Source: Eubacteriales bacterium
GTDB lineage: Bacteria; Bacillota; Clostridia; Oscillospirales; Oscillospiraceae
Assembly: GCA_030539285.1 (NCBI GenBank)
Contig: JAUNSH010000013.1
Span: 1-55,108, forward strand
Direction of reading: 5' to 3'
Length of the DNA stretch: 55,108 nucleotides
The translations under genes were made by a program, and so were the position numbers. The first letter of the stretch is position 1; every line of letters begins with the position of its first letter. Below are positions 1 through 55,108 of the stretch, piece by piece. The notes under the pieces are model-generated. The model saw only the letters and a list, made by a program, of their open reading frames with translations. It did not search any database and was not told where the DNA came from.

Positions 1-445
1 CTTTCCCATAGATATGCGAAAAGAATTCCACCGTTTGTTCCGCTTTTTGATCCATCAGTTCATTCAGCATAGTTTCCATGGAGCTGCCATCGCTGCGGCA
101 GAAAAATAAAGTGCAGTCGTCACGATGTTCGGTCAGCAGCCGAAAATATACCTGTTCTTCGGCGTTTATGGCGCAGAGAATGTCTTCCGGCTGCGCACTG
201 CGCTTTGCTTTTTCGTATTCTTCGGCAATGGGTGTAAACAAGGTCCTCATCGTCTCAAAAAAATCCTGAAGTAAACTGGCAAACAACGCGTCTTTGTTTT
301 TGTATCTTGTGTAGATCGCTCCGGTGGTGACTCCGGCTTTTTCAGCAATCTTGTGCAGAGAGGCTTTCTGAAAACCGTAAGCAAGAAACTCCGAATAGGC
401 AGCCTGAATGATCCCATCATCCAGGGAATGGTCCTTATTGGCCAT
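1..445 (-). CDS. TetR-family transcriptional repressor (C-terminus cut by window edge)
   Basis: The reverse-strand frame opens at an ATG at 445 with an SD-like GAGGAG just upstream and stays open to base 1, so about 148 residues are visible and the stop lies outside. The N-terminus (MANKDHSLDDGIIQAAYSEF) and the segment KIAEKAGVTTGAIYTRYKNK at about residues 28-47 are the classic TetR helix-turn-helix. The rest is the variable ligand-binding domain, so the inducer cannot be predicted. A long palindrome lies 23 bases upstream and is the probable operator, implying autoregulation. TetR genes often face an efflux gene; here the divergent side holds only a truncated recombinase. It probably belongs to the integrated element ending in cotJC. 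Confidence 0.85.
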   Translation of the reverse strand, partial: MANKDHSLDDGIIQAAYSEFLAYGFQKASLHKIAEKAGVTTGAIYTRYKNKDALFASLLQDFFETMRTLFTPIAEEYEKAKRSAQPEDILCAINAEEQVYFRLLTEHRDDCTLFFCRSDGSSMETMLNELMDQKAEQTVEFFSHIYGK

Positions 446-467
446 GTCGTCACTCCTCTGTGCCCAA

Positions 468-501
468 ATAATAATGCCATTATCGATAACGACATTATTA
501 T
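468..501. promoter_or_regulatory. 34-bp palindromic operator for the TetR repressor
   Basis: The arms AATAATGCCATTATC (470-484) and GATAACGACATTATT (485-499) are reverse complements at 13 of 15 positions, centred on TCGA, and the symmetry extends one pair further on each side beyond 469/500. Position (just upstream of the TetR start codon) and symmetry fit a TetR dimer-of-dimers operator. Binding itself is inferred. Confidence 0.7.
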
Positions 502-583
502 AGCGTTCTTTTTGCTGCTTGTCAATGCGAATTGCACACTCCTTTGCAAAAACATACCTTGACAAATCTCGTCTCAGAAAGCG

Positions 584-2047
584 ATGTTATTTCAGTATGC
601 GGCCAGCCAGGGGTGGGATGTATATGACGTGTACAGCGATGACGACTACGCAGGTTCTGACCGAAGTCGTCCTCAATTCAGGCGGTTGATAGCGGATGCT
701 GAAGCGCATAGGTTTGATATCATCCTCTGCAAGACCCAGTCGCGCTTTACCCGTGAGCTGGAACTGACGCAGAAGTATCTCCATAACCTTTTCCCGGCCT
801 GGGGTATCCGATTTGTCAGCATCGTTGACAATGTGGACACTGCGAACATGGGAAACAGGAAATCCCGTCAGATCAATGCCCTTGTCAATGAATGGTTTCT
901 GGAGGATATGTCCGACAATATTCGAAGTGTGCTGACAAACCGCCGCAAAAGTGGATTCCACATCGGTGCCTTTGCGCCATATGGATACAAAAAAGATCCG
1001 GAACAACAGGGACATCTGCTCATCGATGCGGAAGCTGCCGGAATCGTCCGTGAAATATTTTCCTTGTTTGCGGACGGCTATGGAAAATCCGTGATCGCGG
1101 ATATTCTCAATGACCGCCGTGTACCAAATCCGACGGAATACAAACGGCAGAAAGGATTTCGGTATCGGCAGCCGGAGAGAATGGCCAGTACCCAATGGAA
1201 ATATCCTACGATCACAGGAATTCTTACCAACGAAGTTTACATAGGAAACCTGGTTCAGGGCAGATACGGGAGCGATTCCTGTAAAACAAGTCAAAATAGG
1301 CCACGCCCGAAGGAAACGTGGATCCGGGTGGAGGGGACCCATGCGCCAATCATTGATAAGCAGCTTTGGGACCGGGTGCAGAAGAAGGTCCATTCCCACG
1401 CAAAGCCCTTTGCGGGCAACGGTAAGCTTCATTCGTTTTCCGGAAAGGTCATTTGTATGAATTGTGGTCGTTCTGTACACCCGCACAAAAATCATGGCAA
1501 TTATTATCTGCAATGCCATACACGGAAAACTTCGGATCCCCCATGCCCCGGCGCTTTTATCCCGGTTGCAGAACTGGAAAAAAACGTTCTGAGGGAGTTG
1601 AGAAAGCTCAATCGGGAACTGCTGGATTTGACAATACTGGAACGGGAGGTGGCGTTTGAAGCGGCATTGCACGCGAAGAAAGCAAAGCTGGAATCTGAGG
1701 TACGGGCTTGTCAGCAGAAAATCGATGACATGTCACTTGCGCTAAAGCAGCTGTATGTGGACAGGATAAAGGGCATCGTCCGTGTCAAAGCGTATTCCGA
1801 AATGGCAGAGGCTTTCCGAGCGGATAAATCCCGGTTCGAAGGCATGCTTCAGTCTGCCCTGGAAGGCATTCGTGATGTGGATTCCAGAATTGAAAGCGAG
1901 GACCATCGAAAGGAAAAAATGGCTCAGTATATTGACCCAACCCAGCTCACAAGAAGCATGGTGGAGATGCTGATCGATCATATTGAGATCGGCAGACGGG
2001 ATCAGAAAACCGGCAACGTCCCGGTTTCTATTTTTTGGAACTTCTGA
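584..2047 (+). CDS. large serine recombinase, N-terminally truncated
   Basis: The 487-residue frame holds the later part of a serine-recombinase catalytic domain (VYSDDDYAGSDRSRPQF, then TQSRFTRE with its conserved arginines), the recombinase domain (about 120-250), a zinc ribbon starting CMNCGRS near residue 290 with later Cys at QCH and PPCPG, and a C-terminal coiled coil (about 365-450). Full-length relatives begin 20-30 residues earlier with Y-x-R-x-S carrying the nucleophilic serine. Here the in-frame codons back to a TGA at 560-562 read only QISSQKA, matching the usual linker before the start, so the serine segment is gone and no upstream frame supplies it. The gene converges on interrupted cotJC and ends about 20 bases from the breakpoint. 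As it stands it should be catalytically inactive unless repaired or rearranged. Confidence 0.8.
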   Translation: MLFQYAASQGWDVYDVYSDDDYAGSDRSRPQFRRLIADAEAHRFDIILCKTQSRFTRELELTQKYLHNLFPAWGIRFVSIVDNVDTANMGNRKSRQINALVNEWFLEDMSDNIRSVLTNRRKSGFHIGAFAPYGYKKDPEQQGHLLIDAEAAGIVREIFSLFADGYGKSVIADILNDRRVPNPTEYKRQKGFRYRQPERMASTQWKYPTITGILTNEVYIGNLVQGRYGSDSCKTSQNRPRPKETWIRVEGTHAPIIDKQLWDRVQKKVHSHAKPFAGNGKLHSFSGKVICMNCGRSVHPHKNHGNYYLQCHTRKTSDPPCPGAFIPVAELEKNVLRELRKLNRELLDLTILEREVAFEAALHAKKAKLESEVRACQQKIDDMSLALKQLYVDRIKGIVRVKAYSEMAEAFRADKSRFEGMLQSALEGIRDVDSRIESEDHRKEKMAQYIDPTQLTRSMVEMLIDHIEIGRRDQKTGNVPVSIFWNF

Positions 2048-2478
2048 TGTGGTGAAAAATGAGACGCAGCATCTGCTGCAAGGTCCTCAACCAAGTCTGC
2101 CATGGGATCACCCTTCACCGCCATGCTGGCTGCGTTCCAGGGACTGCCGGAGGCGGCTGTGGGATACACGCCGATGGTATGGTCAACAAAATAAGGTGCG
2201 AAACCGGCTTCCTTGATCTGACTGTCGTTCAGGTTTCTCGTCAGCTGGTGAACGATGGCTCCAATCATTTCCAGATGCCCCAATTCTTCCGTGCCGATGT
2301 CCGTCAAAAGGCCCTTCAGTTCGTCAAAGGGCATAGAGTATCGCTGCGAAAGATAGCGAAGGGATGCTCCCAGTTCACCGTCAGGACCTCCATATTGAGA
2401 AATGATGATCGCCGCCAGCCGGGGATTGGTGTTTGCAATTTTTATGGGATATTGCAGTTTCTTGTCATATATAAACAT
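2002..2478 (-). pseudogene. cotJC: spore-coat protein CotJC, 3' end displaced by element insertion
   Basis: CotJC is a manganese-catalase-like (ferritin-fold) spore protein. The ATG at 2478 follows GGAGGCGTAATC, an excellent ribosome site, two bases after the cotJA-cotJB stop. Residues 1-138 match the family well: YDKKLQYP, ISQYGGPDGELGASLRYLSQ, GTEELGHLE with likely metal ligands, APYFVDH, KGDPMADLVEDLAADA. The frame then runs 20 unrelated residues antisense to the recombinase 3' end and stops at 2002. The usual last 50 or so residues (the fourth helix of the bundle) are missing. Either the gene is permanently broken or it is restored by excision of the element. Confidence 0.85.
2048..2080. 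other. probable attachment-site junction inside cotJC
   Basis: Reading cotJC from the right, family-like sequence runs through DLVEDLAADAA and then becomes unrelated sequence at about 2065, just beyond the recombinase stop codon at 2047. At 2066-2079 the arms GCAGCA and TGCTGC flank a central TC dinucleotide, the form expected of a serine-integrase core. The other half-site and the cotJC 3' end would lie left of the window, so the exact crossover is an inference. Confidence 0.5.
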
Positions 2479-2480
2479 GA

Positions 2481-2927
2481 TTACGCCTCCTTGTTCCCGC
2501 AATATTCCCAGGGCCATGGATCATCCAGCCATGTATATCCCTCGGCTTCGGATGACATCCCATGGTTCAGTGGGCCATGCTCCCGGGTATACAGCTGCCT
2601 GCATTTTTCGTACATCTGCTGGTATTCCCGGTACAGCTCCAGTGCTTCTGCATCATCCCGATGGGTGTCCAGATAAAGAGCCAGTTCCTGCACGGCAAAT
2701 CCAAGGGCTTGAAGCTCAGCCAGTGTTGTCGGCGGCAGCTCGTACTGGTTGACCATGCCCATAAAGGGAAGGTCCAGCCCCGGGAACAGCGTACCACGGA
2801 CCAGCCCTTTCTTCGCTTCATACCTGGTTGGATTTTCCGTCTGGAAGGGAACATAGGGATTCGCCAGAGGTGCCATGGCAGGTAAACGTCCGTCACGATA
2901 GGACGGTTCCTGATTTTGTCTGTCCAA
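2481..2927 (-). CDS. cotJA: CotJA-CotJB fusion spore-coat protein
   Basis: The 148-residue protein joins two families normally encoded by neighbouring genes. Residues about 25-60 (PYVPFQTENPTRYEAKKGLV, then RGTLFPGLDLPF) are CotJA. Residues about 68-148 (LAELQALGFAVQELALYLDT, then a Pro-Trp-rich tail with WLDDPWPWEY) are CotJB. There is no stop or frameshift between them. The start is a TTG at 2927: AGGAGG lies eight bases upstream, and the nearby ATG at 2934 is out of frame. It is the first gene of the cotJ operon and cotJC follows two bases later. In Bacillus the cotJ operon is expressed in the mother cell from sigma-E, and its products enter the inner coat together. Confidence 0.82.
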   Translation of the reverse strand: MDRQNQEPSYRDGRLPAMAPLANPYVPFQTENPTRYEAKKGLVRGTLFPGLDLPFMGMVNQYELPPTTLAELQALGFAVQELALYLDTHRDDAEALELYREYQQMYEKCRQLYTREHGPLNHGMSSEAEGYTWLDDPWPWEYCGNKEA

Positions 2928-2971
2928 TTTCCATACCTCCTGAAAGATAGAGTCGGATTTTCGTCCGTGTC

Positions 2972-3000
2972 ATACTATGTTTTCTTTTTGCGGAATGTTC
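2972..3000 (-). promoter_or_regulatory. possible sigma-E promoter for cotJ
   Basis: On the reverse strand GAACATT (3000-2994) and CATAGTAT (2979-2972) are separated by 14 bases, resembling the sigma-E pattern with CATACAnT at -10. The -35 match is weak. It lies 45 bases upstream of the cotJ start. Confidence 0.3.
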
Positions 3001-3044
3001 AGAAAACGCCTGACCCGGCATAAAAATTCCAGGAGGTGGTGGGT

Positions 3045-3743
3045 TTGAAACGCTGGAATTATTATCTGTTCTGTGTGGCGACCATGTCTTTGATGCTGCT
3101 GTGTGCCTATTGGGGCAGCAGGGTGGTAACCGTGATCTCCGAAGAGCTGCCCTTTGATCGAAAGCACTGCATTGTGATCGATCCCGGTCATGGAGGAGAG
3201 GATGGCGGTGCGACCTCCTGCACCGGGCGGATGGAAAGCGAGTATAATCTTGCGATCTCCCGAAGACTGGATGATCTGCTGCATCTTCTGGGCTATCAGA
3301 CGAGGATGACCCGTACATCGGATGTTTCGATCTACACGACCGGCAGCACCATCGCGGAGAAAAAAGTATCCGATTTGAAGGAACGTGTCAGAATCGTCAA
3401 CGAAACCAGCGACGCGCTGCTGATCAGCATCCATCAGAATCAGTTCAGTGATTCCAGATACAGCGGCGCCCAGGTTTTCTACGCGAAAACCGACGGAAGC
3501 AAGGAACTGGGCTGCCAGCTTCAATCGAAGCTGGTAGCTGCCGTGAATCCGGGCAGTAATCGAAAGAGCAAGCCTATCAGCGGTGTCTATCTTATGGAGA
3601 ATATCCGCTGCACAGGCATCCTGGTTGAATGTGGATTCCTCTCCAATGCGCAGGAGGAGGCAAAACTGCGGGATGGGGATTATCAGAAAAAGCTGTGCTG
3701 CGTCATTGCGGCTGCTGTGAGCCAGCACCTTTCGAACACTTGA
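3045..3743 (+). CDS. cwlD: N-acetylmuramoyl-L-alanine amidase CwlD
   Basis: This is an Amidase_3 zinc hydrolase of the CwlD type, which removes the stem peptide from spore peptidoglycan so that PdaA can form the muramic-delta-lactam of the cortex. A signal/anchor helix covers residues 8-32. Catalytic and zinc residues appear in IDPGHGGEDGG (His49), SEYNLA (Glu), ISIHQN (His) and LVECGF (Glu). The TTG at 3045 is chosen because AGGAGG ends eight bases before it; a GTG at 3036 lies inside the ribosome site. At 232 residues it is the usual CwlD size. It is divergent from cotJ. Confidence 0.88.
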   Translation: MKRWNYYLFCVATMSLMLLCAYWGSRVVTVISEELPFDRKHCIVIDPGHGGEDGGATSCTGRMESEYNLAISRRLDDLLHLLGYQTRMTRTSDVSIYTTGSTIAEKKVSDLKERVRIVNETSDALLISIHQNQFSDSRYSGAQVFYAKTDGSKELGCQLQSKLVAAVNPGSNRKSKPISGVYLMENIRCTGILVECGFLSNAQEEAKLRDGDYQKKLCCVIAAAVSQHLSNT

Positions 3744-3768
3744 CCGAAAAGTGATTTGCTGATATAAT
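3740..3768 (+). promoter_or_regulatory. sigma-A promoter of radA
   Basis: TTGACC (3740-3745), a 17-base spacer and TATAAT (3763-3768) form a near-consensus promoter. It overlaps the cwlD stop codon and lies 35 bases before the radA start. Confidence 0.75.
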
Positions 3769-3802
3769 CCATGATAGAAAAGATACTGGCGGAGGACGAC
3801 CT

Positions 3803-5164
3803 ATGGCAAAGACAAAATCTGTGTTTTTTTGTACCAACTGCGGAAACGAGACACCAAAGTGGATGGGCCGCTGCCCCAGCTGCGGTGCCTACAATACCAT
3901 GGAGGAGCATGTGGAGAAGCCTGTGGCTCCCGGCAAGGTGAAAGCCGCGCCTGTGGGCATGAGCCGCAGGCCCCAGCGGATCCGGGAGGTGGACGGCGAC
4001 GGAGAGATCCGTTTTTCCACCGGAATGGGAGAACTTGACCGTGTTCTGGGCGGCGGCGCGGTGGCAGGATCGCTGGTGCTGGTGGGTGGCGCACCCGGCA
4101 TCGGAAAGTCCACGCTGCTGCTTCAAATCTGCAACAGCCTGTGCAGCGGGCGGCGGGTGCTGTATGTCTCCGGTGAGGAAAGCGAGCGGCAGCTGAAACT
4201 CCGGGCAGAGCGGCTGGGCGTATCCCCGGAGGACCTGTTCATTCTTTCTGAAACACGGCTGTCAGATATTGTGGAGACCGTGGACGAGATGAAGCCGGAT
4301 ATTTTGATCGTCGACTCCATCCAGACCCTGTACAACGAAAACAACGATTCTTCACCCGGCAGCGTTTCTCAGGTGAAGGACTGTACCATGACCATGATGC
4401 AGCTTTCCAAGGCACAGGGAATTACGGTATTTGTTGTCGGCCACATCAACAAGGACGGCAACATTGCCGGCCCCAAGGTGCTGGAGCACATGGTTGACTG
4501 CGTTCTGTACTTTGAAGGCGACCCAAACACCTCCTATCGGCTCCTGCGGGCCGCGAAGAACCGGTTTGGTTCGACGAATGAAATCGGTGTGTTTGAGATG
4601 CTGGACACCGGCCTGGAGGAGGTGCCGAATCCTTCCCAGATGCTGCTGGAAGGCAGGCCTGAGGGTGCCAGCGGCACCTGTGTTGCCTGCGTGATGGAGG
4701 GTACCCGTCCTGTTCTGGCAGAAGTTCAGGCATTGGTTGCCAAGACCACCTCCAACGTTCCCCGCCGGGCGGCGGACGGCTTTGACTTTAACCGGGCGGT
4801 GCTTCTGATGGCGGTTGCGGAAAAGCGGGCAGGGATGAAGCTCAGCGTCTTTGACGCCTACATCAACGTCATTGGCGGCCTGCATCTGGACGAACCGGGG
4901 GCTGACCTTCCTGTGGCGCTTGCAATTGCATCGTCCTACCGGGATGCTCCCATTGCGGATGATCTGGTTGCCATCGGCGAGGTGGGATTGACGGGGGAGA
5001 TCCGCGCCGTTTCTCATCTGACCCAGCGTCTTGGGGAGGTATCCCGGCTGGGCTTCAAGAAATGCATGATCCCGAGAAGCGGGTCGGAAAAGGTGGAGAT
5101 TCCCAAGGGACTGACGGTATACCGGGTGCGCAATCTGCGCGAAGCGATTGAAACGGCGCTATAA
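3803..5164 (+). CDS. radA: DNA repair protein RadA/Sms
   Basis: RadA is a RecA-like, Lon-related motor that promotes branch migration of recombination intermediates. The 453-residue protein starts with a C4 zinc finger (CTNC at 10-13, CPSC at 24-27). A Walker A GGAPGIGKST follows at about 94-103, the Walker B ILIVDSIQT, the family signature KNRFG near 252, and a C-terminal Lon-protease-like domain with GGLHLDEPGADLPVALAIAS. ATG 3803 follows GGAGGACGACCT. The gene is transcribed alone and ends in a shared bidirectional terminator with coaBC. Confidence 0.96.
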   Translation: MAKTKSVFFCTNCGNETPKWMGRCPSCGAYNTMEEHVEKPVAPGKVKAAPVGMSRRPQRIREVDGDGEIRFSTGMGELDRVLGGGAVAGSLVLVGGAPGIGKSTLLLQICNSLCSGRRVLYVSGEESERQLKLRAERLGVSPEDLFILSETRLSDIVETVDEMKPDILIVDSIQTLYNENNDSSPGSVSQVKDCTMTMMQLSKAQGITVFVVGHINKDGNIAGPKVLEHMVDCVLYFEGDPNTSYRLLRAAKNRFGSTNEIGVFEMLDTGLEEVPNPSQMLLEGRPEGASGTCVACVMEGTRPVLAEVQALVAKTTSNVPRRAADGFDFNRAVLLMAVAEKRAGMKLSVFDAYINVIGGLHLDEPGADLPVALAIASSYRDAPIADDLVAIGEVGLTGEIRAVSHLTQRLGEVSRLGFKKCMIPRSGSEKVEIPKGLTVYRVRNLREAIETAL

Positions 5165-5170
5165 TGTAAA

Positions 5171-5206
5171 TCGGCTGTCCGAAATGAATCGGACAGCCGA
5201 AATTTT
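5171..5206. terminator. bidirectional terminator between radA and coaBC
   Basis: Perfect 12-bp stem TCGGCTGTCCGA / TCGGACAGCCGA with a 6-base loop, followed by AATTTTATT. The coaBC stop codon lies in the tail. Confidence 0.8.
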
Positions 5207-6401
5207 ATTGGTTGGAAAGGGATACGGCCTTATCCAGAATAGCGTTAGCAGCCTCGTTCTTGGACAGTAAGGGAAGTTCCGTAGTGTCCTCCTGCGTGAT
5301 CATGGTGATGACGTTGGTATCCACCCCAAATCCGGCGCCGGGGACTTTCAAATTATTTGCGCAGATCATATCTACCCGCTTTTTCTGAAGCTTTGCACGG
5401 CTGTTTTCCAGCATATCCCGGGTCTCCATGGAAAAACCACAAATGATTTGGTCGTCTCGGCGGTGCTCACCCAGATATGCCAGAATATCCTGTGTCCGTT
5501 TCAAAGGGATCTGCATATCCCCATCGCGCTTTTTGATTTTGTCGTCCGCATACTGGACAGGGGTATAATCCGCCACAGCCGCCGCCATGAAAATATAGTC
5601 GGATTGGGGCGAATAGGTGGTAATTGCCTCAAACATATCCTGGGCGGAGACTACGGGAATCAGCTTAACAAAGGGCGGCGGTGCGATGGAGACAGGGCCG
5701 GATACCAGCATTACTTCCGCACCCCGGAGCATAGCCATGCGGGCAAGGGCATATCCCATTTTGCCGGTGGAATGGTTGGTCAGGTATCGGACGGGGTCTA
5801 AAGATTCCTGGGTCGGACCGGCGCTGATGAGTACCTGCTTTCCTTCCAAGTCATGGGGCAGAGCCCGATACCGAAGGACGTACTGCAAAAGTTCCTCCGG
5901 TTCCGGGAGCTTACCCGGGCCAACGGCACCGCAGGCAAGCCGCCCGCTGGAAGGGGCGATCACCTCCCAGCCATATCGGCGCAGTGTTTCCAGATTGTCC
6001 TGCGTTACCGGGTTCTCGTACATATTGGTGTTCATAGCAGGTGCGATCAGCTTGGGACAGCGGCAGGCGAGTACAGTGGTCGTCAGCATATCGTCAGCCA
6101 ATCCGTGAGCCAGTTTTGCGCAGATGTTGGCGGTTGCAGGAGCAATGATGACCAAATCTGTCCGCTGAGCCAAGGAGATGTGCTCCACCTGATGGACAAA
6201 ATTTCGGTCAAAGGTATCGACCATGACCTTGCGTCCGGTGAGCTGCTCAAAGGTCAGCGGCGTGATAAATTCAGTAGCGTGCTGTGTCATTACCACTTCC
6301 ACAGCAGCGTGCTGCTTGACCAACGCGGAAGCCAGCGCCGCCGCCTTATAAGCCGCGATCCCGCCGGTAACGCCAAGCAAAACGGTTTTTCCCTTCAACA
6401 T
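5205..6401 (-). CDS. coaBC: bifunctional phosphopantothenoylcysteine decarboxylase / phosphopantothenate-cysteine ligase
   Basis: CoaBC makes 4'-phosphopantetheine: CoaB ligates cysteine to 4'-phosphopantothenate and CoaC decarboxylates the product. The 398-residue protein has an N-terminal FMN-binding CoaC domain (LLGVTGGIAAYKA at 8-20, APATAN, PAMNTNMYENP, and the flap LACGAVGPGKLPEPEE with the active-site Cys). A C-terminal CoaB domain follows from about residue 190 (ISAGPTQESLDPVRYLTNHS, then STGKMG; KIKK). It faces the pantothenate transporter and CoaX genes across a shared promoter region, so this is a CoA-supply locus. Confidence 0.96.
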   Translation of the reverse strand: MLKGKTVLLGVTGGIAAYKAAALASALVKQHAAVEVVMTQHATEFITPLTFEQLTGRKVMVDTFDRNFVHQVEHISLAQRTDLVIIAPATANICAKLAHGLADDMLTTTVLACRCPKLIAPAMNTNMYENPVTQDNLETLRRYGWEVIAPSSGRLACGAVGPGKLPEPEELLQYVLRYRALPHDLEGKQVLISAGPTQESLDPVRYLTNHSTGKMGYALARMAMLRGAEVMLVSGPVSIAPPPFVKLIPVVSAQDMFEAITTYSPQSDYIFMAAAVADYTPVQYADDKIKKRDGDMQIPLKRTQDILAYLGEHRRDDQIICGFSMETRDMLENSRAKLQKKRVDMICANNLKVPGAGFGVDTNVITMITQEDTTELPLLSKNEAANAILDKAVSLSNQ

Positions 6402-6435
6402 AGACGATCCTCCCGAATCCTTCTCAATTATGTTT

Positions 6436-6464
6436 ATTATAGCTGGATTCGCCCCCAGTGTAAA
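6436..6464 (-). promoter_or_regulatory. sigma-A promoter of coaBC
   Basis: On the reverse strand TTTACA (6464-6459), 17 bases and TATAAT (6441-6436), 35 bases upstream of the coaBC start. Confidence 0.75.
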
Positions 6465-6478
6465 GCCCGGATTTCTAC

Positions 6479-6507
6479 TTGTTTTTTCAGAAAACCTCTG
6501 CTATAAT
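6479..6507 (+). promoter_or_regulatory. sigma-A promoter of the ECF transporter-coaX operon
   Basis: TTGTTT (6479-6484), 17 bases and TATAAT (6502-6507). The leader of about 65 bases contains the short hairpin TCGGGC-aaaa-GCCCGA at 6514-6529, near the transcription start. Confidence 0.72.
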
Positions 6508-6580
6508 ACGGTGTCGGGCAAAAGCCCGAAAAATTGCGCTGTATCCTTACAAAAGGAACGGCAGCAGGAGGTAATTAAAT

Positions 6581-7213
6581 ATGAATCGTAAAAAAATGGA
6601 CACTCGCTACATGGCGACGCTGGCAATGTTCTGCGGAATCTTGCTGGTGATGGGCGCGACCGGTATCGGATTTATTCCGCTGCCTGTGATCAAGGCCACC
6701 ACCATGCACATCCCGGTCATTCTGGGTGCGATCCTGCTGGGACCCGCTGCGGGCGCAGTACTGGGCGGCGTATTCGGCCTTTGCTCTATCTGGGCGAATA
6801 CCACCTCTCCCGGACTGTTGGCTTTCGCCTTCTCTCCGTTTATGACCACGGAAGGCCTGCCCGGTGTGCTGAAAAGCCTTTGGATCGCTCTCGGATGCCG
6901 TATTCTGCTGGGCGTGATCGCGGGCTGGCTCTGGAAGGGCATGAAGCGGGTTTTGAAGCAGGACTATCTGGCGCTGCCGGTGACGGCGGCTGTCGCGACG
7001 ATTTGCCACACGATTCTGGTCATGGGCAGCATCTATTTGCTGCTGGCCCAGCAGTACGCACAGGCAAAGAACGTTGCAATTACTGCTGTATTTGGACTTG
7101 TCATGGGAACGGTGACCGCTTCCGGCATTCCCGAGGCGATTATTGCGGCGGTGCTGGTTACTGTGATCGGCAAGGCTCTTCTGCATCTTATGGCACGCAT
7201 GAAGAATCGATAA
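6581..7213 (+). CDS. panT: ECF transporter S component, probably for pantothenate
   Basis: The 210-residue, strongly hydrophobic protein has about six membrane helices and the glycine/alanine-rich N-terminal helices typical of energy-coupling-factor substrate-capture (S) proteins. ATG 6581 follows AGGAGGTAATTAAAT. S components bind one vitamin and share an EcfA/A'/T module encoded elsewhere; no ATPase gene lies nearby. Substrate is inferred from position: it is divergent from coaBC and 12 bases upstream of the pantothenate kinase coaX, and no panB/C/D is seen. Another substrate is possible, so the symbol is provisional. Confidence 0.75.
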   Translation: MNRKKMDTRYMATLAMFCGILLVMGATGIGFIPLPVIKATTMHIPVILGAILLGPAAGAVLGGVFGLCSIWANTTSPGLLAFAFSPFMTTEGLPGVLKSLWIALGCRILLGVIAGWLWKGMKRVLKQDYLALPVTAAVATICHTILVMGSIYLLLAQQYAQAKNVAITAVFGLVMGTVTASGIPEAIIAAVLVTVIGKALLHLMARMKNR

Positions 7214-7225
7214 GGAGGACAACCT

Positions 7226-7993
7226 ATGCTTCTGGCAATTGATATCGGAAATACCAATCTGGTGATTGGCTGCTTTCGTGACGACAAAATTCTTTTTAAA
7301 GCCCGCATTGCTACGGATCGCACCAGAACTTCGGACCAGTACGGTGTGGAAATCAAAAACATGCTGGAAGCATACGGCGTTAAACGGTCGGACATAGAGG
7401 ACTGCATTATTTCCTCAGTAGTCCCGCCGGTGTTCAACTCCGTGCGGACAGGTGTTATTAAAATCATTGGAAAGCAGCCTATGGTTGTCGGTCCCGGACT
7501 CAAAACCGGACTGAATATCCATGTGGACGTCCCTTCTCAGGTTGGCAGCGACCGGATCGTAATTGCGGTTGCGGCGCTGGCGGAATACAAAGCACCGCTG
7601 CTTCTGATGGATCTTGGCACCGCCACCACCATTGAAGCGGTGGAGCCGGACAACGTTTACATGGGCGGTGTGATCATCCCCGGTGTGCGGGTGTCTCTGG
7701 ACGCATTGACCAGCCGGGCCGCCCAGCTTCCGGGTATCAGTCTGGATCAGCCAAAGCAGGTCATAGGTAAAAACACCGTGGACTGTATGCGAAGCGGCAT
7801 GATGTACGGAACTGCTGCCATGATCGACGGACTGGTAGAACGGATGGAAGAAGAACTTGGCCACCGCTGTACCCTGATCGCTACCGGCGGCCTTGCCCAG
7901 TTCATTACGCCTCTGTGCAAGCGGGAGATCATTCTGGAAAAGGATCTTCTTCTGAAGGGCCTGAACATTATCTACAAAAAGAACAAAAAATGA
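7226..7993 (+). CDS. coaX: type III pantothenate kinase
   Basis: CoaX phosphorylates pantothenate, the first step of CoA synthesis, and is not feedback-inhibited by CoA. It is an ASKHA-fold kinase of 255 residues, the normal length. Visible motifs are LLAIDIGNTNLVIG at 2-15 (phosphate-binding loop), GSDRI in the pantothenate pocket, LLMDLGTATTIEA (catalytic Asp region) and GGVIIPGV. ATG 7226 follows AAGGAGGACAACCT. It is the second gene of the operon with the ECF S component and ends at a strong terminator. Confidence 0.96.
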   Translation: MLLAIDIGNTNLVIGCFRDDKILFKARIATDRTRTSDQYGVEIKNMLEAYGVKRSDIEDCIISSVVPPVFNSVRTGVIKIIGKQPMVVGPGLKTGLNIHVDVPSQVGSDRIVIAVAALAEYKAPLLLMDLGTATTIEAVEPDNVYMGGVIIPGVRVSLDALTSRAAQLPGISLDQPKQVIGKNTVDCMRSGMMYGTAAMIDGLVERMEEELGHRCTLIATGGLAQFITPLCKREIILEKDLLLKGLNIIYKKNKK

Positions 7994-8006
7994 TACATTC
8001 AGCAAG

Positions 8007-8034
8007 CCACTCCGCTTTAGCGGAGTGGTTTTTT
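8007..8034 (+). terminator. terminator after coaX
   Basis: Stem CCACTCCGC / GCGGAGTGG with loop TTTA, followed by TTTTTT. Confidence 0.9.
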
Positions 8035-8036
8035 CT

Positions 8037-8066
8037 GTGCTATTCCGGGTTCAGGCATCATAGGCT
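8037..8066 (+). promoter_or_regulatory. possible sigma-E promoter of the spoIIIA operon
   Basis: GTGCTATT (8037-8044) and CATAGGCT (8059-8066) are 14 bases apart, resembling the sigma-E pattern. Transcription would start almost at the ribosome-binding site of spoIIIAA (8072-8076), which argues for caution. Confidence 0.25.
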
Positions 8067-8084
8067 ATGCCAGGAGTGATGCAA

Positions 8085-8912
8085 ATGATTTGTGCGTGGA
8101 AACAGCTGCTCACTGTACTGCCGCCGGAGATTGGTACGCAGGTGGACAGTTCCGGGAGGGAAACGATGCAGGCCCTACGCCTGCGGCTCAACGCCCCGCC
8201 GGAAATGGTAACCGGTGCCGGAAGCGTCTGGCTGACGGGAACGGTAAAAAAAGAACACCTGAACTACGTGATCAATTCCGCCAGCCGCTATTCCCCATGG
8301 TGCGCCAGCACTATGGCAAGCGGCTACATTACAGCCCCCGGTGGGCACCGGATCGGTATTTGCGGCGATGCGGTATTCCAGCCTGACGCACCTGGCAGCT
8401 TTCAAAGGATCACGTCCCTGTGTATCCGTACGGCCCGGGATTATCCGGGCGCGTCTGACAAGATCCTGGATACCTGGAAGTCCATTCTGATCGTTGGCGC
8501 TCCCGGATGGGGCAAGACCACGCTGCTGCGGGACTTGGCAAGAAGAATCGCAAATGACCGTGTGGTTTGTGTCGTGGACGAGCGGGAGGAACTATACCCG
8601 GAGGGTATCCAGCGGGGAAGGCGGATGGATGTCCTGCATGGATTTCCAAAACCGCAGGGGGTGGATATGGTCCTTCGAACGATGGGGCCAGACTACATTG
8701 CCGTAGACGAAATCACCGCGGAGGAAGACTGCGCCGGACTGATCCAGGCAGCCAACTGTGGTGTGCGGTTGATCGCGACGGCCCATGGTGTCGGTATGCA
8801 GGATTTAAAGCGGAGAGCGCTGTATCAGTCCCTTCTGGACAGGAACATCTTTCAAACGTTTGTACTGCTCAAAAAGGACAAGTCCTACAGTGTGGAAAGG
8901 ATGATATCATGA
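8085..8912 (+). CDS. spoIIIAA: stage III sporulation protein AA (SpoIIIAA ATPase)
   Basis: SpoIIIAA is the cytosolic secretion-type ATPase of the SpoIIIA-SpoIIQ channel that links mother cell and forespore during engulfment. The 275-residue protein carries Walker A GAPGWGKTT at about 138-146, a Walker B-like VVCVVDERE, and YIAVDEIT followed by ATAHG further on. The ATG at 8085 is preferred to those at 8067 and 8079 because AGGAG at 8072-8076 lies eight bases before it. It is the first gene of a complete eight-gene operon in which consecutive genes overlap by a few bases; its stop overlaps spoIIIAB as ATGA. Confidence 0.94.
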   Translation: MICAWKQLLTVLPPEIGTQVDSSGRETMQALRLRLNAPPEMVTGAGSVWLTGTVKKEHLNYVINSASRYSPWCASTMASGYITAPGGHRIGICGDAVFQPDAPGSFQRITSLCIRTARDYPGASDKILDTWKSILIVGAPGWGKTTLLRDLARRIANDRVVCVVDEREELYPEGIQRGRRMDVLHGFPKPQGVDMVLRTMGPDYIAVDEITAEEDCAGLIQAANCGVRLIATAHGVGMQDLKRRALYQSLLDRNIFQTFVLLKKDKSYSVERMIS

Positions 8913-9421
8913 ACGCCAAATGGATTGGAGCGATATTTGTACTTGTCAGCTGCGGCGGATTTGGGTTCAGCATTGCCCACAGCTATCGGCAGCGGGAGCG
9001 TTTGCTTCACCAGCTGCTGAACGCTCTGGAAATGATGGCTTCGGAACTGGAATATCGTCTGACACCGCTGCCAGAGCTTTCCAGAAAAGCGGCAAGGGAT
9101 ACCTGCGGTGTACTGCGGGTCGTTTTTCTGAATCTGTGCAGAGAGCTGGACTGGCAGTCTGAGCCGGATGCGGGGAGCTGTATGCGGGCTGCCATGGAGA
9201 AATGCCCCGATCTGCCGGCCTGCCTGAGACGTCCGCTTCGCCTGCTGGGCCAATCGCTGGGATGTTTTGACCTTCCGGGACAGCTGCAGGGACTCAAATC
9301 GGTACAGGATGCCTGCCGCAGGGAGATAGCCCGGCTGGAGCGTAACCGGGATGTCCGACTGCGCAGCTATCAGACGCTGGGGCTTTGCGCCGGAGCGGCG
9401 CTGGTGATCCTGTTTGTATAA
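8909..9421 (+). CDS. spoIIIAB: stage III sporulation protein AB
   Basis: This 170-residue protein has an N-terminal membrane helix (about residues 5-22), a helical cytosolic or intermembrane body with LLHQLLNALEMMASELEYRL followed by TPLPE, and a C-terminal hydrophobic segment (LGLCAGAALVILFV). That arrangement is typical of SpoIIIAB, which resembles GspF-type platform proteins. The start overlaps the spoIIIAA stop in ATGA, and an open extension upstream in the same frame has no support. It acts in the mother-cell membrane as part of the SpoIIIA-SpoIIQ complex. Confidence 0.9.
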   Translation: MNAKWIGAIFVLVSCGGFGFSIAHSYRQRERLLHQLLNALEMMASELEYRLTPLPELSRKAARDTCGVLRVVFLNLCRELDWQSEPDAGSCMRAAMEKCPDLPACLRRPLRLLGQSLGCFDLPGQLQGLKSVQDACRREIARLERNRDVRLRSYQTLGLCAGAALVILFV

Positions 9422-9422
9422 T

Positions 9423-9617
9423 ATGGATATTGACCTCATTTTTAAAATCGCTGCGGTGGGAATCATTGTTTCCATACTAAATCAGGTGCTTTCTCGGTCA
9501 GGGCGGGAGGAGCAGGCTACCATGACAAGCCTTGCCGGGCTGGTGGTTGTTCTGATGATCCTGGCGCAGAAGATTGCGGAGCTGTTTGAACTGGTTAAGG
9601 ATCTGTTTGAATTCTAA
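9423..9617 (+). CDS. spoIIIAC: stage III sporulation protein AC
   Basis: A 64-residue protein with two membrane helices (about 4-20 and 36-55) and the conserved core ILNQVLSRSGREEQATMTSL characteristic of SpoIIIAC. It starts at ATG 9423, one base after the spoIIIAB stop, and its TAA shares one base with the spoIIIAD ATG, so the operon is translationally coupled. It is a small membrane subunit of the SpoIIIA channel. Confidence 0.93.
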   Translation: MDIDLIFKIAAVGIIVSILNQVLSRSGREEQATMTSLAGLVVVLMILAQKIAELFELVKDLFEF

Positions 9618-10003
9618 TGAGCGAGTTTTGGAAAACCACATCTCTTATCCTGCTGACAGTGGTACTCAGTCTGGCGGTCGGGAAGACGGAACGGGATATT
9701 TCCGCTGTTTTAGGGATGACGGCTCTGTGTATTGCGGCTTGCACGGCAGTGACCATTCTGGAGCCGGTTCTGGATTATCTGGTGGAGCTTCAGCGGCTGT
9801 TCAATTTGCCCGATGGACTGGTCAGCGTGCTGCTGAAAGCGGTGGGAATCGCATTGGTTGCGGAACTTTCCGCAACGGTCTGCACGGATGCCGGCAACGC
9901 ATCCCTTGGGAAAATGCTGCAAATACTGGGCGGAGCCGCAGTGCTGTCCCTGTCCGTTCCCATGTTTCGTACACTGATGACGATCATCAAGGAGATACTA
10001 TGA
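9617..10003 (+). CDS. spoIIIAD: stage III sporulation protein AD
   Basis: The 128-residue protein has three to four hydrophobic helices and the SpoIIIAD pattern of a conserved middle (LLKAVGIALVAELSATVCTD) followed by a hydrophobic C-terminus ending in TLMTIIKEIL. SpoIIIAD is related to SpoIIIAC and both are multi-pass channel components. The start shares a base with the spoIIIAC stop, and the last four bases overlap spoIIIAE. Confidence 0.93.
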   Translation: MSEFWKTTSLILLTVVLSLAVGKTERDISAVLGMTALCIAACTAVTILEPVLDYLVELQRLFNLPDGLVSVLLKAVGIALVAELSATVCTDAGNASLGKMLQILGGAAVLSLSVPMFRTLMTIIKEIL

Positions 10004-11040
10004 TTCGACTGCTTTCTTCTGTACTGCTTGTGCTGTGCCTGTGCCTGCCAGCTTCCGCCGCAGAATATACCGCTCCGGAGGTGCCGGATTCCGGACGCAA
10101 TCTGATGCCTGATGAGTCCTATCGCTTCGGTGACGGTCTTTCAGAGCTTCTGAAAAAGGCTTGTTCTCTGATCCGCCCGGACCTGGCTGAGGCGGCCAGG
10201 CTCTGTACGGGTATTATCGCGTCTGTGTTGCTTGTCAGTATCCTGCGCACCTTCTCCGGTTTTTCCAAGGACGCGGTGAATTTGTCCGGCGCTGTTATCA
10301 TATCCATTCAGCTGCTGACTTCCGCCAACTCCATGATTCGGCTTGGCTGCGATACGATCAACGAGCTGAGCAATTACGGGAAGCTGCTGCTGCCGGTGAT
10401 GTCTGCATCTCTTGCCGCACAGGGAGGTGTTACGTCTTCCACCGCACTGTATGTTGGCACGACTGTGTTTGACACGCTGCTTGGCAGTCTTGTTGCCAGA
10501 TTTTTTTCGCCAATGGTTTTTCTTCTTATGGCCCTGGGAATCGCGGGCTATGCGCTGGGGGATGACACGCTGAAAAAATTGCAGGATATGGGAAAGAGTA
10601 TTATAACCTGGAGCCTGAAAACGATCCTGATTGTCTACACGGCTTACATGGGGATCACCGGTGTTGTCAGCGGAACAACAGACGCCGCGGCATTGAAGGC
10701 AGCGAAGTTGACAATTTCTACCGTCGTCCCTGTGGTCGGTGGAATTCTGTCTGACGCGTCGGAGGCTGTGCTGGTCAGCATCGGCACCATGAAGAACGCG
10801 GCCGGCATCTACGGAATCCTTGCAGTGGCAGCAATTTTTCTGGAACCCTTTCTAAGGATCGGTGCCCACTATCTGGTGCTGAAAGGAACCGGAGCTGTCT
10901 GCACAGTTCTTGACCCAAAAGGCGTTGGAGGTTTGCTTGACGTTTTTTCTGCCGTGATGGGATTGATTCTTGCCATGACCGGGACGTGCTGCCTGCTGCT
11001 TCTGATCAGTACCGTGTGCTTTCTGCGGGGTATGGGCTGA
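10000..11040 (+). CDS. spoIIIAE: stage III sporulation protein AE
   Basis: The largest membrane subunit of the channel, 346 residues. A cleavable-looking signal sequence (MIRLLSSVLLVLCLCLPASA) is followed by an acidic stretch and then about seven membrane helices with long Gly/Ala-rich segments. ATG 10000 has GGAG upstream and overlaps spoIIIAD by four bases; longer open sequence upstream in this frame runs antisense to the logic of the operon and is not used. Its stop overlaps the spoIIIAF start. Confidence 0.94.
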   Translation: MIRLLSSVLLVLCLCLPASAAEYTAPEVPDSGRNLMPDESYRFGDGLSELLKKACSLIRPDLAEAARLCTGIIASVLLVSILRTFSGFSKDAVNLSGAVIISIQLLTSANSMIRLGCDTINELSNYGKLLLPVMSASLAAQGGVTSSTALYVGTTVFDTLLGSLVARFFSPMVFLLMALGIAGYALGDDTLKKLQDMGKSIITWSLKTILIVYTAYMGITGVVSGTTDAAALKAAKLTISTVVPVVGGILSDASEAVLVSIGTMKNAAGIYGILAVAAIFLEPFLRIGAHYLVLKGTGAVCTVLDPKGVGGLLDVFSAVMGLILAMTGTCCLLLLISTVCFLRGMG

Positions 11041-11507
11041 TGGATAGTCTGCGGGAATATGTGATCAGTATTGTGGCTGCTGCAATGCTCAGCGGTGTCC
11101 TGATTCGATTGACACAGAACAGCGGAGCGAAAGAAATCATCAGAATGCTGTGCGGTATCTTTATGACGATTGTTCTGGTCCAGCCGATCGTTGGCAGAAA
11201 GGATATCCTCTGGGAGTCCATTCTGCCGGAAGTGAATCAGCAGGCGGAGGTAATTTCTGCGGAAGGCACCGCGGCGGCAGACAATATTAGAAGGGAATTC
11301 ATAAAACAGCGCGTGGAAACATATATCTTAAGCAGAGCCGAGACAATGGAAGCAGACATACAGGCAAGCGTTACACTTGATGCGGATTGCGTTCCTGCAG
11401 GTGTAACGATTACAGGCAGCATATCTCCTCTGAACAGGAGCAAATTGACACAGATCATTGCTTCTGAATTGGGGATCCCAAAGGAGCAGCAGGAATGGAT
11501 TGGGTAG
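11040..11507 (+). CDS. spoIIIAF: stage III sporulation protein AF
   Basis: A 155-residue protein with two N-terminal membrane helices (about 8-25 and 35-52) and a soluble C-terminal ring-building-like domain. This is the SpoIIIAF architecture, with the typical motif VQPIV after the second helix. ATG 11040 overlaps the spoIIIAE TGA by one base. It overlaps spoIIIAG by 13 bases. It probably forms part of the ring stack in the intermembrane space together with AG and AH. Confidence 0.9.
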   Translation: MDSLREYVISIVAAAMLSGVLIRLTQNSGAKEIIRMLCGIFMTIVLVQPIVGRKDILWESILPEVNQQAEVISAEGTAAADNIRREFIKQRVETYILSRAETMEADIQASVTLDADCVPAGVTITGSISPLNRSKLTQIIASELGIPKEQQEWIG

Positions 11508-11989
11508 CAGGCAAACGTGTGGTTCAGGATTTTCTGAAAAAATACAGTCTCGCGATCATTGTGCTGCTGGCCGGAATCCTTCTGCTTACGCTCCCGGGTG
11601 GAGAAGAAGAGGAGCAGACACCGGTGCCTGTCATACAGGAAGTCTCGCTTCAGGATTCTCTCGAAAAAATACTAAGTGAGATTTCCGGTGCGGGTAAGGT
11701 ATCCGTTCTGCTGACGCAGGCTGCGGGTGAAGAAACCATCTATCAGACCGATGACAACGTATCCATGGAGGATGGAGGAAACACCAGCCGCAGGGAAACT
11801 GTGCTGGTTTCCGGCTCTGGCAGGGAAGAAACCGGGCTGATCCGCCAGGTAAAGTCCCCAACCTATTTAGGAGCGGTCATCGTATGTCAGGGGGCTGATA
11901 ACGCTTCGGTCCGTCTGGCAATTGTGGAGGCGGTCAGAAGTGCCACCGGGCTTACCACCGACCGAATCAGTGTGTTGAAAATGAAATGA
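11495..11989 (+). CDS. spoIIIAG: stage III sporulation protein AG
   Basis: A 164-residue single-pass protein with its membrane helix at about residues 20-35 (AIIVLLAGILLLTL), an acidic linker and a C-terminal ring-building motif domain (SLEKILSEISGAGKVSVLL and, near the end, VRLAIVEAVRSATGL). In Bacillus, SpoIIIAG forms a large ring like those of type II and III secretion systems. GGAGCAGCAGGA precedes ATG 11495. The gene overlaps spoIIIAF and just touches spoIIIAH. Confidence 0.94.
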   Translation: MDWVAGKRVVQDFLKKYSLAIIVLLAGILLLTLPGGEEEEQTPVPVIQEVSLQDSLEKILSEISGAGKVSVLLTQAAGEETIYQTDDNVSMEDGGNTSRRETVLVSGSGREETGLIRQVKSPTYLGAVIVCQGADNASVRLAIVEAVRSATGLTTDRISVLKMK

Positions 11990-12003
11990 ATGGAGGCATT
12001 TTT

Positions 12004-12567
12004 ATGAAAGTTTGGAAGAAGAATCTGGTTGCTGCCGCAATTCTGGTGACAGTCTGCGCAGGTATTTATGTCAACTGGCTGTATACAGAGGACAAAACAG
12101 CCGCCAGTCTGGAGGATTCTCTGGACACGCAGAAGGTTATGAACGAGGACACCTTGGTACTTAGTGGGGACATGGAGGCGATCGCGGCGGGAGAAGACGT
12201 GACCTCCACAGCCACGGACTATTTTGCCGCCGTGCGTTTGTCCCGGCAGCAGGCCAGAGACAACGCTGTGAACCTGCTTCAGGAAGCGATGGCCTACAGC
12301 GGCAGCGAAAGCTCCAAGGATGTGGAGTCCGCCATGGAGCTGGAGGAGATCGTACAGACCGCGCTGAGTGAAGCCCAGATCGAGAGCCTGATCATCGCAA
12401 AGGGCTATGCTGACTGCGTTGCTTATATGTCCGGGGAAGGAATCTCTGTGGCTGTGTCTTCCCCCGAAGGTGGCTTGCAGCAGGCAGATGTGGCGGTGAT
12501 AGCGGATATCGTTATGACCCAGTCCGATTATTCTCTGGATGATATTCGGGTCGTGGAAGTTCAGTGA
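12004..12567 (+). CDS. spoIIIAH: stage III sporulation protein AH
   Basis: SpoIIIAH is the mother-cell partner of forespore SpoIIQ; the two form the zipper across the intermembrane space that drives and stabilises engulfment. The protein has one N-terminal membrane helix (about 6-25), a charged linker and a C-terminal YscJ/FliF-like ring domain. The start is taken at ATG 12004, ten bases after GGAGG; the earlier ATG at 11986 overlaps the spoIIIAG stop and has no good ribosome site. It is the last gene of the operon, followed by a terminator. Confidence 0.92.
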   Translation: MKVWKKNLVAAAILVTVCAGIYVNWLYTEDKTAASLEDSLDTQKVMNEDTLVLSGDMEAIAAGEDVTSTATDYFAAVRLSRQQARDNAVNLLQEAMAYSGSESSKDVESAMELEEIVQTALSEAQIESLIIAKGYADCVAYMSGEGISVAVSSPEGGLQQADVAVIADIVMTQSDYSLDDIRVVEVQ

Positions 12568-12575
12568 AACACAAA

Positions 12576-12622
12576 CAGGAATCCCCGCAGGCGGTGAAGA
12601 ACGTCTGCGGGGATTTCTGTTA
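12576..12622. terminator. terminator between spoIIIAH and the glycosyltransferase gene
   Basis: Stem AATCCCCGCAG / CTGCGGGGATT with a loop of about 14 bases and pyrimidine tail on both strands. The convergent glycosyltransferase stop codon lies at its right edge. Confidence 0.75.
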
Positions 12623-13558
12623 CTGTTCGGTATAATCCAGCACTTCCTTGGCAATATAGATGGGACGATCCTTGCTCTGCTCAAAGATCCTGCCCACATA
12701 CTCACCGATGATTCCGATGCAGAACAGTTGGACACTGCTGAACAGGAGGATCAGGACGATAATGGTTGCGTAGCCTGGAACGGCGATTCCCCACACCAGT
12801 TTCTCGATAATGACCCAGATCAGGTAAAGGATCGCAATGATTCCCGAAACGCTTCCCAAAACCGTTGCCAGCCGAAGCGGGGCGGTGGAGAATCCGATGA
12901 TTCCCTCAATGGCATACTCCACCAGCTTCCAGAAGCTCCACTTAGTGGTGCCGGAGGCACGCTCACAGGCAGTATAGGGGATAAATTTGGTTTCATATCC
13001 TACCCATGCAAACAGACCCTTGGAAAAGCGGTGATACTCAGAAAGCTCCAGCAGGCTGTCACGGACGCTGCGGCGGAAGGTCCGAAAATCGCTGGCATCC
13101 GGTTGGAGCGATACCCGGGAGAGCTTGTTGATCAGGGTATAAAAGCTCTTTTTAAAGAAAGAGAGTACCTTGCCCTCGCCGCGGCGGTCCTGATAAGCTG
13201 CAACCACATCCACTTCCGGTTCCTCGTCCAGAATGCGAACCATATCCCGAACGATTTCCGGCCTTTGCTGTAAATCCGCGTCGATCAGGGAGATATACTC
13301 ACCTCGGGCGTGCTCCAAACCGGCGTAAAGGCCTGCTTCTTTACCGAAGTTTCGGGAAAAAGAGATGACCTGAACCGGGCACTTCTGTGCGGCGTGGATC
13401 TTTTTTAAATTATGCAGCGTCGCGTCCCGGCTGCCGTCGTTGACAAATACGATCTCGTAGTCATAACCGCAGTCGGAGAACGCGGAAATGACAGCTTCCT
13501 GAAAAGCCGCCACATTTTCTGCTTCATTATAGCAGGGAACTACCAATGATAACTTCAT
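12620..13558 (-). CDS. GT2 glycosyltransferase, polyprenyl-phosphate sugar transferase type
   Basis: This is a DPM1/GtrB-like enzyme that moves a sugar from a nucleotide sugar to undecaprenyl phosphate at the inner face of the membrane. A GT-A fold fills residues 1-225 (LSLVVPCYNEAENV, FVNDGSRDAT, SLIDADLQQRPE with the DxD-like metal site, and ERASGTTKWSFWKL). Two C-terminal membrane helices follow (about 235-260 and 268-295). ATG 13558 is chosen over an in-frame GTG at 13567. It stands alone, so the accepting polymer (wall teichoic acid, lipoteichoic acid or other glycan) cannot be told. Confidence 0.88.
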   Translation of the reverse strand: MKLSLVVPCYNEAENVAAFQEAVISAFSDCGYDYEIVFVNDGSRDATLHNLKKIHAAQKCPVQVISFSRNFGKEAGLYAGLEHARGEYISLIDADLQQRPEIVRDMVRILDEEPEVDVVAAYQDRRGEGKVLSFFKKSFYTLINKLSRVSLQPDASDFRTFRRSVRDSLLELSEYHRFSKGLFAWVGYETKFIPYTACERASGTTKWSFWKLVEYAIEGIIGFSTAPLRLATVLGSVSGIIAILYLIWVIIEKLVWGIAVPGYATIIVLILLFSSVQLFCIGIIGEYVGRIFEQSKDRPIYIAKEVLDYTEQ

Positions 13559-13594
13559 TTTGGTCACTCACAATACGTATTAGATAGATACTTT

Positions 13595-13623
13595 ATTATA
13601 TTGGATACATACTAAAACGTCAA
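13595..13623 (-). promoter_or_regulatory. sigma-A promoter of the glycosyltransferase gene
   Basis: On the reverse strand TTGACG (13623-13618), 17 bases and TATAAT (13600-13595). Confidence 0.75.
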
Positions 13624-13662
13624 GCAAAAAGATATTCGAAATAAAACAGTGCAAGGAATTGG

Positions 13663-13691
13663 TTGACAATTCACAGAAAATATGCTAATTT
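13663..13691 (+). promoter_or_regulatory. sigma-A promoter of the valS leader
   Basis: TTGACA (13663-13668), 17 bases and TAATTT (13686-13691), just upstream of the T-box leader. Confidence 0.7.
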
Positions 13692-13697
13692 AAGCAG

Positions 13698-13930
13698 GTA
13701 AACGCATAGATGGGGAGGTTCTGCTTCCTGAACCGGAAAGAGAGTACCCGGCTGGTGTGAGGGTATGCGGTGGAAAGCGGATGGTCGCCCTGGAGCGGAT
13801 TTCCTGACTCTGTTAGGGAAGTACGGGTCTGCCCGTTACAGCAGTTTAAAGTGCCCGAAAGGGAATTCAGGTGGTACCGCGGAAAAACTTTCGCCCTGAG
13901 TCATTGCGACTCGGGGCGTTTCTTATTTTA
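13698..13930 (+). ncRNA. T-box leader regulating valS
   Basis: The conserved T-box sequence AGGTGGTACCGCGG lies at 13869-13882. It precedes a terminator with stem CGCCC-GAGTC / GACTC-GGGCG (13892-13918) and a T-rich tail. The 5' part can fold into the stem I region, and a GTC at 13784-13786 is a candidate valine specifier. Uncharged tRNA(Val) should stabilise the antiterminator and switch on valS. The specifier choice is tentative. Confidence 0.92.
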
Positions 13931-13946
13931 CAAAGGAGCGAAGAAA

Positions 13947-16592
13947 ATGGCAAGAGAATTACCAAAGGTCTACGAGCCTCAGCAGGTCGAGTCCCGGATC
14001 TACCAGATGTGGCAGGACGGCGGCTACTTCCATGCGGAAAAGGACGAAAGCAAAAAGCCCTTCACCATTGTGATGCCCCCTCCAAATGTTACCGGTCAGC
14101 TGCACATGGGCCACGCCATGGACGCAACCCTGCAGGATACCCTGATCCGGTTCAAGCGGATGCAGGGCTACAACGCCCTGTGGGTTCCTGGCGTTGACCA
14201 CGCCGGCATCGCCACGCAGATCAAGGTGGAGGAAGAACTGCGCAAGGAAGGTCTGACCCGCTATGACTTGGGCCGGGAAAAGTTCCTGGAGCGTGTCTGG
14301 GACTGGAAGAACAAGTATGGTAACCGGATTGTAGAGCAGCAGAAGAAGCTGGGTGCTTCCTGCGACTGGGACCGTGCCCGGTTCACTATGGACGAGGGCT
14401 GCTCTAAGGCAGTCCGTGAGGTGTTTGTCTCTCTGTACGAAAAGGGCCTGATCTATAAAGGCAGCCGGATCATCAACTGGTGCCCCCACTGTGTCACCGC
14501 CCTGTCTGATGCTGAGGTGGAATATGTGGACAAGCCAGGCCACCTGTGGCACATCCGCTACCCCCTGGCGGACGGCACCGGCGAAGTGATCGTGGCGACC
14601 ACCCGTCCCGAAACCATGCTGGGTGACTCTGGTGTCTGCGTCAACCCCAACGACGAGCGCTACAAGGATATTGTTGGCAAGAAGGTCATTCTGCCGCTGG
14701 TCAATAAGGAGATCCCTGTTGTGGCTGACGACTATGCCGAGATGGAGTTCGGCACCGGCTGCGTCAAAATGACCCCCGCCCACGACCCCAACGACTTTGA
14801 GGTGGGCCTGCGGCACAATCTGGAGGTCATCCGGGTCCTGGACGACAAGGGCGTTGTCAACGAGTTTGGCGGCAAGTATCAGGGCCTTGACCGCTATGAG
14901 GCCCGCAAGCAGATCGTTGCGGATCTGGAAGCTGGCGGATATCTGGTGAAGGTGGAGGACTACTCCCACAATGTGGGCACCTGCTACCGCTGCCATCAGG
15001 ACGTGGAGCCCATCATCTCTGCCCAGTGGTTTGTCAAAATGAAGCCTCTGGCCGAGGAAGCCATCCGCGTCGTGAAGGAAGGGGAAACGAAGTTCGTTCC
15101 CGACCGTTTCAGCAAGACCTATATGAACTGGATGGAAAATGTCCGTGACTGGTGCATTTCGCGCCAGCTCTGGTGGGGGCATCAGATTCCTGCCTGGACC
15201 TGCGCCGACTGCGGTCATATCACTGTCTCCCGGGAGGATGCCTGCAAGTGCGAAACGTGCGGCAGCACCAACATCACCCGGGAGGAGGACGTGCTGGATA
15301 CCTGGTTCTCCTCCGCCCTGTGGCCCTTTGAGACCCTGGGCTGGCCCGAAAAGACTGAGGACTTTGACTATTTCTATCCCACGGACGTGCTGGTCACCGG
15401 CTACGACATTATCTTCTTCTGGGTCGCCAGAATGATCTTCTCCGGCTGCGAGCACACCGGCAAGACCCCCTTCCACACGGTTTTGATCCACGGCCTGGTC
15501 CGGGATAATCTGGGCAGAAAGATGTCCAAGTCTCTTGGTAACGGCATTGACCCGCTGGAAATGATCGACAAATATGGCTGTGATGCCCTGCGGATGAACA
15601 TGGTCACCAGCAACTCTCCCGGCAACGATATGCGCTTCTACACCGAGCGCTGCGAGGCCATGCGGAATTTTGCCAATAAGCTGTGGAATGCTTCCCGCTA
15701 CGTCCTGATGAATCTGAGTGAGGACGCTGTCAATGTGCTGCCCTCCGCTGATAAGCTGGAAACCCCCGACAAGTGGGTGCTGTCCAAGCTGAATACCCTG
15801 ATCGCCGAGGTTACCGAGAATCTGGAAAAGTACGAGCTGGGCGTGGCTGTCCAGAAGGTGTACGATTTCATCTGGGATACCTACTGCGACTGGTATATCG
15901 AGCTGACCAAGGCCCGGCTGTATTCCGAGGATGCCGGTCGAAAGCAGACGGCCCTTCAGGTGCTGGTCTACGTTCTGGATCAGATTCTGCGGCTGCTGCA
16001 TCCCTTCATGCCCTTCATCACTGAGGAGATTTGGCAGAGCATTCCTCATGAAGGCACGGCTTTGATCGTCGCACAGTGGCCCCAGTACCGGCAGGAGCTG
16101 GATTTCGGCGCCGAGGAGAGCCATATGGAGTCCGTCATGGAGGCCATCCGCGCCATCCGTGCCCGCCGGACGGAGATGAACGTCCCGCCCAGCAAGAAGG
16201 CTGCTCTGTATATCCTGACCAACAAGCCCCAGGTGTACACCGAGGGTGAGGGCTTTATTCAGAGACTGGCCTATGCTGACACCGTGACGCTGCTGAGCGC
16301 GGAGCCGGAGAATCTGGACGGAATGGTGACCATTACCACCGCCGACGCCAAGCTCTATATCCCCATGGGACAGCTGGTGGATGTGGCAAAGGAACTGGAT
16401 CGGATTGCCAAGGAGCTGGCGGATGCCAGAAAGTTCCTGGCTTCCGTGGAAGGAAAGCTGGCCAACGAAAAGTTCGTTTCCCGAGCCCCTGAGGCAGTTG
16501 TGGAAGCGGAGCGTCAGAAGGCCCAGAAGACCCGTGACCTGATCGCCCAGTTGGAGCAGAGCGAAGCGGCCATGAAGAAACTGGCAAACTAA
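13947..16592 (+). CDS. valS: valyl-tRNA synthetase
   Basis: Class I aminoacyl-tRNA synthetase of 881 residues, the normal ValRS size. [14 protein letters not shown] near residue 52 is the HIGH motif region. An editing CP1 domain lies within 200-370, [12 protein letters not shown] near residue 525 is the KMSKS loop, and the C-terminal ValRS coiled coil covers about 815-880. ATG 13947 follows AAAGGAGCGAAGAAA; upstream open sequence in this frame is T-box leader, not coding. Expression should respond to valine-tRNA charging through the leader. Two hairpins end the transcript. Confidence 0.97.
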
Positions 16593-16605
16593 GTAAATTA
16601 TGAAA

Positions 16606-16646
16606 GCAGGGTGCAGACCGTTGGTTTGTGCCCTGCTTATATTTTT
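16606..16646 (+). terminator. terminator after valS
   Basis: Stem GCAGGG-GCA-ACC / GGT-TGT-CCCTGC around a short loop, then TTATATTTTT. Confidence 0.8.
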
Positions 16647-16650
16647 GAAG

Positions 16651-16691
16651 AATCCCGTTTCCGACTGAAAATTCGGAAGCGGGATTTTATA
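16651..16691. terminator. second tandem hairpin before spoIIA
   Basis: Stem AATCCCG-TTCCGA / TCGGAA-CGGGATT with an 8-base loop, followed by TTTAT. It lies between valS and spoIIAA and may be a back-up terminator. No clear sigma-H promoter was found between it and spoIIAA. Confidence 0.6.
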
Positions 16692-16723
16692 CTAAGTAAG
16701 ATAAAAAATAAGGAGGTATTCTC

Positions 16724-17041
16724 ATGCACTTTACAAGCTTTTTGGAGGAAGGGCGGCTGACCGTCGCCCTGACCGGGGAAATAGACCACCACTGCGCAAA
16801 GGCATATATTCAGGCAATCGCGGCAAAAATCGAAGCCTATATGCCCAGCGTCTGCGTGCTGGATTTTCAGGAGGTTTCTTTTGTGGATTCCTCTGGGATC
16901 GCTGTGGTCATCAATGCCTTGCGGAGCATGACGCAGATCGAGGGCCAGCTGCTGCTGACCGGCATCGCGCCCCAGCCCATGCGGGTATTCCGGGCATCGG
17001 GAATTGACAAGCTGGTTGAGATCAGGGAGGCGGTATCATGA
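16724..17041 (+). CDS. spoIIAA: anti-sigma F factor antagonist SpoIIAA
   Basis: SpoIIAA is the STAS-domain protein that, when dephosphorylated by SpoIIE in the forespore, captures SpoIIAB and frees sigma-F. The 105-residue protein shows the STAS core LTVALTGEIDHHCA and the phospho-acceptor loop FVDSSGIAVV near residues 53-62, with the target serine intact. ATG 16724 follows AGGAGGTATTCTC. It is the first of three genes with four-base overlaps (spoIIAA-spoIIAB-sigF), the standard order. In other endospore formers the operon is driven by sigma-H and Spo0A, but no confident sites were seen here. Confidence 0.96.
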   Translation: MHFTSFLEEGRLTVALTGEIDHHCAKAYIQAIAAKIEAYMPSVCVLDFQEVSFVDSSGIAVVINALRSMTQIEGQLLLTGIAPQPMRVFRASGIDKLVEIREAVS

Positions 17042-17469
17042 AATTTGACAACTATATGATTCTGGATTTTCCAAGTAAGTCCAGCAACGAAGCCTTTGCA
17101 CGGTCTGCTGTTGCATGCTTCGCGGCGCAGATGGATCCCACCCTGGAGGAACTGGGGGACATCCGCACGGCAGTATCGGAAGCTGTCACCAATTGCATCG
17201 TCCACGCCTACCCGGAAAAGCTGGGTAATATTACCCTGCGATGCCGGATCCTCAAGGACAATGTGCTGGATATTGTGGTAAAGGACCGCGGCGTTGGAAT
17301 TCCTGACGTGGAGCAGGCCAGAAAGCCTTCTTTTACTACCGGCGGTAATGAGCGCAGCGGCATGGGCTTTACCATTATGGAGAGCTTTATGACCAATCTG
17401 GAGATTTCCTCCAAGCCGGGAAAGGGGACCACAGTACATATGCGCCGAAAGCTTCAGCGACGCCAATGA
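17038..17469 (+). CDS. spoIIAB: anti-sigma F factor SpoIIAB
   Basis: A GHKL-family serine kinase and anti-sigma factor that holds sigma-F inactive and phosphorylates SpoIIAA. The 143-residue protein contains the N box (DIRTAVSEAVTNCIVHAYPE, near residues 41-60), the G1 box (VVKDRGVGIPDVE) and the G2-type loop (RSGMGFTIMESFM). It overlaps spoIIAA and sigF by four bases each, so the three products are probably made in fixed proportion. Confidence 0.97.
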   Translation: MKFDNYMILDFPSKSSNEAFARSAVACFAAQMDPTLEELGDIRTAVSEAVTNCIVHAYPEKLGNITLRCRILKDNVLDIVVKDRGVGIPDVEQARKPSFTTGGNERSGMGFTIMESFMTNLEISSKPGKGTTVHMRRKLQRRQ

Positions 17470-18170
17470 GTGCATCAGAAGAATTGATCCGCCTGGCCCA
17501 GCTTGGAGATAAGGAAGCTGCGGAAAAACTGATTACAGAAAATTCCGGACTGATTTGGGCAGTGGCAAGGCGTTTCCTGGGCAGAGGTGTGGAGACGGAC
17601 GACCTGTATCAGCTGGGCTGCATGGGATTTCTGAAAGCGGTGGAAGGGTTCGACCTGTCCTTTGGGACGCAGTTTTCCACCTATGCGGTTCCGAAAATTG
17701 CGGGGGAAATCCGTCGTTTTCTGCGTGACGACGGCGCGGTGAAGGTCTCCCGCAGCATTAAGGAACGCGCCGCCGCTATCCGCTCCTGCCGCAATCAGCT
17801 GGCTGCCGCACTGGGAAGGGAACCAACCATTCAGGAAATATCCAGACAGACCGGCTTTTCCCCGGAAGACATCGCTTTGGCGGAAACTGCCACCGCGTCT
17901 ACAGAATCCATCCAACAGGAAAACGGGGAAGAGGGCTTTTCTCTCGAGGATGTTCTGACCGATACGGAATCGGAAGACCAGATGCTGGAAAAAATCGCCC
18001 TGCGGCAGGCCATAACCAAATTGCCCCAGCGGGAACGCTCTGTGGTGGAATTGCGTTATTTCCATTGCCTGACCCAGCAGAGAGTTGCCAGAATTCTGAA
18101 TGTCAGTCAGGTTCAGGTGTCCCGCATTGAAAAACGGGCAATTGCCTTGCTTCACGAAATGCTGAGCTAA
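17466..18170 (+). CDS. sigF: RNA polymerase sporulation sigma factor SigF
   Basis: Sigma-F is the first forespore-specific sigma factor. The 234-residue sigma-70 family protein has region 2 (GRGVETDDLYQLGCMGFLKA, then FSTYAVPKIAGEIRRFLRDD), region 3 (VKVSRSIKER to SPEDIALAE) and region 4 with a C-terminal helix-turn-helix (QQRVARILNVSQVQVSRIEK). Operon position after spoIIAA and spoIIAB separates it from sigma-G. No proteolytic pro-sequence is present, as expected for sigma-F. Confidence 0.97.
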   Translation: MSASEELIRLAQLGDKEAAEKLITENSGLIWAVARRFLGRGVETDDLYQLGCMGFLKAVEGFDLSFGTQFSTYAVPKIAGEIRRFLRDDGAVKVSRSIKERAAAIRSCRNQLAAALGREPTIQEISRQTGFSPEDIALAETATASTESIQQENGEEGFSLEDVLTDTESEDQMLEKIALRQAITKLPQRERSVVELRYFHCLTQQRVARILNVSQVQVSRIEKRAIALLHEMLS

Positions 18171-18179
18171 AACAAACAC

Positions 18180-18208
18180 TTTACCTTTTTGAAAAAATGC
18201 GCTAAAAT
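18180..18208 (+). promoter_or_regulatory. sigma-A promoter of pcrA
   Basis: TTTACC (18180-18185), 17 bases and TAAAAT (18203-18208). An inverted repeat AGTCGCA / TGCGACT (18209-18215 and 18233-18239) runs from the expected start site to the base before the pcrA ATG. Confidence 0.65.
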
Positions 18209-18239
18209 AGTCGCATCTTAACTTTGGATTGGTGCGACT

Positions 18240-20633
18240 ATGAACGAACAATTGGATGAACGATTTTTGGCGGCCCGCCGGCGCTATATTGAGAGTCAGT
18301 TTTCTCAGCTGAATGATATGCAGCGGCAGGCAGTCATGACGACGGAAGGACCTCTTTTGCTGCTGGCAGGTGCGGGCAGCGGTAAGACGACAGTCCTTAT
18401 TAACCGTATCGCGAATTTGATGCGGTTCGGACGGGGCAGCGACAGCAATGAGATCCCAGACTATATTGCTGAGGAAGATGTTTCCTTTCTCGAGTCCATC
18501 AAGCCGGACAGCGATTATGACCATTGGCGCGCTGAACGCATTTGCGCCGTGGAACCGGCGGTCCCGTGGAGCATTCTGGCCATTACCTTCACCAACAAGG
18601 CGGCAAATGAGATTCGGGACCGGCTCTCCAATCTGCTTGGCCCGGAAGCACAGGATATCTGGGCCATGACCTTCCATTCCGCCTGCTGCCGTATCCTTCG
18701 GCGGGACATCGAGAAGATGGGCTATACCCGCAGCTTTACGATTTACGATACATCGGATTCTGAGCGGATCATGAAGGATATCATCAAGGACGTGGGGCTG
18801 GATGACAAGACTTTCCCCGCAAAGTACGTACTTGGAGCTATCAGCCGGGAAAAGGACAAGATGGTCTCCGCTGAAGAAATGCTGGAACGCGCGGAGGTCA
18901 GCGGGGATCTGCGGGCTTTGCACATCGCACGGTGCTACGTAAAGTATCAGACCCGTCTGAAGGATAACAATGCTCTGGATTTTGACGACATTATCTATGT
19001 AACAGTGAAGCTTCTTCAGGAACACGAGGAAGTGAAACAGTATTACCAGCGGAAATTCCGCTATGTGCTCGTGGATGAGTATCAGGATACCAACCATATG
19101 CAGTATCTGTTGACCTCTCTTCTGGCAGGTGGATATGAAAATGTCTGCGTGGTCGGCGATGATGATCAAAGCATCTACCGCTTCCGGGGCGCGACTATTG
19201 AGAATATTCTGAATTTCGAAAAGCAGTATCATGGCTGCCGTACCATTCGGCTGGAACAGAACTATCGCTCCACCCAGTCGATTCTGGACGCGGCAAACGC
19301 GGTGATTTCCCACAATCTGGGGAGGAAGGGCAAGCGCCTTTGGACCTCCAATGGACGGGGAGATCCCATTACCCTGTATGAGGCCAGCGACGAAGGTGTG
19401 GAAGGTAATTTTGTCGCAAGCCGGATTATTGCTGGTTCGCAGGGAAAAAATTTTAAGGATTACGCCATTCTTTACCGGACAAATGCCCAATCCAATGCCC
19501 TTGAATTTGCGCTGAAACGGAACGGCATTCCCTATCGGGTCATCGGCGGTATGCGCTTTTTTGACCGCGCGGAAGTCAAGGACATGCTCTCCTATCTGTG
19601 TGTGATCAACAACCGTGCCGACGATCTGCGCCTGCGGCGGATCATCAACAATCCACCTCGTGGACTTGGCGCAAAAACCATTGAGACGGCTCAGCGACTG
19701 GCTGACGCAGAGCGGAAACCGCTGTACAGCGTGGTATCCGACCCCTATTCTTACGCGCCGCTGGAAAAGCCGGCCATGAAGCTGCTGCAATTCTCCGCAC
19801 TGATCGAAGAATTGGCGCAGCTTCTGGAGGACGGCATGAGCCTGCCGGATTTCTACGAAGAACTGCTGATCCGTTCCGGATATGTGGATATGCTGAGCGC
19901 CAAGGATACGGAGGAGAATAAAACCCGGCTTGAAAACGTGCGAGAGCTGAAATCCAGTATTCTGTCCTATATGGAAAATACGGATATGCCAACACTGGCA
20001 GGATTCCTTGAGGAAATCGCCCTGTACACCGATCTGGAGCAGTACAACGACAGCGACGATGCCGTTGTCATGATGACCATGCACTCGGCAAAAGGTCTGG
20101 AATTCCCCAATGTGTTCCTTGTAGGCTTTGAAGACGGGCTATTTCCCGGAATGCGCGCCATCGGCGACGCCGAGGAAATGGAGGAGGAACGGCGGCTGTG
20201 TTATGTGGCGATCACACGGGCAAAGCAGTCGCTGACCATCAGCTATGCCCGGCAGAGAATGCTGTACGGCCGCACTTCGGCGTCGCTGCCTTCCCGTTTC
20301 CTGAAGGAAATTCCGGAGGAATGCCTGATTCGCAAAGGCGGTTACCGCCGCGCGGCCCCGGAATATGGCGGCTACGGAGATTCCCAGAGCCGTCCGGTGC
20401 CCGCACGCAGGACCCAGCCCAGGTTTACGGGAAGTTCTGTCGCCGCTTCTGTAAGCACGCCTATGCTGGAACTGAATCCGGGCGATATGATCCAGCACGC
20501 CGCATTTGGGCGGGGCATGGTGCTGTCCGTCATGAAAATGGGCGGGGACGCTCTGCTGGAAATTGCCTTTGACGATATCGGAACTAAAAAACTCATGGCG
20601 AAAACTGCCACTGTCCACATGAAAAAACTGTAA
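18240..20633 (+). CDS. pcrA: ATP-dependent DNA helicase PcrA/UvrD
   Basis: Superfamily 1A 3'-5' helicase used in repair, in plasmid replication and for removing RecA or RNA polymerase from DNA. The 797-residue protein shows motif I LLAGAGSGKTT near residue 42, motif Ia AITFTNKAANEI, motif II VLVDEYQDTNH near 278, motif III VVGDDDQSIYRFRGA, motif IV LEQNYRS, motif V MTMHSAKGLEFPNVFLVGFE and motif VI YVAITRAK, then a linker and a C-terminal Tudor-like segment. An extra segment of about 50 residues sits between motifs I and Ia. ATG 18240 has no clear ribosome site; the inverted repeat described above abuts it. Confidence 0.95.
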   Translation: MNEQLDERFLAARRRYIESQFSQLNDMQRQAVMTTEGPLLLLAGAGSGKTTVLINRIANLMRFGRGSDSNEIPDYIAEEDVSFLESIKPDSDYDHWRAERICAVEPAVPWSILAITFTNKAANEIRDRLSNLLGPEAQDIWAMTFHSACCRILRRDIEKMGYTRSFTIYDTSDSERIMKDIIKDVGLDDKTFPAKYVLGAISREKDKMVSAEEMLERAEVSGDLRALHIARCYVKYQTRLKDNNALDFDDIIYVTVKLLQEHEEVKQYYQRKFRYVLVDEYQDTNHMQYLLTSLLAGGYENVCVVGDDDQSIYRFRGATIENILNFEKQYHGCRTIRLEQNYRSTQSILDAANAVISHNLGRKGKRLWTSNGRGDPITLYEASDEGVEGNFVASRIIAGSQGKNFKDYAILYRTNAQSNALEFALKRNGIPYRVIGGMRFFDRAEVKDMLSYLCVINNRADDLRLRRIINNPPRGLGAKTIETAQRLADAERKPLYSVVSDPYSYAPLEKPAMKLLQFSALIEELAQLLEDGMSLPDFYEELLIRSGYVDMLSAKDTEENKTRLENVRELKSSILSYMENTDMPTLAGFLEEIALYTDLEQYNDSDDAVVMMTMHSAKGLEFPNVFLVGFEDGLFPGMRAIGDAEEMEEERRLCYVAITRAKQSLTISYARQRMLYGRTSASLPSRFLKEIPEECLIRKGGYRRAAPEYGGYGDSQSRPVPARRTQPRFTGSSVAASVSTPMLELNPGDMIQHAAFGRGMVLSVMKMGGDALLEIAFDDIGTKKLMAKTATVHMKKL

Positions 20634-20670
20634 TTTTCTAAAAAGCCTGCGCATAACCTGTTCCGGGGGG

Positions 20671-23275
<2,605 letters not shown>

Positions 23276-23277
23276 AC

Positions 23278-23313
23278 AGATGGAGGTCAGCTCGAATGAG
23301 CTGGCCTCCATCT
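23278..23313. terminator. hairpin between ligA and a convergent small gene
   Basis: Stem AGATGGAGG-CAGCTC / GAGCTG-CCTCCATCT with a 4-6 base loop. The T tract is short (TCTTTAC), but position between convergent genes supports a terminator. Confidence 0.65.
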
Positions 23314-23523
23314 TTACAGGGTAAAGTCTTCCTTGTCATATTTTGAGAAATCCAATGCTTTTGTCTTTTTCGGAACCCGCTTGCAGGGATCATAGCGGAA
23401 ACGCCAGCATTTTTCCTCCGGCTTACGGAGCCCTTTCCGGGAGCATAGGATCTGCCCATCCTCAAGCGCTGTACCGTTTTCGCAGTAGATACAGAGCCGT
23501 TCCATCTTTTTTCGAAACAGCAT
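23314..23523 (-). CDS. small cysteine-rich protein of unknown function
   Basis: A 69-residue frame with an excellent start (GGAGGGCAAATT before ATG 23523) and a terminator right after the stop. It is basic and has four cysteines, two as CIYC near residues 11-14 and two as single Cys near 27 and 39, which could bind a metal ion. I do not recognise a named family. It is 30 bases upstream-adjacent to the end of ylbJ on the same strand, so it may be co-transcribed as the last gene after ylbJ. Confidence 0.7.
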   Translation of the reverse strand: MLFRKKMERLCIYCENGTALEDGQILCSRKGLRKPEEKCWRFRYDPCKRVPKKTKALDFSKYDKEDFTL

Positions 23524-23553
23524 AATTTGCCCTCCACATTTCTTTCGTGCCTA

Positions 23554-24525
23554 TTATACACCAGACAGCATCCGATTTCCACTCCTTTTTTTGCTGATTT
23601 GGCACAAAAGCGGCAGCAGGAGCAAAGGAATGGGTAGAACCGTATGATACATAAGGCTGTAACTGAGAACCAGGCTTACCAAAATTTGTATCAGCTTCCC
23701 TAAAAAGCAGCAGTGCAATGACAAGCCCTGCGTAACAGAGATGGTCTGCGCAGTGACGCACAGTCCTCCTGCCGCAAGCATTCCGCTGCACAGGATAAAT
23801 CGGGTCGGTATGTCGGATATGCGGATCAATTCACAGCAGCCATTGGACAGTTCCAGAATACCGACGAGCGCGACGCGGACGCTCTGGGGCAGGATCCAGA
23901 GAAACCACCTGTCCAGAAAGGCAATCAAGACCCGGAACAGGATGATCCAGCCGCAGACAGTCCCCATTGTAAAAACAGCGCCAGACATAAGGCTGCCCTT
24001 TGTTTTTACCGGCTGTGTGTCAAAGTTCGCGGCAGTATTCCCGCCACGCACACAGCGCGCGGCAAGCCATGCGCCCGAAAGGTGAATTCCCCACAGCGCC
24101 CAAGGCATCCAGGATTTTGGAAACATCTGACCGACTACACCAAACACAAATGCGGGGCCGGCATTATTACAGAAGGCCAATAGTCTTTCTGCCTCTGGCC
24201 TCTGCAGCAGACCGCTCTCGTATGCATGATACACACTCTGGGCGCCGACCGGATATCCGCCCAGAAAGAAGGGAAGGGCCAGCGAGCCTGTTCCCCGGGG
24301 CAGCCCAAACAGGAAAGAGGACACCTTTTCCAAATACGGGAAGGCCGCCGCGCCGCGAAGCAGGGCGGCGGACAGGACAAAAAAAGGAAACAGCGCTGGG
24401 ATCACTGTATTCATGCACAATTCGATTCCATCCGCCGCCCCGGAAAGGGCGGTTTTTCCATCCAGAATCAAAATTAGCATCCCAAACGCTGATAGCGCCC
24501 AGGATAATTGCCTGCGACGATTCAC
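23554..24525 (-). CDS. ylbJ: YlbJ-like sporulation integral membrane protein
   Basis: YlbJ is a mother-cell membrane protein of the nucleoside-transporter-like (Gate) superfamily needed for spore cortex formation. The 323-residue protein is almost all membrane helices with conserved PALFPFFVLSAALL, GGYPVGAQSVYHAYESGLL, LLAFCNNAGPAFVFGVVG and LELSNGCCEL. The start is taken at GTG 24525, with GAGGTG six bases upstream; open sequence beyond it overlaps divergent yqfC and is not supported. It sits beside other sporulation genes (yqfC, yqfD), which it faces across a short control region. Confidence 0.88.
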   Translation of the reverse strand: MNRRRQLSWALSAFGMLILILDGKTALSGAADGIELCMNTVIPALFPFFVLSAALLRGAAAFPYLEKVSSFLFGLPRGTGSLALPFFLGGYPVGAQSVYHAYESGLLQRPEAERLLAFCNNAGPAFVFGVVGQMFPKSWMPWALWGIHLSGAWLAARCVRGGNTAANFDTQPVKTKGSLMSGAVFTMGTVCGWIILFRVLIAFLDRWFLWILPQSVRVALVGILELSNGCCELIRISDIPTRFILCSGMLAAGGLCVTAQTISVTQGLSLHCCFLGKLIQILVSLVLSYSLMYHTVLPIPLLLLPLLCQISKKRSGNRMLSGV

Positions 24526-24601
24526 ATTCCTCACCTCGAAAGAATCTATGCAAACTGCGGTCTCGTCATTCATATCATAGTCAAAAAAGGGGGTGTACGG
24601 T

Positions 24602-24889
24602 ATGGGAAAAGTATACCGAATTATGGAACTGCTGGCAGACCGGACAGAATTGGAAACAGAACCGATGCCGGCACAGCCCATCATTGAAGTTGCTGGTGAC
24701 CAGCGGGTGCTTGTTGAAAACCACAGAGGGGTCAGTGCATACAGTACGGAAAGGATCCTGGTCAATGTTGGATTCGGGACAGTGTGTGTCTGCGGATGCG
24801 GCCTGCGGCTGATCCGCATGACGAAGGAGCAATTGGTCATTCGGGGGAGAATCGATGCTGTCTCCTTACAGAGGAGGAATGGAAAATGA
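24602..24889 (+). CDS. yqfC: sporulation protein YqfC
   Basis: YqfC is a small sigma-E-controlled sporulation protein found next to YqfD in endospore formers. The 95-residue protein shows the family pattern PIIEVAGDQRVLVENHRGVS near residues 26-45 and the C-terminal LRLIRMTKEQLVIRGRIDAV. ATG 24602 has GGGGGTG upstream and is preferred over a GTG at 24593. It overlaps yqfD by four bases. Confidence 0.9.
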   Translation: MGKVYRIMELLADRTELETEPMPAQPIIEVAGDQRVLVENHRGVSAYSTERILVNVGFGTVCVCGCGLRLIRMTKEQLVIRGRIDAVSLQRRNGK

Positions 24890-26082
24890 CATTCTGGCGG
24901 TCTCTAGACGGGGTCATTGAGGTGGAAATGACAGCAGCGGAACCGGAAAACGCGCTGACCGCCATCACATTGGCAGGTATCGAACTGTTCACGGTACGCC
25001 ATGACAAAGATCTTATCTGCACATTTTCGATTCGCCGCCGGGACTATGCAAGATTGGCCGCACTATGCAAAAAGAAGGGGCAGTCGCTGGCCATTGTGAG
25101 AAAGCGGGGGCTGTACTACGCACTGGCAAATCTGCGGCGGCGAAAAATGCTGATTTTGGGCCTGGGGATCCTGATGCTCAGCGCTTTTTTTCTGCCGACA
25201 CGGATCCTGTTTGTGCGGGTGGAGGGAAACGAAAAAATACCGGCAAAGGAAATTATTTCAGCGGCGGAAGAGAGCGGGATTTACTTTGGAGCCTCTCGGA
25301 GACAGGTTCGCAGTGAAAAAGTGAAGAATGCTCTGCTGGATGCGGTTCCACAGCTGCAATGGGCCGGCGTGAATACCAGCGGTTGTACGGCTGTTATCTC
25401 CGTCCGGGAGCGGGCGGTCAGTTACAGCGCACAAAAAACCAGAGAGGTATCCAGCATCGTCGCAGACAGAGACGGATATATCCTATCCTGCGTGGTCACG
25501 CAGGGCAGCGCGCGGATCCAGCCGGGGCAGACTGTCCGAAAAGGACAAACGCTGATTTCCGGGTATACAGAATGCGGCATCAGCATTCAGGCTACACAGG
25601 CAAAAGGGGAGGTCATTGCCCAGACAAGCAGGGAACTGACCGTCCTTTCCCCCGTGAACTGCCTGAAAAGAACCGTCGCCAGTGGCAGCTTGAAGAGGAT
25701 CAGCCTCCTTCTTGGAAAAAAGCGCATCTTTTTTTGGAAAGGTAGTGGAATTTCAGATACAGGATGTGGTAGAATGTATAGACAATATGATCTCACTTTA
25801 CCGGGCGGCTTTCGACTGCCAGTGGCACTGTGTGTAGATACCTATCAGTGCTTCGAATTGGAGGACGGAGAATCGGAATCTTCCACGCTTGGCGCGTTTG
25901 CTCACCAGTATCTGAAATCACAGATGGTTGCAGGGCAGATACAGAGCGGAACGCAAGCAATTCTCCGCAGCGGTGATACCCTCCGCCTGACAGGCAGCTA
26001 TGTCTGTACAGAAGCTATCGGCAAGGTGAAACCAGAACAGATTGGAGAAACAAATGGCAAAACAAACGGAGAGAATCGTTAA
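24886..26082 (+). CDS. yqfD: sporulation protein YqfD
   Basis: The 398-residue protein has an N-terminal cytosolic part (about 1-90), one membrane helix near 92-110 (KMLILGLGILMLSAFFLPTR) and a large external part with a POTRA-like segment (ILFVRVEGNEKIPAKEIISA) and beta-rich domain. This is the YqfD architecture. ATG 24886 follows GAGGAGGAATGGAAA. It is predicted to act in the mother cell during spore maturation; the exact function is not established. The 3' end overlaps phoH by 29 bases. Confidence 0.92.
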   Translation: MTFWRSLDGVIEVEMTAAEPENALTAITLAGIELFTVRHDKDLICTFSIRRRDYARLAALCKKKGQSLAIVRKRGLYYALANLRRRKMLILGLGILMLSAFFLPTRILFVRVEGNEKIPAKEIISAAEESGIYFGASRRQVRSEKVKNALLDAVPQLQWAGVNTSGCTAVISVRERAVSYSAQKTREVSSIVADRDGYILSCVVTQGSARIQPGQTVRKGQTLISGYTECGISIQATQAKGEVIAQTSRELTVLSPVNCLKRTVASGSLKRISLLLGKKRIFFWKGSGISDTGCGRMYRQYDLTLPGGFRLPVALCVDTYQCFELEDGESESSTLGAFAHQYLKSQMVAGQIQSGTQAILRSGDTLRLTGSYVCTEAIGKVKPEQIGETNGKTNGENR

Positions 26083-27067
26083 CGCAGATCGTGTGGATGA
26101 TCTGATCGCGGTATTTGGATCCTTTGACGAGAATATTAAACGTATTGAGCAAGCTCTGAATGTTCAGGTAGTGAACAGGGGAACGGACTTGCGGGTTTCC
26201 GGTGATGAGGAAATGGTCGACAAGGCTGTGCGCACCATCGAAGGGTTGCTGACACTGGCATCCAAGGGAGAAATCATTGACGAGCAGCGTGTCAGATATT
26301 TGATCACGCTGGTCAATGAGGGCAATGACCAGCAGGTGGCGCAGATGACGAAAGACGTGGTCTGCATCACCGCCAAGGGAAAGCCTATCAAGGCCAAAAC
26401 CGTGGGCCAGCAGCGCTATATGCGGGCCATCCAGTCCAATACCGTCACCATCGGCGTTGGCCCCGCCGGTACAGGCAAGACTTATCTGGCAGTGGCGGCT
26501 GCAGTTGCGGCGTTTCGTGAGCGAACGGTAAACCGTATCATTCTGACCCGTCCCGCTGTGGAGGCAGGGGAACGACTAGGCTTCCTGCCGGGAGATCTCC
26601 AGAACAAGGTCGATCCCTACCTTCGCCCCCTCTATGACGCTCTGTATGATATGCTGGGCGCGGAGACCTTCCAGAAATATCAGGAGCGCGGCTCCATTGA
26701 GGTGGCGCCCCTTGCCTATATGCGGGGCCGGACGTTGGACGACAGCTTTATTATTCTGGATGAAGCCCAGAACACCACCCGGGAGCAGATGAAAATGTTC
26801 CTGACCCGTCTGGGCTTTGGCTCGAAAATTGTCATTACCGGCGACGTGACCCAGATCGACCTGCCGGAAGATAAGGTATCCGGCCTGAAGGATGCTATCC
26901 GTGTTCTGGATGGTGTGAAGGACATTGCCATCTGCCGCCTGACTGCGGCGGATGTGGTGCGTCACGCGCTGGTACAGGAGATCATCAACGCCTACGAGAA
27001 AGCAAACAGTAAGCCCACCGCAAAGAAGCCCCAGCAGTTCAGCGGGCGGTATAAGAGGAAGAATTGA
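26054..27067 (+). CDS. phoH: PhoH family ATPase
   Basis: PhoH-like proteins are cytosolic nucleotide-binding proteins tied to RNA metabolism. The 337-residue protein has an N-terminal KH-like segment (about 10-75), Walker A GVGPAGTGKTYLA near 135-147, ILTRPAVEAGERLGFLPGDL, Walker B FIILDEAQNTT, and ITGDVTQIDLP. ATG 26054 follows GGAGAAACAA; it starts inside yqfD, so sporulation and housekeeping reading may share a transcript. ybeY follows after one base, the common phoH-ybeY pair of 16S rRNA maturation. Confidence 0.95.
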   Translation: MAKQTERIVNADRVDDLIAVFGSFDENIKRIEQALNVQVVNRGTDLRVSGDEEMVDKAVRTIEGLLTLASKGEIIDEQRVRYLITLVNEGNDQQVAQMTKDVVCITAKGKPIKAKTVGQQRYMRAIQSNTVTIGVGPAGTGKTYLAVAAAVAAFRERTVNRIILTRPAVEAGERLGFLPGDLQNKVDPYLRPLYDALYDMLGAETFQKYQERGSIEVAPLAYMRGRTLDDSFIILDEAQNTTREQMKMFLTRLGFGSKIVITGDVTQIDLPEDKVSGLKDAIRVLDGVKDIAICRLTAADVVRHALVQEIINAYEKANSKPTAKKPQQFSGRYKRKN

Positions 27068-27068
27068 C

Positions 27069-27569
27069 ATGACACATAAGATCAATCTGGTATTTGAACA
27101 GCTCAGTCTGCAGAAGTTTACCATCAGCAGCATTATCCGCAAGTGCATTCAGGAGACCCTTCGCGCGGAAGGGGTCAGCGTGAAGTGCGAAATTAATGTG
27201 CTCGTTACGGATGACAAAGGGATTCAGACTATCAACCGGGAAAGCCGGCAGATCGACCGTCCGACGGATGTGTTGAGTTTTCCTATGTTTCAGTTGGAAG
27301 CGGGCAATCCACCCAAGGATTGGTCGGAATATGAGGACCCGGAAACCGGCCTGGTTCCCCTTGGGGATATGTGTATCAGCCTGGAACGTGCCATGGCCCA
27401 GGCTCAGGAATTTGGGCACTCCCTTCGCCGTGAGGTCGGCTATCTGACCATCCACTCCATGCTGCATCTGCTGGGCTATGACCACATGGACGAGGGAGAA
27501 CAAAAGCGCCAGATGCGTGCCCGGGAAGAAGCGATTGCCGCAGGGATCCACGGCATGAGCAGAGATTGA
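27069..27569 (+). CDS. ybeY: endoribonuclease YbeY
   Basis: YbeY is a zinc-dependent RNase for 16S rRNA 3'-end maturation and ribosome quality control. The 166-residue protein has the three-histidine zinc site HSMLHLLGYDH near residues 137-147 and the upstream DRPTDVLSFPMF. ATG 27069 comes one base after the phoH stop. The usual glycine of HGxLHLLGYDH is serine here, outside the metal ligands. Era follows, as in many Firmicutes. Confidence 0.95.
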   Translation: MTHKINLVFEQLSLQKFTISSIIRKCIQETLRAEGVSVKCEINVLVTDDKGIQTINRESRQIDRPTDVLSFPMFQLEAGNPPKDWSEYEDPETGLVPLGDMCISLERAMAQAQEFGHSLRREVGYLTIHSMLHLLGYDHMDEGEQKRQMRAREEAIAAGIHGMSRD

Positions 27570-27589
27570 TTTTTACACAGGAGAAGAAT

Positions 27590-28477
27590 ATGAACACAAA
27601 AACAGCTATCATTACCATCGCCGGTCGTCCCAATGTGGGAAAATCTACCCTGACCAACTACCTGGTGGGAGAAAAGATCGCTATCGTTTCCAATAAACCT
27701 CAGACCACCCGGAACCGCATTTGCGGTATCGTCACAAAAGACAATCTGCAATTCATCTTTATGGACACCCCTGGCTACCACAGGGCCCGTACCAAGCTGG
27801 GTGACTATATGGTCAGCACCGTGCGGGAATCCATTTCCGACGTGGACGCAACCATTCTGGTGGTGGAGCCGATCCCATCTGTCGGCGCACAGGAGGAAGC
27901 ACTGATCGAACGGATCCGCGCGACCCATTGCCCCGCCATTCTTGCCATCAACAAGATCGACACCGTAGAGAAGGACAAGCTGCTGGAAGTCATTGCGGTT
28001 TATTCCGCCACAGGTGTCTTCGACTCCATCATTCCCATTTCCGCAAAGACCGGAGATGGGGTGGATGAGCTGCTGGCTGAGTGCGAAAAGTACGCCCAGG
28101 AAGGCCCCTTCCTGTTCCCGGACGATGTGACCACCGACCAGCCGGAACGGCAGGTCATGGCGGAGATCATCCGGGAAAAGCTCCTGTGGTGCCTGGATAA
28201 GGAGATCCCCCATGGGACCGCCGTGGAGATCAACACCTTCAGCGAGCGGGATAATGGAATCATCGATCTGGACGCTACCATCTACTGCGAAAAGGCCAGC
28301 CATAAGGGCATTATCATCGGCAAGCAGGGCGCTATGCTGAAAAAAATCTCGTCTCTTGCCCGGGCAGACTGCGAAAAATTCATGGGCACCAAGGTCTATC
28401 TGACGACCTGGGTCAAGGTCAAGGAAAACTGGCGGGACAGTGACTTCATGGTTCGGAATTTTGGCTACAGCGAATAA
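27590..28477 (+). CDS. era: GTPase Era
   Basis: Era binds 16S rRNA near its 3' end during 30S assembly. The 295-residue protein has G1 GRPNVGKST near residues 12-20, the switch region PQTTRNRICGI, G3 DTPGYH, G4 NKID, G5 ISAKTGDG and a C-terminal KH domain with GIIIGKQGAMLKKI. ATG 27590 follows CAGGAGAAGAAT. Neighbours phoH, ybeY, yqzL and recO are the usual Firmicutes order. Confidence 0.97.
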   Translation: MNTKTAIITIAGRPNVGKSTLTNYLVGEKIAIVSNKPQTTRNRICGIVTKDNLQFIFMDTPGYHRARTKLGDYMVSTVRESISDVDATILVVEPIPSVGAQEEALIERIRATHCPAILAINKIDTVEKDKLLEVIAVYSATGVFDSIIPISAKTGDGVDELLAECEKYAQEGPFLFPDDVTTDQPERQVMAEIIREKLLWCLDKEIPHGTAVEINTFSERDNGIIDLDATIYCEKASHKGIIIGKQGAMLKKISSLARADCEKFMGTKVYLTTWVKVKENWRDSDFMVRNFGYSE

Positions 28478-28532
28478 TTTCCAGTGGTAAAACCGCTTTC
28501 ATTGCAAATCCTATCCACAGGAGGGATGCGCG

Positions 28533-28676
28533 ATGGAAGCAAGGGATTATTGGCAGCTGTTTCTGGAGACCGGTGCGCCGGAAGCCTATCTGCTCTATGG
28601 CAGACAAGTAAAATCGGAGGCACAATATGTACTTGACTATTCAGGCGATCGTCCTGAGAGTTACGGACTACAATGA
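28533..28676 (+). CDS. yqzL: YqzL-like small protein
   Basis: A 47-residue protein beginning MEARDYWQLFLETGAPEAYL, with ACAGGAGGG seven bases upstream of ATG 28533. The pattern W-x2-F-x2-T-G followed by AYLLY matches my recollection of YqzL, a short protein encoded between era and recO in Bacillus, and the position here is the same. The last 50 bases overlap the start of recO in another frame. Function unknown. Confidence 0.78.
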   Translation: MEARDYWQLFLETGAPEAYLLYGRQVKSEAQYVLDYSGDRPESYGLQ

Positions 28677-29385
28677 TCGGGACGCCCTGCTGACGGTGCT
28701 GACCCGCCGTCACGGCAGGTTGACCATAAAGGCCCGGGGATTGCGGCGGAAAAACAGCCCGTTGACAGCCCCCTGTCAGCTGCTGGCCTATGGGGAGTTT
28801 ACGCTATTTGAGTACCGGGGGCAGTATACGATCAATGAAGCCCACTCTATTGAATTGTTCTCAGCCCTGCGCAGAGAGCTGACAAAGCTTTCATTGGCAA
28901 CCTACTTTGCACAGGTTTCTGAGGTGCTTTCGCAGGAGGATATTCCTAACCCGGAGCAGCAATCGCTGCTGCTGAACAGCCTGTACGCGCTTTCTAATCT
29001 GAATCTTCCGGAGGTGCAGATCAAAGCCGTTTTTGAGCTGCGGGCGGCCTGCCTGTCCGGCTACACACCGGATCTGTTCGGCTGCCACATCTGCGGCAGT
29101 CAGGATCCGACACGGTTTGATTTACGGGCGGGGCAGCTGGAATGTGAAAACTGCCGCAGCACGGAATCCAATGGTATTCGGCTGCCGGTTACGCCAGCCC
29201 TTCTGGAAGCGATGCGTTATATCTGCCTGTGCGACCCAAAGCGTCTGTTTTCTTTTACTTTGGGCGAGGAAACGCTGTCACAGCTGGCGGATTTGACGGA
29301 AGCGTATCTGGCAACACAGCTTGAACGTGGCTTTTCCACTCTGGATTTCTATAAATCCCTATACATAGGAGAAAAACATGTCTGA
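28627..29385 (+). CDS. recO: DNA repair protein RecO
   Basis: RecO anneals strands and loads RecA in the RecFOR pathway. The 252-residue protein has an N-terminal OB fold (AIVLRVTDYNDRDALLTVLT near 7-26), a helical body and a C4 zinc finger (CHIC near 152 and CENC near 173). ATG 28627 follows CGGAGGCACAAT and lies inside yqzL. It overlaps mutS2 by eight bases. Confidence 0.95.
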   Translation: MYLTIQAIVLRVTDYNDRDALLTVLTRRHGRLTIKARGLRRKNSPLTAPCQLLAYGEFTLFEYRGQYTINEAHSIELFSALRRELTKLSLATYFAQVSEVLSQEDIPNPEQQSLLLNSLYALSNLNLPEVQIKAVFELRAACLSGYTPDLFGCHICGSQDPTRFDLRAGQLECENCRSTESNGIRLPVTPALLEAMRYICLCDPKRLFSFTLGEETLSQLADLTEAYLATQLERGFSTLDFYKSLYIGEKHV

Positions 29386-31756
29386 ATTATACGAAAAATC
29401 TCTGCAAAAACTGGAGTTACCGCAGGTTCTGCAGCTTTTATCTGCCTGTGCGGGCAGCGTAGGCGGCAAGGAAGCCTGTCTGCAGCTTGTTCCCACGACA
29501 GACCTTGAGGAAGTGGAGCTGCTGCTCGCCCAGACAACAGCAGCCTCCGATCTGTGCGCACGGAAGGGCAATCCGGTTTTCGGAGATGTCACCGATGTCT
29601 CGGCCTCATTGGAGCGGGCGGAACGGGGCGGGACCTTGCAGCCAAAGGAACTCCTGCGCATCGCCGGCATTCTTCGCTGCGCCCGCACCACGCAAGGGTA
29701 TGTCTCCGAGGATGATGTAAAAACGGTGCTGGATTCCCTGTTCCACGCGCTGACACCCAATAAGTATCTGGAAGATAAAATCTTTGGCGCCATTCTGTCA
29801 GAGGAGGAGATCGCTGACACCGCCTCCACAGCGTTGGCGGATATCCGCCGTCATATGCGCATTCAGTCCGGAAAGATTCGGGACAGCCTGCAAAAGGTCA
29901 TTTCTTCCCCGGCTTATTCCAAATTTCTTCGGGAACCGATCATCACTATTCGTCAGGGGCGGTATGTGGTCCCGGTGAAAAGCGAATGTAAAAATGACGT
30001 ACCCGGTCTTGTGCATGATGTGTCTGCCTCTGGCTCCACCTATTTTGTGGAACCCATGTCCGCTGTGAACGCCAACAACGCCCTGCGGGAACTGAAACTG
30101 AAAGAGAAGAAGGAAATTGAGCGGATTTTGGCGGAGCTGTCTGCCGAGGCCGCTGGCTATCGGGAGGCCATCAATCTGGACTATCAAATGCTGGTACAGC
30201 TGGACGTGATCTTCGCCAAGGCCAAGCTTGCCTACCAGATGCGGGCTGGCGCGCCGATTATGAACGATCAGGGCAGGGTAGAGCTGTGCAAAGCCCGGCA
30301 CCCGCTGATCGACCCGAAAACCGTTGTACCCATCACCGTCCGGCTGGGTTCGGATTTCGACACTATGATCATTACCGGTCCCAACACCGGCGGTAAAACG
30401 GTGACCCTGAAAACCATCGGCCTGCTGACCCTGATGGCAGAGTGCGGCCTGCACATCCCGGCAGGGGACGGAAGTGTTCTGTCTACCTTTGACGCGATCC
30501 TTGCGGATATCGGCGATGAGCAGTCCATTGCCCAAAGCCTGTCCACCTTCTCCAGCCACATGCGCACCATCGTGGATGTGGCGGCCCAGTGCGATGACCG
30601 GACGCTGGTTCTGTTCGATGAACTGGGTGCCGGTACTGACCCGGCGGAGGGTGCGGCCCTGGCAACTGCCATTATAGAGTTCTGCCGGAAAATGGGCAGC
30701 CATGTGGTGGCCACGACCCATTACGCAGAGTTAAAACTGTATGCCATGCGTACAAAGGGGGTCATCAACGCTTCCTGCGAGTTTGACGTGGAGACCTTGC
30801 GTCCAACCTATAGGCTGCTCATCGGCATTCCCGGAAAATCCAATGCCTTTGCCATTTCCCGCAAGCTGGGGCTGGCGGAGGAAATCCTGAAGGAAGCGGA
30901 TGACCTGGTCGATAAAAGCGACAAGGATTTTGAGGATGTTCTGGCCCAGCTGGAGCAGCAGCGACAGCAGATGGAATCTGCCCGTCAGGAGGCGGAGCGG
31001 CTGCGTCAGGAAACCGCAAAAATCAAGCAGCAGAGTGAAGAATACCATGTGCAGCTCCGCCGGGAGAAAGAAAAGGCTATGGAGTCCGCCCGCCGGGAGG
31101 CTCAGCATATCATTGAGGAAGCCCGCGCCGCCGCAAATATCGCCAGCGAGGAACTGAAAGCAATGAAGAAGCAGCTTCAGGACAGCGCGGATACCACCGG
31201 ACTGAACCAGCGGCAAGCTGACCTGCGCCGAAATCTAAATGAGGTGGAGGAAAAGCTCCACGCCGCACAGCCTCAGCGGGAGCGGCCAAAGCCCAGCCGT
31301 GGGATTCTGGTCGGCGATACTGTCGAGCTTCTTAAGCTTGGAACAAAGGCCAGTGTCATTGCCATCAATAAGGACGGCACGCTTCAACTCCAAGCGGGCA
31401 TTCTGAAAATGACGGCGGCACAGGACGAGGTATATTTGCTGGAAAATGAGAATCCCTACAAGGAAAAGGGCCCACGACCCAAGCATTCCGGCCGGGAAAT
31501 GAAGCTCAGTGCCATGCCCACAGAGGTGGATCTGCGGGGTATGGACGCTATTGAAGCGGTATGCGTGTTGGAACGGTATCTGGATGAAGCCATGCGCGCC
31601 AATTTGACACAGGTTCGTATCATCCACGGCAAAGGCACCGGCACACTTCGGGCAGCCGTTCAACAGGCACTTAAGAAAAATAAGTTTGTCAAACAGTTCC
31701 GACTTGGTCAGTACGGCGAGGGTGAAGACGGCGTTACCATTGCGGAATTCCGGTGA
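29378..31756 (+). CDS. mutS2: MutS2 endonuclease
   Basis: MutS2 is a MutS-related ATPase with a C-terminal nuclease domain. It suppresses homologous recombination and, in Firmicutes, also acts on collided ribosomes. The 792-residue protein has the MutS core helices, Walker A TGPNTGGKTVTLK near 332-344, Walker B TLVLFDELGAGTDP, a long coiled coil (about 515-620, LEQQRQQMESARQEAERLRQ), a KOW-like segment, and a Smr domain from about 715 (VDLRGMDAIEAVCVL and IIHGKGTGTLRAAV). All motifs are intact. ATG 29378 follows AGGAGAAAAAC. Confidence 0.96.
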   Translation: MSELYEKSLQKLELPQVLQLLSACAGSVGGKEACLQLVPTTDLEEVELLLAQTTAASDLCARKGNPVFGDVTDVSASLERAERGGTLQPKELLRIAGILRCARTTQGYVSEDDVKTVLDSLFHALTPNKYLEDKIFGAILSEEEIADTASTALADIRRHMRIQSGKIRDSLQKVISSPAYSKFLREPIITIRQGRYVVPVKSECKNDVPGLVHDVSASGSTYFVEPMSAVNANNALRELKLKEKKEIERILAELSAEAAGYREAINLDYQMLVQLDVIFAKAKLAYQMRAGAPIMNDQGRVELCKARHPLIDPKTVVPITVRLGSDFDTMIITGPNTGGKTVTLKTIGLLTLMAECGLHIPAGDGSVLSTFDAILADIGDEQSIAQSLSTFSSHMRTIVDVAAQCDDRTLVLFDELGAGTDPAEGAALATAIIEFCRKMGSHVVATTHYAELKLYAMRTKGVINASCEFDVETLRPTYRLLIGIPGKSNAFAISRKLGLAEEILKEADDLVDKSDKDFEDVLAQLEQQRQQMESARQEAERLRQETAKIKQQSEEYHVQLRREKEKAMESARREAQHIIEEARAAANIASEELKAMKKQLQDSADTTGLNQRQADLRRNLNEVEEKLHAAQPQRERPKPSRGILVGDTVELLKLGTKASVIAINKDGTLQLQAGILKMTAAQDEVYLLENENPYKEKGPRPKHSGREMKLSAMPTEVDLRGMDAIEAVCVLERYLDEAMRANLTQVRIIHGKGTGTLRAAVQQALKKNKFVKQFRLGQYGEGEDGVTIAEFR

Positions 31757-31844
31757 AAAATTCGGATGGAAGAATCTGGAAACGTTTTCAACAAGAAATA
31801 ACATTCTTTTTGCCCGCTTCTTGTGAAAACAGGACGAAAATTTA

Positions 31845-31872
31845 TTGACTTTTTCGGTAAAAATGCTATGAT
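31845..31872 (+). promoter_or_regulatory. sigma-A promoter of the HPr-like gene
   Basis: TTGACT (31845-31850), 16 bases and TATGAT (31867-31872). No clear terminator separates it from mutS2. Confidence 0.65.
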
Positions 31873-31922
31873 ATAGGAAGACCCGTTGTATCCGCAAGGA
31901 TGCGATGAAAAGGAGTGGAATT

Positions 31923-32183
31923 ATGTTTAATAAAGAAGTCGTTGTCCGCTGCGAATCCGGCCTGCACAACAGACAGGCAACCTACTTTGTGCAGAAAGCA
32001 AACGAATTTGAAAGCAGCATCTGGCTGGAGTCCGGAAGCCGTAAAATGAATGCCAAGAGCCTACTGGGTGTTATGTCTCTGGGAATCGTCACCGGCTCTA
32101 CCGTTACACTGAGCGCAGTTGGCCCGGATGAGGAAGCTGCGGTGGCTGCGCTGGAAGCGCTGCTCCAGCGGGACGTTTATTAA
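31923..32183 (+). CDS. HPr-like phosphocarrier protein
   Basis: An 86-residue HPr-fold protein. Its active loop reads SGLHNRQATYFVQKA instead of the usual GLHARPA; the phospho-accepting His is kept while the neighbouring Ala and Pro are replaced by Asn and Gln. The regulatory serine region is present as MNAKSLLGVMSLGI, so HPr kinase/CcpA-type control is possible. ATG 31923 follows AAAGGAGTGGAATT; the in-frame ATG at 31905 has no ribosome site. It stands alone with its own promoter and terminator. It could be the PTS carrier or a regulatory HPr paralogue. Confidence 0.85.
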   Translation: MFNKEVVVRCESGLHNRQATYFVQKANEFESSIWLESGSRKMNAKSLLGVMSLGIVTGSTVTLSAVGPDEEAAVAALEALLQRDVY

Positions 32184-32197
32184 CATCACTTTACTTA

Positions 32198-32237
32198 ACC
32201 GCCCCAGTGCCCCAAAAAGCATTGGGGCGGTCTTCAT
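32198..32237 (+). terminator. terminator after the HPr-like gene
   Basis: Stem ACCGCCCCAGTGC / GCATTGGGGCGGT with an 8-base loop, followed by CTTCATTT. Confidence 0.8.
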
Positions 32238-32260
32238 TTCCGATTTAAGGGAGAATCTGC

Positions 32261-34078
32261 GTGACATTTGATGAGCTAAAGGAAAAAGCGCTGAGCCTGC
32301 CCTATGCGCCAGGCGTCTATATCATGCGGGATCAGACAGACAAAGTGATTTACGTTGGCAAAGCGAAAAAGCTGAAGAACCGAGTCAGCCAGTATTTTCA
32401 GGACACCGCGTCCCATACGCCGAAAACCCGCATTATGGTGAGTAAAATCCATCATTTTGATGTGATCGTTGCGGCGTCTGAGTTTGAAGCGCTGGTACTG
32501 GAATGCTCCCTGATCAAGCGGTATCTGCCAAAATACAATATCCTTTTGAAGGATGACAAGGGCTATCCCTATCTGCGTCTGGATATGCGGGAGGTCTACC
32601 CCAGAATCACTCTTGTGAGCAAGCTCAGTGACGATGGTGCGGAGTATTTTGGCCCCTTCGGCGGCAGAAGCGTGACCCATGATGTGATGGAAGCCCTTCG
32701 TTTGACATTGAAACTCCCCGGCTGTCATTTGCAGTTTCCGCGGGATGTGGGGAAGGGGAGACCATGTCTGAATTACCACATGAATCAGTGTGCCGGCTGG
32801 TGTCAGGAGGGAAAAAGCTGTACAGAATACAGGCAGACCATGCTGCAGACCCGGGAGCTGCTGCGGGGCAACTACAAGACGGTGGCTGAGGATATCCGGG
32901 GACAGATGCTTGCTGCCGCGGAGAATCTGGAATTTGAGTTGGCTGCCAGCCTTCGGGACCGACTACAGGCCGTGGAAAATCTGGGACAAAAACAGCTTGT
33001 GACAGCCGGTACACTGGCGGACACGGATGTGATCGGCTATGGCGAGACCGAGGCAAAGGCCTGCTTTGCGGTACTGCATTTTTCCGGTGGGAACCTGCTG
33101 GACAAGGAATACGAGGTTTTTCCCAGACCGGATGAGAAGACAGAGGCCGTATCCAGTTTGATGAAGCAGTTCTATTTGAGCCGGGGCTTGGTTCCCAAAC
33201 GTGTTCTCCTGCCATTCCCATTGGAAGATGCGGACCTGTTTTCTCAGCTTCTGGAGCAGCAGCTGGGGCGCCTGCCAAAGCTGTCGGTGCCTCAGAGAGG
33301 AGACAATGTGCGTTTGGTGGAGCTGGCCTGCAAAAATGCCCAGGAGGAAGCGGAGCGGGTGACAGGGAAGGACGAGCGTGTCAGCGCGACGCTGGTGCTT
33401 CTGGGTAAGATGCTGAGAATGGATCCGCCCATGCGGATCGAGTCCTTTGATATCTCCAACATCTCAGGAACCGACATCGTTGCCAGCATGGTGGTGTTTC
33501 AATCAGGAAGACCCTACAAAAGCGGCTATAAGCGGTTTAAACTGGAGGGCCTTGAAAATCAGGATGATTATGCTTCCATGCACCAGGTCGTGAAACGGCG
33601 TTTTGCGCATTATAAGACAGGGGACAAGGGCTTCGACGCAGCGCCCGACTTGCTGCTGATCGATGGCGGAGTCAATCATGCCAAGACCGCTGTCCGGGCA
33701 CTGGGGGAATTGGAACTGGCATTTCCCGTGTTTGGCATGGTGAAGGACGATAGGCACCGTACAAGAGCGCTGGTGACACCGGAGGGGCAGGAGATTCGGA
33801 TCGACAACAATCAGGCGGTTTTCTCCCTGATCGGAAATATTCAGGAAGAAACCCATCGGTTTGCGATCACATACCACAGGGGGCTGCGCAGTAAACGGCT
33901 GCGGTATTCCGAACTGGATGAAATACCGGGAATCGGCCCGAAACGGAAGCAGGAATTACTGAGACAGTTTAAATCCATCCAGGCTATCCGGCAGGCAACT
34001 CTGCCGGAGCTGGAGCGGCTGCTTCCGAAGGACGCGGCAGCGGCTGTTTACGCACATTTTCATAATACGGAAAGTTAG
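32261..34078 (+). CDS. uvrC: excinuclease ABC subunit C
   Basis: UvrC makes both incisions in nucleotide excision repair. The 605-residue protein has a GIY-YIG nuclease domain (PGVYIMRDQTDKVIYVGKAK near 17-36), a Cys-rich segment (CLNYHMNQCAGWC), a UVR motif (about 205-235), an RNase H-like 5' nuclease domain with RIESFDISNISGTDIVASMV and LLIDGGVNHAKTA, and tandem helix-hairpin-helix motifs (IPGIGPKRKQELL). GTG 32261 follows AAGGGAGAATCTGC. It is followed by rsmD after eight bases. Confidence 0.96.
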   Translation: MTFDELKEKALSLPYAPGVYIMRDQTDKVIYVGKAKKLKNRVSQYFQDTASHTPKTRIMVSKIHHFDVIVAASEFEALVLECSLIKRYLPKYNILLKDDKGYPYLRLDMREVYPRITLVSKLSDDGAEYFGPFGGRSVTHDVMEALRLTLKLPGCHLQFPRDVGKGRPCLNYHMNQCAGWCQEGKSCTEYRQTMLQTRELLRGNYKTVAEDIRGQMLAAAENLEFELAASLRDRLQAVENLGQKQLVTAGTLADTDVIGYGETEAKACFAVLHFSGGNLLDKEYEVFPRPDEKTEAVSSLMKQFYLSRGLVPKRVLLPFPLEDADLFSQLLEQQLGRLPKLSVPQRGDNVRLVELACKNAQEEAERVTGKDERVSATLVLLGKMLRMDPPMRIESFDISNISGTDIVASMVVFQSGRPYKSGYKRFKLEGLENQDDYASMHQVVKRRFAHYKTGDKGFDAAPDLLLIDGGVNHAKTAVRALGELELAFPVFGMVKDDRHRTRALVTPEGQEIRIDNNQAVFSLIGNIQEETHRFAITYHRGLRSKRLRYSELDEIPGIGPKRKQELLRQFKSIQAIRQATLPELERLLPKDAAAAVYAHFHNTES

Positions 34079-34086
34079 GTGACAGA

Positions 34087-34629
34087 ATGCGTGTAATAAC
34101 AGGCAAAGCCAGAGGTGTGCAGCTGAAAACTCCGGAGGGGATGCTGACGCGTCCCACGGCAGACCGTGTAAAAGAGGCGTTATTTAGTATTATCAACTTT
34201 GATATCCCCGGAGCCGATGTTCTGGACCTGTTTGGCGGTACCGGCCAGCTTGGCATCGAAGCGCTGAGCAGAGGTGCGAAACGGGGTGTATTTGTGGATG
34301 CAAGGGAAGAAGCGTGCCAGCTGATCCGCGAAAATCTGAGACGAACAAAGCTTTCCCAGGAGGGAACAGTCGTCCGCGGTGACTATATGGATTACCTGAA
34401 CCGGTGCAAAGAGAAATTTTCCATCATTTTTCTTGACCCACCCTACGCCGAGGAATATCTCGAAAATGCGATAAAACGAATCACGGAAATTGACATTTTG
34501 CAAACCGATGGTATAATAGTCGCAGAGAGGCCTGTAGGAAAAGAATTGCCCTGGGAATTCGACGGTTTCCTGCGCTCAAAAGATTATAAGTATGGGAAGA
34601 CGCTGCTCACGATCTATCGTAAGCTGTGA
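34087..34629 (+). CDS. rsmD: 16S rRNA (guanine966-N2)-methyltransferase RsmD
   Basis: A class I SAM-dependent methyltransferase of 180 residues. The N-terminal RVITGKARGVQLKTP (2-16) and TRPTADRVKEALFSII are RsmD hallmarks; VLDLFGGTGQLGIEALSRGA is the SAM-binding motif I and FLDPPYAEEYLE is the catalytic NPPY-like motif IV. It overlaps the upstream extension of coaD and is followed closely by coaD, a widespread rsmD-coaD pair. Confidence 0.95.
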   Translation: MRVITGKARGVQLKTPEGMLTRPTADRVKEALFSIINFDIPGADVLDLFGGTGQLGIEALSRGAKRGVFVDAREEACQLIRENLRRTKLSQEGTVVRGDYMDYLNRCKEKFSIIFLDPPYAEEYLENAIKRITEIDILQTDGIIVAERPVGKELPWEFDGFLRSKDYKYGKTLLTIYRKL

Positions 34630-34646
34630 GCGGCGCTTGGTTATAT

Positions 34647-35141
34647 ATGAAAACAGCAATTTATCCGGGCAGCTTTGACCCGATTACCAGCGGACATTTG
34701 AATATCATACGCAGAGCCGCCAGTATTTTTGACAAGCTGATTGTCTGCGTGATGGTCAACGCGGGTAAAAATCCTATGTTTACCCAGGACGAACGGGTGA
34801 AATTGATACGCCGCGTGACCGGTGATCTGCCGAATGTGGAGGTGGACAGCTCCAATGAGCTGCTTGCGGAATACGCAAGGCGCAGGGGAAGCTGTGTGAT
34901 CGTAAAGGGACTGCGCGCTGTCTCTGATTTCGAGACGGAGTTTCAGATGGCACTGATCAATCACAAAATCAACCCGGAGCTGGATACCATGTTCCTGACG
35001 GCGGACAGCCAATATATGTACCTTAGTTCCAGCATGGTGAAAGAGTTGGGTACCTACGGAGTGGACCTGTCGGATTTGCTGCCCTGTGAAATTATTCCGG
35101 ACTTTCAGGAAAGAATAGAGAGCAGGAAAAAACAATTTTAG
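34647..35141 (+). CDS. coaD: phosphopantetheine adenylyltransferase
   Basis: CoaD makes dephospho-CoA from ATP and 4'-phosphopantetheine. The 164-residue nucleotidyltransferase shows YPGSFDPITSGHLNII near residues 6-21 (the T/HxGH motif) and the C-terminal YMYLSSSMVKEL. ATG 34647 is taken as start because it gives the family N-terminus MKTAIYPGSFDP; GTG 34626 would add seven residues. With coaBC and coaX in this window most of the CoA pathway is represented. Confidence 0.95.
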   Translation: MKTAIYPGSFDPITSGHLNIIRRAASIFDKLIVCVMVNAGKNPMFTQDERVKLIRRVTGDLPNVEVDSSNELLAEYARRRGSCVIVKGLRAVSDFETEFQMALINHKINPELDTMFLTADSQYMYLSSSMVKELGTYGVDLSDLLPCEIIPDFQERIESRKKQF

Positions 35142-35153
35142 GAGGAAATCATT

Positions 35154-35657
35154 ATGGCTGATCGCAACACGGAAGATATCATTGGTGCCCTGTATGATAT
35201 GGTGCAGGATGCCCGCTCCATGCCTCTGGCTGCGGATAAGTGCATTTTGGAACGGGATCGTGTTTTGGACATGCTGGACGAAATTCTTGCTCAACTCCCA
35301 GGAGAGATCAAGCAGTCCCGTGCCATTGTGGAATCCCGCACGGAAATTGTCGGACAGGCACGTCGGGAAGCTGAAAACATTGTGAAAGAGGCACAGGAAA
35401 AAGCCAAGCAGATGGTCACCAAGGAAGCGGTTTACATTGAGGCAAAAAGGCGCAGCGAAGAACTGGTTTCCCAGACGCAAAACCGAATCAACCAACTGCG
35501 AAAAGCCGCAAACGAGTATATGGACGAATCTTTGCGGCAAACGGAGGAGGTTGTCTCCAAGGCCCTGAATGAAGTTCGGGATACCAGAATGAAGTTCCGT
35601 GCGGTTACGGAAGCGCAAGAACAGCGCAAGACAATGAATGTCGACGTTGAAGTATAA
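35154..35657 (+). CDS. coiled-coil protein of unknown function, ATPase-subunit-like
   Basis: The 167-residue hydrophilic protein is nearly all helix with long Ala/Glu/Arg heptads (VESRTEIVGQARREAENIVK and on to about residue 150). It resembles the stalk subunits of rotary ATPases or DivIVA-like proteins by composition only. ATG 35154 follows TAGGAGGAAATCATT, 12 bases after coaD, so it is the last gene of the uvrC-rsmD-coaD transcript and ends at a strong terminator. I recognise no catalytic motif; cell-division or envelope roles are guesses. Confidence 0.75.
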   Translation: MADRNTEDIIGALYDMVQDARSMPLAADKCILERDRVLDMLDEILAQLPGEIKQSRAIVESRTEIVGQARREAENIVKEAQEKAKQMVTKEAVYIEAKRRSEELVSQTQNRINQLRKAANEYMDESLRQTEEVVSKALNEVRDTRMKFRAVTEAQEQRKTMNVDVEV

Positions 35658-35671
35658 ATTAAACATCACAG

Positions 35672-35710
35672 ATGCCGGGACAGGTCAGCAGCCTGTCCCG
35701 GCATTTTTAT
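35672..35710 (+). terminator. terminator of the uvrC-coaD transcript
   Basis: Perfect 13-bp stem ATGCCGGGACAGG / CCTGTCCCGGCAT with 7-base loop, then TTTTATT. Confidence 0.92.
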
Positions 35711-35749
35711 TGAAACGGCGAATAGAATGAAGGGAAAGGAGATGGGCGA

Positions 35750-36190
35750 ATGACACGCAACCATAAAGTCACAGGTCGGGCGCTTTCTATGCCGGCTGGG
35801 TTCGCGATAGGCACAGGGATCAGCCTAGGTACCATGCTACTCTTGTCTGCACTTTTGGCGAAGCTCATCAGTACAGAAAGACTGGAATGGGATAAAATCG
35901 GGTACGGGATCATGGTGATTTTGCTCGTTACATCTGCGCTGGGAGCGAAATTCACATGCATGATGGTGAAGAGGAGAAAGCTAATGAGCTGTATGGTCGC
36001 GGGGCTGCTCTATTGGCTGTGTTTACTGATGATTACGGCTCTGTTTTTTGGCGGACAATATAATGGAGTCGGCATAACGGGAGCAGTCATCCTGTGTGGA
36101 AGCGCGGTGATTTGCTTGCAGGAGCTGAAAGGGGAGAGGGGCAGAAATGCAGGCCAACACAGGGGGAAATTAAAAAAACGACGGCTATAA
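35750..36190 (+). CDS. four-helix membrane protein, TIGR04086/YrzE-like
   Basis: The 146-residue protein has four membrane helices (about 15-40, 50-68, 78-98 and 105-125) and a basic C-terminus. The spacing and the conserved small residues recall the TIGR04086/YrzE family, common in spore-forming Clostridia and of unknown function. ATG 35750 follows AAGGAGATGGGCGA. It is transcribed between a strong terminator and a large inverted repeat, so it seems to be a single-gene unit. Confidence 0.65.
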   Translation: MTRNHKVTGRALSMPAGFAIGTGISLGTMLLLSALLAKLISTERLEWDKIGYGIMVILLVTSALGAKFTCMMVKRRKLMSCMVAGLLYWLCLLMITALFFGGQYNGVGITGAVILCGSAVICLQELKGERGRNAGQHRGKLKKRRL

Positions 36191-36219
36191 TCAGAACGGG
36201 TAAATAATAATTACCTTTC

Positions 36220-36257
36220 GATATTGGATTTGCAGCTTCACTTGCAAATCCAATATC
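36220..36257. repeat. perfect 15-bp inverted repeat with 8-base loop
   Basis: Arms GATATTGGATTTGCA (36220-36234) and TGCAAATCCAATATC (36243-36257) are exact reverse complements around GCTTCACT. There is no T tract on either side, so it is a poor intrinsic terminator. It lies 30 bases after the upstream membrane-protein gene. Confidence 0.8.
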
Positions 36258-36340
36258 TAGTAGGAAATTCAGCGTGTTGCCGCAAGATATAGAATGAATA
36301 ATGTAAAATGGTAAAGAAAATGCTATACAATCGGTGCAAG

Positions 36341-36364
36341 GTTTACATAACAACGTTTACATAA
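36341..36364. repeat. tandem pair GTTTACATAA
   Basis: Two exact copies of GTTTACATAA at 36341-36350 and 36355-36364 (14-base period). As I recall it, the reverse complement TTATGTAAAC equals the XerD arm of Firmicutes dif sites, but no matching XerC arm is present. The surrounding 36191-36540 gap contains no other gene that I can support. Confidence 0.6.
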
Positions 36365-36409
36365 TTATCCGTCATTATTTACAAAAAAAGCAATTTTGGC
36401 TAAAAAAGC

Positions 36410-36438
36410 TTGAATTTTTGTAAAAAATGGAGTATAGT
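36410..36438 (+). promoter_or_regulatory. sigma-A promoter of the SpoIIM-like gene and xerD
   Basis: TTGAAT (36410-36415), 17 bases and TATAGT (36433-36438), giving a leader of about 100 bases. Confidence 0.6.
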
Positions 36439-36543
36439 ATGTGCGTGAAGATTTTACGAAGTGTTGTATTCTTTATTGCACGTCACTCCCTTTTTTCATA
36501 AGCAAGTTTTTATGCCTCACTGCCGTAGTGTGGAGGTTGTTTG

Positions 36544-37077
36544 GTGATGCGTAAAAACCGGTTTTATCCGTATCCGGTCGCTCGCAAGGGAATGCCGTTT
36601 ATTCTTGCAGTCTGCTGGATCAGCGGTGTGGTGTGCGGCGTATTCTGTTATTGGGCTTCTTCTCCAGAGATTATTTCTTTGATGCGCAGGACTCCCGTTT
36701 GTTCTGTGTCGATCGTTGGTTTGCTGAATGCAGCTTTGATGCCTTTTCTGCTGTCTGCCTTTATTATGGTGTTTTCCGTGCCTTGGATGATCCTGGGGAT
36801 TTCCTTCGTGAAAGCTTTTCTTTTTTCCTTTGCTTCGATGGAAATCCTCGTGAATTTTGGTTCGGGTGGATGGCTTCTTCGATATTTCCTCCTGTTTAGT
36901 GACTGCGCGGCGCTGCCATTGCTGTATTGGTATTGGTTACGGTCTGTTTCCATGACAAGAAACCTTCGCTGGCTCGTGGATACCTGCATTGTTTTGGTTG
37001 CGCTTGTGATGATCACCGTATTGGATTATCGTGTTATTGCACCGATTGTGTGCTTGATAGATTCTATGAAAGGGTAA
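36544..37077 (+). CDS. SpoIIM-like membrane protein
   Basis: The 177-residue protein has five to six membrane helices. The pattern of a first helix with GVVCGVFCY, a middle MILGISFVKAFLFSFASMEI and a final pair of helices resembles SpoIIM, a part of the DMP peptidoglycan-degradation complex of engulfment. Identity is weak by eye, but spoIIM lies near xerD in Bacillus and here the gene is 16 bases upstream of xerD, which supports the call. GGAGG at 36532-36536 favours GTG 36544 over ATG 36547. Confidence 0.5.
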   Translation: MMRKNRFYPYPVARKGMPFILAVCWISGVVCGVFCYWASSPEIISLMRRTPVCSVSIVGLLNAALMPFLLSAFIMVFSVPWMILGISFVKAFLFSFASMEILVNFGSGGWLLRYFLLFSDCAALPLLYWYWLRSVSMTRNLRWLVDTCIVLVALVMITVLDYRVIAPIVCLIDSMKG

Positions 37078-37093
37078 ATAGGTAGGCTGTTTC

Positions 37094-37981
37094 ATGCTGG
37101 ACTTAATTCACGTTTATGAAAATTACCTAAACAAGGTAAAACATGCGTCCGGTAATACGGTTTCCTCCTATATTCGTGACATCCGTCAATTTTCTGAATG
37201 GTTGGAACGTACAGAGAAAATCGAACTGCTGGATGCTGGACAACAAAATATCAGCGCATATCTTACTTACCTGCAGGATCAGGGGAAGTCTGGTGCAACG
37301 GTATCCCGAACACTGGCCAGCCTTAAGAATTTCTACGTTTACGCAGTGTCCTCTGGTTTTTTGGAGGTATCTCCGGTTACCGACCAGATTCATGTGGATC
37401 GCGGTGAACGAAAGCCGCCCCAGATTTTGACGGGCAGGGAGGTGGAGCTGCTTCTTTCTCAGCCCGTTACTACGGACCCGAAGGGAATTCGCGACAAAGC
37501 AATGTTGGAGGTTATGTATGCAACCGGGATCCGCGTTACGGAATTGATTGATTTGGATGTCGAGAATGTAAATCTGGAAATGGGTGTCATTCGCTGTAAT
37601 GGCGCTAAGAAATCCCGTGTCATCCCGCTGTATCCCGCAGCTTTGAAGGCACTTGCCAGCTATCTCAGCGATGCCCGTCCGCTGATGGCAATCAGTATTT
37701 CTGAAACAGCTTTGTTCGTTAATGTCAGCGGCGTTCGGATGAGCCGCCAGGGCTTTTGGAAGATATTGAAGTATTATCAATCAAAGGCAGGAATTGAAAA
37801 GGATATAACGCCGCATACTCTGCGGCACAGTTTTGCAGTTCATTTGCTTGAAAACGGAGCGGACCTCAGCGCTCTGCAGGAATTGATGGGACACAGCGAT
37901 ATCTCTTCGACACAGATGTATGCTTCGCTGGTTAACCAAAAAGTAAAATCAGTCTATGAAAAATGTCACCCAAAAGCATAA
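37094..37981 (+). CDS. xerD: tyrosine recombinase XerD
   Basis: XerD works with XerC at dif to resolve chromosome dimers. The 295-residue protein has the SAM-like N-terminal core-binding domain (1-95) and a catalytic domain with Arg in ATGIRVTELIDLD, Lys in NGAKKSRVIPL, His-Arg in PHTLRHSFAVHLL, His in MGHSDIS and the nucleophile Tyr in STQMYASL. Length and gene context (after a SpoIIM-like gene, as in Bacillus) fit XerD. The usual GKGxK loop reads NGAKK. A strong terminator follows. Confidence 0.85.
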   Translation: MLDLIHVYENYLNKVKHASGNTVSSYIRDIRQFSEWLERTEKIELLDAGQQNISAYLTYLQDQGKSGATVSRTLASLKNFYVYAVSSGFLEVSPVTDQIHVDRGERKPPQILTGREVELLLSQPVTTDPKGIRDKAMLEVMYATGIRVTELIDLDVENVNLEMGVIRCNGAKKSRVIPLYPAALKALASYLSDARPLMAISISETALFVNVSGVRMSRQGFWKILKYYQSKAGIEKDITPHTLRHSFAVHLLENGADLSALQELMGHSDISSTQMYASLVNQKVKSVYEKCHPKA

Positions 37982-38015
37982 AAAGTCTGCCGTTTCAAAA
38001 CGGCAGACTTTTTTG
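37981..38015. terminator. bidirectional terminator between xerD and pfkA
   Basis: Stem AAGTCTGCCGTTT / AACGGCAGACTT with a very short loop, A-tract on the left and TTTTTT on the right. Confidence 0.9.
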
Positions 38016-38056
38016 ATATTGATTCAATTGAAACGCAGAGGGGAAGGACAGGGGAA

Positions 38057-39028
38057 TCAGATGCCTGTCATTGCGGCAAGCACGTCCACTTCCATTTTCT
38101 GGATGCTCTTCTGCATGGACAACCCCTCGTCGATATCGACGTCCGTATAGCCACCATCATGGGTGCAGACAATTCGATTTGTCTTGCCTTGCAGCAGAAG
38201 CTCAACGGCCAGATATCCCATTTTGGTCGCATTAACACGATCGCGGCCAGTAGGAGTGCCGCCTCTTTGAATGTGTCCCAGAACGGTAACACGAGGATCC
38301 AGGTCTGTGGCATCTTTGATTTTGGCTGCAATCTCAGATGCGGAGCCAGCGCCCTCAGCAACAACGATCATATAATGTGTAAAGCCATTGAACCGAGCCT
38401 TGCGGATCTTTTCAACAACATCACGCTCAAAATCGATTTCCTCTTCAGGGACCAGAACGGCAGTCGCACCAACAGCCAGACCGACATACATGGCAAGATA
38501 TCCGGCATTTCTACCCATCACTTCGACCACAGAGCAGCGTTCATGGGATTGCATGGTATCGCGAAGCTTGTCGATGCACTCGATTGCCGTATTTGCGGCA
38601 GTGTCAAAGCCGATGCAATAATTTGTGCAGCTGATATCGTTATCAATTGTCCCGGGAATACCGATCACATTGATTCCGTATTTGCTCAGCGCACGGGCAC
38701 CACGGAAGGTGCCATCGCCGCCAATGGCGATAATGCTGTCCAATCCGAGGAACTTACAGGTAGAAACAGCCTTTCTTTGGCCCTCCTCGGTCATAAACTC
38801 TTTACTCCGCGCCGTGTAAAGGATCGTACCACCTTTGTTGATCGTGTGGGACACGCTCTTTTCATCCAGTCTCACAATATCGCCGCTTATCAAGCCATTC
38901 CATCCGCGGCGAATTCCGTAGCACTCCAAACCGTGGTACAGAGCGGTACGTACGACCGCACGGACGCAGGGATTCATACCAGGAGCATCGCCGCCGCTGG
39001 TAAGTACACCAATTCTCTTTACGCTCAT
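38057..39028 (-). CDS. pfkA: 6-phosphofructokinase
   Basis: PfkA phosphorylates fructose-6-phosphate with ATP in glycolysis. The 323-residue protein has GVLTSGGDAPGMNPCVRA near residues 7-24, GGDGTFRGA (the Gly of GGDGT is the ATP-type marker rather than the PPi-type Asp), the catalytic PGTIDNDI, and GHIQRGGTPTGRDR. ATG 39028 follows GGAGGAACCAACA; the frame remains open upstream but no ribosome site supports a longer form. The gene stands alone with its own promoter. Confidence 0.95.
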   Translation of the reverse strand: MSVKRIGVLTSGGDAPGMNPCVRAVVRTALYHGLECYGIRRGWNGLISGDIVRLDEKSVSHTINKGGTILYTARSKEFMTEEGQRKAVSTCKFLGLDSIIAIGGDGTFRGARALSKYGINVIGIPGTIDNDISCTNYCIGFDTAANTAIECIDKLRDTMQSHERCSVVEVMGRNAGYLAMYVGLAVGATAVLVPEEEIDFERDVVEKIRKARFNGFTHYMIVVAEGAGSASEIAAKIKDATDLDPRVTVLGHIQRGGTPTGRDRVNATKMGYLAVELLLQGKTNRIVCTHDGGYTDVDIDEGLSMQKSIQKMEVDVLAAMTGI

Positions 39029-39067
39029 TGTTGGTTCCTCCATTCTTACTGGGTTGGATTCAAACAT

Positions 39068-39096
39068 ATTGTAGCTGGAAATTGTTAAAAAGTAAA
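39068..39096 (-). promoter_or_regulatory. sigma-A promoter of pfkA
   Basis: On the reverse strand TTTACT (39096-39091), 17 bases and TACAAT (39073-39068). Confidence 0.7.
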
Positions 39097-39252
39097 GACG
39101 AAATTCGACTTTTGCTTTACTGTTTTTCATTTTTATGAAAGCCAAATTATTATGTCAGCATCTTATGGCAAAGAGGGAAGCTGCAGCAATCAAGTAAGAG
39201 GTCTGCACAGTGAAATAATTGAAAAATGTGCGATGGATGTTGAACCACAGCA

Positions 39253-39369
39253 ATGAGAGTGTCACAATGGATCTATATGCGCTGGCTGATCTACAGCTAC
39301 AGCCCAAATATCGGCGGCGGCGTGCTTCTGCAGGACGAAAAGCGAGTTGACACGGAGGGCGGCTTGTGA
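39253..39369 (+). other. possible small ORF or gene relic (38 codons)
   Basis: ATG 39253 opens a 38-residue frame reading MRVSQWIYMRWLIYSYSPNI and ending in EGGL. No good ribosome site precedes it and I recognise no family. It lies in the 39029-39615 gap and its 3' end overlaps a promoter-like element. It may be a decayed gene fragment. Confidence 0.25.
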
Positions 39370-39375
39370 TATCCT
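39347..39375 (+). promoter_or_regulatory. promoter-like element in the pfkA-xerC gap
   Basis: TTGACA (39347-39352), 17 bases and TATCCT (39370-39375). It would transcribe the region of alternating inverted repeats before the downstream recombinase gene. Confidence 0.45.
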
Positions 39376-39407
39376 ACGTTTAGCACCACTGAAAGGAGGA
39401 AAGCACG

Positions 39408-39506
39408 GTCACGAAAGGCGAACGCAACAACAAGCCTAATTTTGTTGAGTTCATCGGGCGACAACCAGTCGCATTATTAAAAGGGCCGATGAACGCAACA
39501 AAATAA
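39408..39506 (+). other. relic or unconventional small ORF with a strong ribosome site
   Basis: AGGAGG at 39394-39399 is followed eight bases later by GTC, opening 32 in-frame codons (TKGERNNKPNFVEFIGRQPV in its middle) up to TAA at 39504-39506. With no ATG, GTG or TTG at the right distance it looks like a gene that lost its start codon, or a chance frame. Confidence 0.2.
39420..39452. repeat. imperfect inverted repeat, copy 1
   Basis: GAACGCAACAACA (39420-39432) pairs with TTTTGTTGAGTTC (39440-39452), 11 of 13 positions. The same arm sequences recur 70-71 bases downstream in the perfect palindrome. Confidence 0.7.
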
Positions 39507-39524
39507 AAATTTTGTTGCGTTCAT
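39489..39524. promoter_or_regulatory. perfect 16-bp inverted repeat overlapping the xerC-like promoter
   Basis: ATGAACGCAACAAAAT (39489-39504), loop AAAA, ATTTTGTTGCGTTCAT (39509-39524). The -35 hexamer TTGCGT (39515-39520) lies inside the right arm, so the palindrome is a likely repressor operator, or a hairpin in a longer transcript from upstream. Confidence 0.65.
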
Positions 39525-39543
39525 AGTCAAGATATGCTATAAT
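39515..39543 (+). promoter_or_regulatory. sigma-A promoter of the second tyrosine recombinase
   Basis: TTGCGT (39515-39520), 17 bases and TATAAT (39538-39543). Confidence 0.6.
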
Positions 39544-39615
39544 AATGTTATCTGGGAGTCCGCTGGTGCCTCCTAAACACTGCAAAAGCAAATCGATGCT
39601 TTCTCGGAGGAATTT

Positions 39616-40617
39616 ATGAAACGCTATTCAGACTGTCCGCAGGTTTTGCGGGAATTTCTAATCTACCATGAAAATATTATGGGTCAGTCGCCGCTGACAA
39701 TATCTGAATACTATCTGGACTTGAGAATGTTCTTACGGTTTATAAAATTGATGAGAAATGATATGCCGATTTCGACGCAGTTGGATGATATCGACATTCG
39801 TGATGTGGATATTGCTTTTATTCAGAGCATTGATACTTCTGACGTTTTTGATTTCCTTTCATACCTGGCCAACGACCGGGCGATCAACCCGGATTCCACA
39901 TCTCCAGACTATGGCATCTCTGCGGCTGCACGGGCCAGAAAGCTGTCGTCTATCAAGTCTTTTTTTAAGTATCTTACTGTACGAACAAAACAATTACAAG
40001 ATAACCCGGTAGCCGATCTGGAATACCCGAAGCTGCGGAAAAGTCTACCAAAATATTTGACAATGGAACAATCGGCAGCTCTGCTTCAGGCCGTTTCCGG
40101 ACAGAATGAAAAAAGAGATTATGCTATTCTGATGCTCTTTTTAAATTGCGGGATTCGCCGCAGTGAGCTGGTGGGTTTAAATATTTCCGATGTATACGAG
40201 GATCGTATTCGGGTAGTTGGCAAGGGCAACAAGGAACGATTTGTATATTTTGGAAAAGCTTGCCGAAAAGCTATCGACGCGTACCTGGTTGAAAGGAATC
40301 AGAAGGAGCTTTCAGACAACCGGGCACTGTTTGGCTCAAGGGATAACAACAGGATCAGTGTCACCGCTGTCCACAGATTGGTAAAAAAAGCACTGCTGAA
40401 AGCTGGCCTCGACTCTACGCAGTATTCTGCGCATAAGCTACGTCATACTGCAGCGACTATGATGCTTTCGGGTGGCGTAGATGTGAAAACCGTGCAGGAA
40501 GTACTAGGCCATGAGAATCTGAACACCACGCAGATATACACACACATTGAGAGCACAGAACTGAAAATAGCGGCAGAGGCCAATCCGCTTTCTAAATTGG
40601 ATTTTGATAAAAGTTAG
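39616..40617 (+). CDS. tyrosine recombinase, XerC-like
   Basis: The 333-residue phage-integrase-family protein has a core-binding N-terminal domain (1-125) and a catalytic domain with Arg in NCGIRRSELVGL, Lys in GKGNKERFVY, His-Arg in SAHKLRHTAATMM, His in LGHENLN and Tyr in TTQIYTHIES. ATG 39616 follows CGGAGGAATTT. It may be the XerC partner of XerD encoded 1.6 kb upstream, or a separate chromosomal recombinase. Its promoter is overlapped by a perfect palindrome. An Xre-type regulator follows after 48 bases. Confidence 0.88.
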   Translation: MKRYSDCPQVLREFLIYHENIMGQSPLTISEYYLDLRMFLRFIKLMRNDMPISTQLDDIDIRDVDIAFIQSIDTSDVFDFLSYLANDRAINPDSTSPDYGISAAARARKLSSIKSFFKYLTVRTKQLQDNPVADLEYPKLRKSLPKYLTMEQSAALLQAVSGQNEKRDYAILMLFLNCGIRRSELVGLNISDVYEDRIRVVGKGNKERFVYFGKACRKAIDAYLVERNQKELSDNRALFGSRDNNRISVTAVHRLVKKALLKAGLDSTQYSAHKLRHTAATMMLSGGVDVKTVQEVLGHENLNTTQIYTHIESTELKIAAEANPLSKLDFDKS

Positions 40618-40665
40618 ATATAGTAAGGATTGCAACTGATAGTTAACAGATTAAAAGGGGTTAAT

Positions 40666-41055
40666 ATGTCAATTGGAGAAAGAATCATACAACTTCGCGG
40701 TCAAAAAAACATGTCGCAAGGACAGCTTGCTCAAATGCTTGGCGTGTCCCGTCAGGCAATCAGTAAATGGGAAAACGATCAAAGCAGTCCGGATACGCTC
40801 CACCTGATCAAGCTTGCGGACGTTCTGGATACCGAAGTCGAATATTTGGCGACAGGACAAAAGCCGGTATATGAAGAACCGCCAATCATATTGAATATGG
40901 TTAAGAAAGTCGACAAGGTCGTTGAAAAAGTCGTTGAAAAACCAGTGATCAGAAAGGTTGTGCGGGTCAAATATATTAGAAATCCTCTGGAGTACGCTCT
41001 TGTCGGGCTTGGTTCACTGGCCGTTGGTTTTATTCTTGGGGCAATTTTCTTTTAG
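40666..41055 (+). CDS. Xre-family regulator with C-terminal membrane anchor
   Basis: The 129-residue protein begins with a lambda-repressor-type helix-turn-helix (GERIIQLRGQKNMSQGQLAQ and MLGVSRQAISKWENDQSSP, about residues 4-42). It has a charged Val/Lys/Glu-rich linker (VVEKVVEKPVIRKVVRVKY) and ends in one membrane helix (about 108-129, YALVGLGSLAVGFILGAIFF). Such membrane-tethered regulators may sense envelope state. ATG 40666 follows AAAAGGGG. It may regulate the neighbouring recombinase, but that is a guess. Confidence 0.85.
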   Translation: MSIGERIIQLRGQKNMSQGQLAQMLGVSRQAISKWENDQSSPDTLHLIKLADVLDTEVEYLATGQKPVYEEPPIILNMVKKVDKVVEKVVEKPVIRKVVRVKYIRNPLEYALVGLGSLAVGFILGAIFF

Positions 41056-41081
41056 TTTCTCCCCTCTCCCCTTCTAAAATA

Positions 41082-41117
41082 AAAAAGAAGGTACGCAAAC
41101 GCGTACCTTCTTTTTTG
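41082..41117. terminator. bidirectional terminator between the Xre gene and tRNA-Leu
   Basis: Stem AAAAAAGAAGGTACGC / GCGTACCTTCTTTTTT with loop AAAC. Its right edge directly abuts the encoded CCA end of the convergent tRNA. Confidence 0.92.
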
Positions 41118-41203
41118 GTGGGCGAGGCGGGACTTGAACCCGCACGTCCGCAGTGAACACTAGAACCTGAATCTAGCGAGTCTACCAATTCCACCACTCG
41201 CCC
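41116..41203 (-). tRNA. tRNA-Leu (anticodon CAG)
   Basis: On the reverse strand the gene begins GGGCGAG, which pairs with CTCGCCC, and ends with an A discriminator and encoded CCA. The anticodon stem CTAGA / TCTAG encloses TTCAGGT, giving anticodon CAG that reads CUG. A long variable arm typical of class II tRNAs precedes the T arm with GGTTCAAGTCC. Total 88 bases including CCA. Confidence 0.95.
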
Positions 41204-41280
41204 ATACTTGCTTGCCGTTTCTCAACGACTCGCTTATACTAACACAGATTCCTTCATTTGTCAATATGGAATTTTTCTAT

Positions 41281-41787
41281 CTATCCGATATTTTTTCGCA
41301 GCACGTGACGGATCGAGCCGTACATGGGCACAGTGTTACAGATCGTATATCCTTGATTAAGCACATTATTCAGACTGAAGCGATTTTCCGGGTGCACTGT
41401 GCACATCAGAATATGCTTTCCTGATTTGACCAGATCCTCCTCTGCGCAGTGCATCAAACGCTTTTGCAGGCCCAGTCCCCGGTAGTCTGGGTGTACAACC
41501 GCTGTATCCATGTTCACAACCTGCAGCAATTCTTCATTTGTAAGCCCTATGGTATAGCCATAATTAAATGACTGCAATTGGGGATACAGTATGTCAAATG
41601 CACCGACAATTTTTTCTCCATCCACGGCTACCCACAGAGACATCGTGCCATCCTTCATCATCTCCCGGACTTCATCCGGTGAATCCAGGTACAGCCACTC
41701 CTTGTGCTCCATTGACTGCCTGACAAAAGTCATCAGTGCAATAAAAGGCTCTACATCCTGCCTTCTTCCCTTTCGAATGGTAACCAC
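41281..41787 (-). CDS. GNAT family N-acetyltransferase
   Basis: The 168-residue protein has the GNAT fold: N-terminal TIRKGRRQDVEPFIAL, the central strand LWVAVDGEKIVGAFDI, and motif A VVHPDYRGLGLQKRLMHCAE with the acetyl-CoA loop R-G-L-G-L-Q. The substrate is unknown. GTG 41787 follows AGGGGATTTA. It starts eight bases after the GH25 lipoprotein stop and is probably co-transcribed with it. Confidence 0.85.
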   Translation of the reverse strand: MVTIRKGRRQDVEPFIALMTFVRQSMEHKEWLYLDSPDEVREMMKDGTMSLWVAVDGEKIVGAFDILYPQLQSFNYGYTIGLTNEELLQVVNMDTAVVHPDYRGLGLQKRLMHCAEEDLVKSGKHILMCTVHPENRFSLNNVLNQGYTICNTVPMYGSIRHVLRKNIG

Positions 41788-41795
41788 TAAATCCC

Positions 41796-43376
41796 CTATT
41801 CCGCAGCGGTCAGATAGTTGCTGATACAGTAAAGGGTTTGTCCCTGATACTCGACCCTGGACCAGCCAACATCCCGATTGATCCCGTTACGAGTGACCAC
41901 CTCGCCGTTTTTCAACGTTGCGACAACGACACACCGCGGATCTTCGATGCTGGGCAAGGAACGCAGGTTAACCTCTACCTTTGCGGTGACCCGGTCCTGA
42001 ATGGGTTCAAATTGTGTTTGAATTTCTCCATCCGACACGATTTCTGCCGTTGCGCTGCTGCTTTCTTTTTGATTCGTACCGTCGCCAACAAGTTCCAGAT
42101 AACTGGTAATCGCGTAACAGGTTTCTCCCTGATACAGCAGTTTTGACCAGCCGTTGTCGCTGATGCCTATGCGTGTGGCCACGTCACCATTTTTCAGCTG
42201 AGCGATCACCAAAGCGTCCTCAAGTTCCACGCTGGGAAGCTTTCGCAAGTTCACCAGTTTCTTTGCCGTCACGTCCTCGTTGACGGGTGAGAATTGAGTT
42301 TGGATACCGTCATCCTCCTCTGTCTCCTCTGGCTTGAAGTTTAAGTCTGTTGTTAAATAGCTGGAAACTGCGTAATAGGTATTATCCTCAAACACAATCT
42401 TTGACCAGCCGCTGGTGCTGATGGCGACACGCTGGGCGATTTCACCATTCCTTAACGTATACATGACACTGCCGTCATCACCTTGACTGGGAATATCACG
42501 CAGATTTGTTTCATTTTTGGCGGTCACTTCCTCGGAAACAGGCGTAAAATCCATCATGGCCTCAATATCTGCTTCTGCTTCCTCGGGCGGTGTCTTGTCC
42601 TGTGCGGGTTCGATCCCGTCATATCCAAAATAAGCAACATTCATGTCAACGGGCATGGGAATCCCCGGTACCGTTCCGGTTGTGGAATATTGCCACATAT
42701 GGTGGGTCTGGGCATAGCTGGATGTCTCCGTGGTAGGATAAGGTTCCGCCGGATACTGCGCTACCCATATTTTGTATTTTTCTTCGATTCGGGAGGTTTC
42801 CCAATGGGTATCCAGCTCCATGTCTCCTTTGGAGGCGTAAAACATGCCTTCATAGCCCAAACGCTCAATGGCTTCGAGAAAAGCAAGGGCGGCATCAGTT
42901 CTCTCCTGCTTGCTCATTTCATATTGCCTGCTGGATGTCTCTTGGAACCCTTCACAGTCATAAACGACCGGGTAGGTGATGGGATATTTTGCCAGAACCT
43001 TTCCCATCCATTCCGCTTCCTCCTTTGCTTCCTCTTCGGATACAGCTGTCGAGAAGAAGTACGCACCAATTTTGATTCCGGCTTTGGATGCCTCCTGCAA
43101 ATTATAGCGTCCATTTGGGTCTTCCTTGATGATCCCGTCGGTTTTTCCCCGGTAACCCACGCGGATGATCGCGAAATCGATGCCGGACTTGGCAACTTCC
43201 TCCCAATCGATCGTCCCTTGATAGCGGGCAACATCAATTCCGAAAGTCGTCTCCTCTGTTTGCGTCGTTACCCTTTTTTTCTTGCCGCAGCCAGACAAGC
43301 AGCAACTGGCGATCAAAACCGCCGCAATTGCTGCTGTCAGGCGAAGCATAGTTGTCTTTTTCATCGCAAATACCAT
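41796..43376 (-). CDS. GH25 lysozyme-like lipoprotein with three SH3 repeats
   Basis: A secreted muramidase-type protein of 526 residues. A lipoprotein signal peptide ends in the lipobox LSGC (about residues 27-30). A GH25 domain follows (FGIDVARYQGTIDWEEVAKS to about 250) with catalytic acids in GIDVA and VVYDCEG. Then come three homologous SH3b repeats of about 75 residues (each starting F-x-P-V/I and VTAK-x2-VNLR-x-LPS). It would be anchored to the outer membrane leaflet and cut or bind peptidoglycan. Two starts are possible, ATG 43376 and ATG 43364; neither has a well-placed ribosome site. Confidence 0.9.
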   Translation of the reverse strand: MVFAMKKTTMLRLTAAIAAVLIASCCLSGCGKKKRVTTQTEETTFGIDVARYQGTIDWEEVAKSGIDFAIIRVGYRGKTDGIIKEDPNGRYNLQEASKAGIKIGAYFFSTAVSEEEAKEEAEWMGKVLAKYPITYPVVYDCEGFQETSSRQYEMSKQERTDAALAFLEAIERLGYEGMFYASKGDMELDTHWETSRIEEKYKIWVAQYPAEPYPTTETSSYAQTHHMWQYSTTGTVPGIPMPVDMNVAYFGYDGIEPAQDKTPPEEAEADIEAMMDFTPVSEEVTAKNETNLRDIPSQGDDGSVMYTLRNGEIAQRVAISTSGWSKIVFEDNTYYAVSSYLTTDLNFKPEETEEDDGIQTQFSPVNEDVTAKKLVNLRKLPSVELEDALVIAQLKNGDVATRIGISDNGWSKLLYQGETCYAITSYLELVGDGTNQKESSSATAEIVSDGEIQTQFEPIQDRVTAKVEVNLRSLPSIEDPRCVVVATLKNGEVVTRNGINRDVGWSRVEYQGQTLYCISNYLTAAE

Positions 43377-43529
43377 TTCCTTATTGGTTTCTCAAGGATA
43401 GAATAGCATAAAAGCAGAAAGTTGTCCATATGGGAAATATCACCGGTGATCTATTTTCTCATAAACAGGACTTCCTTTTTTGGAGAAAATGGTGTAGAAT
43501 ACTAGCGTCGAAAAAGGAGGAAATGTGCT

Positions 43530-45539
43530 ATGCGGAAATTGTTATCATTCATTTGCTCCGTGCTGCTGATCGTTGCATTGTGTGTTCCCGCGTATGCCGC
43601 GGATGCGGAGAAGTCCAATGATATTGTAATTCTGTACACCAATGATGTGCATGCGTATATTGACGGACCATTAAGCTATGATACTATCGGGGCGCTGAAA
43701 CAGAATCTGGAGAAGGAATACCGATACGTTCTACTGGTGGATGCCGGCGACCATATTCAGGGAACCGCGTATGGTTCCATGGATGAGGGCGCATCCATTA
43801 TTCAGTTGATGAACAAAACCGGCTATGATCTTGCGACGCCCGGGAACCACGAGTTTGATTATGGCATGGATACATTCCTGGAACGGACACAGGAAGCTGA
43901 TTTCCCCTATATTTCCTGTAATTTGTACCATCAGACGGACGTCGTTCGGGGGGAAAATGTACTGGAATCCTTCCAGGCCTACCATTTTGGCAAGGAAATT
44001 GTTGCTTTCGTTGGAATTACCACTCCAGAATCTATTGTAAAATCCACTCCGGCGTATTTTCAGGATGAAAATGGCAACTACTGCTATGGTATCTCCGGCG
44101 GTGATGACGGACAGGCGCTGTATGATGATGTACAGTCTGCCGTTGATGCCATACGAAGAGCCGGTGCAACAAAAGTCATTGCTGTTGGTCATTTAGGAGA
44201 TGATCTTTCCTCCTCTCCCTGGACAAGCGAAGAAGTGATTGCCCACGTCAGCGGTCTGGACGCTTTTATCGATGGACACTCCCACAGCGAGGTAAGCAGT
44301 AAGCAGGTAATGGGTGCGGACGGGCAAGCGACCCTTTTGACCCAAGCTGGAGAATATTTGAATTGCGTTGGTATCATGATCATTGACTACGAGACCGGCG
44401 ATATTCGATCCGACCTCATTTCCTGCGAAGAAATCCTGAAAACCGTCAAAAATAAAGATGGAACTGAGACTTCAGAGGTCAGTGGTTACCGCCTTTCTTC
44501 CGAGCTTTACACCGGGCCGGAGTGGGTGACCGACTATACCATCGCGTTTCAAAAGAAAAAATGGATCAATAAGGTCGATTTGGCGCTGAAGCAGAAAATC
44601 GGAGAGTCCGAAGTGACGCTTGACAATTACTCCGAGGACGGAACACGGCTCGTTCGAATGCAGGAAACCAATACCGGTGATTTTTCAGCAGACGCACTTT
44701 ACTATTTATTTGACCAAATGGACATGGATGTGGACGCGGCGATCGTGAATGGTGGTGGGATCCGGAATCAGGCTGTTAAAGGAGTTATGACTTACAAGAC
44801 CTGTAAGGATATCCATACCTTCGGAAACATGGCTTGCCTGCAAACCGTCACCGGGCAGCAATTGCTGGACGCGCTGGAGTGGGGATCCCGTTTTGCGGGA
44901 GGTGAGGAAGAATGCAGCGGCTTCCTGCAGGTTTCCGGCATTCGGTATCAGATCGATACACAGTGGCCGGATTCCACCCAAAAGGACGAAAACGAAATGT
45001 GGATCGGCGGTCCTACCGGCGGGTATCGCGTGCATGACGTGGAACTGTACGACAAAGCAATTGACAGCTGGAAACCGTTGGACACGCAGGCGAGCTATCG
45101 ACTGGCAGGCTACAATTACATTTTGAGAAATTCCGGGGATGGATTCAATATGTTCTCCTCCGCGGTGAACGTAGTCGATTACGTTATGGAAGACTACATG
45201 GTACTGGCAAATTACGTACAGGCATTTGAGGACAAGACCGTCATGGCTTCCAATTCTCCTCTGCTGGAGAAGTACCCTGGGTTTGAGATCGACTATGAGA
45301 CCGTCAACGGTTCTGGGAGAATCGTGAATGCACTGACAGACCACACGCCGGAACCCACCGTGGAAACCACCGTTCCAACAGAGACAGAAGAGGCGGCGCT
45401 GGCAACGGAATCTCCCTCAGTTGAGATGGAAGCTGCCCCCTTCCCTGTCATTCCCCTGCTCGTTGCGGTCATTTCTCTCGTACTCATTCTCTGTTTGATT
45501 GTTTTTGTGCAAAAAAAGCAGATTAAAGAAGAAAATTAA
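43530..45539 (+). CDS. cell-surface 5'-nucleotidase / metallophosphoesterase
   Basis: The 669-residue protein belongs to the UshA/YfkN-type 5'-nucleotidase family, which removes phosphate from extracellular nucleotides or related esters. It has a signal peptide (about 1-23, cut near AYAADA), a metallophosphatase domain with metal ligands in YTNDVHAYID, DAGDHIQG, TPGNHEFDYG and IDGHSHSE, a 5'-nucleotidase C-terminal domain with NGGGIRNQA and SGDGFNMF, a Thr/Glu-rich linker and a C-terminal membrane helix (about 640-662) with a basic tail. ATG 43530 follows GGAGGAAATGTGCT. It is a salvage enzyme on the outside of the cell. Confidence 0.92.
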   Translation: MRKLLSFICSVLLIVALCVPAYAADAEKSNDIVILYTNDVHAYIDGPLSYDTIGALKQNLEKEYRYVLLVDAGDHIQGTAYGSMDEGASIIQLMNKTGYDLATPGNHEFDYGMDTFLERTQEADFPYISCNLYHQTDVVRGENVLESFQAYHFGKEIVAFVGITTPESIVKSTPAYFQDENGNYCYGISGGDDGQALYDDVQSAVDAIRRAGATKVIAVGHLGDDLSSSPWTSEEVIAHVSGLDAFIDGHSHSEVSSKQVMGADGQATLLTQAGEYLNCVGIMIIDYETGDIRSDLISCEEILKTVKNKDGTETSEVSGYRLSSELYTGPEWVTDYTIAFQKKKWINKVDLALKQKIGESEVTLDNYSEDGTRLVRMQETNTGDFSADALYYLFDQMDMDVDAAIVNGGGIRNQAVKGVMTYKTCKDIHTFGNMACLQTVTGQQLLDALEWGSRFAGGEEECSGFLQVSGIRYQIDTQWPDSTQKDENEMWIGGPTGGYRVHDVELYDKAIDSWKPLDTQASYRLAGYNYILRNSGDGFNMFSSAVNVVDYVMEDYMVLANYVQAFEDKTVMASNSPLLEKYPGFEIDYETVNGSGRIVNALTDHTPEPTVETTVPTETEEAALATESPSVEMEAAPFPVIPLLVAVISLVLILCLIVFVQKKQIKEEN

Positions 45540-45562
45540 GGAAAGAAAAGGTAGAAAACAGC

Positions 45563-46594
45563 ATGAAAAATATGCAATTCAAAAGAAAGCTTCCAGTGCC
45601 CAAGGAAATCAAGGAGCAATATCCTCTGACTGCTGAGCTTTCACGCATCAAGGAAGCACGCGATGAGCAGATCTCTGATGTATTTACTGGGCGCAGCGAT
45701 AAAATGGTTTTGATCATTGGGCCTTGCTCTGCCGACCGTGAGGATGCGGTTCTCGACTATTGCGAACGGTTGGCACGGATTCAGGAGGTCGTTTCTGAGA
45801 AGCTGATCTTGATTCCACGGGTATATACAAACAAGCCCCGTACCACCGGCGCCGGTTACAAAGGTTTGCTTCACCAACCGAACCCGGAGCAAAAATCAGA
45901 TATGCTGCAGGGTGTCATCGCCATTCGCCGCCTTCATACAAATGTTTTGGCAAACACCGGTTTGCCGACCGCAGACGAAATGCTCTATCCGGATAATTAC
46001 CGATATCTGTCCGACCTGCTGTCCTATGTTGCCGTAGGCGCAAGAAGCGTGGAAAATCAGGAACATCGTCTGACTTCCAGCGGAATTGCTGTGCCTGTTG
46101 GAATGAAGAATCCGACCAGCGGAGACATTTCGGTGATGCTCAATTCTATTCTTGCTGCCCAGAACCCCCACACCTTTATCTACCGAGGCTGGGAAGTGGA
46201 TACCGCGGGCAATCCGCTGACCCATGCCATTCTTCGCGGCTATGTGAATAAACACGGCGAGTCACATCCCAACTACCATTATGAAGACCTTGAGCACCTT
46301 TACCAGGCGTACCAGGCAAAGGGGCTTAAGAATATGGCCCTGATTGTGGATGCCAACCACTCCAATTCGGCAAAAAAGTACGACCAGCAGCCTCGGATTT
46401 GTAAGGATGTCCTCTATACATGCAGACACAGTGCTGAAATCCGCTCCATGGTAAAGGGCTTTATGATCGAGTCTTATTTGGAAAGCGGCTGCCAGAAAAT
46501 CGGTGAAGGAATCTATGGAAAATCCATCACTGACCCTTGTATTGGCTGGGGGGAAACGGAGCGTCTCGTGCAGGAAATTGCAGAGCAAATATAG
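45563..46594 (+). CDS. aroF: 3-deoxy-7-phosphoheptulonate (DAHP) synthase
   Basis: The enzyme joins phosphoenolpyruvate and erythrose-4-phosphate in the first step of the shikimate pathway. The 343-residue protein is of the AroF/G/H (class I-alpha) type: LIIGPCSADREDAVLDYCER near 49-68, IPRVYTNKPRTTGAGYKGL, SGIAVPVGMKNPTSGDISVM, LIVDANHSNSAKK and GFMIESYLESGCQ. AAGGAAAG precedes ATG 45563. No leader peptide or T-box for feedback is visible. Ends at a strong terminator. Confidence 0.94.
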   Translation: MKNMQFKRKLPVPKEIKEQYPLTAELSRIKEARDEQISDVFTGRSDKMVLIIGPCSADREDAVLDYCERLARIQEVVSEKLILIPRVYTNKPRTTGAGYKGLLHQPNPEQKSDMLQGVIAIRRLHTNVLANTGLPTADEMLYPDNYRYLSDLLSYVAVGARSVENQEHRLTSSGIAVPVGMKNPTSGDISVMLNSILAAQNPHTFIYRGWEVDTAGNPLTHAILRGYVNKHGESHPNYHYEDLEHLYQAYQAKGLKNMALIVDANHSNSAKKYDQQPRICKDVLYTCRHSAEIRSMVKGFMIESYLESGCQKIGEGIYGKSITDPCIGWGETERLVQEIAEQI

Positions 46595-46595
46595 T

Positions 46596-46639
46596 AAAAC
46601 AGTCTGGAAAGGGATGATTCCCTTTCCAGACTGTTTATT
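46596..46639. terminator. bidirectional terminator between aroF and the alkylation-repair gene
   Basis: Perfect stem AAACAGTCTGGAAAGGGA / TCCCTTTCCAGACTGTTT with loop TGAT, then ATTATTT. Confidence 0.92.
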
Positions 46640-47315
46640 ATTTCAGGCGATATTCCTTCAATTCCAGTTTTTGCTCCGGGGCTACACGATAGCTTTCAAC
46701 CGCCTTCTGAATCGCCTTGTTGTGGACCCATTTATCAAGCCTGTAATTGGTAATATAGGGCAGCGCGGCATCATACTGCTTGGCCAGCGCTGTTGCGAAA
46801 TACCAGGCAATCATCATTCGGACGTAGTATTCCTCAGAATGCACCGTGGCGGGCAGCTCCAGAAAAGCTTCCTCAAAATCATCATCCAAAAAGTGAACCA
46901 TCAGCATACCAATGCCAAAGCGGATGGTATAGGGTTCCTTTGAGGTAATCCATTTTTGGACATGGGGCAGCAGTTCATGACGATGCTTTTGAAAACACCG
47001 GGGCCTGAGTTGGTCGCAGGTTGCCCAATTATCTACGTAAGGCAGAAACCGCTCAATTTCCGAAATGACAAAAGAGAAATCCTTCTCCCTTTCCAAAAGA
47101 AAGCAGTGAATCTGGTTTTCCTCAAAGTATCTGTGAGGCAGGGCGTTCAGGAAAGAGTCTCTATCTTCCAGTTCCTTCGCAATTCCACGCAGAACGGGCG
47201 TTCGAACTCCAACGATCGTATCTGGGTAGATATTCGGAATCAGCCTGATCTGCATCTGTCTATAGGTCCCATCCTGATTCTCAAGGATAACACCGGGAAG
47301 TTGATTGGAAACCAT
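46638..47315 (-). CDS. AlkD-like DNA alkylation repair protein
   Basis: A 225-residue all-helical HEAT-like protein of the AlkD/DNA alkylation repair family (DNA glycosylases for alkylated purines). Matches to the family pattern are MQIRLIPNIYPDTIVGVRTP followed by VLRGIAKEL, the middle YVDNWATCDQLRPRCF (conserved W-A/x-D), and MLMVHFLDDDF. ATG 47315 comes one base after the ispA stop, so it ends the leftward operon. The first 15 residues are poorly conserved and the true start could be a few codons inside. Confidence 0.85.
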   Translation of the reverse strand: MVSNQLPGVILENQDGTYRQMQIRLIPNIYPDTIVGVRTPVLRGIAKELEDRDSFLNALPHRYFEENQIHCFLLEREKDFSFVISEIERFLPYVDNWATCDQLRPRCFQKHRHELLPHVQKWITSKEPYTIRFGIGMLMVHFLDDDFEEAFLELPATVHSEEYYVRMMIAWYFATALAKQYDAALPYITNYRLDKWVHNKAIQKAVESYRVAPEQKLELKEYRLK

Positions 47316-47316
47316 A

Positions 47317-48192
47317 TCACACTCTGCGCTCTGTCAGGCTCTTTGCAAGCGCCTTCAGAAATGCCGTATCCTCAAATATATTTAGCGCGTCAATTGCGTA
47401 GTTTGTATAGGATGCAACCAATTCTTCACATCTTTTAAGGCCATAAAGTTTGACAAATGTATTTTTGCCTGTGTCAACGCCTGTGGCCTTTCCAAGTTCT
47501 GCCTGCGTTCCGATCACGTCCAGCATGTCATCACGGATCTGAAACGCCAAGCCAAGGCCGGCGGCAAACTGGCAGGCGGCATCGTACTGCTTCTCGCTGC
47601 CGCCGCCGGCGATCACGCCAAGGGCACAGGCAGCGGAGATCAGACAGCCGGTTTTGCGATTCTGGATATCCAAAACTTCCTGTTCTGTGAGTTCCCGTTC
47701 CTCGCTCATGATATCCAGCACCTGTCCACCGACCATGCCGACAGAGCCAGCGCACTCAGACAACACACCAATGGCGGTAGCCATGTCCTCCGGTTTAGGC
47801 AGATCTGCGGAAGCCGCAATTCCAAAGGCATCTGTCAGAAGCGCGTCACCCGCCAGAACCGCCATTCCCTCTCCATAGACTTTGTGATTGGTCAGGCGTC
47901 CACGACGGTAGTCGTCGTTATCCATGCAGGGCAGATCATCGTGAATGAGACTGTATGTATGGATCATTTCGATCGCTGCCGCAAAGGGTGCGGCTTTTTT
48001 CCAGTCTCTGCCGCACATCCGGCAGAATTCAAACGCAAGGATAGGACGCAGACGCTTTCCTCCCGCCATAAGGCTATACTGCATGGCGTCAAACAGAAGC
48101 TTTTGAGGCTGGTCAGACAAGGCTTCATAATGTTTTTTCAGATAGTCTTCCACATATTTCCGATATTCACGGCACTGCTCCTCAAGGTTCAT
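47317..48192 (-). CDS. ispA: polyprenyl (farnesyl) diphosphate synthase
   Basis: This trans-prenyltransferase condenses isopentenyl units to farnesyl or geranylgeranyl diphosphate for undecaprenyl phosphate, quinones and other isoprenoids. The 291-residue protein has the first Asp-rich motif IHDDLPCMDNDDYRRG, the second FQIRDDMLD, GGKRLRPIL and MVGGQVLDI. ATG 48192 follows GGAGGAATTTCAG; the extra residues from 48222 overlap xseB and have no ribosome site. It follows xseB, as in many Firmicutes. Confidence 0.94.
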   Translation of the reverse strand: MNLEEQCREYRKYVEDYLKKHYEALSDQPQKLLFDAMQYSLMAGGKRLRPILAFEFCRMCGRDWKKAAPFAAAIEMIHTYSLIHDDLPCMDNDDYRRGRLTNHKVYGEGMAVLAGDALLTDAFGIAASADLPKPEDMATAIGVLSECAGSVGMVGGQVLDIMSEERELTEQEVLDIQNRKTGCLISAACALGVIAGGGSEKQYDAACQFAAGLGLAFQIRDDMLDVIGTQAELGKATGVDTGKNTFVKLYGLKRCEELVASYTNYAIDALNIFEDTAFLKALAKSLTERRV

Positions 48193-48415
48193 CCTGAAAT
48201 TCCTCCTCAACAGGGCTGCCATCCGGCGCTGTCATGATCTTTTTGATCTGAAGTTGGGCATTATCCAATAATGTCTGGCAGTTTCTGACCAATTCGGTAC
48301 CTTCCTGAAACAGCTTCAGCGATTCTTCCAGCGCCACGTCTCCCCGCTCCATCGCTCTGACGATCTGCTCCAGTCGTGCCATGGACGCCTCAAAAGTTAG
48401 ATTCTCCTGATTCAT
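48182..48415 (-). CDS. xseB: exodeoxyribonuclease VII small subunit
   Basis: The 77-residue helical protein (LTFEASMARLEQIVRAMERG and DVALEESLKLFQEGTELVRN) is the XseB subunit, which wraps the long coiled coil of XseA in the multimeric nuclease. It overlaps xseA by four bases and ispA by eleven, so the three genes are translationally linked. Confidence 0.94.
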   Translation of the reverse strand: MNQENLTFEASMARLEQIVRAMERGDVALEESLKLFQEGTELVRNCQTLLDNAQLQIKKIMTAPDGSPVEEEFQDEP

Positions 48416-49620
48416 TTTCCTTCCTCCTTTTTCATGACCGTTGCGGAAAGGGAGCCATCACTGAGTTGGATCCGGATCCGCTCGCCGAGAGCTACCTGGC
48501 TGATTGAGCGGACTACCTCTCCCCTTTTGGTCTGCGCCATGGAGTACCCCCGGGTCAGCACCTTCAGGGGGCTCATGGCTTCCAGCTTGGAAACGCCCGC
48601 AATATAGCGCTGTTTTGCTTTGGTGATATTCCGATCCTGTGCTGATGCCAAACGATTTTTCAGTAGTTCCACAGACTGATGTCTCTGCTCCAGGTAGCCA
48701 GTAGGACTTTGTAATGCCTGCGAAGAGGCCAGAACCTGCAAATGCTGTTGGGCTGCCTTTACCTGACGGCTCAGACTGGAAACCATGGTGTTTGACATGG
48801 CATCCAGATTCTGACGCAGGGCATCCTGGTCCGGCACAGCCAGTTCAGCCGCGTTGGAGGGCGTTGCCGCCCGCAGATCTGCCACATAGTCCGAAATGGT
48901 GATGTCCGGCTCATGTCCGACCGCTGAAATGATCGGTATTTCAGAGCGATAGATGGCGTAGGCAACTTGTTCATCGTTGAAAGCCCACAAGTCTTCAATA
49001 GAACCTCCGCCGCGGCCAACGATCAGCAGATCCGCCAGATGGTAATGGTTAGCGTATCCGATGGCAGCCGCAATTTCCCCTGGAGCTTCCGCTCCCTGAA
49101 CGCGGACAGGCAGCAGCCGGACTTTGCTCAAGGGATAGCGTTTTCTCAAAATCCGCAGCATATCGTGAACCGCCGCGCCGGCGGAACTGGTAACGATCCC
49201 TATGGTGCCGGGATACTTGGGAATTGGCTTCTTGTGTGCAGGGTCAAACAGACCTTGGGCTGCAAGCTTTTTCTTCAGCTGCTCGAAAGCCGCATACAAA
49301 TCACCCACGCCGTCCATAGTCAGAGCGGTGCAGTACAGCTGGTAGGCGCCGTCTCTGGGATAGACGGATACCTTCCCTACTGCAATGATTTTCATGCCGT
49401 TTTCCGGGTGAAACCGCAGTCTCATGGCATTGCCTTTAAATAAAACGCACTTTAACGCGCTGCTTTCATCTTTCAGCGTGAAGTAGTGATGCCCCGACGG
49501 GTACAGCTTATAGTTACTGATTTCGCCCCGAACGGCAATTTGAGCCAATAAAGGATCCGCATCCATTTTTCCCCGGATATACTCGTTTAACTGCGAAATG
49601 GACAATACATTCTGGGCCAT
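48412..49620 (-). CDS. xseA: exodeoxyribonuclease VII large subunit
   Basis: Exo VII degrades single-stranded DNA from both ends. The 402-residue protein has an N-terminal OB fold (AVRGEISNYKLYPSGHHYFT near 28-47), the catalytic core with GIVTSSAGAAVHD, VGRGGGSIEDLWAFNDE and SAVGHEPDITISDYVADLRA, and a C-terminal coiled coil. ATG 49620 follows GGAGGTGTAAGG. It is two bases from the TsaD-like gene upstream. Confidence 0.95.
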   Translation of the reverse strand: MAQNVLSISQLNEYIRGKMDADPLLAQIAVRGEISNYKLYPSGHHYFTLKDESSALKCVLFKGNAMRLRFHPENGMKIIAVGKVSVYPRDGAYQLYCTALTMDGVGDLYAAFEQLKKKLAAQGLFDPAHKKPIPKYPGTIGIVTSSAGAAVHDMLRILRKRYPLSKVRLLPVRVQGAEAPGEIAAAIGYANHYHLADLLIVGRGGGSIEDLWAFNDEQVAYAIYRSEIPIISAVGHEPDITISDYVADLRAATPSNAAELAVPDQDALRQNLDAMSNTMVSSLSRQVKAAQQHLQVLASSQALQSPTGYLEQRHQSVELLKNRLASAQDRNITKAKQRYIAGVSKLEAMSPLKVLTRGYSMAQTKRGEVVRSISQVALGERIRIQLSDGSLSATVMKKEEGK

Positions 49621-49622
49621 CC

Positions 49623-50549
49623 TTACACCTCCATGGCACGATGGGTCAATACAGCGACGCCCATCGCGTTGTCGGTAGAATACTGTGGCTGGGCAAAGAC
49701 AGGATCCAGCGGTGCCAATACCTCCCGCAGCATGGAATTGGAGGCAACACCCCCAGAAAAGACCACCGGCAGGCCAGGATACTTGTCAAGCGCCTGCTGG
49801 GTTGCCTGAAATACTGCATAGGCCACACAGCGCAGCGCATAGGCCGCTGTTTCTGCCGGGATGCCGTTTTGTGCATGGTATTGCTGAACTTTGTTTTGAA
49901 CACCGGAAAGGGAGAAGGTCAGATCCTTGCATTTTACCTTGAACAAATCCTTCCCAGCAGCTTTGCCGCTCAGTGCGTCCAGATGCTTCCCTGAAGGAAA
50001 GGGCAGATTCAGAAGCTGGCCGGTGCGGTCGATCAACTGCCCCGCAGAAATATCCGATGTACCGCCAATTTTTGTGCAGGACACATTCTTTCCGTCCGGT
50101 TCCACCAGAAGAAGCTCCGTGGTACCGCCGGACAGATGCCACGCCAAATGGGGCTGAGACAGCAGCTCCATATGCTCCGCGCTCCACAATGACGCCGCCA
50201 CATGCCCCTGCTGATGGGAGACTTCAATCAGAGGTACATTCAGTGCATCCGCCAAAAACTTAGCATGGGAATAGCCCACCATAAAGCAGGGCATATAACT
50301 GCCTTCAACCGCTCTGGGACGGGTGCTGACGCCGACAGCGGTGATCTTAGCCGCCTGAATATGGGAAAACAGCCTGCCGGAAAGCTCCGGCAGGCTTTTG
50401 ATGTGCGCGAAAACGGCATCCGACTGCCGCAGTCCCAACTCCCCCTGCTTCACAGGCAGGAGCTTAGAACAGTTTTCTCCTCCGGTTCCGTCAAAGAAAG
50501 CGATGGAGGTAGTATAATTGCTGGTGTCAATACCAATGACTCCACTCAT
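49623..50549 (-). CDS. TsaD/Kae1-like ATPase paralogue (M22 family)
   Basis: A 308-residue ASKHA-fold protein related to TsaD, the t6A-tRNA enzyme. It keeps the N-terminal GIDTSNYTTSIAF, the metal-binding HQQGH of the HxxxH motif, and nucleotide-binding segments HLSGGTTELLLV, KVKCKDLTFSLSGVQNKV and VFSGGVASNSML. It is shorter and more divergent than ordinary TsaD, and no tsaB/tsaE genes are adjacent, so it is likely a paralogue rather than the tRNA enzyme. It overlaps nusB by four bases in a transcription/repair operon. Function not established. Confidence 0.8.
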   Translation of the reverse strand: MSGVIGIDTSNYTTSIAFFDGTGGENCSKLLPVKQGELGLRQSDAVFAHIKSLPELSGRLFSHIQAAKITAVGVSTRPRAVEGSYMPCFMVGYSHAKFLADALNVPLIEVSHQQGHVAASLWSAEHMELLSQPHLAWHLSGGTTELLLVEPDGKNVSCTKIGGTSDISAGQLIDRTGQLLNLPFPSGKHLDALSGKAAGKDLFKVKCKDLTFSLSGVQNKVQQYHAQNGIPAETAAYALRCVAYAVFQATQQALDKYPGLPVVFSGGVASNSMLREVLAPLDPVFAQPQYSTDNAMGVAVLTHRAMEV

Positions 50550-51010
50550 TGTTTTGCCTCTTCAGCGGGAGACAGACTTCTGACAAAGCTGCCCAAAATC
50601 CCATTTACAAAGGCTCCCGTCTCATCGCTGTTGTATTTCTTGGCGATGCGGACCGCCTCGGAAACGGCGACTCCGGCAGGGACATCCTCTACGTACTGGA
50701 TCTCATAGATCGCCAGCCGCAGAATGCAGCGGGCCAGCTTGGAGATCCGGCTGATGTCCCATCCTATGGAATATTTTTGAATCTGCTCGTCCAGTTCTTC
50801 CTCCCGGTTGGCGACCCCGGTCACGACAGTGTCGATGTAGCGAAGCTGGGCGCGGCTGGGGCGCTCGGAGTATACGTCGTTCTCTTCTCCGAGCTGTGCG
50901 TAGTATTCCTTCTCCAGGCGGGTGGAGATCACCTGTTCCGGCTCCTCGCCGGTGAAGGCGCGACCATAAATCAGATGTACCGCAAGTTCTCTGGCATTTC
51001 CTCTCGTCAT
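50546..51010 (-). CDS. nusB: transcription antitermination factor NusB
   Basis: NusB joins NusE/S10 in rRNA antitermination complexes. The 154-residue protein is all-helical with N-terminal TRGNARELAVHLIYGRAFTG, middle YIDTVVTGVANREEELDEQI, and C-terminal AVSEAVRIAKKYNSDETGAF followed by VNGILG, the NusB signature. ATG 51010 is chosen over an upstream GTG because it gives the family N-terminus. It lies between an Asp23-family gene and the TsaD-like gene, the common asp23-nusB order. Confidence 0.93.
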   Translation of the reverse strand: MTRGNARELAVHLIYGRAFTGEEPEQVISTRLEKEYYAQLGEENDVYSERPSRAQLRYIDTVVTGVANREEELDEQIQKYSIGWDISRISKLARCILRLAIYEIQYVEDVPAGVAVSEAVRIAKKYNSDETGAFVNGILGSFVRSLSPAEEAKQ

Positions 51011-51021
51011 ACCCGTTTCCC

Positions 51022-51369
51022 TTATTTGCGGATGATACCGCACACGTTTACATCCACATCCTGCACGGTAACGCCGGTGACAGACTCCACGGCGCTGGTG
51101 ATCGCCTCCTGGACCGCTTTTGCGACCTGGATGACGCTTTCGCCGTAACGGACGATGATATTGCAGCCGAGAGTCAGCGTATTGTCCTCCGCGATATGGA
51201 TCCGCACGCCTTTACCCCAGCTCTTCTTACCGACGACTTCCGCGCCGCCTTTCACAACGCCGTCCACCTCTGTGAGTGTGTTTTCGACGATGGTGCTGAT
51301 GACATCCTCCGAAATCATCACATTGCCGCCATTCTGGGCGTGTGTAATGTACTGCTTTGCTTCTGCCAT
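51022..51369 (-). CDS. Asp23/Gls24 family envelope stress protein
   Basis: The 115-residue protein has the Asp23 fold pattern: NVMISEDVISTIVENTLTEV, VRIHIAEDNTLTLGCNIIVR and VQEAITSAVESVTGVTVQDV. Related proteins (YqhY, AmaP partners) sit at the membrane and affect envelope stress or acetyl-CoA carboxylase. Here it heads the nusB operon, as YqhY does in Bacillus. ATG 51369 follows AGGAGGTATCCCT. Confidence 0.92.
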   Translation of the reverse strand: MAEAKQYITHAQNGGNVMISEDVISTIVENTLTEVDGVVKGGAEVVGKKSWGKGVRIHIAEDNTLTLGCNIIVRYGESVIQVAKAVQEAITSAVESVTGVTVQDVDVNVCGIIRK

Positions 51370-51422
51370 AGGGATACCTCCTAGATGATGATCCTGCCTT
51401 TCGGCACGACATACTTTTGATT

Positions 51423-51450
51423 ATTGTACCACAAATCCAGAATAATACAA
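51423..51450 (-). promoter_or_regulatory. sigma-A promoter of the asp23-nusB-xse-ispA operon
   Basis: On the reverse strand TTGTAT (51450-51445), 16 bases and TACAAT (51428-51423). Confidence 0.65.
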
Positions 51451-51478
51451 CTGTTTTTTTCAGATACGGTGTAATTTA

Positions 51479-51508
51479 GAAAACCGGCATCCGCGGATGC
51501 CGGTTTTC
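51479..51508 (-). terminator. terminator after the ANTAR regulator gene
   Basis: The perfect palindrome GAAAACCGGCATCC / GGATGCCGGTTTTC lies eight bases after the ANTAR gene stop. In that direction it ends in TTTTCT. Confidence 0.85.
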
Positions 51509-51515
51509 AGGTGGA

Positions 51516-52100
51516 TCATGTATAAGTCTTAATAATGCTCAGCGCGATTTCTTTCTTGGATGTGCATCGGTCCATCGCCTGCTTTTCTATGTGACGGTGG
51601 GCTTCGGCCTCACTCATTTTCAGCTGCTCGATCAAAATCCACTTTGCCCGGTTGACCAACCGGATCTCCTCCATCTTCTCTTCCACGGACAAGTTGATCG
51701 TCGCCATTTTTCGCAGCCGCTCACGGGCGGAGATCATCCATTTCAGGCACTGGCGGATGGTGCTTGCCGGGAATGGGACCTGTAGTGTGAAGACACCATG
51801 GGTGGTTACCCGTTCGTTTACCTCCTCATAATTCTCCGCGCGAAGCAGCAAAAGCACGACCGTGTCCGAACGGTTACTGGCGTCGATTGCGAACCTGGTG
51901 CCGGGATCGTCAGGAAGGGGCGCGTTTATAATGACAAAATCATAGTTTCTCGACAGCAGCTCCCTGCGGGCTGCCGCAATGTTGGAGGAAAAACAAACGG
52001 GATAATATTCAGAAGGCGACAGCATAGGGGTCATGGCTTCGTTAAATCTGTGCTGGTTGGATACGATCAGCACACTGTAGGTCTCCGCACCGAAAACCAA
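51516..52100 (-). CDS. ANTAR-domain antiterminator with degenerate receiver (NitR-like)
   Basis: The 194-residue protein has an N-terminal receiver-like fold (SVLIVSNQHRF at 9-19) in which the expected phospho-Asp is Asn (VIINAPLPDD, residues about 54-63). A short coiled coil and a C-terminal ANTAR RNA-binding domain (about 135-190, MEEIRLVNRAKWILIEQLKM and KKEIALSIIK) follow. ANTAR proteins prevent termination in leader RNAs. TTG 52100 is used because GGGAGG lies eight bases upstream. It follows glnA by 32 bases on the same strand. In some clostridia a similar regulator (NitR) controls glnA, and this is the likely job here. Confidence 0.85.
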   Translation of the reverse strand: MVFGAETYSVLIVSNQHRFNEAMTPMLSPSEYYPVCFSSNIAAARRELLSRNYDFVIINAPLPDDPGTRFAIDASNRSDTVVLLLLRAENYEEVNERVTTHGVFTLQVPFPASTIRQCLKWMISARERLRKMATINLSVEEKMEEIRLVNRAKWILIEQLKMSEAEAHRHIEKQAMDRCTSKKEIALSIIKTYT

Positions 52101-52132
52101 CCGGACTCCCTCCCTTCTTTTTGCTGCTCAAA

Positions 52133-53341
52133 TCAATGTCTGCAATAATGCTCTATCAGCGACTCCGGCAGATGTTCCCGGATGAAAGTGCTGCCTTCCG
52201 CTTGTTTACTGGCAGCACCCAGCGTGAGCGGAAGTGTTTCCATATCCCAGACATCCTTTGGACCTGCTGTGTACAGGTTTACATTCGCTTTTTCCGGCAG
52301 ACTGATCCCGTTTTTCAACCCATCCAGGCCGGCCCAGATCAGAAGTGCGAATGCAATGTACGGATTAGCGGTGCAATCCGGAGAACGAAGCTCCATTCTG
52401 CGGTACTCGCCGGAGGCTGCCGGGATCCGGATCAGCATGGAGCGGTTGTTATTCGACCAGGAGATATATTTGGGGGCTTTAAAAACGCCCAGGCGATTGT
52501 ATGACTGCACTGTGGGGTTCAGGAAACGGGTCATATCCGCGACATGACACAAGATGCCGCCGATCATGTGTTGCATCTGATCGTCATTGCTTCCACGGAC
52601 CGACATATTGATATGGAAGCCGCTGCCGGGCTGATCTGCAATGGGCTTGGGAGAGAAATCCGCATACAGGCCGTTGCTCGCGGCAATGGTCTTCACAACC
52701 GTGCAGAAAGTCACCGCGTTGTCAGCTGCCGTCAAAGCATCCGAATATCGGAAATCGATCTCATTTTGACCAGGTCCCTGCTCATGATGAGAAGACTCTG
52801 GCTGAATTCCCATCCGCTCCAGCGTCAGGCAGATCTCGCGGCGGACGTTTTCACATTTATCATCAGGAGAAACGTCCATATAGGTCGCCTGATCATAGGG
52901 AATATGGGTAGGCTCGCCATCGTCGTCCAGCTTGAACAGATAAAATTCCAATTCAGAGCCAAAGGAAAAGGTATATCCTGCCGCCGCCGCATCCGCGATT
53001 GCCTGTTTCAGAATGCTGCGGGTGTCGTGAATGAAAATCTTACCGCTCTGGTCGATGATCGTGCAGAACATTCTGACAACTCTGCCATGCTCCGGCCGCC
53101 AGGGAAGCACCGCAATGGTGGTGGGATCCGGGCGAAGGAATAAATCGGAATGCACTTCGTCGCCAAAGCCCTCGATGGCAGAGGCATCAATTGCGATTCC
53201 ATATTCGAAGGCGCGCTCCAACTCGTGGGGCATAATGGAAATGTTTTTATGCCGTCCCTGCACATCACAGAAAGCAAGACGAATAAACTTCACGTCTTCC
53301 TCCTGAATAAACTGTATGACTTCCTGCGGAGTATATTTCAT
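52133..53341 (-). CDS. glnA: glutamine synthetase, type I
   Basis: The enzyme makes glutamine from glutamate, ammonia and ATP. The 402-residue protein has an N-terminal beta-grasp with the family [12 protein letters not shown], the flexible D-A-S-A-I-E-G-F-G segment, catalytic [39 protein letters not shown], the ATP site [16 protein letters not shown] and [20 protein letters not shown]. It is about 40 residues shorter than most GSI proteins, mainly at the C-terminus. The adenylylation-type loop is not evident. ATG 53341 has AGG eight bases upstream. Type III GS is divergent from it. Confidence 0.93.
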
Positions 53342-53396
53342 ACGCTTACCTGCTTTCTATCGTAGTTTGCGATTCTTCGGCATGACCGATACAGCC

Positions 53397-53425
53397 ATTA
53401 TAACAGATTGGATACGGGATTTCCA
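53397..53425 (-). promoter_or_regulatory. glnA-proximal promoter (P2)
   Basis: On the reverse strand TGGAAA (53425-53420), 17 bases and TATAAT (53402-53397), about 50 bases before glnA. Confidence 0.5.
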
Positions 53426-53473
53426 CATTTTTCTGTATAGGAGCTTTCAAATCGGCAGAATTCGCGCCGACAA

Positions 53474-53520
53474 GACAAAAAGCGTCCAGGAAAAGGGCAG
53501 AATACCCCTTCTACGAACGC
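53474..53520 (-). terminator. terminator-like hairpin in the distal glnA leader
   Basis: On the reverse strand GCGT...AAGGG loops back to CCCTT...ACGC and is followed by TTTTTGTC. It lies about 10-60 bases after the expected start of the distal promoter, so transcripts from it would normally end early. Confidence 0.6.
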
Positions 53521-53537
53521 CTTTGCTCACTGTTGGC

Positions 53538-53566
53538 ATTATATTCCATCTTCGCGCTCTTGTCAA
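53538..53566 (-). promoter_or_regulatory. distal glnA promoter (P1)
   Basis: Consensus sigma-A promoter on the reverse strand: TTGACA (53566-53561), 17 bases, TATAAT (53543-53538). It is divergent from the type III GS promoter, with 37 bases between the -35 elements. Confidence 0.8.
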
Positions 53567-53603
53567 TCTATCCAAAGGCAAAAAACTTTTTTTGTGCAGG
53601 GTG

Positions 53604-53632
53604 TTGACAAATGGAAGATTCTGTAGTAAAAT
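53604..53632 (+). promoter_or_regulatory. sigma-A promoter of the type III glutamine synthetase gene
   Basis: TTGACA (53604-53609), 17 bases and TAAAAT (53627-53632). Confidence 0.8.
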
Positions 53633-53645
53633 GCCTCGCGTAAGG

Positions 53646-53690
53646 CAAGGATGTCTTCGAGCACAGGCTCGCAGGCATCCTTGTCTTCTT
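53646..53690 (+). terminator. terminator-like hairpin in the type III GS leader
   Basis: CAAGGATG (53646-53653) pairs with CATCCTTG (53676-53683) and an inner CGAGC / GCTCG caps the loop ACAG. TCTTCTTTTATTT follows. It lies between the promoter and the start codon, so attenuation is likely. Confidence 0.65.
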
Positions 53691-53726
53691 TTATTTATCA
53701 GCTATGATTTTGAAAGGGTGTTTTTT

Positions 53727-55108
53727 ATGGGTACTATCTCCGACTACTTCGGCTGTCTGGTTTTTGATGACCGCGTAATGAAAGCAAACTTGAGCTCTGA
53801 TGTATATCAGTCTCTGCGTAGGACCATTGATCAGGGCGCGAAGCTGGATGCCAGCGTAGCCAATGCTGTCGCCGCTGCCATGAAGGACTGGGCTGTTGCC
53901 AACGGTGCTACCCACTATACGCATTGGTTCCAGCCTCTGACCGGCATTACCGCTGAGAAGCACGACAGCTTCATTTCCCCCGCTCCCGACGGTGGAGTGA
54001 TCATGGATTTCTCCGGCAAGGAACTGATCAAGGGCGAGCCTGACGCTTCCAGCTTCCCCTCCGGCGGCCTGCGGGCTACCTTCGAGGCAAGAGGATATAC
54101 CGCTTGGGATCCTACCTCCTATGCGTTTATTAAGGGTAAGACCCTGTGCATCCCCACTGCCTTCTGCTCCTACGGCGGCGAGGCTCTGGATAAGAAGACT
54201 CCCCTGCTGCGCTCCATGGAAGCCCTGAACCGTCAGGCCATGCGGATTCTGAAGCTCTTCGGCAATGAGGATGTCATGTGCGTCCGCACCTCCGTTGGCC
54301 CTGAGCAGGAATATTTCCTGATCGACAAGGAGATGTACGACAAGCGCAAGGACCTGATCTACACCGGCCGTACCCTGTTCGGCGCCAAGCCCCCCAAGGG
54401 CCAGGAGATGGACGATCATTACTTCGGTGTTATCAAGCCCAGAGTTGCCGCCTACATGGCCGATCTGAATGAGGAGCTGTGGAAGCTGGGCATTCTGGCC
54501 AAGACCGAGCACAATGAGGTCGCCCCTGCTCAGCATGAGCTGGCTCCCATCTACACCACCACCAATATCGCCACCGACCACAACCAGCTGACCATGGAGA
54601 TCATGCAGAAGGTCGCCGCAAAGCATGGCCTGGTGTGCCTGCTGCACGAGAAGCCCTTTGCCGGTGTTAACGGCTCCGGTAAGCACAACAACTGGTCCAT
54701 CGCTACCAATACCGGTGTGAACCTGCTGTCCCCCGGTGAAACTCCCTATGAGAATGCTCAGTTCCTGCTGTTCCTGTGCGCGGTCATCAAGGCTGTTGAC
54801 GACTATCAGGATCTGCTGAGACTGTCCGTCGCTACCGCTGGCAACGACCACCGTCTGGGTGCCAACGAGGCGCCTCCCGCAGTGGTATCCATTTTCCTGG
54901 GCGATGAGCTGATGGCAATTCTGGATGCCATTGAGAATGACACTCCTTATGCCGGCACCCAGAAGACCACTATGAAGCTGGGCGTGGATGTGCTTCCCAG
55001 ATTTGCCCGGGACACCACAGACCGCAACCGTACATCCCCCTTCGCCTTCACGGGCAACAAGTTTGAGTTCCGTATGCTGGGCTCCTCCAACTCCATCGCC
55101 TGCGCCAA
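53727..55108 (+). CDS. glnN: glutamine synthetase, type III (cut by window edge)
   Basis: A large GS of the GSIII class, common in Bacteroidetes and Clostridia; the first 460 or so residues are visible and the frame is open at the end. Seen are an N-terminal [66 protein letters not shown] (catalytic Glu), [32 protein letters not shown] and the closing [16 protein letters not shown] 53727 follows AAAGGGTGTTTTTT. It is divergent from GSI and shares the nitrogen-control region; its leader holds a terminator-like hairpin. Confidence 0.93.

Follow-up and report, generated by a model that had tools for sequence, protein, structure and literature searches.

Large serine recombinase elements split the spore-coat gene cotJC at six sites in Clostridia and are probably excised in the mother cell

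The fdxN and nifD elements split genes that are rebuilt in a specialized cell type. Both belong to heterocyst-forming cyanobacteria and are named in the available text of PMC4191935. Among sporulation genes, interruptions have been reported in sigK, spsM, spoVFB, spoVR, gerE, and yabG, and cotJC is not among the genes listed in the available parts of those reports (PMC4191935, PMC5595907, PMC10747680). The skin element in sigK of Clostridioides difficile encodes the large serine recombinase (LSR) CD1231 and the RDF CD1234, and the available text of PMC5025042 describes RDF-controlled excision that restores the gene. In Bacillus cereus ATCC10987, gerE holds gin, for which the accessible sections list GirC and GirX, a 42-amino-acid RDF, and a 9-bp core (PMC5595907). 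Further cases in the same partial sources are SP-beta, a prophage that interrupts spsM (PMC4191935), and yin, which interrupts yabG (PMC10747680). In C. difficile R20291, phage phi027 lies beside CDR20291_1465, a CotJC-like catalase gene, and the available part of PMC11222575 reports it as adjacent to that gene rather than splitting it.

Here, we describe elements that split the spore-coat gene cotJC. Like skin, they are LSR elements with a short common core in a mother-cell gene, as we take cotJC to be; excision that restores the gene, reported for skin, is what we propose for cotJC. Unlike skin, they occupy six sites in one gene, several can be present at once, and their RDF-like proteins match no family searched. 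Our element resembles gin in its apparently non-phage nature, in having more than one serine recombinase gene, and in its small RDF (RDF-like here) and short core; gin differs in its target, gerE, and in being the one element in its gene. As with SP-beta and yin, the intervening element can be of prophage type, and the A2 element of genome G258 reads as a prophage; SP-beta and yin have one site each against six in cotJC, and yin is reported as unique to one strain whereas cotJC elements are widespread, as far as the available text of these reports goes (PMC4191935, PMC10747680). The comparison with fdxN and nifD, which concern other bacteria and other genes, is an analogy only, and the LSRs matched the XisF model weakly, at 102 bits against a cut-off of 375 for one recombinase of our element (LSR2, below), short of XisF membership. 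The mechanism we propose is the one put forward in those reports; cotJC differs as a target, in how many sites and lineages are involved, and in the presence of several elements per gene. A literature search, whose reach ended short of preprints and most subscription papers, did not turn up any account of an element interrupting cotJC.

The window, a stretch of 55,108 nucleotides, is the entire contig C25 of a MAG that comprises 98 contigs and is 84% complete. On the minus strand, the cotJC reading frame is normal between positions 2478 and 2072, covering positions 1–137 of the 198 in the cotJC profile match, and foreign sequence begins beyond that point. The preliminary description had recognized this break but counted 138 intact codons; about 136 are intact, and the rest is element sequence. 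It had also predicted a 3′ fragment of about 50 codons beyond the window, with a core shared by the two junctions. Such a fragment, of 63 codons, lies on C43, another contig of this MAG, in the same orientation and in frame, and the core TTGCAGCAGA is found at both contig ends. When the C25 and C43 halves were fused at TTGCAGCAGA, an in-frame CotJC of 198 amino acids resulted (410 bits). The two contig ends face each other and read outward from the N- and C-terminal pieces, which places the pieces in direct orientation; C25 and C43 would be linked across an unassembled stretch. As in a skin-type element, the insertion lies within the coding region of a sporulation gene (codon 136, both pieces in hand), a short direct core (10 bp) at both ends gives restoration in frame, and a site-specific recombinase of the element's own is present in the complete LSR2 (LSR1 being broken). 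Searches of the MAG with an attB pattern and an attP pattern gave 0 matches, neither empty site nor circle. Upstream of cotJC in the cotJ operon lies a gene that we take to be cotJB from its position and from family knowledge.

Table 1. Coordinates of the split cotJC locus and of the assembled ends of its element
Feature	Position (window unless C43 is given)	Strand	Remarks
cotJC 5′ piece	2072..2478	-	407 nt; codons 1-135 and two bases of codon 136
10-bp core TTGCAGCAGA	2072..2081	-	cotJC/element junction; second copy at C43 8107-8116
cotJC 3′ part, 63 codons	C43:8107-8306	+	matches profile positions 132-198
cotJB (presumed name)	2481..2927	-	upstream of cotJC in cotJ operon
cotJ upstream region with CATA box	2928..3035	-	from the sequence
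LSR1 3′ part	563..2047 (ORF 563-2044, stop at 2047)	+	Resolvase, Recombinase, Zn-ribbon domains
LSR1 fitting 5′ part	C43 1-165	-	LSR profile
Left part of further insert inside LSR1 (apparent)	1..562	.	contains 5′ part of TetR-family gene
TetR-family gene, 5′ part	2-565	-	Pfam; truncated by contig edge
LSR2, complete	C43 322-1878	-	Resolvase, Recombinase, Zn-ribbon domains
RDF-like gene, 49 residues	C43 2017-2166	-	just upstream of LSR2

The element measures at least 10 kb; its middle is absent from the assembly. The LSR gene convergent to cotJC is present as previously described, and its 3′ end lies 24 bp from the junction. This LSR1 lacks its first ~33 residues in the window (the LSR profile match begins at position 33), and the missing N terminus presumably contains the catalytic serine. 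LSR1 also has a Pfam match to DUF4368, a domain associated with multi-target LSRs in the available text of PMC10083194. The TetR gene noted further out is likewise present, truncated by the contig edge, but it apparently sits in an insert within LSR1, because the missing 5′ end of LSR1 fits the first 165 bases of C43; LSR1 thus seems to be split by a nested insert that includes TetR, a nesting reconstructed from two contig ends. Among the fetched loci, nothing else similar to the TetR stretch or to the first 70 bases of C43 was found. The earlier reading had overlooked that LSR1 is broken and that a second, complete LSR lies on C43. In two other genomes (G019 and G059), the same tandem LSR pair adjoins cotJC unbroken. 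C43 also carries a five-gene run with glycosyltransferase, pyruvyltransferase, and FrhB domains (polysaccharide genes), and in the assembled part of the element a Pfam search that covered TetR, the LSRs, and the five large genes of C43 revealed no phage structural gene.

Split cotJC genes recur well beyond this MAG. PF05067 (Pfam) matched in 96 of 119 genomes, our own included; it also picks up Mn-catalase paralogues, and hits were therefore sorted with a cotJC-specific profile and fetched loci, the paralogues (10 loci) being separated by profile score. Within the genus (73 genomes including our own), cotJC is split in 29 and full length in 21 (17 confirmed in fetched loci, 4 known from the listing alone); pieces end at a contig edge in 3 (G007, G038, and G053), 3 have a paralogue only, and 17 have no match. 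The comparison with related strains suggested in the preliminary description thus yields both intact and split relatives. G007, G038, G053, and G074 were left out of the split count because their pieces meet, overlap, or end at contig ends; the G038 and G007 contigs start or finish exactly at the site-B core, which could have pointed to a mixture of empty and occupied alleles. A search of six genomes for a site-B LSR found none in G038, G007, G029, and G074; in G053 and G043 it gave weaker relatives. Named genomes were scanned with cotJC codons 1–49, a query that contains site D and stops short of the other sites; among the best 80 loci, 47 were full length, 31 were cut at a known site, and 2 were cut by a contig edge alone. 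Carriers available in culture include Pseudoflavonifractor sp. An44 (L128), Colidextribacter sp. OB.20 (L173), [Clostridium] viride DSM 6836 (L147), and Papillibacter cinnamivorans DSM 12816 (L162). In an order-level sample, 181 of 217 genomes had a match, and among the matches listed at least 87 genomes had one running from position 1 to at least 190, while at least 47 had no such copy and a piece starting or ending near a site (loci were fetched for 19 of these 47). A class-level scan gave matches in 103 of 147 genomes, paralogues included, and the same cotJC sites were found in other orders in fetched loci, with three pieces on one contig in G412. Loci L121, L122, L133, and L111 were handled as copies of other loci. 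Splitting is not an assembly effect, because both pieces lie within one locus in G265 and in G218, each of which is a single-contig genome. In two further single-contig genomes, the pieces lie 674 kb (G172) and 157 kb (G325) apart, distances that do not fit simple excision; G408, at first listed with distant pieces, was dropped because its N-terminal piece is a doubtful match.

The ends of cotJC pieces fall at six sites: near codons 30–33 (D), 50–53 (A′), 62–63 (A), and 65–66 (A2), at codon 136 (B), and at about codon 176 (C). Among 36 elements spanned inside one locus, 35 hold one LSR each of at least 300 residues, L107 being the sole exception, which puts the presence of an LSR beside split cotJC beyond chance. 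The LSR lies within 300 nt of the element edge in 28 of the 36. The spanned elements measure 2.2–16.7 kb, the upper end being limited by the 20-kb stretches read, and L158 and L163 have one insertion in common; the G019 element, which spans several loci, is 46 kb long with two LSRs. An LSR tree of 67 rows (66 genes, one fetched twice), all within 700 nt of a cotJC edge and with SH-aLRT support only, has clades that follow the site: B 18, A 22, D 10, A2 8, and C 7. Two A′ rows are nested within the C clade, and one G172 row, called A′ from a loose edge, falls in the A clade. Because the tree rows were picked for their position at cotJC, viral contigs served as an unselected check. With a site-B LSR query, they gave 8 LSRs at least 57% identical, with cotJC within 3.4 kb in 6 and a contig edge in 2; cotJC was near none of the 3 LSRs less than 50% identical. 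With A and A2 LSR queries, cotJC pieces were present in 16 of 160 loci (best 80 loci each). Closely related LSRs sit in separate host families (G052, G057, G110, G111, and G224), which argues that the elements move between species.

Some cotJC genes are interrupted several times. Five profile matches in G258 follow one another in order along 83 kb of a single contig, all on one strand. Between pieces 2 and 3 is a gap with LSRs of clades A and A2 at its opposite ends, which rules out a single element there and implies two elements with a tiny piece between them. A stricter pattern for this piece had no match in the gap; a looser one had one plus-strand match, GGTACAGAAGAAC at 228456, and these 8 nt would be the sixth piece. 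Fused at their cores, the six pieces give a gap-free match to positions 1–197 (336 bits). The cotJC gene of G258 thus seems to be in six pieces, separated by five elements (D, A, A2, B, and C) with an LSR at an edge of each; on visual inspection, CRISPR-Cas genes are present in the A element and phage genes in the A2 element. Four pieces occur on a single contig in G106 and over several contigs in G122, G246, and G184; the last pieces of these three are weak matches (E 0.004 to 0.03), of which G122's alone was fetched.

Codon comparisons indicate that split cotJC genes stay open and are under purifying selection. Across 33 split genes, 0 stops or lost codons were found downstream of the cut in the codons compared (140–176 for site B; 70–131 and 140–176 for the A types), although pieces were detected as open frames, which biases the set toward open ones. 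Median omega was higher for split than for full-length genes at site B (0.124 in 13 pairs versus 0.085 in 429), and for the A types it was 0.140 (9 pairs) versus 0.172 (364 pairs); pN/pS of split versus full-length genes was 0.115 versus 0.129 at site B and 0.232 versus 0.227 for the A types. The age-controlled test was the site-A insertion of L158 and L163, which represent two species with the A and C insertions in common and 90% identity over 17 kb. Element A genes of this pair have dS values of 0.95 and 0.59, against 0.55 for host radA, 0.46 for cwlD, and 0.73 for cotJB (0.11 for rplJ), so the insertion is old and was most likely already in their ancestor. In the startless piece, codons 65–176, the pair differs by 26 synonymous and 0 nonsynonymous changes (chance probability ~3e-17, calculated by hand from site counts with transition bias ignored); codons 1–63 have 18 synonymous changes and 1 nonsynonymous. 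The C-element LSR has a lower dS, 0.196, which would suit a younger or an exchanged element. The site-B pairs with an alignment spanning a junction belong to different host families, and the site-A′ pair L079/L126 is 81% identical over 5 kb, with one 3′ piece not fetched.

Three families of small proteins are encoded on the same strand as the LSRs and just upstream of them, a position compatible with a role as RDFs. The site-B family has 19 hits, 16 with the LSR directly downstream (L121 duplicates L049); the site-A family has 22 hits, 17 with the LSR directly downstream; and the family of C and A′ has 6 hits in 5 loci, 6 with the LSR directly downstream. The search gave no such family for the LSRs of sites D and A2. 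Five RDF-like proteins had 0 matches in NCBIfam and PHROGs, and one compared with Pfam had none. The sequence CATA marks the −10 region of sigma E and sigma K promoters. A sigma E/K −10 pattern fixed beforehand was found in 18 of 40 regions upstream of RDF-like genes versus 4.4 in shuffles. CATA occurs 20–50 nt ahead of the start in 29 of 40 RDF-like genes versus 59 of 380 controls, the controls being other genes of the same loci (p=1.2e-13), in a range chosen after the sequences were inspected and with near copies among the upstream regions (L049, L052, and L246). By family, the counts at 20–50 nt are 12/16 (B), 15/20 (A), and 2/4 (C). At 51–110 nt, the counts are 14 of 40 versus 79 of 380 (p=0.04), and TATAAT was found in 1 of 40 versus 18 of 380. 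The RDF-like candidate of the window's own element has CATA at −38. From this motif evidence, the promoters of the RDF-like genes may be mother-cell specific. Of 132 related loci, 108 have CATA between −30 and −80 ahead of cotJB, in most cases around −50 to −60, a count made without a matched control; the box is farther from the start there than in the RDF-like genes. A scan of the regions upstream of the LSR genes themselves gave no clear sporulation-promoter signal (7 of 65 versus 2.9).

A sporulation sigma gene is also split in this MAG, into pieces at C61 21526-21729 and 32388-32855 on one strand, 10.7 kb apart. We take it to be sigK from its sequence, and both pieces fall below the TIGR02846 cut-off. 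An LSR and a 54-residue gene lie directly before the 3′ piece, and a second LSR adjoins the remaining 3′ end of the gene; the break is at ISRSYVS. Across 30 genomes, our own included, the sigma gene spans nearly the entire query in 16, and in others it is in pieces cut near 54–68 or 103–117.

We consider it quite likely that these are skin-like elements excised from cotJC in the mother cell. The split, the core, the in-frame join, the LSRs, the recurrence, the site-sorted LSR lineages, and the selection are all read from the DNA itself; the RDF role of the small gene, the mother-cell specificity of its promoter, and excision itself are what we infer. A site-specific mobile element sits in codon 136 of cotJC and belongs to a large group of LSR elements for which this gene serves as docking gene; cotJC would remain split in vegetative cells and the forespore. 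In the mother cell, a sporulation sigma factor would switch on the small RDF-like gene together with the LSR that follows it, and recombination of both core copies by this LSR would release the element as a circle and restore cotJC in frame. As the mother cell dies, the element would never be lost from the line of descent. For the window's element, with LSR1 broken, the complete LSR2 on C43 would act instead. Counted against this reading are the broken LSR1, its DUF4368 match, the unassembled middle, and the missing excised form in this MAG; L107 without an LSR; the distances in G172 and G325; the lack of an RDF-like family for D and A2; the late choice of the CATA range and the near copies among the upstream regions; the unclear promoter signal of the LSR genes; an age-controlled selection test that concerns a site-A insertion; and the site-B omega above that of full-length genes, with 13 and 9 pairs behind the omega values of split genes.

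The preliminary description had left undecided whether cotJC is restored by excision or left broken. Regulated excision is favored because split pieces are under selection and RDF-like genes carry mother-cell-type boxes; the excised form is absent from the MAG, as would be expected if LSRs merely target conserved sequence in a dispensable gene and the split copies are recent and decaying. That reading also draws on the element without an LSR, on the broken LSR in the window, and on C. difficile cotCB and cotD mutants described without a significant coat defect in the available text of PMC11222575. Decay is hard to reconcile with 33 split genes free of stops or lost codons, with the 26 synonymous changes against 0 nonsynonymous that followed an old insertion common to a sister pair, with a six-piece gene that still joins gap-free, or with the boxes on RDF-like genes, and we regard simple disruption as quite unlikely.

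Selection could instead act through element-free cells if the elements leave and re-enter at a low rate, as temperate phages or mobilizable islands do. The prophage-like A2 element of G258, the close LSRs in different host families, and the lack of a boxed RDF-like gene for the D and A2 families suit such non-developmental excision. It leaves unaccounted for both the CATA box that RDF-like genes carry in three different LSR families and up to five elements at once in one gene; we judge it unlikely. A further possibility, that each piece works as a protein of its own or that joining takes place at the RNA or protein level, accords with N-terminal pieces that reach stop codons soon after the junction, but downstream pieces start inside the protein, one apparent middle piece is 8 nt between two cores, and the inserts, 2–50 kb with LSRs, are unlike introns or inteins, making this most improbable. 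Taking regulated excision as the preferred reading, we lean toward a wider view in which cotJC is a docking gene of the Clostridia for at least five LSR lineages, each with its own sites and excised under mother-cell control, with up to six pieces joined by simultaneous deletions in a ciliate-like form of editing; the cargo between pieces would be prophage, CRISPR-Cas, or biosynthetic genes.

In the available text of earlier reports, developmental excision has so far concerned a few sporulation genes, each interrupted by one element (PMC4191935, PMC5595907, PMC10747680). In cotJC, one coat gene has six sites used by separate recombinase lineages across a bacterial class, with five elements at once in one case. 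The elements offer numerous natural combinations of an LSR with its candidate RDF and att sites. They may explain the fragmented look of cotJC and sigK in gut genomes, and sporulation ability may be misjudged from such split genes. They suggest a testable rule: genes that work solely in the terminal mother cell would be safe homes for mobile DNA that leaves on cue.

The large serine recombinase (LSR) adjoining the cotJC 5' piece in the window seems to be interrupted itself: an insert with a gene of the TetR family appears to cut it at about codon 33. The regions bearing on this apparent split are listed in the table. The same genome (G000) holds a tandem array of three LSR genes outside cotJC and a skin-like LSR element that interrupts sigK; the 3' end of this sigK probably bears another split.

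Coordinates of the features described
Genome or locus	Contig	Position	Feature
G000	C25 (window)	1-573	cotJC-adjacent LSR, apparently split
G000 (L003)	C43	1-165 (-)	cotJC-adjacent LSR, fitting 5' part
G000 (L439)	C82	77256-82125	Array of LSR genes
G000 (L438)	C61	21526-32855	sigK element
G172	C1	198614; 873263	cotJC pieces, 674 kb between
G325	C1	2541492; 2698408	cotJC pieces, 157 kb between
G258	C1	213012-228456	cotJC element
G258	C1	228469-262174	cotJC element
L107		10489-12730	Site-B insertion, 2.3 kb

In two single-contig genomes, G172 and G325, the cotJC pieces lie far apart on the same strand. By eye, the two G258 elements seem to contain a CRISPR-Cas set with its array and a prophage, respectively, and the very large genes of the 46-kb cotJC element in G019 (L060, L235, L236, and L061) look like those for NRPS and ABC transporters. 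The L107 insertion at site B (codon 136, as in the window) is flanked by open cotJC pieces on both sides, and no recombinase was detectable within it. Contig boundaries coincide exactly with the site-B core at the start of G038 C10 and the end of G007 C16, perhaps because of mixed alleles in the sample.

Recombinases from another recurrent cut point, site A' (L080 and L051), branch from inside the site C clade, which would fit a switch of target within cotJC by a single lineage.
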